A stretch of DNA of 44,518 bases. Origin: Bacteroidota bacterium (GTDB lineage: Bacteria; Bacteroidota; Bacteroidia; AKYH767-A; OLB10). Shown here in pieces: positions 1-44,518 of the stretch. The translations under genes were made by a program, and so were the position numbers. Each line of letters opens with the position of its first letter. Position 1 is the stretch's first letter. The notes under the pieces were generated by a model. It saw only the letters and a program-made list of their open reading frames with translations, ran no database searches and was not told where the DNA came from. Location: positions 1 to 44,518 of the forward strand of contig JANXSD010000045.1 in the NCBI GenBank assembly GCA_025352785.1, given 5' to 3'.

Positions 1-16
1 AGTCCCGTCCGGACCG
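1..16 (+). tRNA. 3' end of a probable tRNA gene (truncated by window edge)
   Basis: The first 16 bases can be read as the tail of a tRNA: the end of the T-loop (AGT), a T-stem 3' arm CCCGT, an acceptor 3' arm CCGGACC, and a G discriminator at 16, with no encoded CCA. A Rho-independent terminator follows 12 bases later, as expected for a stable RNA gene. The anticodon and the 5' half lie outside the window, so identity cannot be given. This rests on spacing and arm lengths only; it could be chance. Confidence 0.4.
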
Positions 17-27
17 CAAGGTCAAAG

Positions 28-59
28 AAAAAGTTCATCAGAAATGATGGACTTTTTTT
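28..59 (+). terminator. Rho-independent terminator
   Basis: A 13-bp stem (28-40 with 45-57, one G-T wobble) closes a GAAA tetraloop and runs straight into a T tract to 59. It would end transcription of the RNA gene or gene entering from the left edge. Confidence 0.75.
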
Positions 60-111
60 GTTTCAAGACTATACATTTACTTAATGGGCGTTATAGTTTC
101 CAAACATATAA

Positions 112-384
112 ATTCACGTATTATTTTATCAAAGTAGAATCGCTACCTTTTTCATTACTTTTGTACAAGATTATTTTTTTTATTCGAAAATCTGGGAAAC
201 GACTAAGCTCAGTTATTTTAATCAAGCTTCAGGAATTACGGAAAGTGTGAATTTCAACTATACCTCGAATCATACAACGATAAAAACTGATAGTAGGGAT
301 CTAGTACAGAATATTGGCTTTTTAGGTAGAGATGTAATGACTGGCTCTACGAATTCACTTGTTGGTATTAGAATAATTCGATGA
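112..384 (+). pseudogene. Possible C-terminal gene remnant, unknown family
   Basis: Frame 1 is open from 112 to the TGA at 382-384 and has no ATG start. The last 70 or so residues have protein-like composition, ending in GSTNSLVGIRIIR, whereas the first part overlaps a T-rich stretch and looks non-coding. A fragment of a former secreted or surface protein is plausible given the neighbours, but no family is recognised. The overlapping frame at 44-250 looks less protein-like and was not called. Confidence 0.25.
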
Positions 385-421
385 TTTAAAAGCGTAGGAG
401 TATTACTATTTCGCAAATCTC

Positions 422-1186
422 TTGTTTAATCTTTCCTTGTCAGTTTCCAGAGTAGCTAGTGCAGTAAATACATTTTACTTTTACCTTGTTAGTAGTGCGG
501 GAATATCTGGTCCTTTTTTACAGTCAATTGGAAACCCAGTTAAGTTTGGAGACTTTTTGAGACTAAAGTTTAGTAAAAATGGTAGTAAATTGGTAGCGAT
601 GACTGCGAGCATTTTGGTTGAAACATATGACTTTGACAGGTGTACTGGTTTATTAAGTAATGTTAAAACTATACATCAGAACAATTTAAATCCGCCCTAT
701 AAAAGATATTGGAGCTTTGCTTTATCCCCGAATGGAAATAGATTATATTCGACTTCTAATTATTTGGGAACAAATCAATATAGATCCTATCTTGTTCAAT
801 ATGATTTGATTACAAATCCAGTTCTTAACACTGCTGATACTCTACACACCTTTATATTTCCACAAATTGCAGGATTAGTCCAATTAGGTTCTGATGACAA
901 GATCTATCTCGCAGTACCATACTGGGCTGCTGATTGTGATGTTGATTATTTATATTGCGGTTCTACGAGAAATTATGCAACTGATAATTTATCCGTTATT
1001 AATTATCCTGATAGCCTTGGATCTGCGTGTGATTTTCAGCCATTTAGTTTTAATCTAGGTGGACATCGTACTTATGTAGGCTTACCTAACAATCCCAACT
1101 ACGAGTTGGATCCAGATAGTGGAAGTGTTTGTGATACACTTGGGCACGTTGGTTTAAACGAATTAATTGGAGTTGTAAGGAATTAA
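422..1186 (+). pseudogene. Truncated beta-propeller-like surface protein fragment
   Basis: The 254-residue frame resembles the middle part of secreted Bacteroidota proteins that pair a WD40/propeller-like region with PKD and T9SS modules. Visible cues are FSKNGSKL (about residue 51), SPNGNRLYSTS, a segment reading GSDDKIYLA, and the end motif GGHRTYVGLPNNPNYELDP. Intact relatives start with a signal peptide and end in further domains plus a sorting signal. Here the frame opens only after a TAG at 395-397, the first usable start is a TTG at 422, there is no signal peptide, and the protein stops soon after the LPNNPNY motif. I read it as a gene that lost both ends; a short functional protein is less likely. 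Family assignment is by recalled motif similarity, not by search. Confidence 0.5.
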
Positions 1187-1257
1187 TTCAATGGCAAGAA
1201 ATAACTCATTATTTTAAGGCTAAACGAATAGAGAAAAATCGTATAGTATTTGAACTT

Positions 1258-1560
1258 ATGGCTGATATAGTTAGTGATAAGATTCAACATGAATTGCGTA
1301 TCGAATGTTACAATTTATTTAATGCAATATGTAAAATTCAAGTACCGATTTTGGATATTAAAATAGAAGTATTTTATAATAAATATATTGCACCATTTTC
1401 AAGTATAATAACTGCTTTTGTAGGAAGTAAAGATGAAATACCTGACAATGCAAATTTATTTTTAAAGTATGATATTGATTATTTAACTATGCTTACTGAT
1501 AGGAATTATAAAAAGTATTTACATGTTCATCAATTAACAGCTGTTAGACGACAATACTAA
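1258..1560 (+). CDS. Hypothetical protein, possibly a remnant
   Basis: A 100-residue frame from an ATG to a TAA. The same frame stays open without a start well upstream, at least to about 1171 inside the preceding fragment, and that extension also reads as protein-like (FKAKRIEKNRIVFEL). The visible ATG may therefore be an internal methionine of a longer, truncated gene. The sequence is mixed hydrophobic and charged, with no signal peptide, membrane segment or motif that I recognise. It sits in a gene-poor stretch with other fragments. It may be a short real protein or the tail of a lost one. Confidence 0.35.
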   Translation: MADIVSDKIQHELRIECYNLFNAICKIQVPILDIKIEVFYNKYIAPFSSIITAFVGSKDEIPDNANLFLKYDIDYLTMLTDRNYKKYLHVHQLTAVRRQY

Positions 1561-2133
1561 AACATTTCTGATTATTTAAGTGGATTTTTGACAAAACATA
1601 TAGACCTAAAAATTGAACCAGTAAAATTTAATAAGATCTAATTAAATAAATTTGACTTTTTTAATCGACTTTTATTATGAATATTATTAAACAAAATAAA
1701 TTGTGTTAATGCTCTGCTATAAATGGGTAAATAATCTTTAAATTTCTTTTGTTGAAGTCATTAATTAGTATTTTAAAAAGTAAATGAATTCGCCTTTCTT
1801 ATTCAATTATAACTTAGGATTTCACTCAATTCAAATTTTTTTAGGAACCCCATCCGTACCAGTACTGATATGAAAATACTACTATTAGGGTATGGCGCGG
1901 CTTTGCAAATGATCGGAACTTTGGGAAGAAATTAGTAATTGTTGAAATAAATGGAATAGGTCTTTGATTTGAGCGAAAACAATTGCAACATTTCTGAAAG
2001 TAAATTCGCACTTATCTATATTATCCATGATTCATTTGAAAAATAAATTTTAAGAGATTTATTTTTTCGTTTATTTTCTTAATCGAAAAATTGCTATTTA
2101 AAAAATCTTGTAATAATTAAACCTAACATATAC
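1561..2133 (+). other. 573-bp intergenic stretch without recognisable content
   Basis: Very AT-rich, with stops in all frames at short spacing. The longest curiosity is a 21-codon mini-frame at 1870-1935 (MKILLLGYGAALQMIGTLGRN), which is too short to support. No clear TAnnTTTG promoter, hairpin terminator or repeat was found, including just upstream of the gene at 2134. Confidence 0.5.
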
Positions 2134-3399
2134 ATGAATCGTTCTCTACAAATTTGCTTGATTGCAATCTGTTTCTTCTTAATTGGTAAGCTGAATGCTA
2201 CCGACTTAATAGTATCTTCAGGTGGTGCTGGTGGTGCATATTCTACAATTAATGCTGCTGTTGCAGCTGCAAATTCAGGAGATAGAATAATAGTGTATCC
2301 AATATCTACGGGCGCTGCTTATTCAGAAGGGACAATTACTCTTACAAAAAGTATTCAAATTCTTTCTGCAAATGAAGGCGCTTATTTTACTGTAGATGCA
2401 AATGTAAATATAACTCCAGCAGCAGCTGGCATGAGTGTTTCTATTATGGAAATGAAACTCGTAACTGGATCTATACAAACTGCAATAAATGCTCCAGCAG
2501 GTAGTAGGTGTATTGTAAATGTTATTAATGACTCAATTATAAATGGCGGAGTATTTTTTGATGCCAATAATTACAATGTCACTGTTGCAAATTCATATAC
2601 CGGTAATTCTGTATATGTAAACTTCGGACGAGTATTAGGTAACGTAATCAATACAACAATTTCAGCGGCTTTATATGGTATTCATGTGAGTACTGATGCC
2701 GTTGCAACCTCAGATTCTATCTTGATTATTGGTAATAAAATTACAGTGATCAATACAAGTGCTTCTATGGCTGGAATTTATTGGGGATCAACTTCTCAAT
2801 ATTTTCAGATCTTAAATAATTTTATTTATTTTCCATTTCCCTATTATTATGGATATGGAATTAATGTAATTACAAGTAAAAATTCAAATGCAGGAACTAA
2901 TCTTATTGTAAATAATACTATTCAAAAATTAAGTACTTCTTATTATCTATATTATGGAATAGCTTGTGCAACGGCGGCATCTGCATACACAGAAATTCAA
3001 AACAATATGGTGTCTTCTCCATTGGTAAATTATCAATATATTTACTGCAATGGGGGAACTTTTTCCGTGCACTATAATTTAGTTACAACTCTTGCATTTT
3101 CAGGATTTACAAATGATGGAACTAACATTATCTTAACAAATACTACACTTGATGCGAATGGTAAAATTACCGCTACTGTTCCAACATCAAATGCTATCAA
3201 TGCAGGCAACCCAGATTCAGCATTTGTTGATATTAATTTAACACGAAATGATGCGGGTGCTTATGGTGGATCTTTCACTTTAGATAATTATTTTCCAAAT
3301 GGAGCTAACGATTGGGCGCGCGTTTTTTATATGGTAGCACCAAGAAGAGTACTCGTAAATGGAACAATCAATGTACGTGCTGACGGTTATGATAAATAA
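2134..3399 (+). CDS. Secreted right-handed beta-helix (pectin-lyase-fold) protein
   Basis: 421 residues. The N-terminus is a signal peptide: MNRSLQ, a hydrophobic stretch ICLIAICFFLIG, and probable cleavage after KLNA near residue 22. It is followed by the typical beta-helix opening in which a gap-prone Gly/Ala-rich segment leads into YSTINAAVAAANSGDRIIV. The rest has the hydrophobic, Asn-rich rungs of parallel beta-helix proteins (NNTIQKL, IQNNMV). The last part, with NAINAGNPDSAFVD and a GAYGGS motif, is the usual C-terminal cap of such Bacteroidota proteins. No T9SS sorting domain is present, so it is exported to the periplasm or released. A catalytic role (polysaccharide lyase) is not supported by any residue I can identify. 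It directly precedes, and may be co-transcribed with, the giant adhesin gene. Confidence 0.75.
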   Translation: MNRSLQICLIAICFFLIGKLNATDLIVSSGGAGGAYSTINAAVAAANSGDRIIVYPISTGAAYSEGTITLTKSIQILSANEGAYFTVDANVNITPAAAGMSVSIMEMKLVTGSIQTAINAPAGSRCIVNVINDSIINGGVFFDANNYNVTVANSYTGNSVYVNFGRVLGNVINTTISAALYGIHVSTDAVATSDSILIIGNKITVINTSASMAGIYWGSTSQYFQILNNFIYFPFPYYYGYGINVITSKNSNAGTNLIVNNTIQKLSTSYYLYYGIACATAASAYTEIQNNMVSSPLVNYQYIYCNGGTFSVHYNLVTTLAFSGFTNDGTNIILTNTTLDANGKITATVPTSNAINAGNPDSAFVDINLTRNDAGAYGGSFTLDNYFPNGANDWARVFYMVAPRRVLVNGTINVRADGYDK

Positions 3400-3434
3400 T
3401 GGTTTTCTCCTTCTTATTTCTAAATCGAAACAGC

Positions 3435-6400
3435 ATGAAAAGTCTGACGAAAATACTCGTATTCATGTTGCTGATTTCATCCAATCTATTTGCACAAGTA
3501 GGTAGAGGGAAAATAACAGCAGCTGAATATTACTGGGATACAGAACCTGGTCAGGGACTTGGTATAGCTATGAGCTTACAAGGAAACCCTAATGATGCAA
3601 TAAGAACTGCGGTACGGTCATCGTCAATAAATTTGTCAGCGGGGTTGCATACATTTAATATTCGTATGCAAGATTCTCTCGGACATTGGGGAACGGTTTT
3701 TACCTCAGTCATGAGTGTCGAAAATGCAATCACCGCAAGAAATATTTCTGCTTCCATTGCACGTGTTTATTGGGATACTAATTTAGCAGGTGCAACAGCA
3801 TTAATTATCTTTAATGGTAATGCAACCAATGCAATTAATTCTTTTGTTCAATCTACTCCAATAAATTCTTTTGCAACTGCAGGTTTACATACCTTATCTG
3901 TTCAAGTACGTGACAATACTGGCCAATACAGCCCACCATTTACAACAGTAGTTAGCGTTGAAAATTTAATTACAGCTCGTACTCTAGCTGCATCATTCGC
4001 TAGAGTTTATTGGGATGGGAATTCAGCGTCGGCAACAGGATTAATTTTCTTAAATGGAAATTCTACTAATGCAATTAATTCATTCGTTCAGTCATCTGCA
4101 ATTGCAACTTTTTCAATTTCCGGATTGCATACTTTAAGCGTAGAAGTAATGGATAATACAGGTCACTATAGTCCAGCTTTTACAACTGCAATAAGTGTAG
4201 AAAAGCAAATTAAAGTTGATAGAAGCATTAAAGTTATTGATGGCCGTGTTTGGTATGATGCAAATGTTCCATCCTTACCAAATATGATCGCGTTCGATGG
4301 TGCTTTTAATGATGCTTTTGAAACTGCATTTAAATCTCTTGCAGCACCTTCAACAGGGATGCATACAATCAATATTCAACTTCGTGATTCAGCTAACGGT
4401 TGGGGACCAACATTCACCACTGCATTGAGTGTTGAAGGGCCTATTGCTTACAGAAATATTAATATATCAGCAGGTCAGTTTTACTGGGATAATGATACAA
4501 CACAAAATACAACAACACTATTGGCATTCGATGGCGCATTTGATAATGCCATTGAAAGTGTTTACAAATCTTCAATAGCATTAATGCCTGTAGGATTACA
4601 TAATTTATGTGTTCGTGTTATAGATGTTGCAGGTAATTGGGGTAAAGCTTTTACTACTGCAATTTCAATTGAAAATGCTATTACTGCTCGCGATCTTAAA
4701 GTGGTGGAAGGGGAAGTGAGCATTGATAATTTTCCGCCACTTATTGTAATTGGAATGAACGGAAATTTCGGTAACGCCATTGAACAAGCTCAAACAACTT
4801 TGTTAAGTAATGGAATTCCCACGGGGCTTCATAAACTTAATGTTAGAATGAAAGGACGTGATTCAAATTGGGGTTCCTATTTTACCACTGCTCTATTAGT
4901 TTCACCTTGCGCAAGTACGCCAACTCCAATAGTTACAAATCAGCGACCATTAAGTTTTTGTAATGGTGATAGTACTGTGTTGATTGCAACTCCTGGATTT
5001 AATTCGTATCAATGGGTTAATAATAATGCAGTTGTAAGTACAGCATCTAGCATTACTGTAAAAAATTCAGGATCTTATATTGTTATCGCTACAGATGCTA
5101 CTAATTGTCCAGGTGCATCATCAGCAGTTATTGTGGATAAACATAATCCAATCGTAAATATTACTTCTAATGCCCATTTCTGTCAGGGTAAAGTGGATAG
5201 TTTGATTGCAACTTCTGGATTTCAATCGTATCAATGGACGGGTGGTGCTACAACTTCCAAAATGGTAGTTAATAACGGTGGATTGTATGCTGTAACCGTT
5301 TCTGATTTACTTGGTTGTACGGGCACTTCTTCAGTAAATATTAATATGCTTACACAACCTGCAACTCCTATAATTACGAGTAGTGGCCCAGTTGCTTTTT
5401 GTCCTGGAACTATCCTAACATTATCTTGTGCTTCTGTAGGTAATTTATTGTGGAGTACAGGACTCACTACATCATCAATATCTACTGACTCAAGTAGTAG
5501 TTATAATGTGGTTGTCACTAACGCAAATGGATGTTCAACTTCATCACAATATATATCGACACATAAATTTCCTTTAGCTGTGGCTTCTATTTCTTCTAAT
5601 GGTCCAACTACTTTTTGTGCAGATTCAAGAGTGAATTTGACAGCTAATTTATCAGCGAGTTATAATTGGTCGAATGGTGCAACTACACAAAGTATTTTAG
5701 TAAATTCAAGTGGAAATTACAACGTTGCTATTGTTGATAGTGATGGTTGTACTGCAAATTCTTTAGTAACCTCAATTATTGTAAATCCATTGCCGCCAAT
5801 TCCAAATGTTACATCAAGTGGTGCGTTAAGTTTTTGTAATGGAGGAGCAGTTACCCTTTCGTCCAATGCATCAACAAATAATTTATGGAATAATGGAGTA
5901 ATAACTTCGTCTCAATATATAACACTTTCAGGAGTTTTTGTGGATACTGTTTTCAATCAATATGGTTGCAAAGCTTGGTCTACACCTATTGTTGTTGATG
6001 TACATCCTGTTGCTACCATTTCAGCAAACGGTCCCTTAACATTTTGCGCTGATGCTTCTGTTCAACTAACTGCACATCCTAATTCTGGTGTAAGCTATTT
6101 ATGGTTTAATGGATCTACTTCTCCATCAATTAATGTTAATATTACTAATGATAGTGCTTGGGTAATTGTAACTGAAATAGCAGGTGGTTGTAATGATACA
6201 ACATCGGTTAATATTCATGTGAACCCTTTGCCAATAGGTGTAATTACTCCAAATGGATCAACTACATTCTGTAGTGGAAGTGCGGTTACATTTAATACTT
6301 CTGGTGACCCTCATACAAAATATCAATGGTATCAAAATGGACAACCATTGATGTATGCTGTTTGGAATATTTATAGTAGTCAATATGTATATTACCATGT

Positions 6401-9400
6401 AGAAGGATATTCATTTACTGCAACAAGTAGTGGATCTTTTTCTGCAATGGATATCGATACGTTAACAGGATGTACTTTAATGACTAATGCAATTGTTGTT
6501 TTAGTGAATTCAGCTGCGCAACCAGTTATTTCTGCAAATGGTGGTACTACATTATGTGTCGGTGCAAATACGTTACTTAGTAGTACCTCTGCTATTACTT
6601 ATCAATGGTCGCAGGGTTCTTCAGCACAACTAATTACTGCTGCTGTTTCAGGATATTATACTGTAACAATTACTGATGGCAACGGCTGTACTAATACATC
6701 TGTACCAACATTAGTATCGTTTCATCCTACTGCAAGTATAAACAGTAGTGGCCCAACTACTTTTTGTTTAGGTGGAAATGTTAACTTAACAGCACAACCA
6801 CTTGGTACTTATTTGTGGTCGAATGGATCAACTTCTGCTTCTATAAATGGAATTGCAACTGCTGGAACTTATACTGTTTCTGTAACGGATGTGAATGGTT
6901 GTAGTTCCATATCATCGCCTACTTCTATTAATGTAAATCCATTGCCTAACGGATCTATTTCTGCAGGTGCATCCACAACTGTTTGTCAAGGTAATTTTGT
7001 TTCTCTAAATACTTTAGGTGACCCTAATTCAATTTATCATTGGTATTTAAATGGATCTGTCATTTTGTATGCTTCGTACAATTATCAATCTGGTCAAACA
7101 TATTATTTACCTATAAGTGGATATACTTATAACATTTATGTTAGTGGAACATATTCTGCTGAAATAATTGATACATTAACTGGATGTAGTCGGATGACAA
7201 ATAGTATTGTTGTAAATGTTGTTCCACTTCCACTTATTCATGTTACTCAATCAAGTTCGATTTTATGTTTTGGTGGAAATGGTGCTGCATTAACTGCAAG
7301 TGGAATGGGAACTGTTGCGCCCTATAATTATTCATGGAATACCGGTTCTACAACTGCAAGTATTTCTTCACTTGTTGCTGCTATTTATACTGTGGAAGTT
7401 ACTGATAATATCGGATGTAAAAGTGATACTGCATTTAACATCACTCAACCTACGGCTGTAAATCCATCATTGTTAAGTCCAAAAAATACGCGCGGATACA
7501 ATACAAGTTGTTATGGAGTTGCTGATGCTAGTGTATCAATATTAGCAGGCGGAACCTCACCTTACACGTATTTATGGAATACAAATGCAACGACTTCCAC
7601 AATTTCTAATGTTGGTCTAGGTTCATATTCAGTAACAATTTCAGATGCGAATGGTTGTATTGGTATTGGAACTATTTCATTGATCGAACCACCCGTTGTA
7701 ACATTATCATTTTCTTCTGCAACTTATATTGGTGGAAATGAAATTCGTTGTCATGGAGAAAGAGGAGCAATTGCTGCACACCCTTCTGGAGGAACTGGCC
7801 CGTTTACATATCATTGGTCGGATACTCAATTAACTCAAATAGCTGATACACTTTTTGCCGGAAATTATTCTGTTATAGTAGCAGATTCAGAAGGTTGTTC
7901 AGTTTCAGGTTCTTTCACGTTGCATGAACCAGGGGCGATGGTTAGTACATTAACAGCACTCGATCATAATGGATATTCTATATCATGTTATGGATTATCA
8001 GATGGCGCAATTAATTCAATTATTAATGGCGGAAATTTAGTCTATCACTACTGGTGGAATGATTCTATCGCAACGCCAAACAGAAATAGTTTGCAAGTTG
8101 GTACCTATCAATTATTAGTAACCGACACGAATGGTTGTCAATTGTTGGACTCTATTCGTCTTACACAGCCAACACAAATTACTACACACACTATTGGATC
8201 AACTTTAAATTGTTTTGGAGATTCCAATGGTTCTGCATCGGTTGTTGCACTTGGTGGCGATCCATCTTATACTTACAAGTGGTCTACGAATGCTACTGGT
8301 TCTGCAATCAGTAATTTGTCGGCTGCTACATATATCATAACAGTTACTGATAGTCGTGGTTGCTCGGTTATTGATAATGCGGTAGTAAATCAACCACCGC
8401 AATTAATAGCATATGCATTTGGAACATACATTGGTTGTGGTTCGCAAATTGGTTTACTTTCAGGGACTGCAGCAGGTGGAGTAGCTCCTTATGGATATCA
8501 ATGGAGTAATGGCTCTACTGCTGATTATCAAATTAATTTGTCAGTAGGAAATTATTCTCTAACTGTAACTGATAGTCATGGTTGTCTTGATACTGCTGCT
8601 ACAATTATATTAAATCCTCCAATATTAGTTTCTTCATTTAATGTTGTAACGGATTCCGTTAAATCTATATTATCTGTTAATGTTTCAGGAGGAGTTTCAC
8701 CATATATGTACTTGTGGAGTGATGGAAAATCAACGCCTTCGGATACTGTTCCCAATACACATCCGTCAGGTATTTATTCGGTTATTGTAACTGATGCAAA
8801 TGGATGTACATCGAGGGGTTCTGCATTTGTTGTAGGTACTGGTTGTACAATTCATCAAACAATTAGTCATGTTGATGTTTCGTGTAAGGGCGGTTCTAAT
8901 GGGAATGCTTCTACTTTTGTAACTGGTGCAATTGGTCCTATTAGTTATGTATGGAATACTAGTGGATTAACTACCTCATCAATAACAGGTTTAGTTGCTG
9001 GAAAATATTATTTACAAGTTTCTGATTCGATTGGTTGTGTAAATACAGATTCCGTAATAATTGCTGAGCCTTCATCACTACTAGTTACTGCATTACCATC
9101 AAATTTAATAATTTGTCACGGTGGAAATTCAATTGTTAGCGTAAGCGCAACGGGTGGAAAAACACCTTATCTGAGTGGAATTGGAACATTCTCACAAGTT
9201 GCTGGAAATACACATTACATCGTTGTTGATCAAAATGGCTGTTCTGCGTTTGCTGATATAAATTTAAATGATCCTGGTTTGTTGCAAGCAACAATATCTT
9301 CAAATAAAGATACTATTTGTAATGGTGATAATGTTACGATTACTTTTACTGGACCAGCAAATGGATCTGTAAAATATCAAGTGAACAGTAATCCGTCTAC

Positions 9401-11393
9401 TCTTATTTCTTTGAATATATTGGGATCAGCTACTTTAACATTGAATGCAATTACTTCGAATACAATAATTAGTTTATTGCAAGTAGATAGTGCAAGTTGT
9501 AGTAATGTGATTTCACAAATTAAAACAATAAATGTTACACCATTATCTCCTTGGTATTGTGATGCTGATCATGATGGATATTCTAATGGAACGTTTATCA
9601 TGGCATGTACTTCCCCTGGAATTAATTACTCATTATCACTAATTAACAGTACTATCGATTGTAATGATAGTAATTCAACTATCCATCCTTTTGCATTAGA
9701 AGTCTGTGGTAATTTTATTGATGATAATTGTAACGGAATTATTGATGAAGGATGTATAGGTAGTTGTACAAACGCACCAACAGCATTTGCTGGAAATGAT
9801 ACAATAATATGTGCAGGAACTAACATTTTATTGCATGGTTCAATTGGAGGTAGTGCTTCAAATGCTACATGGACTACAAGCGGAACAGGTTCGTTTACTC
9901 CATCATCAGCTTCGTTAAATGCAATCTATAATCCATCTACATCAGATTATTCTAATGGATCAGTAATTTTAACATTGACTACAAATGCTGCATTACCTTG
10001 CTCGTCTGGTATTGATCAAATGAATGTACTATTACAAGCATTGCCTACGGATGCTGGTATAATAAGTGGAACTGCTGATTTCTGTAATCCGTCTTCTGCA
10101 TTTACTACTTCCTATAGTGTCGGTGCAGTTTTAGGAGCATCAACATATACTTGGTCAGTTCCACCAGGAGTTACTATTTTATCAGGACAAGGAACAACCG
10201 CAATCGCTATTAGTTTTATTAATTCATATATCCATAATGGAGTAGGAGGGTTAGTTGGCGTTAAGACTAAAAACAGTTTTGGTTGTGTAAGTAGTTTGGC
10301 AAGCATTAAACCAATATCAGCACAGCTTACAATTCCGGTTCAGCCTGGTTCTATATCTGGTCCTGATAAAGTTTGTCCTGGCGATATTGCAACGTATTCT
10401 ATTGCAATTGTGGCACGCGCAATTAGATATAATTGGTCATTGCCAATTGGTGCAACAATTTTATCTGGTGCAAATTCTAATATTATTACTGTTCAATATT
10501 CTGTTGGATTTGCAGGTGGGACAATTGGTGTTTCTGGTGTTAATGGTTGCGGAATTAGCCCTGCTAGAACTCGTATTGTAACTTTAAATCTTCTTTCTGC
10601 ACCAGTTTCTATTACGGGTCCTACATCAGGTATGTGTGGCATGACTGGTGTTACGTATTCATTAGCATCTAATGTTATTGGAGCAGCAAGTTATACATGG
10701 AATGTTCCTGTTGGTGTAAGCATTGTTGGCACTAATACAGGTACATCCTTACTAGTTGATTTTAATAATACTTACGTTGGAGGAAACATCACAGTTGCTG
10801 CAGTAAATAATTGTGGAAAGGGCGTAACTCGTTCTATAACTGTAATTGCTGCACCAGCATTTCCAAGTATTATAGGAGGTCCTTTAGCGATATGTACTAA
10901 TGTAGGATCAGGTTATAGTTTGTCAACAATAACAGGAACTTCAAATTATATTTGGACCACTACACGAGGATTAACGATTTTAAGCGGACAAGGAACTAAA
11001 AATATATCTTTAGTTGCATCAACAGTAGTTACTGGCCAAACGATCACAGTAAAGGCTTCAAATTTATGCGGTACTTCGAATACGCGTGTATTAGATAATA
11101 TTTCTGCTTCAAACTGTCCGCGTATTGGCGATGATAAATCAGCATTTAATTTGATTGCATATCCAAATCCTGTAACTGACAAATTAACAGTTGAGTTTTA
11201 TACTGAAAAGGAAGAGATTTATTCTGTTCGATTATTTGATTCAACAGGCAGATTAATTTTAGCAGAAGTGAAAACCGCAATTTCAGGTACTAATCAAAAG
11301 GAAATTTGTGTACGTGGAATTTCGAGTGGGATTTACATTCTTCAATTCAAACTTAATGATAAAACAGAGCAAATCCGTGTCGTAATTGAATAA
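3435..11393 (+). CDS. Giant modular cell-surface adhesin with SprB repeats and T9SS sorting domain
   Basis: About 2,652 residues from the ATG at 3435. An in-frame ATG at 3399 overlaps the previous stop (TAATG), but only the start at 3435 gives a clean signal peptide (MKSLTKILVFMLLISSNLFAQ). Order of modules: six repeats of about 75-80 residues (about 26-490) with a YWD motif and a GLHT...RD...FTT..SVE end; ten Ig-like repeats (about 502-1265) opening with an FC.G motif and closing with VTD.NGC; nine SprB-type repeats (about 1270-1950), mostly with GG..PY.Y.W cores; a MopE-like putative metal-binding motif (about 2040-2108: CDADHDGYSNG, DCNDSN, DDNCNGIIDEGC); four PKD-like domains (about 2206-2560); and a type A sorting domain (from about 2573: AYPNPVTDKLTVEF) ending in IRVVIE. 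SprB is the gliding adhesin of Flavobacterium; surface display and adhesion are inferred here. A terminator follows at 11413. Confidence 0.9.
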   Translation: MKSLTKILVFMLLISSNLFAQVGRGKITAAEYYWDTEPGQGLGIAMSLQGNPNDAIRTAVRSSSINLSAGLHTFNIRMQDSLGHWGTVFTSVMSVENAITARNISASIARVYWDTNLAGATALIIFNGNATNAINSFVQSTPINSFATAGLHTLSVQVRDNTGQYSPPFTTVVSVENLITARTLAASFARVYWDGNSASATGLIFLNGNSTNAINSFVQSSAIATFSISGLHTLSVEVMDNTGHYSPAFTTAISVEKQIKVDRSIKVIDGRVWYDANVPSLPNMIAFDGAFNDAFETAFKSLAAPSTGMHTINIQLRDSANGWGPTFTTALSVEGPIAYRNINISAGQFYWDNDTTQNTTTLLAFDGAFDNAIESVYKSSIALMPVGLHNLCVRVIDVAGNWGKAFTTAISIENAITARDLKVVEGEVSIDNFPPLIVIGMNGNFGNAIEQAQTTLLSNGIPTGLHKLNVRMKGRDSNWGSYFTTALLVSPCASTPTPIVTNQRPLSFCNGDSTVLIATPGFNSYQWVNNNAVVSTASSITVKNSGSYIVIATDATNCPGASSAVIVDKHNPIVNITSNAHFCQGKVDSLIATSGFQSYQWTGGATTSKMVVNNGGLYAVTVSDLLGCTGTSSVNINMLTQPATPIITSSGPVAFCPGTILTLSCASVGNLLWSTGLTTSSISTDSSSSYNVVVTNANGCSTSSQYISTHKFPLAVASISSNGPTTFCADSRVNLTANLSASYNWSNGATTQSILVNSSGNYNVAIVDSDGCTANSLVTSIIVNPLPPIPNVTSSGALSFCNGGAVTLSSNASTNNLWNNGVITSSQYITLSGVFVDTVFNQYGCKAWSTPIVVDVHPVATISANGPLTFCADASVQLTAHPNSGVSYLWFNGSTSPSINVNITNDSAWVIVTEIAGGCNDTTSVNIHVNPLPIGVITPNGSTTFCSGSAVTFNTSGDPHTKYQWYQNGQPLMYAVWNIYSSQYVYYHVEGYSFTATSSGSFSAMDIDTLTGCTLMTNAIVVLVNSAAQPVISANGGTTLCVGANTLLSSTSAITYQWSQGSSAQLITAAVSGYYTVTITDGNGCTNTSVPTLVSFHPTASINSSGPTTFCLGGNVNLTAQPLGTYLWSNGSTSASINGIATAGTYTVSVTDVNGCSSISSPTSINVNPLPNGSISAGASTTVCQGNFVSLNTLGDPNSIYHWYLNGSVILYASYNYQSGQTYYLPISGYTYNIYVSGTYSAEIIDTLTGCSRMTNSIVVNVVPLPLIHVTQSSSILCFGGNGAALTASGMGTVAPYNYSWNTGSTTASISSLVAAIYTVEVTDNIGCKSDTAFNITQPTAVNPSLLSPKNTRGYNTSCYGVADASVSILAGGTSPYTYLWNTNATTSTISNVGLGSYSVTISDANGCIGIGTISLIEPPVVTLSFSSATYIGGNEIRCHGERGAIAAHPSGGTGPFTYHWSDTQLTQIADTLFAGNYSVIVADSEGCSVSGSFTLHEPGAMVSTLTALDHNGYSISCYGLSDGAINSIINGGNLVYHYWWNDSIATPNRNSLQVGTYQLLVTDTNGCQLLDSIRLTQPTQITTHTIGSTLNCFGDSNGSASVVALGGDPSYTYKWSTNATGSAISNLSAATYIITVTDSRGCSVIDNAVVNQPPQLIAYAFGTYIGCGSQIGLLSGTAAGGVAPYGYQWSNGSTADYQINLSVGNYSLTVTDSHGCLDTAATIILNPPILVSSFNVVTDSVKSILSVNVSGGVSPYMYLWSDGKSTPSDTVPNTHPSGIYSVIVTDANGCTSRGSAFVVGTGCTIHQTISHVDVSCKGGSNGNASTFVTGAIGPISYVWNTSGLTTSSITGLVAGKYYLQVSDSIGCVNTDSVIIAEPSSLLVTALPSNLIICHGGNSIVSVSATGGKTPYLSGIGTFSQVAGNTHYIVVDQNGCSAFADINLNDPGLLQATISSNKDTICNGDNVTITFTGPANGSVKYQVNSNPSTLISLNILGSATLTLNAITSNTIISLLQVDSASCSNVISQIKTINVTPLSPWYCDADHDGYSNGTFIMACTSPGINYSLSLINSTIDCNDSNSTIHPFALEVCGNFIDDNCNGIIDEGCIGSCTNAPTAFAGNDTIICAGTNILLHGSIGGSASNATWTTSGTGSFTPSSASLNAIYNPSTSDYSNGSVILTLTTNAALPCSSGIDQMNVLLQALPTDAGIISGTADFCNPSSAFTTSYSVGAVLGASTYTWSVPPGVTILSGQGTTAIAISFINSYIHNGVGGLVGVKTKNSFGCVSSLASIKPISAQLTIPVQPGSISGPDKVCPGDIATYSIAIVARAIRYNWSLPIGATILSGANSNIITVQYSVGFAGGTIGVSGVNGCGISPARTRIVTLNLLSAPVSITGPTSGMCGMTGVTYSLASNVIGAASYTWNVPVGVSIVGTNTGTSLLVDFNNTYVGGNITVAAVNNCGKGVTRSITVIAAPAFPSIIGGPLAICTNVGSGYSLSTITGTSNYIWTTTRGLTILSGQGTKNISLVASTVVTGQTITVKASNLCGTSNTRVLDNISASNCPRIGDDKSAFNLIAYPNPVTDKLTVEFYTEKEEIYSVRLFDSTGRLILAEVKTAISGTNQKEICVRGISSGIYILQFKLNDKTEQIRVVIE
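3507..4907 (+). repeat. Six tandem YWD-type protein repeats encoded at the 5' end of the adhesin gene
   Basis: Six consecutive units of roughly 75-80 codons. Shared features are an aromatic-W/Y-Asp motif near the start (YYWDTE, VYWDTN, VYWDGN, VWYDAN, FYWDND; degenerate in the sixth), a central F/L-N/D-G-N/A-F/S element with N-A-I/F, and an end of the form GLHTL.V..RD....SP.FTT..SVE. Units 2 and 3 are the most alike, which suggests the latest duplication. Confidence 0.8.
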
Positions 11394-11412
11394 TTTACAA
11401 ATCTAATTTTTG

Positions 11413-11446
11413 AAAATCCCCGAAATTCAATTCGGGGATTTTTTAT
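11413..11446 (+). terminator. Rho-independent terminator of the adhesin gene
   Basis: A 12-bp stem (AAAATCCCCGAA at 11413-11424 with 11431-11442), a 6-base loop and a T-rich tail, starting 20 bases after the stop codon. Confidence 0.9.
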
Positions 11447-11571
11447 TTAAAGAAGTTACGATTGAGAGAATTGAAAATGGAATTGTTATTAATACTAGAG
11501 TTCATTAGGTTGAGAATCACTTGGTTTCCTTAAAGTTTGGATTCAAGAGACATTTTTTCAATAAGAACTAT

Positions 11572-11579
11572 TATATTTG
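11572..11579 (+). promoter_or_regulatory. Bacteroidota -7 element (TATATTTG)
   Basis: Matches TAnnTTTG exactly and lies 21 bases before the ATG of the LamG gene, downstream of the adhesin terminator. No TTTG is found at the expected -33 spacing, so it is a half-match. Confidence 0.5.
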
Positions 11580-11600
11580 AGATCCTAATAATAAACAACA

Positions 11601-12983
11601 ATGAAAATGCAAATTACCTATAAAATTATCTTAAATTTCCTAGTATTTATCTTATTAAGTGTTCCTGTATTTTCACAAAATCAAAATAGTTTACAATTTG
11701 ATGGTGTTGATGACGAAGTCGTTGTTCCTGGTGGAGCTTCCTTAGTTGCTGGTGCTACAAATATGTCAATTACCTGCTGGGTTTATCCATCAAATGCAGC
11801 TCCTGCATATCCAGATTTTGATGGCTTAGCGGGTTTCAGAAATGACAACGATGCTGATTTTTACTTATTACAAGTTGGTGCTACAACATTAGAAGCTCGA
11901 TTAAAAAATAGCACTAGTACAGTTTTTACAATCACCAAATCGTGTTTAACTTTAAATACTTGGCAACATCTTGCCTTAACGTATGATGGAAGTCAATTGC
12001 GATTATATAAAAATGGTTCTTTAGTCGACTCGTTAATCGCAAATGGCACAATTTCTCCAACGGCAACCAATGATTTTTTAATTGGAAATAACAGATTCCA
12101 AACTCAAGCTAGTTTTTTCTTAAGTGGAAAAATTGACGAAACCAGTTTATGGAATAAAACATTATCTCAGCCCGAAATTAATTGTATCTATCATGGATCT
12201 ATCGATTCTTCCGATCTCAATCTGAAATTATATTTTCGATTTAATCAAGGTATTGCAAATGGAAATAATGTAGCGATAACTTCTATTACAGATGTATCTG
12301 GGCATATTAATGGCGTTCCTACCAATATGGCGCTTACTGGTACAACTTCAAATTTCGTTGCTGGCGCTACAAATTACACCACCCCCATAATTTATATTTG
12401 TAATGGCTCTTTTTATAATTTTAACGGTAATCAGCTCGGTATTGCAGGTGTATATTTAGACACCTTAGTGAGTTCAAGTGGTTGCGATTCCGTTGTTCAA
12501 TTAACTCTTAATGTTATTTCTTTGGATACAACTGTTGCACAATTAGGTTCAACATTATTATCGAATTTTGTTGGAGGTACTTACCAATGGATCAATTGCA
12601 ATACCAATACGCCAATTGTTGGAGCAACAAGCCAAACGTATACTGCTACAGCTGTTGGAAGCTACGCAGTAATTGTAAAGCAAGGATGTATTGATACTTC
12701 ATTGTGTCACACAATAACTAGTGTTGGTATTTACGAGTCATCACTAAGTTATTTGTCAGTAAATCCCAATTTAATTAAATCCACTTGTAATATTGAATTT
12801 GGAAGGTATCTTAATAAAGTGAAGGTAAATTTATTTGATGTTAATGGCAGAATGCTTAAGGAATTCGGTGTATTTACTGGGACTAATCAACAATTAGATT
12901 TAACAACGTTTGCTCCTGCTGTTTATTTCTTAAAAGTTTATTACAACGGCGAAGAAAAATCATTCCGTATCGTCAAAGAATAA
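11601..12983 (+). CDS. Secreted LamG/concanavalin-A-like protein with T9SS sorting domain
   Basis: 460 residues. The signal peptide (residues 1-26) runs through IILNFLVFILLSVPVFSQ. A LamG (Laminin_G_3-type) domain covers about 28-215: SLQFDGVDDEVVVPG, MSITCWVYPS, WQHLALTYDGSQLRLYKNG and ISGKIDE-like text as LSGKIDETSLWNKTL. A small module at about 270-310 has the Bacteroidota motif YLDTLVSSSGCDSVVQLTLN. The end (about 375-460) is a type A sorting domain with KVNLFDVNGRML, YFLKVYYNGEEKSFRI and a terminal KE. Expected to be exported by the T9SS and bind glycans or protein at the cell surface; the ligand is unknown. It is transcribed alone, with its own -7 element. Confidence 0.85.
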   Translation: MKMQITYKIILNFLVFILLSVPVFSQNQNSLQFDGVDDEVVVPGGASLVAGATNMSITCWVYPSNAAPAYPDFDGLAGFRNDNDADFYLLQVGATTLEARLKNSTSTVFTITKSCLTLNTWQHLALTYDGSQLRLYKNGSLVDSLIANGTISPTATNDFLIGNNRFQTQASFFLSGKIDETSLWNKTLSQPEINCIYHGSIDSSDLNLKLYFRFNQGIANGNNVAITSITDVSGHINGVPTNMALTGTTSNFVAGATNYTTPIIYICNGSFYNFNGNQLGIAGVYLDTLVSSSGCDSVVQLTLNVISLDTTVAQLGSTLLSNFVGGTYQWINCNTNTPIVGATSQTYTATAVGSYAVIVKQGCIDTSLCHTITSVGIYESSLSYLSVNPNLIKSTCNIEFGRYLNKVKVNLFDVNGRMLKEFGVFTGTNQQLDLTTFAPAVYFLKVYYNGEEKSFRIVKE

Positions 12984-13062
12984 ATTTTATCTATATAATT
13001 CAATGAACAATTAACAATAACACGTCCTGTAAGGGATTAAACAATTTAAATAAACTATAATC

Positions 13063-13563
13063 ATGGAAATGAATTACCCTATCTTGTTACTTGCTGCATT
13101 AGTGCCGCTCGTTGTTGGTTTTGTATGGTATAATCCTAAAGTGTTTGGTACTATTTGGATGAATGAAAATAAATTTAGTGAAGCCGATATGAAGGGCGCA
13201 AATATGGCTAAGGTTTTTATTCTTACGTACCTCTGTAGTTTTTTTATTTCGTTTATTGTTCAGTTCTTAGTGATTCATCAAATGCATGTTTTTTCTTCTG
13301 TAATGAACGAACCTGGAGTTAACGACCCTTCTTCACCAATTGGAATGTGGCTTGCTGATTTCATGACGAAATATGGTCATAATTTTCGTACATTTAAACA
13401 TGGTGCATTACATGGTTTTTTAAGTGGATTATTTTTAGTGCTTCCAATAATTGCAATTAATGGTTTATTCGAAAGGAAAAGTGGTAAGTATATTATGATT
13501 CATGGATTCTATTGGGTAGTGTGTTTGATGCTTATGGGTGGAATTATTTGTCAGTTGGCATAG
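13063..13563 (+). CDS. DUF1761 family integral membrane protein
   Basis: 166 residues with four likely membrane segments (about 6-24, 48-68, 110-130, 143-163). The N-terminus ILLLAALVPLVVGFVWYNPKVFG and the W-M-x-E-x-x-F segment that follows are the usual DUF1761 opening; the second half has HGALHGFLSGLFLVLPI and a GFYWVV segment. The family has no established biochemical role. It stands alone between the LamG gene and the molybdenum cluster with no obvious link to either. Confidence 0.75.
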   Translation: MEMNYPILLLAALVPLVVGFVWYNPKVFGTIWMNENKFSEADMKGANMAKVFILTYLCSFFISFIVQFLVIHQMHVFSSVMNEPGVNDPSSPIGMWLADFMTKYGHNFRTFKHGALHGFLSGLFLVLPIIAINGLFERKSGKYIMIHGFYWVVCLMLMGGIICQLA

Positions 13564-13608
13564 TAGGCGATTATCACGAATTTTTTCTGTGTAGAAATTT
13601 AATTGTGA

Positions 13609-14211
13609 ATGAAAAGTGATATTTGTGCACTAATTCTTGTTGGAGGAAAAAGCTCTCGAATGGGAAAGGAAAAGTATGCATTAAATTACCATGGAATAAA
13701 TCAATTAAGTTTTTTATCTCAAACAATAGGTACATTATTTCAAGAGGTATATATCAGTTGCAATAAAGACCAAGCGTTAACATTGGTCGATTTTAACAAT
13801 CTGATTATTGACGCGGAAAAATTCGGGAATAACGGTCCTTTTACTGCTGTTTTATCAGCATTTGATAAGTTGAAATCTTCTTTGTTTGTAATTGGATGTG
13901 ACTACCCCTATATTGATAAGTCCGAAATAAAAAAACTTATTTCTTCGAGAGATATTAATTGTAAGGCAACATGTTTTGAAAATTCCGCAAAGCAATTTCC
14001 AGAACCGTTGATCGCTATTTACGAATATTCATGTCATGATTTATTGCTTAGCCAATTTATGAAAGAAGACTATTCCCTAAGAAGATTTTTGCTAAACAAT
14101 AGTGTTAAAATGATAAGCCCTGCGAGAGAATTATCTTTAAAAAGTATTGATACAATTCTTGAGTATGAATCTATTAAAAATGAATTTCCCCCAAAAATTT
14201 TTCATAAATGA
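13609..14211 (+). CDS. mobA: Molybdenum cofactor guanylyltransferase
   Basis: 200 residues. MobA joins GTP to molybdopterin to give the guanine dinucleotide cofactor used by DMSO-reductase-family enzymes. The diagnostic nucleotide-binding loop LVGGKSSRMGKEK is at residues 10-22. Further family features are the NNGPFTAVLSAF segment (about 80-91), FVIGCDYPYI (about 92-103) with the Asp that binds metal, and FPEPLIAIYE (about 126-135). Length matches the family. Its stop overlaps the fdhD start by 4 bases (ATGA), and the next genes encode FdhD and a molybdopterin oxidoreductase, so it very likely serves that enzyme. I assign it by motif and context; other NTP-transferases such as MobA-like fusion proteins are less likely. 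Confidence 0.85.
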   Translation: MKSDICALILVGGKSSRMGKEKYALNYHGINQLSFLSQTIGTLFQEVYISCNKDQALTLVDFNNLIIDAEKFGNNGPFTAVLSAFDKLKSSLFVIGCDYPYIDKSEIKKLISSRDINCKATCFENSAKQFPEPLIAIYEYSCHDLLLSQFMKEDYSLRRFLLNNSVKMISPARELSLKSIDTILEYESIKNEFPPKIFHK

Positions 14212-15038
14212 TAGCAATCAATCAATTTAATATTATTAAAGTTAGTAATAATTTCTCTGAAAATATTTTAGATTATCTGGCTGTTGAAGAACCATTAGAA
14301 ATACGAATTAAGTACTTTGATAATGGTAACTCATGCAATAAAGTAGTTTCCATTACAATGTGTACTCCTGAAAATGATGAAGAATTAGCCATAGGGTTTT
14401 TATATACAGAAGGAATTATTCAATCCTACCATCAAATATCTAAAGTGGAGGTTGGCATAAGTGATAATCATCATTTTGTAATTGTAACTATTGCTAATGA
14501 TGTGCAACTAGATTTATCCAAATTAGAGAGAAATTTTTACACTACATCGAGTTGTGGTGTTTGTGGTAAGTCATCTATTGAGGCAATAAAAATTGTTCGT
14601 GCTAATTTTGGCGATGATAATTTCGATATCAAACTAGCACCTTCAATAATATATTCTCTTCCACATAAATTAATTCAAAAGCAAAAGGTGTTTCAATCAA
14701 CTGGTGGACTTCACGCTTCCGCATTATTTAATTTTGATGGTGAATTAATCTCACTGCGTGAAGATGTAGGTAGGCATAATGCACTCGATAAATTAATTGG
14801 TAATGCATTAAAAAATGAAATGATTCCAATAAATGGTTCGATTTTATTATTGAGTGGAAGAGCAAGTTTTGAATTGATACAAAAGGCTTATATGGCAGGT
14901 ATAAAAGTAATTGTTGCAATCGGAGCTCCATCCTCGTTGGCCGTTGATTTAGCAATGCAATCTGGTATTACCTTGATAGGCTTTTTACGACAAGAAAAAT
15001 TCAATATCTACTCGAGTTATCATCGTGTAGAATATTAA
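14208..15038 (+). CDS. fdhD: Formate dehydrogenase accessory sulfurtransferase FdhD
   Basis: 276 residues. FdhD transfers sulfur from IscS-type desulfurases to the Mo cofactor before it enters formate dehydrogenase-like enzymes. The conserved CxxC loop is at C116 and C119 (TTSSCGVCGKSS). The family blocks FQSTGGLHASALF, REDVGRHNALDKLIG and LSGRASFELIQKA follow in order, as does GAPSSLAVDLA near the end. The start overlaps the mobA stop by 4 bases, implying translational coupling. A DUF7009-like gene begins 10 bases after it. Confidence 0.93.
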   Translation: MIAINQFNIIKVSNNFSENILDYLAVEEPLEIRIKYFDNGNSCNKVVSITMCTPENDEELAIGFLYTEGIIQSYHQISKVEVGISDNHHFVIVTIANDVQLDLSKLERNFYTTSSCGVCGKSSIEAIKIVRANFGDDNFDIKLAPSIIYSLPHKLIQKQKVFQSTGGLHASALFNFDGELISLREDVGRHNALDKLIGNALKNEMIPINGSILLLSGRASFELIQKAYMAGIKVIVAIGAPSSLAVDLAMQSGITLIGFLRQEKFNIYSSYHRVEY

Positions 15039-15048
15039 AATAAAAAAA

Positions 15049-15420
15049 ATGAAAGTTCGAATTAAAGGAAATTTTATACGTTATCGATTGACAAAGTCAG
15101 AAGTTGAGGCTTTATCGTTAAAAGGTATTGTGAAAGAAACAACTTGTTTAGGCGTTAATAATTTATTTACATATTCATTAGTATCGAAAGATGGAATTGA
15201 AAACCTAGAAGCTAACTTTATGAATGGCAATTTAATTATTTTTCTTCCCATGAAAAATGCGAATAGTTGGTTTACGAATTCAAAAGTTGGATATCGTTCA
15301 ACAATTAAGATCGATGATAAAAATATATTAGTGTTATTAGTCGAGAAAGATTTTCAATGTTTAGACGAAACAGAAGAAGATCAATCAAATAATTATCCTA
15401 ATCCAATTGCAAAAGAATAA
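15049..15420 (+). CDS. DUF7009-like small protein in the molybdenum cluster
   Basis: 123 residues with no signal peptide or membrane segment. It opens MKVRIKGNFIRYRLTKSEV and has a central LPMKNANSWFTNSKVGY block and an acidic DETEED stretch near the C-terminus. I recall this arrangement as the DUF7009 family of Bacteroidota; function unknown. It is wedged between fdhD and the molybdopterin oxidoreductase: 10 bases after one, and with its stop directly adjoining the ATG of the other. That placement suggests a chaperone, assembly or regulatory role for the enzyme, which is inference only. Confidence 0.65.
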   Translation: MKVRIKGNFIRYRLTKSEVEALSLKGIVKETTCLGVNNLFTYSLVSKDGIENLEANFMNGNLIIFLPMKNANSWFTNSKVGYRSTIKIDDKNILVLLVEKDFQCLDETEEDQSNNYPNPIAKE

Positions 15421-17733
15421 ATGAAAAGTTTACTCACTAATAATATTCCATTAGCAGAAAATCCAGAACGTTTTACTGGATTACGTTTACAACGACCAGA
15501 AAAAGTAGCAGGAGGTTTGAAAGCCGTTTTCAATAGTGCTAAGTACGTTTTTGGCGCTATGAATATCATGAGAGGAATAAAAGCTTTAGGAAAGTTGAAT
15601 CAATTTGATGGACCTGACTGCCCTGGTTGTGCTTGGCCTGATCCAGATAGGGAGAGATCTTCTATTGCCGAATATTGTGAAAATGGTGCAAAGGCTATTG
15701 CAGAAGAATCAACTACTAGAATTGTGAATGCTAATTTTTTTAAAAACAATTCAATCTATGATCTTTCTAAACTAAGTGATTATGAAATTGGTCAGAAGGG
15801 ACGACTTACGCAACCCATGTATCTTAAAGAAGGTGCAGCAAATTATGAGCCTATCGATTGGGATGTTGCGTTTGATATCATTGGAAATAAACTTAACAGT
15901 TTAATTACTCCAGATGAAGCGGTATTTTATACTTCGGGAAGAGCTAGTAATGAAGCTGCTTTTTTATATCAACTTTTCGTTAGAGAATATGGAACAAATA
16001 ATTTGCCCGATTGCAGTAATATGTGCCATGAGTCAAGTGGGGTAGCATTATCAGAATCATTAGGTATTGGCAAGGGCTCCGTAAAACTCGAAGATTTTTA
16101 TGTAGCGGAAGTGATAATTATAATGGGTCAAAACCCTGGAACAAATCATCCACGAATGCTTACAGCTTTGCAAAAAGCTAAAGAAAATAAAGTGAAAATA
16201 ATTTCAGTTAATCCTTTAAAGGAAACTGGACTTCTTGCTTTTAGTTATCCTCAAAATGTAAAAGGTATATTTGGCATTTCAACTGCTTTAACTGATATTT
16301 ATTTGCAAATTAAAATAAACGGTGATTTAGCGTTGTTAAAAGGATTTGCTATACTGATGTTAGAGGCTGAATTAAAAAATCCAGGTTCTGTTTTTGATAA
16401 TGAATTTATTGAAAGTAATACTGAAGGGTTAACGGAATATATTCGACATTTAAAACAACAAGATTTAAAAGGTTTGATCGAATCTTCAGGTGTGGAAGAA
16501 GAATCTTTTTATGCTGCAGCAGAATTGCTCATCAATAAAAAGAAAATTATTATTTGTTGGGCAATGGGATTAACACAACATAAGAACGCTGTTGATACCA
16601 TTAAAGAAATTGTAAATATTTTATTGCTTAAAGGAAGTATTGGAAAGTCGGGAGCTGGAACTTGTCCTGTACGTGGACACAGCAATGTGCAAGGAGATAG
16701 AACGATGGGGATTTATGAAAAGCCATCATTACAATTTTTAAATGCAATTGAAAAGAAATATAATTTTTCACCACCCGCAAAACATGGATATGATACAGTA
16801 GCGTCTATTCACGCTATGAATGAGAAAAAAGTAAAAGTTTTTTTCGCCTTAGGCGGAAATTTTTTGTCTGCGACACCAGATACTAAATTTACTTCTGAGG
16901 CGATGCGTAAATGTGATTTAACAGTTCATGTATCTACTAAGTTAAACAGAAGTCATTTGATTCATGGTAAAGAAGCTATTATATTCCCATGTTTGGGAAG
17001 AACTGATATAGATCTTGTTAATGGTAAAGAGCAATTCGTTACTGTAGAAAATTCGATGGGTATAGTTCATAGTTCCAGAGGTAATTTACACCCTGTATCT
17101 AAGAATATATTAAGTGAACCAGTTATTGTATGCAAATTAGCATTAGCAACATTAGGGTTAACAAGTAAGGTGCCTTGGCATGATTACATGTTAGATTACG
17201 ATACTATACGAAACGATATTGCTGATACGATTGATGGATTTGAAAATTACAATATTCGCGTACGCAAAACTGGTGGATTTTATCTGCCGAATTGTAATAG
17301 AGATGGAAAATTTAATACGATAAATGGAATTGCTAAATTCAACATTGCTAAGGTTTCAGAAAATGTACTTGAGGATGATGATTATATAATGATGACTATT
17401 CGTAGTCATGATCAATTTAATACTACTATTTATGGTTTGAACGATCGTTATCGTGGTATATTCAATGAGCGACGTGTAATTTTGATGAATAAAAAGGATA
17501 TAAAAAATGCAGGATTTAATGGTGGTGAAGTAATAGATATTTTTAATTATCATGAAAACATAGAACGTGCTGCGCATGGATTTATCATCGTTCCATTTGA
17601 TATTCCACAAAAGTGTACTGCGACTTATTTTCCAGAAACAAATGTGTTAGTTCCAATCAATAGCACGGCCGATAAAAGTAATACTCCAACATCGAAAATG
17701 GTGATCATTAAAATTAAAAAAGCAGTGAAATAG
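15421..17733 (+). CDS. FdhF/YdeP-type molybdopterin oxidoreductase
   Basis: 770 residues, close to the usual length of the YdeP-like formate dehydrogenase alpha subunit family (E. coli YdeP is linked to acid resistance). Residues about 63-90 hold DCPGCAWPDPDRERS with C67, C70 and a further C86, in place of a full four-Cys ferredoxin-type motif. A segment with DWDVAFDIIG (about 141-150), FYTSGRASNEAAFLYQ and CSNMCHESSGVAL (about 199-213) forms the Mo-bis-MGD core; the Cys before HESS is the likely Mo ligand. MGQNPGTNHPRML, GTCPVRGHSNVQGDRTMG and a C-terminal molydop-binding domain (MMTIRSHDQFNTTIYG onwards) complete the fold. No Tat signal is seen, so it is cytoplasmic. The natural substrate is not established for the family; formate is one candidate. 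Confidence 0.88.
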   Translation: MKSLLTNNIPLAENPERFTGLRLQRPEKVAGGLKAVFNSAKYVFGAMNIMRGIKALGKLNQFDGPDCPGCAWPDPDRERSSIAEYCENGAKAIAEESTTRIVNANFFKNNSIYDLSKLSDYEIGQKGRLTQPMYLKEGAANYEPIDWDVAFDIIGNKLNSLITPDEAVFYTSGRASNEAAFLYQLFVREYGTNNLPDCSNMCHESSGVALSESLGIGKGSVKLEDFYVAEVIIIMGQNPGTNHPRMLTALQKAKENKVKIISVNPLKETGLLAFSYPQNVKGIFGISTALTDIYLQIKINGDLALLKGFAILMLEAELKNPGSVFDNEFIESNTEGLTEYIRHLKQQDLKGLIESSGVEEESFYAAAELLINKKKIIICWAMGLTQHKNAVDTIKEIVNILLLKGSIGKSGAGTCPVRGHSNVQGDRTMGIYEKPSLQFLNAIEKKYNFSPPAKHGYDTVASIHAMNEKKVKVFFALGGNFLSATPDTKFTSEAMRKCDLTVHVSTKLNRSHLIHGKEAIIFPCLGRTDIDLVNGKEQFVTVENSMGIVHSSRGNLHPVSKNILSEPVIVCKLALATLGLTSKVPWHDYMLDYDTIRNDIADTIDGFENYNIRVRKTGGFYLPNCNRDGKFNTINGIAKFNIAKVSENVLEDDDYIMMTIRSHDQFNTTIYGLNDRYRGIFNERRVILMNKKDIKNAGFNGGEVIDIFNYHENIERAAHGFIIVPFDIPQKCTATYFPETNVLVPINSTADKSNTPTSKMVIIKIKKAVK

Positions 17734-18036
17734 AATTTAATTTATGGGTTTAAAAGTAGCTTAATATTTCTATAATATATTGATGATCATTATGGTAATG
17801 GACTTTCAGGCTATTATTATATAGTAGTTAAACGGATACTACATCAAAAATTAATGTTTGATGCGTATACTTGCAGTAATAAAGAGTATGAACTCCTTAC
17901 ATTAGTGGTTATTCAGCGTATTTTAATTGTTAATAATCATAAGAAGGATAAAAGAGTGATTCATTCTAATTTCATTTCTTTGTAGGAACTTTGGCAAGGT
18001 CGTTGTTATGCCCGCCATATAAAATTAATTAAGCTT
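17734..18036 (+). other. 303-bp intergenic stretch before the DUF1573 pair
   Basis: AT-rich with no coding frame worth calling and no strong hairpin. Near-matches to the -7 element occur (TTTCTTTG about 50 bases before the next ATG), but none is exact, so the DUF1573 promoter is not fixed. Confidence 0.4.
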
Positions 18037-18504
18037 ATGAAAAAGATATTCGCGTTACTGTTATTTATAAGTTTTTCTTCTTTTGCAGCAAATGCACAAA
18101 CTGAAAAAGTTGCAACATCGAAGAGTACAGCCGATATTGCATTTGAAACAGAAGTTCATGATTTTGGCACTATTGATTATGCAGGTGATGGCACCTATGC
18201 TTTTAAATTCACAAATACAGGAAAGGATCCGTTAATTATTGCAGATGCTAAAGGTTCATGCGGATGTACAGTGCCGAAATGGCCAAAGGAACCAGTGTTA
18301 AAAGGACAGAGTAATTATATTAATGTTAGTTATGATACAAAACGTCCTGGTCCTTTTACTAAAACAGTTACGATTAATTGCAATGCAATTTCAGCCACTA
18401 AAGTTTTAACCATTAAAGGAGTAGTGAAGTCGCAAGAACAAACTGAAGATGCTACACCTTTAAAGAAATCTGGCGGTTTATCCCCACTAGAAAATACAAA
18501 ATAA
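18037..18504 (+). CDS. DUF1573 secreted protein, copy 1
   Basis: 155 residues. Signal peptide MKKIFALLLFISFSSFAANA with cleavage before Q21. The DUF1573 (Ig-like/ASH-type) domain spans about 35-130: HDFGTIDYAGDGTYAFKF, NTGKDPLIIADAKGSCGCT, then PKWPKEPVLKGQS and the YDTKRPGPFTKTVTI strand. The SCGC motif is invariant in the family. Function is unknown; a periplasmic or surface-associated role is inferred. The next gene, 36 bases on, encodes a close paralogue, so the pair looks like a tandem duplication. The C-terminal tail (about 130-155) is variable and polar. Confidence 0.85.
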   Translation: MKKIFALLLFISFSSFAANAQTEKVATSKSTADIAFETEVHDFGTIDYAGDGTYAFKFTNTGKDPLIIADAKGSCGCTVPKWPKEPVLKGQSNYINVSYDTKRPGPFTKTVTINCNAISATKVLTIKGVVKSQEQTEDATPLKKSGGLSPLENTK

Positions 18505-18540
18505 AAATTTATAAACCAATAACAATACATAACAAACAAA

Positions 18541-19020
18541 ATGAAAAAAACCTTCCTTTTGGCTGCTTGCACCTTGATGTTTGCTGTAGCTGCCAACGCT
18601 CAAACAGACAAAACAGTTGCTAAGCCAGCAACAGCTCCTGCAGTGGTAGCACCTGCACCAGCTTCAACATCAGAAATGACTTTTGAAGTTGAAGAATATA
18701 ATTTTGGCACCATTAAACAAGGAGAAGCGGTAACACGTGAATTTACATTCACAAATACTGGTAAAGAAGATTTAATAATTACAAATGCACAAGGATCATG
18801 CGGATGCACGGTTCCTACATGGCCAAAAGAGCCAATTAAAAAAGCTGCAAAAGGTGTTATTAAAGTAACTTTCAATTCAGCTGGGAAAATGGGATTACAG
18901 GACAAAACTGTAACTATCACTTCAAATGCAAAAAATAGTCCACGTGTAATACACTTAAAAGGAACTGTTGAAGCACCTGCTACACCAGCAGAAGTAAAAC
19001 CAGCACCAACAAAAGAGTAA
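18541..19020 (+). CDS. DUF1573 secreted protein, copy 2
   Basis: 159 residues. Signal peptide MKKTFLLAACTLMFAVAANA, then a low-complexity Ala/Pro linker (KPATAPAVVAPAPAST, about 28-43) not found in copy 1. The DUF1573 domain (about 50-140) has YNFGTIKQGEAVTREFTF, NTGKEDLIITNAQGSCGCT and PTWPKEPI, aligning block by block with copy 1. The C-terminus is again Ala/Pro-rich. It shares a transcript with copy 1 on spacing, and a hairpin terminator follows at 19046. The opposite-strand frame at 18600-19058 is a shadow of this biased composition. Confidence 0.85.
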   Translation: MKKTFLLAACTLMFAVAANAQTDKTVAKPATAPAVVAPAPASTSEMTFEVEEYNFGTIKQGEAVTREFTFTNTGKEDLIITNAQGSCGCTVPTWPKEPIKKAAKGVIKVTFNSAGKMGLQDKTVTITSNAKNSPRVIHLKGTVEAPATPAEVKPAPTKE

Positions 19021-19045
19021 TAATTAAAGCTATTCAGTAACTTTG

Positions 19046-19085
19046 TAGTCCTGATCAATTAATTTGGTCAGGACTATTTATTTTA
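19046..19085 (+). terminator. Hairpin terminator between DUF1573 and aminotransferase genes
   Basis: An 11-bp stem with one G-T wobble (TAGTCCTGATC at 19046-19056 with 19066-19076), a 9-base AT loop, then TTTATTTTA. It starts 26 bases after the DUF1573 stop and ends 5 bases before the aminotransferase ATG. An exact -7 element (TAACTTTG, 19038-19045) abuts its left arm. Confidence 0.7.
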
Positions 19086-19089
19086 ACTT

Positions 19090-20316
19090 ATGCCAAAGAT
19101 CTCCGACAAAGGGCTTCAAATGCCGCCATCTCCAATTCGTAAATTAGTTCCATTTGCTGAGGCAGCAAAAAAGCGTGGAATATCCATTTTTCATTTAAAT
19201 ATCGGTCAACCCGATATACATACGCCTGAAGTGATGCTAAATGCCATTCGCAATATTGATTTGAAAGTAATAGAATATAGTCATTCTGCGGGGATCGAAT
19301 CCTATCGTCGAAAACTTGCTGGATATTATCAAAAATTCAATATAAATGTTGATTATCAAGATATTATAATAACAACGGGTGGCTCTGAAGCGATTGAAAT
19401 TGGAATGATGGCATGTTTGAATCCGGGTGATGAGATCATCATACCAGAACCTTATTATGCTAATTACAATGGTTTCTCTACACAGGCAAATGTAATTGTT
19501 AAGCCTATTTCATCAACCATTGAAAGTGGATTCGCATTACCACCGATAGCAGATTTTGAAAAGGCAATTACTTCAAAAACAAAAGCAATACTTATCTGTA
19601 ATCCAAGTAATCCTACGGGATATTTATATTCTCGCGAAGAATTAGAGATCTTAAAGCAACTGGTATTGAAGTATGATTTATTTCTCTTTGCGGACGAAGT
19701 TTATAGAGAGTTTTGCTACGATGGAAAGGAATATGTTTCAGTAATGCATTTGGATGGTTTAGATCTACAAGTTGTATTGATGGATAGTATTTCCAAGCGA
19801 TATTCAGCATGTGGAGCAAGGATTGGCGCATTAATTTCACGTAATAAAGAGGTGATGACTGCAGCTTTGAAATTTGCCCAGGCGCGATTAAGCCCTCCAA
19901 CGTTTGGACAGATTGGGGCAGAAGCGGCCATTGATACACCAGATTCCTATTTTGTAGAAGTGAAAAGGGAGTATGTAGCAAGAAGAGATTTTGTAGTTGA
20001 TGCGTTAAATGAAATGGATGGCGTTTTTTGTCCAAAGCCTAGTGGTGCATTTTATTGCATGGCTGAGTTGCCAGTTGATGATACAGATAAATTTTGTCAA
20101 TGGTTATTAGAAGATTTCTCCTTTAACAACCAAACCGTAATGTTAGCTCCGGCGAGCGGATTTTATTCTAGGCCAGAACTTGGAAAACACCAAGTTAGAA
20201 TTGCGTATGTATTAAACTTGGAATCATTAAATGAGGCTATGGTATGTTTGAATGAAGCCCTAAAAGTTTATCCTGGAAGAATAGTTAAATCATCTTTTAA
20301 AAAAGAAAAGGTATAA
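19090..20316 (+). CDS. PLP-dependent class I/II aminotransferase (aspartate-aminotransferase-like)
   Basis: 408 residues, typical fold-type I length. The PLP-binding Lys is K236 in DSISKRYSACGARIG; R244 is the family Arg near it. NPSNPTG (171-177) and the DEVY motif (202-205) contribute the Asn and Asp/Tyr that hold the cofactor. The substrate-side N-terminal segment HLNIGQPDIHTPEVML (35-50) is typical of aspartate or aromatic aminotransferases that move an amino group to 2-oxoglutarate. Exact substrate is not resolved from sequence. The ATG at 19090 sits just past the hairpin. It stands alone on the plus strand with no pathway partner next to it. Confidence 0.85.
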   Translation: MPKISDKGLQMPPSPIRKLVPFAEAAKKRGISIFHLNIGQPDIHTPEVMLNAIRNIDLKVIEYSHSAGIESYRRKLAGYYQKFNINVDYQDIIITTGGSEAIEIGMMACLNPGDEIIIPEPYYANYNGFSTQANVIVKPISSTIESGFALPPIADFEKAITSKTKAILICNPSNPTGYLYSREELEILKQLVLKYDLFLFADEVYREFCYDGKEYVSVMHLDGLDLQVVLMDSISKRYSACGARIGALISRNKEVMTAALKFAQARLSPPTFGQIGAEAAIDTPDSYFVEVKREYVARRDFVVDALNEMDGVFCPKPSGAFYCMAELPVDDTDKFCQWLLEDFSFNNQTVMLAPASGFYSRPELGKHQVRIAYVLNLESLNEAMVCLNEALKVYPGRIVKSSFKKEKV

Positions 20317-20437
20317 GAATAAAAAGCGTTCATTCGTTTGAATTTGACTTTTAATTCGGGAATTACAGATTTTGTTGTTAAGAAAGCACTGTTAATATTT
20401 AACCGTATACTGGCTCTAGTATAGAATCGCTCCTAGG

Positions 20438-20445
20438 TAGATTTG
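20438..20445 (+). promoter_or_regulatory. Bacteroidota -7 element (TAGATTTG)
   Basis: Exact TAnnTTTG match 25 bases before the ATG of the glycosyltransferase at 20471. No TTTG at the -33 spacing. Confidence 0.45.
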
Positions 20446-20470
20446 TAGATTAAGACTGGATACCTACAGA

Positions 20471-21604
20471 ATGAGTATAATGATATTAACTGAATGGCTT
20501 CCATTCATAATTTTAGGATTGTTAGGACTAACGCTTATAGTTCAATTATACTATTTGTTGTTCGAATTATCAGTGGTAGGATTTTCGAAAGAAAAAAAGG
20601 ATGAAACAGAAAATTTCCCACCTATTTCGGTTATTATCTGTGCTCGTAATGAACTAAAGAATCTTCGTTCATTTTTACCATCAGTTTTAGAGCAAGATTA
20701 TCCTGAGTTTCAGGTGGTAGTAGTGAATGATTGTTCCTGGGATGAGTCGGCGAAATATCTTGAAGAGATGGAAGATGCTTATAGTGTTTTAAAAGTGGTA
20801 AGTATCCTTGAACAAGAAAAGTATCAGCATGGAAAAAAGTTCGCACTCACACTAGGAATAAAAGCGGCTGAATACCAGCAGTTACTTTTTACTGATGCGG
20901 ATTGTAAACCTGCTGATAAGAAGTGGATACAATCTATGGCGCGATCATTTTCAGAAGGAAAAGAGATTGTGATAGGTTATGGTGCTTATATGAAAGAACC
21001 AGGGTTTTTGAATAAATGGATTCGCTTTGATACAGCACAAAATGCACTTATGTTTTTATCAAGGGCAAAGAGGGGGAAGGCATATATGGGAGTGGGACGA
21101 AACCTTGCTTACTTAAAGACTTTGTTTTTTACGAATAAGGGATTTGCAAGCCACTATCATTTGATGTCGGGTGATGATGATTTGTTTATTAACGAGACGG
21201 CAACGAGTAAAAATGTAGCTGTTGATTTAAATCCCTCATCATTTACATATTCAAAACCTAAGACTACGTTAGGTACTTGGATTTGGCAAAAAAAACGACA
21301 CATGAGTACTGGGAAATACTACCGCAGACGAGACAAAATGTTGATAGGGTTATTCTTTAGTAGTCAAAGTTTGTTTTGGTTTTCTTTATTAGCTGCAATT
21401 TTATTGAAACTTAATATGGAGGTAATCGTATGTATGGTATCAATCCGGCTAGCTATACAAATGTTAATCTATTGGAGGGGCTTTAAAAAACTTGGTGAAA
21501 CCGACCTCGTACTTCTTGTTCCTATCTTTGATATCATCATTGCATTTGTTTATCCGTTGCTGGCAATTTCCAATCTCTTCGTAAAAACCAAATCCTGGAA
21601 ATAA
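20471..21604 (+). CDS. Membrane-anchored family 2 glycosyltransferase
   Basis: 377 residues. One membrane segment at the N-terminus (about 11-33), a cytoplasmic GT-A domain (about 50-260) and two or three membrane segments at the end (about 297-370). The GT2 marks are PISVIICARNELKNL (51-65), VVVVNDCSWDES (82-93), the DxD-type TDADC (141-145), SGDDDLF as the acceptor-side Asp cluster, and a (Q/R)xxRW-like WQKKRHMSTGKYYRR. This is the layout of processive or lipid-linked GT2 enzymes; donor and acceptor are unknown. The stop overlaps the ATG of the sigma-factor gene (TAATG), so the two are probably coupled. Confidence 0.82.
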   Translation: MSIMILTEWLPFIILGLLGLTLIVQLYYLLFELSVVGFSKEKKDETENFPPISVIICARNELKNLRSFLPSVLEQDYPEFQVVVVNDCSWDESAKYLEEMEDAYSVLKVVSILEQEKYQHGKKFALTLGIKAAEYQQLLFTDADCKPADKKWIQSMARSFSEGKEIVIGYGAYMKEPGFLNKWIRFDTAQNALMFLSRAKRGKAYMGVGRNLAYLKTLFFTNKGFASHYHLMSGDDDLFINETATSKNVAVDLNPSSFTYSKPKTTLGTWIWQKKRHMSTGKYYRRRDKMLIGLFFSSQSLFWFSLLAAILLKLNMEVIVCMVSIRLAIQMLIYWRGFKKLGETDLVLLVPIFDIIIAFVYPLLAISNLFVKTKSWK

Positions 21605-22329
21605 TGGCCTCCACCGCTACTCTTACCCAACCATCAGTTTCTTCAAAAAGAAGCAAAAATAGTTCATCAACCACCTCAACCATTATGGAACAACCAAAAG
21701 CCGAAGTAAAGGTTTCTGAAGATGAAATCCAGCATTTATCGGATAAAGCAATTAAGGATTATAAGCTAGTTCGACGAGCTGTTGAAAATAGTGATCAGAA
21801 AGCTTATGCAGAGTTAATGTCGCGTTATAAAGACTCTATTTATTATATGCTTTTGAAAATGGTTAATAACCGCGATGATGCCGAGGATTTGACTATTGAA
21901 GCTTTCGGAAAGGCATTCCGAAATATCAAACAATATACTCCGGATTATGCCTTCAGTACATGGCTCTTTAAAATTGCTACCAATAATTGTATCGATTTTA
22001 TTCGAAAAAAACGAAAGATGTTATTATCTATTGATCGTGGCTTTGAAAATGAAGAAGGACAAGATATATCACTTGAAGTGAAGTCGGATGGGCCAGGACC
22101 TGAAGATTTCTTAATTAAAAAAGAGAAAGTGTTGATGATGCGTGATGTGGTTGATAAATTAAAGCCTCGTTACCGCAGATTAGTGGAGCTGCGATATTAC
22201 CAAGAGTTATCTTATGAAGAGATTGCTGATGAGCTGAAACTACCTTTAGGGACAGTGAAAGCACAACTTTTCCGCGCTCGTGAATTCCTCTATCAGATAA
22301 TGAAAAATTCAGAGTACGTAAATCACTAA
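21604..22329 (+). CDS. Sigma-70 family (ECF-type) RNA polymerase sigma factor
   Basis: 241 residues. Residues 1-30 are Ser/Thr-rich and likely disordered. A second ATG at 21685 would remove 27 residues and is a reasonable alternative start. Sigma region 2 is at about 58-130 (AYAELMSRYKDSIYYMLL, DAEDLTIEAFGKAFRNI, FSTWLFKIATNNCIDFIRKK). Region 4 is at about 178-235 (LKPRYRRLVELRYYQELSYEEIADEL, then LPLGTVKAQLFRARE). No anti-sigma gene is adjacent. The length is a little above the ECF average because of the N-terminal tail. Confidence 0.88.
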   Translation: MASTATLTQPSVSSKRSKNSSSTTSTIMEQPKAEVKVSEDEIQHLSDKAIKDYKLVRRAVENSDQKAYAELMSRYKDSIYYMLLKMVNNRDDAEDLTIEAFGKAFRNIKQYTPDYAFSTWLFKIATNNCIDFIRKKRKMLLSIDRGFENEEGQDISLEVKSDGPGPEDFLIKKEKVLMMRDVVDKLKPRYRRLVELRYYQELSYEEIADELKLPLGTVKAQLFRAREFLYQIMKNSEYVNH

Positions 22330-22350
22330 GTATTCCATCAAAAACTAAAC

Positions 22351-22358
22351 TACATTTG
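22351..22358 (+). promoter_or_regulatory. Bacteroidota -7 element (TACATTTG) for rsmG
   Basis: Exact TAnnTTTG match that ends only 4 bases before the rsmG ATG. If used, the transcript would be nearly or fully leaderless. No -33 TTTG is visible. Confidence 0.4.
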
Positions 22359-22362
22359 CCCT

Positions 22363-23013
22363 ATGCTAAACAGTATAGGGCAATTTGCATTTATAGATAA
22401 TTATTTTCCGGGATTAACGGCAAATCAGATAAAACAATTCGAATTATTACCAGCATTATACCAAACTTGGAATGAGAAAGTTAATCTTATTTCTCGTAAG
22501 GATATAGACCAATTAATGGAACGACATGTTTTGCATTCATTGGCAGTGGCAAAGGTTGTACGGTTTAATGATGGAGCACACGTGATGGATGTTGGAACTG
22601 GAGGAGGATTTCCAGGAATTCCATTAGCGATTTTATATCCAAATGTTAAGTTCTATCTTGTTGATTCTATCGAAAAAAAGATAAAAGCAGTTCAAGATAT
22701 TGTTCTTCAGCTAGGTTTAACAAATGTGGAAGTGATTAGAGGAAGAGCTGAAGAGCAAAAACTTAAATTAGATTATGTAGTTTCTAGGGCAGCAGCACCC
22801 ATGTCTAACTTAGTTAGTTGGACAAGATCTCAATTGATTTCTGGGCAAGCAGGGAGTTTGCCAAATGGCTGGATTGTATTGAAGGGTGGTGATTTACGTG
22901 AGGAATTACACGCATTTGGAAAACTTCCCGAACTTTATACTATCAATGACTTCTTTCCTTCGGAGGTATTCGAACAGAAAGTTGTGGTTTACCTTGCACG
23001 ACAAATAATATAA
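22363..23013 (+). CDS. rsmG: 16S rRNA (guanine527-N7)-methyltransferase RsmG
   Basis: 216 residues, normal for the family. RsmG methylates G527 in the 530 loop of 16S rRNA with SAM. The family opening (YFPGLTANQIKQFELL; WNEKVNLISRKDIDQL; ERHVLHSLAV) is followed by the SAM-binding DVGTGGGFPGIPLAI (76-90) and the VDSIEKKIKAV strand (about 104-114). VVSRAAAPMSNLVSW and VLKGGDLREEL near the C-terminus are also typical. The ATG at 22363 is the only good start before the conserved region. It is followed by rpmH, which has its own promoter. Confidence 0.93.
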   Translation: MLNSIGQFAFIDNYFPGLTANQIKQFELLPALYQTWNEKVNLISRKDIDQLMERHVLHSLAVAKVVRFNDGAHVMDVGTGGGFPGIPLAILYPNVKFYLVDSIEKKIKAVQDIVLQLGLTNVEVIRGRAEEQKLKLDYVVSRAAAPMSNLVSWTRSQLISGQAGSLPNGWIVLKGGDLREELHAFGKLPELYTINDFFPSEVFEQKVVVYLARQII

Positions 23014-23028
23014 TATTTTACTTTCTAT

Positions 23029-23058
23029 TTTGATACAATCATAATTTTCCTATCTTTG
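23029..23058 (+). promoter_or_regulatory. Full Bacteroidota promoter (-33 TTTG, -7 TATCTTTG) of rpmH
   Basis: TTTG at 23029-23032 and TATCTTTG at 23051-23058 are separated by 18 bases, a full match to the Bacteroidota consensus and the strongest promoter in the window. The ATG of rpmH lies 31 bases downstream. Confidence 0.85.
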
Positions 23059-23089
23059 CCGTCCCGTATTAATTAATTTAAACATCGCT

Positions 23090-23248
23090 ATGTTAAGGAC
23101 ATATCAACCCTCGTTACGTAAACGCAGAAATAAACATGGATTCCGTGAGCGTATGGCTTCTGCTAATGGTCGCAGGGTATTGGCAGCTCGTCGTAAAAAA
23201 GGACGTAAAAAATTAACAGTATCTGACGAAAGAAGTTGGAGAAAATAA
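23090..23248 (+). CDS. rpmH: 50S ribosomal protein L34
   Basis: 52 codons, below many ORF-calling thresholds. The product begins [20 protein letters not shown], continues with [22 protein letters not shown], and ends in SDERSWRK. These are the invariant L34 features: a highly basic helix, HGFR, and the R-M-x-x-x-x-GR-x-V-L-x-x-RR-x-KGR core. L34 sits at the 23S rRNA core of the large subunit. It is flanked by its own promoter and terminator, so it forms a one-gene transcript. The dnaA/rnpA neighbours common in other phyla are absent here. Confidence 0.97.
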
Positions 23249-23277
23249 TATTACCCTCTTAAATAAGACCTTTACAT

Positions 23278-23313
23278 GGGCATCTCATAAAATGGGGTGC
23301 CCTAATTTTTTTT
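23278..23313 (+). terminator. Rho-independent terminator of rpmH
   Basis: An 11-bp stem (GGGCATCTCAT at 23278-23288 with 23292-23302, G-T wobbles included), a 3-base loop, then CTAA and a T tract to 23313. Confidence 0.9.
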
Positions 23314-23359
23314 GTCCAATCCTTATCATGAAAGATTAAAAGTTTAACAATTGATTGCT

Positions 23360-24193
23360 TTAATCTTTACTGGAATTTTGGAGAATGATTTTACTTATTT
23401 CTTCGTGTTTTTGAAAAATTTGATGTCCACAATCGAGCAGATGCAAATTTTCTTTTCTTTTTAATTTTCTTCTAAACTTAGCAGTCACTGTAGGAGGTAC
23501 AATTTTATCATGAATGCCAAAGAATAGTTCGAACCGGATTGGGCGAGAATTTAGATAATGTTGAACAAGGTTAAGATGCAAAGAAAATTTCTTGAGCGTT
23601 TGCCACGTCCGATGAACTTTTAGACGTTGATCATGAGTTTCGAGATTCTTTAAAAAAAAATGTTGTTGCTTTTTATTTAGGAGGCGTATTTTGCCACCAA
23701 ACTTAATTGCAAATAAAAATAATTTAGGATGGTCGACAGCTAAAATGCTAATTTTTTTTCCCAACCAAGTATTGGACAAAAATTTACGTGGGAGGTCGTA
23801 CGTGAAACCATCTGGAGCGAGTAGAAAAAGTTCATGAATACGATGTGGAAGTCGATGAACAAATCCTAATGCCAATTTTCCTCCAAGGCTATACCCCATC
23901 ACTGAAAACCGTACTTTTTTTTCTTGCCATAGTAATTTCTCCAACATATTTGATAGAATGGATGTTGTTATTGGCTCTACTTGTATTTCTAATTCATCTG
24001 CATTGGCCCCATGGTAGAAAAAGTCGAAAGCAATGATGGTGTATACATTTCCTAGTTCTTTTTCGAAAACCGAAAAGTCCTTACTGCTTCTACCAAAACC
24101 ATGAAATGCCACCATTAATTCTGGCCCATTACCATAGCGCAAGTAAGGAAGTGTATAGTTTTCGTACGTAAGAAATTGCAAATTTTCGTTCAT
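23360..24193 (-). CDS. Alpha/beta hydrolase
   Basis: 277 residues from the ATG at 24193; a TTG five codons upstream is a weaker start. Serine hydrolase features: oxyanion segment VAFHGFGRSSKDF (28-40), nucleophile elbow GYSLGG with S102, an acid residue in GIHDKIVPP (about 230), and the His in LDCGHQIF (about 255). There is no signal peptide. Substrate unknown; the closest layout is that of small esterase/lipase or C-C hydrolases. It converges with rpmH, and the promoter side faces the carB leader. The plus-strand frame at 23845 is its shadow. Confidence 0.8.
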   Translation of the reverse strand: MNENLQFLTYENYTLPYLRYGNGPELMVAFHGFGRSSKDFSVFEKELGNVYTIIAFDFFYHGANADELEIQVEPITTSILSNMLEKLLWQEKKVRFSVMGYSLGGKLALGFVHRLPHRIHELFLLAPDGFTYDLPRKFLSNTWLGKKISILAVDHPKLFLFAIKFGGKIRLLNKKQQHFFLKNLETHDQRLKVHRTWQTLKKFSLHLNLVQHYLNSRPIRFELFFGIHDKIVPPTVTAKFRRKLKRKENLHLLDCGHQIFQKHEEISKIILQNSSKD

Positions 24194-24271
24194 TGCTATT
24201 ACTTGCAAATTAATGAATTAAATCATTCAAGGAGATTTATTAACATTTAATTTTAAAAGATGCTTTTTACT

Positions 24272-24279
24272 TACTTTTG
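24272..24279 (+). promoter_or_regulatory. -7 element (TACTTTTG) upstream of carB
   Basis: Exact TAnnTTTG match in the 279-bp gap between the hydrolase start and carB. It would leave a leader of nearly 190 bases before the carB ATG. No clear -33 box, attenuator hairpin or pyrimidine-type leader was made out. A frame at 24300-24494 in the leader looks non-coding. Confidence 0.4.
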
Positions 24280-24472
24280 TACTTGTAAAAAACATCAGGA
24301 TGCTGAATAAAAATTTCACTTATTCATTAAATTTTAAGCGTCAGTTTTTGTTATTTTCAATATTTCAAAAAAATAATTTACATGTCAATTCTTTCATTAT
24401 TACAATGAGGGATTTATTTCCATTTAACCGATTTGTTAAATACTATCTTTCAGCATCAAATAAAACCTCAAC

Positions 24473-27289
24473 ATGCCGCGCGATCATACTATAAAAACTG
24501 TATTAATCATTGGTAGTGGTCCGATCGTAATTGGTCAAGCTTGTGAATTCGATTATTCTGGAAGTCAGGCTTCACGATCATTAAAGGAAGAAGGGATTGA
24601 AGTTGTCCTTATCAATTCTAATCCTGCAACCATCATGACTGATAAAGTTACTGCGGATCATATTTATTTGAAGCCATTAAATAAGAAATCGATTGCATGG
24701 ATTCTTGAGAAGCATAAAATTGATGCAGTACTTCCTACCATGGGTGGACAAACAGCTTTGAATTTGGCGATTGATTGTCAGAAAGCTGGTTTATGGGATA
24801 AATTTGATGTTCGAATTATTGGTGTTGATATTGAAGCTATAAAGACAACAGAAGATCGGGAACGTTTTCGATTAAGGATGTTAGAACTTGGAGCGCATGT
24901 TTGTAAAGGCAGAACTGCGAAATCATTTTTAGAAGGTAAAGAGATTGCGCAAGAAATTGGATTCCCTTTGGTAATTCGCCCGTCGTTTACGCTTGGAGGC
25001 TCTGGTGGAGGATTTGTGAATAGTAAAGATGAATTTGACGCTGCATTGAATCATGGTTTACATGCTTCCCCCGTGCATGAAGTACTGGTAGAGCAGAGCA
25101 TCATGGGATGGAAGGAATTTGAATTGGAGTTGTTGAGAGATAGTGTTGGTAATGTGATCATCATTTGTTCTATTGAGAATTTCGATCCGATGGGAATTCA
25201 TACTGGTGACTCGATTACTGTCGCACCTGCAATGACATTGAGTGATCGTACCTATCAGCGAATGCGAGATCTTGCAATTAAATGCATGAATGGTATTGGT
25301 CAATTTGCTGGTGGGTGTAATATTCAGTTTTCTGTAAATCCTCAAGATGACGAAGAAATCATCGTGATCGAAATTAATCCTCGTGTTTCAAGATCATCGG
25401 CATTAGCTTCAAAAGCTACTGGATATCCTATTGCAAAAATTGCGGCGAAACTTGCGATAGGTTATAATTTAGATGAGTTACAAAATCAAATTACCAAAAA
25501 TACATCTGCCTTTTTTGAGCCTACAATTGATTATGTGATTGTAAAAGTTCCACGTTGGAATTTCGATAAATTTAAAGGCACTGATCGTCATTTGGGATTG
25601 CAGATGAAATCGGTTGGTGAGGCAATGGGAATTGGAAGAAGTTTCCAAGAAGCACTTCAAAAAGCTTGTCAATCATTGGAGATAAAACGTAACGGTTTAG
25701 GTGCTGATGGAAAGGAGTTAACGGATCAGACTGCAATTTTAGAGAGCTTAAAAAATCCTAGTTGGAATCGACTGTTTCATATTTATGATGCTTTTAAAAT
25801 GGGCATTCCTTTTACAACAATAAAAAAACTTACAAATATTGATTCATGGTTTTTAAATCAAATAGAAGAATTAGTTGAGCTTGAAAGAGAGATTGAAAAG
25901 TATTCACTCGACACGTTGCCACGCGAGTTGATGTTAGAGGCGAAACAGAAAGGATATGCGGACCGTCAGATAGCGCATTTACTTCGTTGTTTAGAAAGTA
26001 AAGTGCATGCAAAGAGGAAAAACATGAGCATCAATCGTGTTTATAAAATAGTAGATACTTGTGCTGCAGAATTTGAAGCGAGTACACCATATTATTATTC
26101 AACTTTTGAAACAGAAAATGAATCTCTTGTATCTGATAAAAAGAAAGTTGTCATTTTAGGAAGTGGTCCGAATAGGATCGGTCAAGGAATTGAATTTGAT
26201 TATAGTTGTGTGCATGGTGTGCTAGCTGCAAAGGAATGTGGATATGAAACGATTATGATTAATTGTAATCCGGAAACTGTTTCTACTGATTTCGACATTG
26301 CGGATAAACTATATTTTGAACCAGTTTTTTGGGAGCATATTTATGATATTATTTTGCATGAAAAACCTGAAGGAGTAATAGTTCAATTAGGAGGACAAAC
26401 TGCTTTGAAGTTGGCTGAGAAACTAGATAAATATGGAATTAAAATTATTGGTACCAGTTTCAAATCACTTGACCTCGCCGAAGACAGAGGAAGTTTTTCA
26501 AATCTTTTAAAGGATTTGGGAATTCCTTATCCAAAATTTGCAGTTATTGAAGAAGCTGATCAATGTGTGAAGTTGTCGCGTGAATTAGGTTTTCCTTTGT
26601 TAGTTCGTCCGAGTTATGTGTTGGGCGGACAGAGCATGAAGATTGTGATTAATGAGCAAGAATTAGAAACGCATGTTGTAAATTTATTGCAAGATAATCC
26701 TGGTAACAAAGTTTTGTTGGATCATTTTTTAGAACGTGCAATTGAAGCGGAGGCTGATGCAATTTGTGATGGAGAAGATGCATACATCATAGGAATAATG
26801 GAGCATATTGAGCCTGCAGGAATTCACTCAGGTGATAGTAATGCAGTATTACCTCCATTTGATTTAAGTGATGATGTAATACGACAGATAAAAGAAATTA
26901 CGCATAAGATTGCTTTGGCGATGAAGGTAATTGGATTAATAAATATTCAATTTGCTATTAAAGATGAAGTAGTATATGTTATTGAGGCCAACCCACGAGC
27001 TTCACGTACCGTTCCATTTATTGCGAAAGCCTATGATGAGCCTTATGTCAATTTTGCAACTAAAGTAATGTTGGGAGTAAATAAAGTAAAGGATTTTAAA
27101 TTCAATCCTAAATTGGATGGATATGCAATAAAAGTTCCAGTGTTTTCATTTGAGAAATTTAGAGATGTGAATAAGGAACTTGGTCCGGAGATGAAATCAA
27201 CAGGAGAAGCAATTTATTTTATTGATGATTTGGAAGATGATTTCTTCCAACAAATTTATGGAGAGAGGAATTTGTATTTATCAAGATAA
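24473..27289 (+). CDS. carB: Carbamoyl-phosphate synthase large subunit, short form without MGS domain
   Basis: 938 residues. Two homologous ATP-grasp halves are present: the first opens with VLIIGSGPIVIGQACEFDYS (about 11-30), the second with VVILGSGPNRIGQGIEFDYS (about 558-577). Each half carries an ATP-grasp palm (LVIRPSFTLGGSGGG; LLVRPSYVLGGQSM) and the metal-binding EINPRVSRSSALASKATG or EANPRASRTVPFIAKAYD segment. The protein makes carbamoyl phosphate from bicarbonate, ammonia and two ATP for pyrimidines and arginine. It stops soon after GPEMKSTGEAI in the second half, so the C-terminal methylglyoxal-synthase-like allosteric domain (about 130 residues in the 1,073-residue E. coli enzyme) is missing. 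carA is not in the window. Confidence 0.95.
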   Translation: MPRDHTIKTVLIIGSGPIVIGQACEFDYSGSQASRSLKEEGIEVVLINSNPATIMTDKVTADHIYLKPLNKKSIAWILEKHKIDAVLPTMGGQTALNLAIDCQKAGLWDKFDVRIIGVDIEAIKTTEDRERFRLRMLELGAHVCKGRTAKSFLEGKEIAQEIGFPLVIRPSFTLGGSGGGFVNSKDEFDAALNHGLHASPVHEVLVEQSIMGWKEFELELLRDSVGNVIIICSIENFDPMGIHTGDSITVAPAMTLSDRTYQRMRDLAIKCMNGIGQFAGGCNIQFSVNPQDDEEIIVIEINPRVSRSSALASKATGYPIAKIAAKLAIGYNLDELQNQITKNTSAFFEPTIDYVIVKVPRWNFDKFKGTDRHLGLQMKSVGEAMGIGRSFQEALQKACQSLEIKRNGLGADGKELTDQTAILESLKNPSWNRLFHIYDAFKMGIPFTTIKKLTNIDSWFLNQIEELVELEREIEKYSLDTLPRELMLEAKQKGYADRQIAHLLRCLESKVHAKRKNMSINRVYKIVDTCAAEFEASTPYYYSTFETENESLVSDKKKVVILGSGPNRIGQGIEFDYSCVHGVLAAKECGYETIMINCNPETVSTDFDIADKLYFEPVFWEHIYDIILHEKPEGVIVQLGGQTALKLAEKLDKYGIKIIGTSFKSLDLAEDRGSFSNLLKDLGIPYPKFAVIEEADQCVKLSRELGFPLLVRPSYVLGGQSMKIVINEQELETHVVNLLQDNPGNKVLLDHFLERAIEAEADAICDGEDAYIIGIMEHIEPAGIHSGDSNAVLPPFDLSDDVIRQIKEITHKIALAMKVIGLINIQFAIKDEVVYVIEANPRASRTVPFIAKAYDEPYVNFATKVMLGVNKVKDFKFNPKLDGYAIKVPVFSFEKFRDVNKELGPEMKSTGEAIYFIDDLEDDFFQQIYGERNLYLSR

Positions 27290-27384
27290 TTTGCAGTAAA
27301 ATAAATCTAGCATATTCAAAAAATAGAATTACTTAATACAGCGATTATTGCTATTTGTGCGATAATTTTCTTTAAATTTGAATT

Positions 27385-27594
27385 ATGAAAATAGCGATTC
27401 ATTATGTAAATGATATTAATGGGAAAACACAGTCAGTCCAATTGCCATTATCTGATTGGGAGAAACTTCTTAATAGATTAAAAAAATATTTAAAAATTAA
27501 AACCGATTTAAAGGAGGCGTTCGATCAAGTTGCACAATTGAGAAAAGCGAAATCAAAAAAAATAACGCTTGACAATTTTCTTAATGAGCTATAG
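27385..27594 (+). CDS. Antitoxin-like small protein
   Basis: 69 residues: an opening KIAIHYVNDINGK, a predicted helical middle rich in Leu and Lys (DWEKLLNRLKKYLKIKTDL), and a C-terminal LDNFLNEL. It overlaps by 11 bases the start of a RelE/ParE-type toxin reading frame, the standard layout of a type II toxin-antitoxin pair, and the short acidic/basic helical form suits an antitoxin. Antitoxins with this N-terminus are common in Bacteroidota beside RelE-type toxins. Assignment rests on context, as no DNA-binding motif is evident. Its partner is broken. Confidence 0.65.
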   Translation: MKIAIHYVNDINGKTQSVQLPLSDWEKLLNRLKKYLKIKTDLKEAFDQVAQLRKAKSKKITLDNFLNEL

Positions 27595-27920
27595 TATTAT
27601 TACTATTGAAAAGTTTAGAAAAGAAGCGAAGCGACTTTTAAAAAAGTACCCTTCTTTAAAGTTGGAGTTGAAAGAACTAAACCAACTTTTGTTGTCGAAC
27701 CCAACAGTTGGTACTTCGCTTGGTGGTAACACTTAATAAAATAAGACTTGCAGTAAAAAGTAAAGGATCAGGTAAAAGTGGTGGATTAAGAGTTGTGAAT
27801 TACGTGGTTTCTGAAAACAAGGAAATTTAACTATTGACAATTTATGACAAAGCAGAATTTGATACGATTGAGGGTGCATCGCTAAGTAAAATAATTAAAA
27901 ATATTAACGAAGGTCGTTAG
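27584..27920 (+). pseudogene. Disrupted RelE/ParE-family toxin
   Basis: The frame opens MSYSIITIEKFRKEAKRLLKKYPSL and continues to NPTVGTSLGGNT, then hits TAA at 27734-27736. One base further on in phase, the family continues perfectly (KIRLAVKSKGSGKSGGLRV, VNYVVSENKEI), so an extra base lies around 27734-27740. A second lesion, TAA at 27828-27830, replaces a Tyr-like codon before LLTIYDKAEFDTI, and the frame then runs to TAG at 27918-27920. Two independent hits argue against a sequencing slip. The intact toxin would cleave or block mRNA on the ribosome (RelE) or target gyrase (ParE). The protein made here lacks the second half and should be inactive. Confidence 0.85.
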
Positions 27921-28069
27921 ATTAAACCAGAATAAAAGAAGCCTGATCCTACAAAATCAATGATTTTTCTCATTTAACAAGAGTTTTAAAAGTATTTCCG
28001 TTTATTAGAAAGATTCATGAATTCTATGGAGCCATTTTCATAATTTTATATTTTCAAGAGATTCTACTT

Positions 28070-28077
28070 TATCTTTG
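28070..28077 (+). promoter_or_regulatory. -7 element (TATCTTTG) for the DUF4834/YfhO genes
   Basis: Exact TAnnTTTG match, 44 bases before the DUF4834 ATG. No TTTG at -33. Confidence 0.5.
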
Positions 28078-28121
28078 CGATAAATTATTCGTTAATACGT
28101 TTAAACATAAAAGATTAAAAT

Positions 28122-28379
28122 ATGTCTGATTTCTTTCTTGTGTTATTAGTTATTTTCTTGCTGTTTTCGGTATTCAGAAGGTATATTTTTGTCTTGGTAA
28201 TGAATGCTGTTACAAAAGGATTGTATAAAAACATGAACAAAATGCAGCAACAACAGGATCCTAATCAAGTTAAAAAGCCAGATGGATACGTGACAGTAGA
28301 GGACAATATTACCTCTAAAAAAGGTGGTGTTGACAGTAATAATGGCGAATATGTTGACTATGTTGAAATTAAAGACTAG
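28122..28379 (+). CDS. DUF4834 family small membrane protein
   Basis: 85 residues. One N-terminal membrane segment (about 4-30: FFLVLLVIFLLFSVFRRYIF), then a Gln/Lys-rich polar stretch (KMQQQQDPNQVKK) and a C-terminal YVDYVEIKD signature. The family is small, Bacteroidota-specific and of unknown function. It sits 60 bases before the YfhO gene and probably shares its transcript. Confidence 0.7.
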   Translation: MSDFFLVLLVIFLLFSVFRRYIFVLVMNAVTKGLYKNMNKMQQQQDPNQVKKPDGYVTVEDNITSKKGGVDSNNGEYVDYVEIKD

Positions 28380-28439
28380 TTAAGAGGGCCTTCGCTTTCA
28401 TTTTTTCGCTGTATTTTCGGAGTCCGAATTAAACAGCGT

Positions 28440-30866
28440 ATGAAAAACTCAATTTTCAAACAATTACAACCTCATTTAATAGCCATTGGGGTATTTCTAT
28501 TAGTTACCATTTTGTATTTCTCTCCCATTTTATCCGGAAAGGCGCTTCAGCAACATGATATTGGTCAGTGGATTGGTATGTCGAAAGAGATTACAGATTT
28601 CAGAAACCAAACTGGTCAAGAAGCTTTATGGACTAATTCCATGTTTTCGGGAATGCCAGCATATCAGATTTCAGTAGTTTATTCAGGAAATTTAATTCGT
28701 TTCGTGAATACATTTTTGTGGTTATGGCTTCCTGCTCCAGCAAATTTGTTGTTCCTCAGTTTGATAGGATTTTATTTGTTATTGATAAGTTTAAAGGCTG
28801 ATTATCGTTTGGCCATTGCAGGATCATTTGCGTATGCTTTATGCTCCTATCAATTTGTTTGTTTACAAGCGGGTCACGATTCGAAAGTACATGCATTAGC
28901 AATTTTACCTCTAGTAGTTGCCGGTGTTTTGATGGCCTATCGAGGGAAGATTTGGCAAGGAGGGATTTTAACGGCCATGGCCCTTGCATTAGAGATTTAT
29001 GCCAATCATTTACAGATCACCTATTATCTCTCGCTTGCGATAGGTGTATTAGTGCTTTGTGAAGGAATAAATGCAGTATTGAATAAAACCATTGGCGATT
29101 TTATGAAAGCTAGTTTAGTACTAGTTGTCGCCGTTGTTTTAGCAGTATTACCCAATATCCCAAGTTTATGGGGAACGTATGAATACGGACAATTTTCAAC
29201 TCGTGGAGCATCTGAATTAACAGCAAAAAAAGCGAGTACTGGATTAGATCAAGATTATGCTACAGATTGGAGTTATGGAAAAATGGAAACCATGACATTA
29301 TTAATTCCTAATTTTAATGGAGGATCGTCATCCTATCAGTTGGGTGAAAACTCTGACACTTATAAAGCATTAGTGCAAAATGCTGGTGAAGATCAAGCGA
29401 GATCATTTGTGAAAGCTGCTCCGCTATATTGGGGACAACAACCAATGACATCTGGTCCGGTTTATAATGGTGCAATACCTTTCTATTTATTCGTGTTAGC
29501 GATGTTTTTATTGAGAGGTAGAATGAAATGGTGGTTAATCGCAGTAAGTGTATTATCAATCACATTAGCATGGGGAAAAAACTTTCATGAGTTAACAGAT
29601 TTTTTCTTCAACCATTTTCCAGCGTACAATAAATTTAGGGCGGTATCAATGATGTTGGTACTCGTTTCATTTGCGATTCCGTTGGGGGCAGTACTTGCAG
29701 TGATGAAATTTATGGAGAAGGGGGTGGATAAAGAAAAGCTCAAAAAAGCATTGTTGTATTCGTTTTATATAGTTGGTGGAATATGTGCGTTATTTGTATT
29801 TATTCCTGGGATGTTTGGTGATTTCAGAGGGCTAGGTGATGAGCAATTAAAACAATACGATTGGTTATTATCGGCATTAGTTCGTGATCGCGAAAGTGCA
29901 TTGAGATTAGATGCATTGCGTTCCTTATTTTTTGTTGCAGTTGGTTTTAGTTTGATGTGGTTTTGGCTGAAAGGGAAATTGAAATCATCGTATATGCTTT
30001 GCGGATTGGCACTATTCATTCTATTTGATATGATCGGTGTGGATAAACGTTTTTTAAACAATACTAATTTCACTTCTAAATCGAATGCAGAGAAACCCTT
30101 TGAGATGACTGCTGCTGATGAGCAAATTTTGCAGGACAAAACGTATTACAGAGTCATGAACACATCAGTAAGCACTTTTAATGATGCTAGTACGTCGTAC
30201 TTTCATAAATCTATTGGTGGGTATCATGGTGCGAAGTTGAAACGTTATCAAGAGTTAATCGAATATCAGATTAGCAAAGGCAATATGAATGTATTAAACA
30301 TGTTGAATACGAAATATTTTATTGGTTCGAATCCTCAGGATCGTTCGCCTATGGTGCAAATTAATAATGCTGCTTTAGGGAATGCTTGGTTTGTTGATAA
30401 TTGGAAAGTAGTTCCGAATGCGGATGCAGAGATGAAAGAATTAGATAGCATGGATACTAGAAATTCTGCTGTAATAGACCAACGCTTTGCGGATGAAGTA
30501 AAAGGGTTAGAAACGGGTCGTGATTCCTCTGCATTAATAAAGTTAACGAGTTATGCTCCGAATGATTTAAAATACATTTCCAATTCTACAAAAGATCAGC
30601 TTGCTATTTTCTCCGACATATATTATCCGAAAGGATGGAATGCATATTTGGATGGGAAATTAGTAAATCATATTCGTGTGAATTATGTTTTACGAGGTAT
30701 GAAAATTCCTTCTGGTAAGCATGATATTGAATTTAAATTTGAACCAGAAGTTTATAAGGCTGGTGAGAAATATTCTTTGATAGGATCGGTTTTGTTGATC
30801 GTTTTATTTGTAGGTATGGTTGTGAAAACAAGAAAAGATGCTTCAAGTAAAATTGACAAAGCATAA
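28440..30866 (+). CDS. YfhO family multi-pass membrane protein
   Basis: 808 residues with about a dozen membrane segments in the first two thirds and a soluble C-terminal region that ends in one last segment (about 785-800). The N-terminal loop has QHDIGQWIGMSKEITDFR and SMFSGMPAYQIS, typical of the Bacteroidota branch of YfhO. YfhO proteins are related to GT-C-type glycosyltransferases; B. subtilis YfhO is tied to glycosylation of teichoic acids. Here it opens a run of glycosyltransferase and methyltransferase genes, in keeping with a role in glycan or lipid sugar transfer at the membrane. The catalytic Asp cannot be named with certainty. Confidence 0.8.
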   Translation: MKNSIFKQLQPHLIAIGVFLLVTILYFSPILSGKALQQHDIGQWIGMSKEITDFRNQTGQEALWTNSMFSGMPAYQISVVYSGNLIRFVNTFLWLWLPAPANLLFLSLIGFYLLLISLKADYRLAIAGSFAYALCSYQFVCLQAGHDSKVHALAILPLVVAGVLMAYRGKIWQGGILTAMALALEIYANHLQITYYLSLAIGVLVLCEGINAVLNKTIGDFMKASLVLVVAVVLAVLPNIPSLWGTYEYGQFSTRGASELTAKKASTGLDQDYATDWSYGKMETMTLLIPNFNGGSSSYQLGENSDTYKALVQNAGEDQARSFVKAAPLYWGQQPMTSGPVYNGAIPFYLFVLAMFLLRGRMKWWLIAVSVLSITLAWGKNFHELTDFFFNHFPAYNKFRAVSMMLVLVSFAIPLGAVLAVMKFMEKGVDKEKLKKALLYSFYIVGGICALFVFIPGMFGDFRGLGDEQLKQYDWLLSALVRDRESALRLDALRSLFFVAVGFSLMWFWLKGKLKSSYMLCGLALFILFDMIGVDKRFLNNTNFTSKSNAEKPFEMTAADEQILQDKTYYRVMNTSVSTFNDASTSYFHKSIGGYHGAKLKRYQELIEYQISKGNMNVLNMLNTKYFIGSNPQDRSPMVQINNAALGNAWFVDNWKVVPNADAEMKELDSMDTRNSAVIDQRFADEVKGLETGRDSSALIKLTSYAPNDLKYISNSTKDQLAIFSDIYYPKGWNAYLDGKLVNHIRVNYVLRGMKIPSGKHDIEFKFEPEVYKAGEKYSLIGSVLLIVLFVGMVVKTRKDASSKIDKA

Positions 30867-30896
30867 TTATCATCAACCATAAAAGAATAGATTAAA

Positions 30897-31781
30897 ATGG
30901 ATGACGTAAAGATAAAAGTTGGGATGTTGGTGTCGTTCGACTACCAGTATATCTACAATTCTTTACCTCGCATCTATGAATATTCTGATACAATCACTTT
31001 AGCTGTTGATCAGGAATATAGAACATGGGCAGGAGTTAAATTTGAGATAGATGATAAATTCTGGAATTGGATAAAGGAAATAGATATTAAAAATAAAATT
31101 ACTATTTATAAAGATGATTTTTTTGATGCAAGTTTAGATGCATTGGCAAATGATTCGAGAGAACGAAATATGCTTGCTCAAAAAATGGGTGATGGTGGAT
31201 GGATCGTACAAATTGATAGTGATGAATATTTCTTAGACTTCAAACAGTTTGTCGATTTCTTAAAATCGAAAGCAAAATGGACCTTGCCTGGAGCGAAACC
31301 CATTGATATTGGAGCATTCTTAATACCATTATTTAAGCAAACAGAAGATGGATTCTTATACATTAATGATAGTTTTGAAACAGTAGTACTAGCAACCAAT
31401 AAACCTGAATATCAAAGGGCGCGAAGATGCAATCATTATATTCGATACACTCCTTTTTACTTGTTCCATCAAACTTGGGCTAGGGGAGAAGAGGAGATTT
31501 GGTTCAAGTTAAATAGTTGGGGTCATATGGCTGATTTCAATATTACAAGTTACTATAATTTATGGAAAGCAACAGATAAAAACAACCATAAATTCATTAA
31601 AAATTTCCATCCGCTGTATAATAATTTGTGGCAAGAATTAAGATGGAGTGCAGGAAGTAACATAGCAGATTTCATTATAAAATATTTAAAGGAGTTTCCT
31701 ACTACCGTACCTCAAAAATTTTATTTAAAAAAGAGAATGGGACAGGTTTGGAGAGTTTTAAGCGGTGATACGAAGAGGTAA
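30897..31781 (+). CDS. Glycosyltransferase-like protein (GT-A fold)
   Basis: 294 residues, no membrane segment. KIKVGMLVSFDYQYI (5-19) resembles the N-terminal nucleotide-sugar strand, and GGWIVQIDSDEYFLDF (about 100-115) holds a DSDE acidic cluster in the position of the DxD motif. AQKMGDGGW before it is typical of GT2 enzymes that act on small sugars. The middle is rich in aromatic residues (YTPFYLFHQTWARGEEEIW). Donor and acceptor are unknown. It lies 30 bases past the YfhO gene and opens the glycan block. A GT family number would need a profile search. Confidence 0.6.
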   Translation: MDDVKIKVGMLVSFDYQYIYNSLPRIYEYSDTITLAVDQEYRTWAGVKFEIDDKFWNWIKEIDIKNKITIYKDDFFDASLDALANDSRERNMLAQKMGDGGWIVQIDSDEYFLDFKQFVDFLKSKAKWTLPGAKPIDIGAFLIPLFKQTEDGFLYINDSFETVVLATNKPEYQRARRCNHYIRYTPFYLFHQTWARGEEEIWFKLNSWGHMADFNITSYYNLWKATDKNNHKFIKNFHPLYNNLWQELRWSAGSNIADFIIKYLKEFPTTVPQKFYLKKRMGQVWRVLSGDTKR

Positions 31782-31818
31782 AGAAAGGACTTATTGACTA
31801 AGATAAACCCAAAATTCA

Positions 31819-31826
31819 TATCTTTG
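31819..31826 (+). promoter_or_regulatory. -7 element (TATCTTTG) upstream of a methyltransferase
   Basis: Exact TAnnTTTG match in the 133-bp gap before the ATG at 31915; the implied leader is about 85 bases. The -33 box is not resolved. Confidence 0.5.
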
Positions 31827-31914
31827 TATTTGTAAATTAAAACTGTAATAAAATATACATTCAACTAAAATTGAATGGGTTTTCAATATAAATATCTAAT
31901 AAAAAATTAATTTC

Positions 31915-32658
31915 ATGGCTATTATACAAGAAGTTAAAAAAATGCTATTTCTTCCTTTTAAACGAATATCACAAAAAAGTTTAGAAGATATTTCAGCTAA
32001 AAAGGAGAGAGTAATTACTTTATTGAAAAGCACAACAAAAGTACATCTTGGTTGTGGAGATATTAAGTTAAATGGCTTTATAAATGTTGATTTTCGAACC
32101 ACATTAGCAACTGATATTTCTCATGATTGTAGTGATCTATCTATTTTCCCAAATTCAAGTGTTTCCGCAATTTTTAGCAATGCTTTTTTTGAACATTTAT
32201 ATATAAATGATCGTGTTAAATGTTTAGCAAGTATTAATAAGGCGCTAAAACCTGATGGTGAAGTAGTTTTTGTTGGTTTCCCAGATTTTGAAAAAGTTGC
32301 TCAAGCGTATCTTGAGAAAAAGAAAGGATTACTTTCGGATACTTTTGATCTTTATCATGTATATAGATTTACTCATGGTGATCCTGAGCACGTTGATGGT
32401 TGGTGGCTTGAACAACTTCATAAGTCTTTATTTGATAAAAATGAAACTGAATCATTGTTAAAACAGGCTGGATTTAATCATTATATCATTTTTAATTACG
32501 CATTTCGTCAAGAACATCTCGCTATAACATTAGGTTTTGTGGCATTTAAACAAAAACCAACGTTTAGTTTATCAAAGGAATGGGTGTCAAAACATATTGC
32601 TGAATTTTCGAACGACGTTAGAGTAGATAGTATAGAGGTAATTATTGTGAAAGATTAA
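31915..32658 (+). CDS. Class I SAM-dependent methyltransferase
   Basis: 247 residues. The SAM-binding glycine-rich motif I is VHLGCGDIKLNGFINVD (about 43-59), followed by DISHDCSDLSIFPNSS, AIFSNAFFEHL (motif IV region, about 84-95), and NKALKPDGEVVFVGFPD (about 105-121), the usual Methyltransf_11 order. C-terminal segments are divergent, so the acceptor is unknown; a sugar or glycan is likely from the neighbours. The final codons lie in a 30-base perfect palindrome. Confidence 0.8.
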   Translation: MAIIQEVKKMLFLPFKRISQKSLEDISAKKERVITLLKSTTKVHLGCGDIKLNGFINVDFRTTLATDISHDCSDLSIFPNSSVSAIFSNAFFEHLYINDRVKCLASINKALKPDGEVVFVGFPDFEKVAQAYLEKKKGLLSDTFDLYHVYRFTHGDPEHVDGWWLEQLHKSLFDKNETESLLKQAGFNHYIIFNYAFRQEHLAITLGFVAFKQKPTFSLSKEWVSKHIAEFSNDVRVDSIEVIIVKD

Positions 32659-32671
32659 TCTTTCACAATAA
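32642..32671. other. 30-base perfect palindrome over a stop codon
   Basis: A 15-bp inverted repeat with no spacer (left arm 32642-32656, right arm 32657-32671) contains the methyltransferase stop codon TAA at 32656-32658. As RNA it would form a long hairpin with a tight loop. No T tract follows, so a strict Rho-independent terminator is doubtful; a weak terminator or an RNA-processing hairpin between the two methyltransferase genes is possible. Confidence 0.75.
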
Positions 32672-32736
32672 ACGATTTGAAGACAGTGAATTAATAAAAA
32701 ACACAATTTACTATTGTATTAAATAAAATATTCGAT

Positions 32737-33480
32737 TTGAAAACTAATTATATTCCTAAAACAAGGATTAAAATTTATTTGCAAAAGTTTTTCAATAAAC
32801 TATTTAGCCCAATAGATTCCCCTTCTTCACAATTGTCTATAATTTCATCTTTACATGATGATGTTTCACCTTCACCGCATTTATTAGACTTAAGTATTAC
32901 AGCTATAAATGAATTGAAAAACATAGACTTAATTGATATAGCTTCTCGTGAAAAAATTGAGCAGAAATGGGTAAGTGTTTATCCAGGAGAACATTATAAA
33001 CTACTTGGAGCTTTAATGAAAACAATGCAACCAAAAGTTGTAATTGAAATTGGAACCTTTCTTGGGCAGGCAAGTTTGGTATTGAAAAAATATACTCCAT
33101 CTAATGCAGTTGTTCATACATTTGATATAGTAAAATGGGATGAGTTTCGCGACACTTGTTTTATGCAAAGTGATTTTAATGATGGTAAATTAGTACAACA
33201 TTTGGATGATCTCACAACTGATTCTGGCTTTATAAAGCATAAGCATTTGCTTATGAATGCTGATTTTATTTTTGTTGATGCTTTAAAAGACGGAATACAA
33301 GAAAAAATAATTTTAAATAAATTAGAAGAAATTCAATTAAAGCAAAATTGCATAGTTATGTTCGATGATATTAGAATGTGGACTATGATTAAAATTTGGA
33401 AAGATATTAAAAGGCCTAAGATGGATTTAACATCCTTCGGACATTGGTCGGGAACTGGCTTGATTGATTGGAACGGTTAA
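32737..33480 (+). CDS. Class I SAM-dependent methyltransferase (TTG start)
   Basis: 247 residues from a TTG at 32737 that gives MKTNYIPKTRIKIYLQKFF; no ATG is available before the conserved region. The core reads VVIEIGTFLGQASLVLKKY (about 93-111), TFDIVKWDEF as the acidic end of strand 2, and DFIFVDALKDGIQEK (about 168-182), then VMFDDIRMW (about 207-215). This matches small methyltransferases of the Methyltransf_24 type; the DALKDG and FDDIR positions are where a metal-dependent O-methyltransferase has its Asp ligands. Substrate unknown. The N-terminal 80 residues are not a recognised domain. Confidence 0.7.
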   Translation: MKTNYIPKTRIKIYLQKFFNKLFSPIDSPSSQLSIISSLHDDVSPSPHLLDLSITAINELKNIDLIDIASREKIEQKWVSVYPGEHYKLLGALMKTMQPKVVIEIGTFLGQASLVLKKYTPSNAVVHTFDIVKWDEFRDTCFMQSDFNDGKLVQHLDDLTTDSGFIKHKHLLMNADFIFVDALKDGIQEKIILNKLEEIQLKQNCIVMFDDIRMWTMIKIWKDIKRPKMDLTSFGHWSGTGLIDWNG

Positions 33481-33490
33481 AAAGTTATAG

Positions 33491-34441
33491 ATGATAAAAT
33501 ATTTAATTAGTTTTGTATTCGGGCTTATTTCAAGGTTAATGAGTAAACTTGTCATAGTATTAGACAATTTGCGCGTTTATTTTTCGCCGAATGTAGTTTC
33601 AATTGATTTGTTAGGAAAAAGGATTAAATTGTGTAACAAATCAAAAGATAATCTAACTTCAGTTTTAATAAAAGAATATGGAGTTTGGGAAATAGATGAA
33701 TTAAGTTTGTTTTGTATTTTATGTAAAGGTTCTAAAACTTTTATAGATGTCGGATCAAATATTGGATTGTATTCAATATTGGCTGAAAAATGTAATTCAT
33801 TTATTTTATCATATGCATTTGAGCCTGCTCCAGCTAATGCAAAACGTCTTTTAGAAAACTTTAGTTTAAATGAAATTAAAAATTGTAAATTAATTCAAAA
33901 GGCGGTTGGTGATAGTGATGGTTCAGTTTCATTTTTTGTTCCTTCAGATAATTCTAGTACAAGTGTAAGTTCAACAAGTGAAGCATTTACATCTTCTTGG
34001 CATAATAGACCTGTAGAAATAACAGTTCCGCAAATCACTCTTGATACTTTTGTAAATGAAGAAAAAATCGAAAAGGTTGATTTAATAAAGATGGATGCAG
34101 AGTATTATGAACTTAATGTTCTTAGAGGTTCAGAAGAACTATTTAAGAAACATAAGCCCTCCGTAATTTGCGAGGTAAATATTTACGAAATTTTATCTTT
34201 TTATTTACCAGATATGAAAAATAGAATTTCAAAAAGTCTTTCTTATGATATCGAAAGTTTTTTTAGAGATATTAATTATTCGATTTATTCTATTGGCAAA
34301 GATGGAATAATGCTTACTGAAAGTGTGCATATTCATCCTGATGCAAGGAATTTCTTGTTTTCTCCAATTAAATCTGAAAAATTATTTATTCCATATACTG
34401 ATGAAAAGGATATTTTAGATTTGATTTACAAAAATAAATAG
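33491..34441 (+). CDS. FkbM family methyltransferase
   Basis: 316 residues. A hydrophobic or amphipathic N-terminus (about 1-25) precedes the FkbM domain (about 80-240). Its motifs are FIDVGSNIGLYSILAEKC (about 78-95), AFEPAPANAKRLLENF (about 104-119), QKAVGDSDGSVSFFVPSDN, and the Thr-leu-Asp then LIKMDAEYYELNVLRGSEEL block (about 196-215). The family O-methylates sugars and polyketides. It is the third methyltransferase in a row in this glycan cluster, 10 bases after the last. The start ATG is well placed. Confidence 0.85.
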   Translation: MIKYLISFVFGLISRLMSKLVIVLDNLRVYFSPNVVSIDLLGKRIKLCNKSKDNLTSVLIKEYGVWEIDELSLFCILCKGSKTFIDVGSNIGLYSILAEKCNSFILSYAFEPAPANAKRLLENFSLNEIKNCKLIQKAVGDSDGSVSFFVPSDNSSTSVSSTSEAFTSSWHNRPVEITVPQITLDTFVNEEKIEKVDLIKMDAEYYELNVLRGSEELFKKHKPSVICEVNIYEILSFYLPDMKNRISKSLSYDIESFFRDINYSIYSIGKDGIMLTESVHIHPDARNFLFSPIKSEKLFIPYTDEKDILDLIYKNK

Positions 34442-34486
34442 TAATTTTTTAAAGAGATAATGCAATAAAAGACAATTTCTAAAATC

Positions 34487-35482
34487 ATGTTATCAATTAT
34501 TTTTGTTTATTACCATACACGCTTTTTTCTTCAAAAGTGTATTGAAAGTATAATTGAAAATGAGACGGATTTTAAGTTTGAAATAATTGTTTCAGATAAT
34601 GGTTCAGCCTCCGATGATAAAGATTTTTTCTTGAAATTATTCCCATCAATTGTTTGGATTGATATGATGGGTAATTATGGTTTTGCAAGAGGAAATAATG
34701 CTGCAATGAAGGTTGCAAATGGTGATTGTTATCTACTATTAAATACCGACACACTTCTTGAAAATAATGCCATATCAATTTGTTATACCCGATTAAATCA
34801 CGATAAAAGTTTAGTTGCCGCTGGATTGAATTTGAAATTTGATGATGGTGCTCCTCAAATCAGTGGTAGTTATTTTGTAGCTGGTGGACTAAATTATCTA
34901 TTGCCTTTACCCGTTACAGGCTTTGTAATTAAAAGGTTGTCAAAATTAATAGGGAAAAAGGCACCTCACGTAATAAATAGAGCAGAATCTGTAAATGTTG
35001 ATTGGATTAGTGGAGCTTTCTTAATGGTTAAAAAATCAGCCGTTTTGTCTGCAGGATTTATGGATGAGGATTTCTTTTTATACGCAGAAGAAACAGAATG
35101 GTGTTATCGTCTAGGTAGAGTAGGTAATTTAGTTCTTTTTGGTGATTTAAGCGTAATACATTACGAAGGTTTTAGTAGTAAATTAGAACATAATGATCAA
35201 GAAAGAGGCTATTATGAATTGCATACTAAACGTGGATTTCAATTAATGGTTTCTAACATTTTAAGAATTAGGAAACAGTATGGATTAATCTGGTATTTAT
35301 TTATTCTAATTTTTTATAGTTTGGAAGTTGTTTGGAGCTTTATAATAAGTTGTATTTTCCTATTGACTGGATCAAGTGAAAAGTTAAAACGTTGGTATGG
35401 TTTTTCACTTAATATTATTCAATTAGTTCGATTAATGCCAAAGATGATTTCAGGAACTCCTTATTTTTATAAAATGATTTAA
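34487..35482 (+). CDS. Family 2 glycosyltransferase (rhamnosyltransferase-like)
   Basis: 331 residues. The GT-A domain opens SIIFVYYHTRFFLQKCIESI and has EIIVSDNGSASDDKDF, MGNYGFARGNNAAMKVANGD and the DxD motif LLNTDTLL (about 84-91). The acceptor-side block VDWISGAFLMVKKSAVLSAGF then DEDFFLYAEETEWCYRL is that of WbbL-like rhamnosyl or related transferases. A C-terminal membrane-associated pair of hydrophobic helices (about 265-290) follows. The stop is one base from the stop of the opposite-strand GT4 gene. Sugar donor is not certain. Confidence 0.85.
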   Translation: MLSIIFVYYHTRFFLQKCIESIIENETDFKFEIIVSDNGSASDDKDFFLKLFPSIVWIDMMGNYGFARGNNAAMKVANGDCYLLLNTDTLLENNAISICYTRLNHDKSLVAAGLNLKFDDGAPQISGSYFVAGGLNYLLPLPVTGFVIKRLSKLIGKKAPHVINRAESVNVDWISGAFLMVKKSAVLSAGFMDEDFFLYAEETEWCYRLGRVGNLVLFGDLSVIHYEGFSSKLEHNDQERGYYELHTKRGFQLMVSNILRIRKQYGLIWYLFILIFYSLEVVWSFIISCIFLLTGSSEKLKRWYGFSLNIIQLVRLMPKMISGTPYFYKMI

Positions 35483-35483
35483 C

Positions 35484-36596
35484 TTAAGCAAAAAACAAAT
35501 TTAGTTTTTTAATAATATTGTCTAAGAAGTAATAATCATAGAATTCTCTTGGGCAAGGAGTTGGATCTAATTTTAAGGTGCTAGTAATTTGTTTTGCAAA
35601 TTCGATATGATTGTTGTCTTCAATTATAGTTAATTTATTATTTGTCAGTTGCTTTTCAATACCTATAGCACCTGTAAAGTACGACACCACATTTTTACTA
35701 TAACCTAAAGCTTCAATAACTTTTGTTTTAACACCACCACCTGAAATTATAGGGTTAATGTGTAGATCAGCTCCTTTAATATACAAATCAATATCATCAA
35801 CAAAGCCGGTATAAATAATTTTGTCCCATAATTGCGCAGGAAGATTTTTTATGGAATCCGGAATTCTTCTACCACAAATTAGAATTCTATAATCTGGTAA
35901 TTGCTTTTTAAGTTTGGGATTGATATTGTAAAGAATATCTTCAACAGCTTGCTGGTTTGGAAAATGGTCTAATGCTCCGTTAAAAAGGATGATGGGGATA
36001 TTAGCAGGAATATTTTGTTCTACACAAATTTGAGCTCTTTCAATTGGAAAGGTTACTGGTTGATCTTTATAGGGAATTCCATAGGCTAATGTTTGGCAAT
36101 GTTTATCACTTAAATTAAACTCTTTTCTTGCAAAATCTCTATCTTCATCAGTAATGCAAAATAAAGCATCTGAAAAACGATATACCCAACGTTCATACCA
36201 ATAAAGTAATCGCCAAACAGGGCTTCCTATGGATTTAAATCGCTGATATTCGATATTATGGGATCTGACATAACATGGTATTTTCAATAGCTTTTTTAAA
36301 ACATAGGCCTGCCAACCGTAATAGGGATGATCGGTAATAATATATTGGATTTTCCGGCTTTTGCAAAGTTTATATACCTTATAAACGTCCCAAACATTTA
36401 GGTATCGCCAACGGGTAGGACCAAAGAAATTTAATAATTCAAATGGAGCCTTTTCGGGGTTGGTATTTAGGTTTGTTGAGACAGCTAAAACTTCATGTTG
36501 TTTAGCTAAAGAACTAGTGAATGTAAAAATGGCTTTTTGGCCACCTGTTTGTGGTGGAAAAACATGGTAAGGCATCAAACTTAATATTCGGGCCAT
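35484..36596 (-). CDS. Family 4 (group 1) glycosyltransferase
   Basis: 370 residues of GT-B type. The N-terminal domain begins ARILSLMPYHVFPPQTGGQK with the GG(Q)K loop that binds the acceptor, and VRSHNIEYQRFKSIG (about 119-133) is a common GT4 block. The C-terminal nucleotide-binding domain has IILFNGALDHFPNQQAVEDI, YTGFVDDIDLYIKGADLHINPI and SGGGVKTKVIEAL with the GT4 Glu (EX7E-like region). No signal peptide. Transcribed divergently from the flippase across a 63-bp gap that holds -7 elements for both. Its partner sugar is unknown. Confidence 0.82.
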   Translation of the reverse strand: MARILSLMPYHVFPPQTGGQKAIFTFTSSLAKQHEVLAVSTNLNTNPEKAPFELLNFFGPTRWRYLNVWDVYKVYKLCKSRKIQYIITDHPYYGWQAYVLKKLLKIPCYVRSHNIEYQRFKSIGSPVWRLLYWYERWVYRFSDALFCITDEDRDFARKEFNLSDKHCQTLAYGIPYKDQPVTFPIERAQICVEQNIPANIPIILFNGALDHFPNQQAVEDILYNINPKLKKQLPDYRILICGRRIPDSIKNLPAQLWDKIIYTGFVDDIDLYIKGADLHINPIISGGGVKTKVIEALGYSKNVVSYFTGAIGIEKQLTNNKLTIIEDNNHIEFAKQITSTLKLDPTPCPREFYDYYFLDNIIKKLNLFFA

Positions 36597-36615
36597 TGAA
36601 TAATTAATTTAGGTA

Positions 36616-36623
36616 CAAAAGTA
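36616..36623 (-). promoter_or_regulatory. -7 element (TACTTTTG) for the GT4 gene
   Basis: Exact TAnnTTTG match on the minus strand, 19 bases upstream of the GT4 ATG. The -33 region falls on the flippase promoter, so the two would compete. No clear TTTG at -33. Confidence 0.45.
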
Positions 36624-36645
36624 AGCGAATATTACTATGAATACT

Positions 36646-36653
36646 TAGTTTTG
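36646..36653 (+). promoter_or_regulatory. -7 element (TAGTTTTG) for the flippase gene
   Basis: Exact TAnnTTTG match on the plus strand ending 6 bases before the TTG start of the flippase, which would make the transcript almost leaderless. It faces the opposite-strand -7 element 22 bases away. Confidence 0.45.
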
Positions 36654-36659
36654 TAAACC

Positions 36660-38141
36660 TTGGGAGTCATTCAACGACAAAGTTTAAAAAACCTATTAAG
36701 TGCCTATGCTGGAATTGCATTAGGCTTTATTAGCCTTTTCATAATTCAACCCCGCTTCCTTACTCCAGAAGAATTAGGTCTTACCAGAATATTATATTCT
36801 TTTTCATTTTTGATAGCAACTTTTGTACCTCTAGGGGTTAATAATATTACTAATAAATATTTTCCTGCCTTCAATAATCCTGATCGTAGAAATTATGGAT
36901 ATATTGGTTTTGCTATGTTGATCACCTTAATGGGATTATTTATAAGTTTTGCTTTATTATGGTTAACCAAAAACTATGTAATGTCTGTTTACCAGACTAA
37001 ATCAAAATTGTTTGTAGAATATTATTATTGTATTTTTCCAATGATTGCAATTTTTTCTGCAATTTTCACTCTGACAACCTATTTAATTGTTCGATTAAAA
37101 ACTACTGTTCCTCCTTTTATAAATGATGTTGTAGTTAGGATATTGGTAATGGGTGTTGTTACAATTTACCATTTTCAATTATTAACCTTTTCCCAATTTA
37201 TTTATGGATTTATTGGGGTTTATATTATTCAATTATTTTTACTTCTTTCTTATTTGTATTATATTGAAAAGCCAGGTTGGATTGTCGAATGGAGTTTCTT
37301 TAAAAAACAACCTGTAAGTTCCATGTTTACCTATGGCTTAATGTTGTGGACAGGAACAGTTGCCGCGGTTGGATTTAAGGAACTATCAACAATTATGTTG
37401 GCTAGATTTATGAGTTTAGAATATGTTGCAATTTATACTATTGCCGCATTCATTCCAACAGTTATTGAAGCACCTTTAGGAGCTTTGGAAAAAATTGCTT
37501 CGGCAAAAATTTCGTATGCATGGAACGAAAACAATAAAATTGAGATACAAAAAATTTACAATAAAAGTGTTAAATATTTGCTTTTAATTGGGGGGCTACT
37601 TTTTGTCGGTATAAATGTAAATATTGTTAATTTATTGAATTTTCTTCCTGCAAAATATAGCGAAGGACATTATGTGGTTTTAATAATAAGCATTAGTTCA
37701 ATGTTTAATATGGCAACTGGTTTAAATAATGCCATTCTCCTTTATTCTCATAAATACAAACCAGGTGCATTGCTAATGGTTTTATTAGTAGTAGTTAATT
37801 TTATTTTACAAATGTTGCTTGTTCCACATATTGGATTAATTGGTGCTGCAATTGCAACTGCCGTTTCTCAAATATTATTTAATGGTGCTAATTTTTTAAT
37901 GGTTTGGCGATATTTCCATTTTCAACCATTTGACAAAACAACACTTTTAATTTTGGCAATGATTACTGGCTGCTTCCTTTTTAATTTTATAATCCCTTCG
38001 CTTTACAATCCATTTATGGATATTTTATTGAGATCCATTATGATTTCAATGTTATATATTGGAGCGACTGTATACTTCAAATTAGTCCCCGAGCTTTATG
38101 GATTTCTCCCTATAGAAAAAATTAAAACTTGGTTTAAATAA
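36660..38141 (+). CDS. Wzx-like polysaccharide flippase
   Basis: 493 residues with about twelve to fourteen membrane segments and no other domain, the layout of MATE/Wzx-family exporters. The N-terminus GVIQRQSLKNLLSAYAGIALG then IIQPRFLTPEELGLTRIL is the usual opening of Bacteroidota oligosaccharide flippases. The start must be TTG at 36660: TAA lies at 36654-36656 in the same frame and the first internal Met is about 80 residues in. It would move lipid-linked oligosaccharide to the outer face of the inner membrane. Its stop is one base from the opposite-strand TPR gene. Confidence 0.85.
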   Translation: MGVIQRQSLKNLLSAYAGIALGFISLFIIQPRFLTPEELGLTRILYSFSFLIATFVPLGVNNITNKYFPAFNNPDRRNYGYIGFAMLITLMGLFISFALLWLTKNYVMSVYQTKSKLFVEYYYCIFPMIAIFSAIFTLTTYLIVRLKTTVPPFINDVVVRILVMGVVTIYHFQLLTFSQFIYGFIGVYIIQLFLLLSYLYYIEKPGWIVEWSFFKKQPVSSMFTYGLMLWTGTVAAVGFKELSTIMLARFMSLEYVAIYTIAAFIPTVIEAPLGALEKIASAKISYAWNENNKIEIQKIYNKSVKYLLLIGGLLFVGINVNIVNLLNFLPAKYSEGHYVVLIISISSMFNMATGLNNAILLYSHKYKPGALLMVLLVVVNFILQMLLVPHIGLIGAAIATAVSQILFNGANFLMVWRYFHFQPFDKTTLLILAMITGCFLFNFIIPSLYNPFMDILLRSIMISMLYIGATVYFKLVPELYGFLPIEKIKTWFK

Positions 38142-38142
38142 T

Positions 38143-38925
38143 TTATTTAGTCTTTAGTTTTAATAATAAATCTTCACATTCATTTTTTGTGATTTGCTCA
38201 TCTTCGTTTCTGGGAACAATTTTTATCGCATTATTTAAATTCGCTATGGCTAATAATTTATCTCCATTATTATCTCTTTCTTGGTAGGTTAGTGCAAGTT
38301 GTAAGTAGTGAATTGCATTTAATGGTTCAAGTTTTATAGCTGTTTGAAAATTTGCAATTGCATTTTCATAACTTCCTCCTGGCATTTTACCAAAGAGAGC
38401 ACTAATCATTGCTCTTTCAAATGTGTTAAATCCAGCAACGATAGTATGCCACCTTCCTAAAATATGATACGGGCCTGGAAGTTTTGGATTTAATTTTATT
38501 GCTAATTCAGCTTCTGTTTTAATAAGTTTTGCATTACTTATTTTCGTTTTGAATCCAGCTTTTTCGCTTAATAAACCAATCGCTAAAGCATGTGCATAAT
38601 GTGCATCCGCGCTTTGATTGTTGATAACAATTGCCTTTTTTGCTAGGTAGTCAGCGGTTTCGTACCAACTGTATTTGCCAGTTGTTGCTTCTGGTAAAGC
38701 ATGTCCAATTTTTGAATATAAAATGGATGTATTTTGTAATAAATTTATATTATTCGAATCATTGCGAAGCAAATTTTTAAAGATCGAAATAGATTCATTA
38801 AGCTTGCCCTCAACTTCTAATTTATAGGCGTAGTTGTATAATTGTTGCTCTTTTATATTGTTTTGAGCCAGTATTAAATTTGGAAAAAGAAAAACTAGAA
38901 GAAGGAATGTTCGAAATTGTTTCAA
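38143..38925 (-). CDS. Secreted TPR protein resembling RMD (FAM82) proteins
   Basis: 260 residues. A signal peptide MKQFRTFLLLVFLFPNLILA is read from a TTG start at 38925. The rest is helical: LYNYAYKLEVEGKLNESISIF, DAHYAHALAIGLLSEKAGF, AELAIKLNPKLPGPYHILGRWHTIVAG and then AMISALFGKMPGGSYENAI, FQTAIKLEPLNAIHYLQLAL. The HxLGRW block and ALFGKMPGGSYENAI resemble the regulator-of-microtubule-dynamics family. Function in bacteria is not known. A periplasmic scaffold is a reasonable inference. Its upstream region is the octanucleotide array; no promoter is seen there. Confidence 0.75.
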   Translation of the reverse strand: MKQFRTFLLLVFLFPNLILAQNNIKEQQLYNYAYKLEVEGKLNESISIFKNLLRNDSNNINLLQNTSILYSKIGHALPEATTGKYSWYETADYLAKKAIVINNQSADAHYAHALAIGLLSEKAGFKTKISNAKLIKTEAELAIKLNPKLPGPYHILGRWHTIVAGFNTFERAMISALFGKMPGGSYENAIANFQTAIKLEPLNAIHYLQLALTYQERDNNGDKLLAIANLNNAIKIVPRNEDEQITKNECEDLLLKLKTK

Positions 38926-38942
38926 TTGTTATTTGCTTTTAA

Positions 38943-39254
38943 CTCTTTATCTCATAAACTTATTATCACAAAAACTCATTTTCTCATTAACTCATTTTCT
39001 TATTATCTCATTAACTCATTAACTCATTATCTTATTATCTCATTAACTCATTATCTTATTTTCTCATTAACTCATTATCTAATTTTCTCATTAACTCATT
39101 ATCTTATTATCTAATTAACTCATTATCTTATTATCTAATTAACTCATTATCTAATTTTCTAATTAACTCATTAACTCATTAACTCATTAACTCATTATCT
39201 CATTATCTAATTAACTCATTAACTCATTAACTCATTATCTAATTAACTCATTAT
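38943..39254. repeat. 39-unit octanucleotide tandem array, CTNATTWW type
   Basis: 39 consecutive 8-bp units with no insertion or deletion. From unit 5 on every unit fits CT(C/T/A)ATT(AA/AT/TT); units 1, 2 and 4 are more degenerate (CTCTTTAT, CTCATAAA, CACAAAAA). CTCATTAA and CTCATTAT dominate. On the minus strand, the direction of both neighbouring genes, most units read as TTAATGAG or ATAATGAG, so each holds an overlapping TAA/ATG. The right end encodes the last three residues and stop of the channel gene (stop at 39243-39245). The left end lies 17 bases upstream of the TPR start. Confidence 0.95.
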
Positions 39255-40229
39255 CTCGTAAGTACTTATTTTCCTTAAATCGATTGCAGTTCTTCCATCA
39301 TTTGCTTGAGTAATTACTGAAACAAATTTTGCATTCCAGATAAGATCTTGCCATTTATAAGATGATCTTGCATATACTTGTTGAACATAAGTATCATCGA
39401 TGGCCTTTATGTTTATTAAAAATTCTGCATCCACACTTTCAAAATCATCTTTTGTTAAATCTCTTAAAGGACTTTCATCATCAATAGGGTGTACAATAGT
39501 CCAAGACATTGCTAAGAAGCTAATTTTTTCAACTTCTAATTTTAATCGTTGAAATCTTCGAATTAACTTACCATCTACTTCCTCATTATAGGAAAATAAA
39601 ATTTGAGATTCAACTTCTATCAACTGATTTGATCGCGCATTCGTTATTCTAAACATTAATGCAGTAGATGCTTTGTCTACAAATCTTGGATTGGAGTAGG
39701 GGGCGATTAAAGCATTTTTACTGTATAATAATTTAGCTGTTGGTCGAGAAAATTTTCCATATAGCAATCCAGTAGCTAATGCGAATCCTAATAATCCAAT
39801 AAAGGATTCTATTGATGCTAAGCTGCTATTAAATGTTCCAGTTGGATTTAATCTTCCATAACCTACTGTAGTTAATGATTGAGCAGAAAAGAAGAAAATT
39901 TCTTCAAACTTTTGTAGTTCTGAAGAATAAATCATTCCACTAATTGCATTTGGATCGATTATGTAATAAAGTATAGCGAAAAGGAAATTCACTATCATAT
40001 AAGAGCAAGAAACGATAAGAAAGAACTTAGCCCACGACATAGTTACTAATGCATGGTAAATATTGATTAGGCTAAATTTATTTCCTCCTAAACGTGCAAT
40101 ATTGGCGGAACCATCTGGATTAAGAACTCTTTGATGTGCATTATTTGCATTGTTACCAAATCCAAATTCCGGAGCATCTTCTTTCCTTTTGATACTCGCC
40201 ATAAAACGAAATTTTTTTCCTGAAGCCAT
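39243..40229 (-). CDS. Inward-rectifier potassium channel (KirBac type)
   Basis: 328 residues. Two membrane segments (about 66-92 and 134-158) flank a pore helix and the K+ selectivity filter TVGYG (121-125, in FFFSAQSLTTVGYGRLNPTG). The cytoplasmic C-terminal half (about 165-328) has the Kir immunoglobulin-like fold: YSKNALIAPYSNPRFVDKAS, LMFRITNARSNQLIEVE and the DDESPLRDLT segment. The N-terminus carries the slide-helix region (ARLGGNKFSLINIYHALV). Cytoplasmic ligands in related KirBac channels include polyamines and phospholipids; none can be named here. The last three residues (IMS) and the stop come from the octamer array. A terminator of the gene upstream lies just before its start. 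Confidence 0.92.
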   Translation of the reverse strand: MASGKKFRFMASIKRKEDAPEFGFGNNANNAHQRVLNPDGSANIARLGGNKFSLINIYHALVTMSWAKFFLIVSCSYMIVNFLFAILYYIIDPNAISGMIYSSELQKFEEIFFFSAQSLTTVGYGRLNPTGTFNSSLASIESFIGLLGFALATGLLYGKFSRPTAKLLYSKNALIAPYSNPRFVDKASTALMFRITNARSNQLIEVESQILFSYNEEVDGKLIRRFQRLKLEVEKISFLAMSWTIVHPIDDESPLRDLTKDDFESVDAEFLINIKAIDDTYVQQVYARSSYKWQDLIWNAKFVSVITQANDGRTAIDLRKISTYEIMS

Positions 40230-40249
40230 TTTATTTAATTTATTATAAC

Positions 40250-40287
40250 AAAAAACCCATCAGCACTATATTTTGTTTTGATGGGTT
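40250..40287 (-). terminator. Rho-independent terminator, minus strand
   Basis: A 9-bp stem (AACCCATCA at 40254-40262 with 40279-40287), a 16-base loop and, on the minus strand, a run of six T. It lies directly downstream of the reductase gene and upstream of the channel gene, separating the two. Confidence 0.85.
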
Positions 40288-40307
40288 GTAATTTTTATCA
40301 TTAAATT

Positions 40308-41024
40308 TTAATCATATGATTCAAATCGGATTGCCTTTTTATCGTAGCCCATGCCTTCGATTCGTTGTCTTGCTTCTTTTAACATATCTGCCCATCCGCA
40401 AATAAAGAAAAATGCAGGTCGTCGATCTTTAAATATTTCTTCATACACTGCATGTACATAACCTGATTTGCCATTCCAACCTTCGTTGGTTCTTGATAAT
40501 ACAGGTAGAAATTTAAATTCAGGATATTCTTTTTCTAGGTCTTCCATTTCTTTACGATATACAATATCTTTTTCCCATCGGTTTCCAAACACCATATAAA
40601 TATTTTTATGAGGTGCTTTACGGTTAATTATATCCCATAATTGAGCTCTTAAAGGTGCGATCCCAGTTCCAGTACAAATGAAGCAGATATCATGTTCAAT
40701 TACTTCAGGTAAAACAAATTTTCCGAGCACTTTTGAAATCATTACTTTACTTCCAATTTCAAAGTTCTTAAACATGTAAGGCGTCCCTAATCCATTTGGA
40801 TTTAAAACGATACACAATTCAAAAATATTATCATTACTTGGCGCAGAGGCGATTGAATAACTTCTATTAGTATATTTTGAATCAATTGGTAAATCGAGCA
40901 TAATAAACTGTCCAGCTTTAAAAGTAAACGGGATTTCATCCGGAACTTTGATGAAAAACCGCTTAACGATATCATTTTCATCAATAATATTAACAACAGT
41001 TGCTTCTTGAAATAGGTAAGCCAT
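40308..41024 (-). CDS. Ferredoxin-NADP reductase-like FAD oxidoreductase
   Basis: 238 residues. The FAD domain has the flavin motif RxYS as RSYSIAS (54-60), after FKAGQFIMLDLP (35-46). The NAD(P) domain has the GTGIAPL motif (119-125) and the terminal CGWADMLKEARQ, then a final short tail ending ESYD. The short, tail-capped form is like Fpr-type ferredoxin/flavodoxin reductases. It moves electrons between NADPH and a small iron-sulfur protein or flavodoxin; which one is not shown. It lies 75 bases past the xerD stop, behind a weak AT-rich terminator. Confidence 0.82.
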   Translation of the reverse strand: MAYLFQEATVVNIIDENDIVKRFFIKVPDEIPFTFKAGQFIMLDLPIDSKYTNRSYSIASAPSNDNIFELCIVLNPNGLGTPYMFKNFEIGSKVMISKVLGKFVLPEVIEHDICFICTGTGIAPLRAQLWDIINRKAPHKNIYMVFGNRWEKDIVYRKEMEDLEKEYPEFKFLPVLSRTNEGWNGKSGYVHAVYEEIFKDRRPAFFFICGWADMLKEARQRIEGMGYDKKAIRFESYD

Positions 41025-41053
41025 ATATGAATTCTTAGGCTCTAAATGTAGCT

Positions 41054-41090
41054 AAAAAAACAAAATAAGAAAGTAGTGATTTTATTTTGT
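41054..41090 (-). terminator. Probable AT-rich terminator of xerD, minus strand
   Basis: A 9-bp AT-rich stem (41060-41068 with 41082-41090), a 13-base loop, and seven T on the minus strand. The stem is weak, so strength is doubtful. It lies just past the xerD stop. Confidence 0.55.
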
Positions 41091-41099
41091 GAAAATCGC

Positions 41100-42002
41100 T
41101 TATCCTCTCGGATGAAATTGAAGGATGGCAGAGCGAAGATAATCTCGATCGAGATGCGTATAAATTTCAGTAGTAGTGATACTGCTATGTCCGAGCATTT
41201 CTTGCACTGCTCGAAGATCAGCGCCTCCTTCAATTAAATGTGTAGCGAAAGAATGTCGAAATGTATGTGGGCTAATAGTTTTACGGAGCCCTGTTTTGAA
41301 AAGTAAATCCTTTATGATCATAAAAATATAAACACGGCTAAGTTTTTTACCTCGTCTATTTAAGAAAATATAATCTTCGTGATTGGGTTGGATATTTATG
41401 TGACTTCGGTAGCTTTCGAGATAAATTTGTATTTGTTTGATAGCACTAGTTCCCATTGGTACTATTCGTTCTTTATTTCCTTTACCTGTTACTTTTACAA
41501 AACCAATATCTAAGTAAGTTTGACTTAATCGAAGATTTATGAGTTCAGAAACACGGAGACCGCAAGAGTATAATGTTTCGAGCATAGCTTTATTTCTTTC
41601 GCCTTCAGGCTTACTTCTGTCGATAGCTTCAAAAATTGTGTTTATCTCTTCAACAGTGAGAAAATCGGGTAATTTCTGACCAATTTTTGGGCCTTCAATT
41701 AACTCGGTTGGATCATCATTTATTTGATTTTCCATCAATAAATATTTGAAGAAAGCCTTCATTCCTGATAAAACACGTGCTTGCGTTCTGGCAGTCATTC
41801 CTAATTCGTTGATCCAGCCAATAAATTCCTGAAGTAAATCATGATCGACTTTTTCGGGTACTACTTGGATCTTTTTATAATCCATAAATTGGATAAACTT
41901 CTCCAAATCATGTAGATATGCTTCCAATGTATTGGCAGAGAGCGATCTTTCCAGTTGCAAATAACTTTTAAAACCTTTTAAATAGGGTTCCCATGCTTTC
42001 AT
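41100..42002 (-). CDS. xerD: Site-specific tyrosine recombinase XerD
   Basis: 300 residues from the ATG at 42002, which gives MKAWEPYLKGF; a start 17 codons upstream gives a hydrophobic stretch not seen in the family, so it was set aside. The N-terminal SAM-like domain (about 1-100) has the SANTLEAYLHDLEKF block. The catalytic residues are R150 (CGLRVSEL), K174 (VTGKGNKERIVP), H246 and R249 (SPHTFRHSFATHL), H272 (LGHSSITTTEIYTH) and Y281. XerD with XerC resolves chromosome dimers at dif and completes some plasmid or phage events. Xer sites are not visible here. Divergent aroQ is the usual neighbour in Bacteroidota. Confidence 0.93.
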   Translation of the reverse strand: MKAWEPYLKGFKSYLQLERSLSANTLEAYLHDLEKFIQFMDYKKIQVVPEKVDHDLLQEFIGWINELGMTARTQARVLSGMKAFFKYLLMENQINDDPTELIEGPKIGQKLPDFLTVEEINTIFEAIDRSKPEGERNKAMLETLYSCGLRVSELINLRLSQTYLDIGFVKVTGKGNKERIVPMGTSAIKQIQIYLESYRSHINIQPNHEDYIFLNRRGKKLSRVYIFMIIKDLLFKTGLRKTISPHTFRHSFATHLIEGGADLRAVQEMLGHSSITTTEIYTHLDRDYLRSAILQFHPRG

Positions 42003-42176
42003 ATTCTCTGTAAAGTTAATCCCATATAAAACAACTAATAATATCAAATGCATAATTGACGAATAATCTTTTTAAAACGATTATCCATCGGAATTAACTT
42101 TGATGAAAACTGTATTTTTATTCAGCCTTTAAGCAAATTATACATTATAATAATTTGGATTAATTTAGCGTCATAT

Positions 42177-42593
42177 ATGAACCTGCAAATCATAAACGGA
42201 CCAAATTTAAATCTTCTTGGAAAGAGGGAGCCAGAAGTTTATGGGGATAGAGATTTCGCATCTTTTTTAACAGCCATGAAATTGAAATTTCCCTTGGCCA
42301 ACATCAGTTATTATCAAAGTAATGTAGAAGGAGAGTTGATCAATAAACTTCATGAAATTGGCTTTGAAGCTGATGGAATTATTTTTAACGCGGGAGGATA
42401 TACGCATACTTCTATTGCCATTGCAGATGCAGTAGCGTCCATTAATTCACCTGTTATCGAAGTTCACATTTCCAATGTTTACGCACGTGAAGAGTACCGG
42501 CATATTAGCTTGATGGCCAAAAACTGCCGAGGTGTAATCGCAGGTTTGGGTCTAGCCAGTTATGAGTTGGCAATAAGCTATTTTTTAGGGTGA
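42177..42593 (+). CDS. aroQ: Type II 3-dehydroquinate dehydratase
   Basis: 138 residues, normal for the type II enzyme, which makes 3-dehydroshikimate in the shikimate pathway. The opening QIINGPNLNLLGKREPEVYG (4-23) holds the active-site R17 and Y22. NAGGYTHTSIAIADA (71-85) has the Asn and His of the substrate site, and EVHISNVYAREEYRH (95-109) the catalytic H97. The end, ISLMAKNCRGVIAGLG, is also typical. It is divergent from xerD across 174 bases, in which no exact TAnnTTTG box was found (a near-match, ATAATTTG, is present). Confidence 0.95.
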   Translation: MNLQIINGPNLNLLGKREPEVYGDRDFASFLTAMKLKFPLANISYYQSNVEGELINKLHEIGFEADGIIFNAGGYTHTSIAIADAVASINSPVIEVHISNVYAREEYRHISLMAKNCRGVIAGLGLASYELAISYFLG

Positions 42594-42657
42594 TTGCAAA
42601 AAAATAATGTTAGAATGATCGATTTTTTTTTATATTTTCGTACTTAAACATTTTAAA

Positions 42658-44202
42658 ATGAAAAAAAATCTACTTTGTATATTTAAGATTGTTCTTCTTT
42701 TATTTTCAATTAAAACTTATTCTCAGTCATTGTCTACTGGTTTAGTGGGAGTTAATTCATTCAATTGAAATTCGCTTGATAATAGTGGATTTGGAAACAA
42801 CGCAATAGTATGGGGTGCTGTTCCAATTGCGGGAAAGGGTGGAATCCCTAATACAGCGTATCATTTTGATGGAATAACAAATTACATGGAAGTTCCTGAT
42901 GCGAATTCTTTAGACCTAGATACTGCAATTACAATTTATGTAGTCTTTAAAGCTGAAGGATATTATACAGGACTTTGCCAAGGGAATACATTAATTAGTA
43001 AGTGGACAACGGCAAATGGAGGTACAGGTTATGGTGCGCTATTTACAGATAATGTAGTAGATTATAATTGCAATGCTTTTGATTCTACTAAAGATATTTT
43101 TATGGGTTCTGCTGGTAATAACAATTGGAACCAAGGATTATATGATTATCATGAATATATAAAATCTAATATTTGGTATTGCGCCGCTTTTACACAAGAT
43201 GCCGATACTCAAAGAATATATTTAGATGGAATTTTAAAATCTTCTAATTTCGTTCCTAATAATATTGGAGTAAATACTGTTCCATTATGGTTTGCTAAAA
43301 ATAGTAATGGTATTCCAAGTTTTAAAGGAATTATTGATGAAATAAAAATTTACAATAGATCATTAAGTCGTTCTGAGATCTTGTCTCTTTATCAAAGTAC
43401 ACAATGCACCGGGACACAAATTGCTCAAATTGAATCTTACGGAAATCGTAATTTTTGCGAAGGTTCTGACGTATTATTATCGATAAAAAATAATATTGGT
43501 GGTAATTATCAATGGAAAAAGAATTGTGGGAGTATAATTGGAGCAAACAGTAGAAATTACTCAGCTAATTCTAGTGGAAGATATTCCTGTATTGTAACAA
43601 ATGGATGTGGAAGTGTTAGATCAAATTCAATTACATTAACTAGATTAGATAATGCAGCAAATACGATAAATTATACTGGATCAACTTCATTTTGTGCTGG
43701 TGATTCACTAATTCTACAATCGAGTAACATTACAGCAGGATATACTTATCACTGGTATAGAGGGAATATTTCAATAAATGGAGCTAATTCAAGTAGTTTC
43801 GCAGCAAAAAATCCTGGAAATTATCAGGTTTTTACAACAAATGTTTCGACTAGTTGTTCTCGAATTTCAGCTAATAATATAATTGCAAATGTAAATTGCA
43901 GAATGAGCAATCCTGATCGTATAACTGAAGTTATTGAATCTGTTCCAAATTTTTTAATTTATCCTAATCCAAATTCAGGATCATTTACAATTGACTTTTC
44001 AAATTCAGAGATGCTGGATTCGAAAGCAAACATTTTTGTGGTCGATATGTTAGGAAAAGCAATTTATTCAGATGCAACTGAATTAAAATCTAGAAAATTT
44101 TCTAAAACCATAAATCTTACAACAGATTTTTTGAGTGGATTATATTTAATTAATATTTCATTAAATGGAAAAAATTATAGTTCAAAAGTATTATTGCAGT
44201 AA
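42658..44202 (+). pseudogene. LamG-T9SS surface protein gene interrupted by a TGA codon
   Basis: Read from the ATG at 42658, the gene gives a signal peptide (KNLLCIFKIVLLLFSIKTYSQ) and then TGLVGVNSFN, hits TGA at 42766-42768, and continues in the same frame for 478 codons. The TGA stands where the paralogue at 44247 has GGT in YPFSGG, so a GGA to TGA change is likely. The remainder holds a LamG domain (about 75-235 of the whole: FDGITNYMEVPDANSLDLD, RIYLDGILKSSNF, FKGIIDEIKIYNRSL), two Ig-like modules with FC.G motifs, and a type A sorting domain (LIYPNPNSGSFTIDFS to SKVLLQ). An internal ATG at 42886 could give a 438-residue protein, but without a signal peptide. Confidence 0.85.
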
Positions 44203-44246
44203 AACTAAATATCTCCATAAAAATTATAGAAATAAGCAATTAATAC

Positions 44247-44518
44247 ATGAAAAAATACACAAGCATTTTTGTTATTTTATTTATTTTTATGAATTCAAAT
44301 GGATTCTCACAATCCATTTCCCTCGGCTTAGTAGGTGATTATCCATTTAGTGGTGGGGCTTTAGATTTAAGTGGTTGCAATAATAATTGTATCGTTCATG
44401 GTCCAACATTAACAACAGGTAGGAATGGGCAATTAATACAGCATATCATTTTAATGGCATAAGTGATTGGTTAGAAGTTCCGGATGCGCAATCACTAGAT
44501 TTAAATACAGATATGACT
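44247..44518 (+). pseudogene. Second LamG paralogue, frameshifted and cut by the window edge
   Basis: It begins with a signal peptide (MKKYTSIFVILFIFMNSNGFSQ) and the LamG lead-in SISLGLVGDYPFSGGALDLS, close to the gene at 42658. The frame runs out at TAA 44460-44462. Near 44432-44434 one base is missing: in the shifted frame the text continues as NTAYHFNGISDWLEVP and DAQSLDLNTDMT to the edge, matching the paralogue's YHFDGITNYMEVPDANSLDL. A single-base deletion in a GGG CAA-TTAAT context explains it. The rest lies outside the window, so loss of function is inferred, not shown. Confidence 0.8.

What the first reader, a model, noticed from the sequence alone, without database searches (positions are those of the whole stretch)
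38943..39254. Indel-free 39-unit octamer array between two genes
Thirty-nine 8-bp units run in exact phase for 312 bases with not one insertion or deletion, yet units differ at only positions 3, 7 and 8 after the first four. Slippage normally produces both indels and homogenised copies; here the length is held while bases vary within a narrow set (CT-[CTA]-ATT-[AA/AT/TT]). The unit on the minus strand carries overlapping TAA and ATG. This could be a protein or nucleoid-binding array, a replication or segregation site, a phase-variable spacer, or an RNA element in the TPR 5' region.
Basis: seen in the sequence. Interest (0 to 1): 0.65.

Follow-up and report, generated by a model that had tools for sequence, protein, structure and literature searches.

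The report
Stop-codon-anchored octamer array in operon
A 39-copy, 8-base tandem repeat has grown exactly at the junction of two operon genes that overlap or nearly touch in relatives; it belongs to a poorly described class of short repeats in Bacteroidota that sit directly after stop codons and, in the same genome, also flank small four-helix-bundle genes.

Summary
In detail: 39 octamers in one phase (38943-39254), the last 35 all CTNATTWW, no indels. "Indel-free" is not strange: the units show a 3-unit (24 bp) higher-order period (lag 3 P=0.006, lag 6 P=0.0015), so growth by whole-unit duplication keeps phase. The array is not between two independent genes. It fills the junction of an FNR-Kir-TPR operon; the Kir stop codon lies inside it, and in four same-family relatives Kir and TPR overlap or are 2 nt apart. 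Across Bacteroidota, arrays of this unit sit directly after a stop codon, with the C-free strand as mRNA (25/31 non-redundant cases within 25 nt, against 2/20 in the other sense, P=6e-7); other phyla show no such bias. Sister arrays in the same genome sit at contig ends, one directly behind a PF05635 four-helix-bundle gene. PF05635 genes across the class are flanked by short-period arms complementary to each other (17/34, against 0.9% of swapped pairs). Best reading: a neutral or selfish intercistronic repeat, probably a solo arm of that element type. Any regulatory effect is untested.

The parts
38939..39257 (.). octamer tandem array, 39.9 copies, full TRF extent; CT-rich strand is +, C-free (AATNAGWW) strand is -, which is the mRNA strand of both flanking genes
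38975..39254 (.). 35 units with no departure from CTNATTWW; 3-unit (24 bp) higher-order period
38943..38974 (.). four edge units nearest the TPR gene, three of them degenerate (CTCTTTAT CTCATAAA CTTATTAT CACAAAAA)
39243..40229 (-). Kir-type inward rectifier K+ channel gene (IRK_C E=8e-20); its TAA stop (39243-39245) lies inside the array; same length as in relatives
38143..38925 (-). secreted-looking TPR protein gene, TTG start about 14 bp from the array edge
40308..41024 (-). FAD/NAD oxidoreductase (FNR-like), first gene of the FNR-Kir-TPR operon that is conserved in relatives

Best explanation
The array is a (presumably transcribed) intercistronic repeat that expanded at the Kir stop codon, inside an FNR-Kir-TPR operon whose Kir and TPR genes overlap or nearly touch in relatives. 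It grows and shrinks by duplication of whole octamers and of 3-octamer blocks, so phase is kept. Both reading frames survive because the unit on the mRNA strand carries stop codons and the repeat sits exactly between the two frames. It belongs to a dispersed octamer family in this genome and to a Bacteroidota-wide class of short-period repeats anchored directly after stop codons with the C-poor strand as mRNA. Similar repeats form the complementary arms around PF05635 (23S-rRNA-IVP-like four-helix-bundle) genes that sit between operon genes. The window array has the polarity of such an upstream arm but no cargo gene and no partner arm, so it is most likely a solo arm of this kind of selfish repeat rather than a host regulatory site. 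Shown: position, phase, higher-order period, absence in relatives, strand and stop-codon bias, arms around PF05635 genes. Inferred: that solo arrays and PF05635 arms share one origin, that growth is by duplication, and that there is no host function.
For: Array anatomy. Relatives L052, L053, L054, L072 have FNR-Kir-TPR with Kir and TPR overlapping or 2 nt apart, Kir of equal length. Stop-codon anchoring in the C-free sense: 32/39 Bacteroidota arrays within 25 nt; non-redundant 25/31 against 2/20, P=6e-7, no bias in other phyla. Sister arrays in the own genome: C20 (3 bp from a stop codon, same sense), C61, and C86, which starts 1-2 nt after the stop of a PF05635 gene; CTCATTAT occurs in its array and CTCATTAA in the repeats on the other side of that gene. 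Four Flavobacteria loci and C86 have PF05635 genes flanked by such octamers. For 34 PF05635 genes, flank complementarity reached 14 or more in 17/34 against 0.9% of swapped flanks; GC skew was +0.34 upstream (30/34 positive) and -0.18 downstream (27/34 negative), near 0 in 353 control ORFs.
Against: The window array has no inverted partner within about 2 kb and no PF05635 gene beside it (neighbours). Most PF05635 arms outside this genome have period 7, not 8. Only 4 of 58 Bacteroidota CTNATTWW arrays lie within 200 nt of a PF05635 gene, so most arrays of this kind have no such cargo. Beyond those known cases, inverted partners of arrays are barely above control (9/58 against 4/58).
Confidence: 0.5

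Rival explanations
1. A plain neutral minisatellite: a chance octamer at the stop/start junction (for example ..TAATGAG..) was duplicated by replication slippage and tolerated because it is the only non-coding spot in the operon. No link to PF05635 elements.
For: Octamer arrays of the same pattern occur in many phyla, outside Bacteroidota without stop-codon bias. The unit on the mRNA strand contains TAATG, like a stop/start overlap. No cargo or partner arm here.
Against: Does not explain why the bias to the C-free sense directly after stop codons is specific to Bacteroidota, nor the sharing of units with the repeats around the PF05635 gene on C86.
Confidence: 0.33
2. A translational or phase-variable element: copy number sets the Kir-TPR distance, and overlapping UAA/AUG (21 UAAUG) lets ribosomes terminate and re-initiate along the intercistronic RNA, tuning TPR expression.
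For: Genes overlap or nearly touch in relatives; 21 UAAUG in the intercistronic RNA; a predicted fold somewhat more stable than shuffles, z=-2.5, though the centroid is weak.
Against: The relay is broken by 12 of the 35 perfect units, which lack ATG (AATTAG, AATAAG), and by AAAATG units; other stop-anchored arrays (AAAATTAG in Flavobacterium) have no ATG at all; no relative keeps the array.
Confidence: 0.1
3. A DNA-binding, nucleoid or segregation array.
For: Regular 8-bp phase and AT-rich units.
Against: 8 bp is not a helical repeat; absent from 60 relatives; position tied to stop codons and transcript sense, which a DNA site would not need.
Confidence: 0.03
4. Assembly artefact: the real array has another length or a collapsed sequence.
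For: Sister arrays on C20, C61 and C86 end at contig ends, so the assembler failed in such arrays.
Against: This one is heterogeneous, lies inside a 44.5-kb contig and has a consistent operon on both sides.
Confidence: 0.04

Closest known systems
TAACTGA heptamer direct repeats of Beggiatoaceae, cyanobacteria and five Bacteroidetes (MacGregor 2015, PMC4679880)
   Same: Short-unit intergenic direct repeats, up to 43 copies, oriented relative to genes; contigs in Elizabethkingia often end inside the repeats; related strains have shorter intergenic regions without repeats; [quoted passage not shown]
   Different: Heptamer with another sequence, mostly just upstream of start codons in Beggiatoaceae. 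The paper reports no general stop-codon anchoring, and the sections read do not mention flanking of PF05635 genes.
Cyanobacterial STRR heptamers and long simple sequence repeats (5-11 nt units; Mrazek 2007, as cited in PMC4679880; STRR from own knowledge)
   Same: Intergenic tandem repeats of 7-8 nt units, phase kept by whole-unit slippage.
   Different: Not described, as far as I know, as anchored to stop codons with one fixed transcript sense.
23S rRNA intervening sequences with S23/IVP ORF (Coxiella IVS, PMC4990558)
   Same: An S23p (PF05635-type) ORF between complementary arms (28-bp stem), called a selfish element; [quoted passage not shown]
   Different: Located inside 23S rRNA; the passages read do not describe the arms as short-period tandem repeats. 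The window array has neither ORF nor partner arm.
Avd of diversity-generating retroelements (PF05635-like; PMC10053308)
   Same: Same protein fold family as the cargo genes flanked by such arms.
   Different: No reverse transcriptase or template/variable repeat was found or sought near the arrays.

Membership tests
Long simple sequence repeat / minisatellite (5-11 nt units) | head-to-tail copies of one short unit, beyond chance, phase kept | tested here: met
   TRF and unit read-out
Bacteroidota stop-anchored octamer arrays (class described here) | array within 25 nt of a stop codon with the C-free strand as mRNA | tested here: met
   Kir stop inside the array, C-free strand is sense; class statistics
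PF05635-flanking arm of an IVS-like element | PF05635 ORF adjacent | tested here: not met
   neighbours are Kir and TPR; the four PF05635 hits of the genome lie on C105, C86, C78 and C195
PF05635-flanking arm of an IVS-like element | complementary partner arm | tested here: not met
   best inverted match near the array is background
PF05635-flanking arm of an IVS-like element | G-rich/C-poor polarity after an upstream stop codon, inside an operon | tested here: met
TAACTGA repeats | heptamer TAACTGA | tested here: not met
   period 8, unit CTNATTWW
CRISPR or CRISPR-like array | repeats separated by unique spacers of equal size | tested here: not met
   units are contiguous, no spacers
Structured RNA family in Rfam | match above the gathering score | tested here: not met
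   no match in the window
Phase-variable contingency locus | copy number varies between cells and alters expression | not testable with these tools
   no second strain or reads; no genus-mates among the relatives searched

The most novel reading that the evidence does not exclude
Stop-anchored arrays and PF05635 arms are parts of one uncharacterised class of mobile element in Bacteroidota. An IVS-like unit inserts at stop codons inside operons, and its two arms stay complementary within each locus while their sequence turns over between loci, which implies one arm is copied from the other (for example by a reverse transcriptase in trans with the Avd-like four-helix bundle protein). The window array would be a solo arm.
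Probability: 0.15. Interest if true: 0.85.

Novelty: new variant of a known kind. Interest (0 to 1): 0.45.

Why it matters
Short tandem arrays are usually filed as noise. Here they have a fixed place (directly after stop codons), a fixed sense (C-free mRNA strand) and a phylum (Bacteroidota), and similar short-period repeats form complementary arms around PF05635 genes, a very common family without known function. If the link holds, it gives a testable route to how these genes spread inside operons and what their protein does.

Tried and rejected
Search for the same array in 60 relatives and 395 genomes of the class: only the window's own genome. CRISPR-like array: no spacers. Rfam: nothing. 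Indel-free phase as evidence of function: rejected, since whole-unit and 3-unit duplication explains it. A UAAUG re-initiation ladder as the general function: rejected, because stop-anchored arrays in Flavobacterium lack ATG. Inverted partner arms as a general property of CTNATTWW arrays: only weakly above control. Chance truncation of genes by arrays as the cause of stop anchoring: in the window Kir has the same length as in relatives, and many arrays start 0-25 nt after a stop that is not part of the array. Viral contigs: a few short arrays, nothing informative. The literature library gave no paper on stop-anchored octamers or arms around PF05635 genes; subscription journals are mostly not held.

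Full report
What is there. TRF finds one array at 38939-39257, period 8, 39.9 copies, no indels. The unit order is not random: identical units recur at a distance of 3 units (P=0.006) and 6 units (P=0.0015) against shuffled order (15 lags were looked at), a 24-bp higher-order period. The sister array on contigs C20/C61 has a 24-bp period of near-perfect copies. Whole-unit and 3-unit duplication keeps phase, so the lack of indels needs no special cause. The restricted variation is what a few mutations spread by such duplication would give, although selection on the core cannot be excluded.

Genes. Both flanking genes are on the minus strand. On the right is a Kir-type potassium channel (IRK_C) whose TAA stop lies inside the array; on the left is a secreted-looking TPR protein whose TTG start is about 14 bp from the array. 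Upstream of Kir is an FAD/NAD oxidoreductase. In four genomes of the same family (L052, L053, L054, L072) the same three genes follow in the same order, and Kir and TPR overlap or are 2 nt apart; Kir has the same length where it is complete. So the array expanded exactly at a tight operon junction, and it is not a conserved part of the operon. CTNATTWW x4 was found in no other of 60 relatives or 394 further class genomes.

A class of arrays. Placing each array relative to predicted ORFs showed a bias only in Bacteroidota: the array lies directly after the stop codon of a gene whose mRNA strand is the C-free strand (32 of 39 within 25 nt). After collapsing homologous loci this is 25 of 31, against 2 of 20 for stop codons in the other sense (P=6e-7); outside Bacteroidota it is 6 of 27 against 5 of 21. 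Examples with different genes start on the stop codon itself, such as L106 and the L082/L097/L112/L156/L166 family. The window array fits this pattern. Gene calls were mechanical, and the titles of the records served as taxonomy.

Sister arrays and PF05635 genes. In the window's genome, arrays of related octamers (CATTAACC, CATTAGCA, CATTATCT) lie at C20:1-206, C61:11875-11955 and C86:3527-3734, all at contig ends. C61 and C20 share the same 24-bp block and may be two ends of one array (inference). C20 starts 3 bp from a stop codon in the C-poor sense. C86 begins directly after the stop of a PF05635 (23S-rRNA-IVP-like) four-helix-bundle gene; CTCATTAT occurs in this array and CTCATTAA in the repeats on the other side of the gene. 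Four Flavobacteria loci show a PF05635 gene flanked by octamers of the same kind, within 200 nt of the array. This led to a test: for 34 PF05635 genes of the class, the upstream and downstream flanks are complementary to each other (score 14 or more in 17/34, against 0.9% of swapped flank pairs; and 50% against 0.6% of control genes at 15 or more). They are built of period-7 or period-8 repeats and skewed: G over C upstream (+0.34, 30/34) and C over G downstream (-0.18, 27/34), with controls near zero. Most lie between same-strand genes; in this genome two sit between scoA/scoB-like and atpA/atpG genes, recognised from the sequence.

How it most likely works. The window array has the place and polarity of the upstream arm of such an element but no cargo gene and no partner arm. 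The preferred reading is a solo, neutral or selfish intercistronic repeat that grows by whole-unit duplication and is tolerated because it keeps both frames intact. Its likely side effect is to uncouple TPR translation from Kir (inference). A plain minisatellite without any relation to PF05635 elements is the main rival. Translational tuning (21 UAAUG; folding z=-2.5) is possible but untested, and stop-anchored arrays elsewhere lack ATG.

Known relatives. TAACTGA heptamers (PMC4679880) are the closest published repeats: they reach 43 copies, occur in some Bacteroidetes, and one set lies directly after a stop codon. IVS elements in 23S rRNA (PMC4990558) share the plan of a PF05635-type ORF between complementary arms. 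PF05635 resembles Avd of diversity-generating retroelements (PMC10053308). None of the papers found describes stop-anchored octamers or arms around intergenic PF05635 genes; the library holds open-licence papers only.

Limits. No reads or sister strains were available, so length variation was not tested. The own genome is a draft of 197 contigs and was only sampled. PF05635 loci were those with the best scores, not a random draw.

Noticed in passing
L298-L331 (PF05635 genes of the class): Four-helix-bundle (23S rRNA IVP-like) genes lie between same-strand genes and are flanked by complementary arms of period 7-8 repeats, whose sequence differs from locus to locus.
   Followed up: yes
L303, L313, L314, L322, L325: In five genomes the PF05635 gene sits before a thiolase gene (fadA-like, recognised from the sequence), apparently at the same junction, with different arm sequences in each.
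   Followed up: partly
L298 (G000:C105) and L301 (G000:C195): PF05635 genes between scoA/scoB-like and atpA/atpG genes; the C195 copy is interrupted by a stop codon.
   Followed up: partly
L224 (G000:C20:1-206) and L255 (G000:C61:11875-11955): Contig ends with the same 24-bp three-octamer block; perhaps one long array broken by the assembly.
   Followed up: partly
L290:9396-10044 (G000:C53): A short ORF resembling a DUF433-type antitoxin lies between heptamer arrays that look inverted to each other; other cargo than PF05635 may sit between such arms.
   Followed up: no
L257:2234-2276 and L288:17277-17340: Two nearly identical leader regions upstream of secreted-looking proteins carry different octamer arrays (AATGGTGT, TACTGGTG).
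   Followed up: no
L210:13350-13385, L280:13804-13838, L217:16502-16535: Short octamer arrays in the same genome within 8 bp of stop codons, without a PF05635 gene.
   Followed up: partly
window 3399-11393: A 2664-codon ORF, not examined.
   Followed up: no
window 41100-42053: A tyrosine recombinase (XerC/D-like) upstream of the FNR gene.
   Followed up: no
L110, L119, L141, L182, L185: Long octamer arrays (CTTATTTA, CTGATTTA; up to about 80 copies) in Photorhabdus and Pantoea, some open as reading frames.
   Followed up: no
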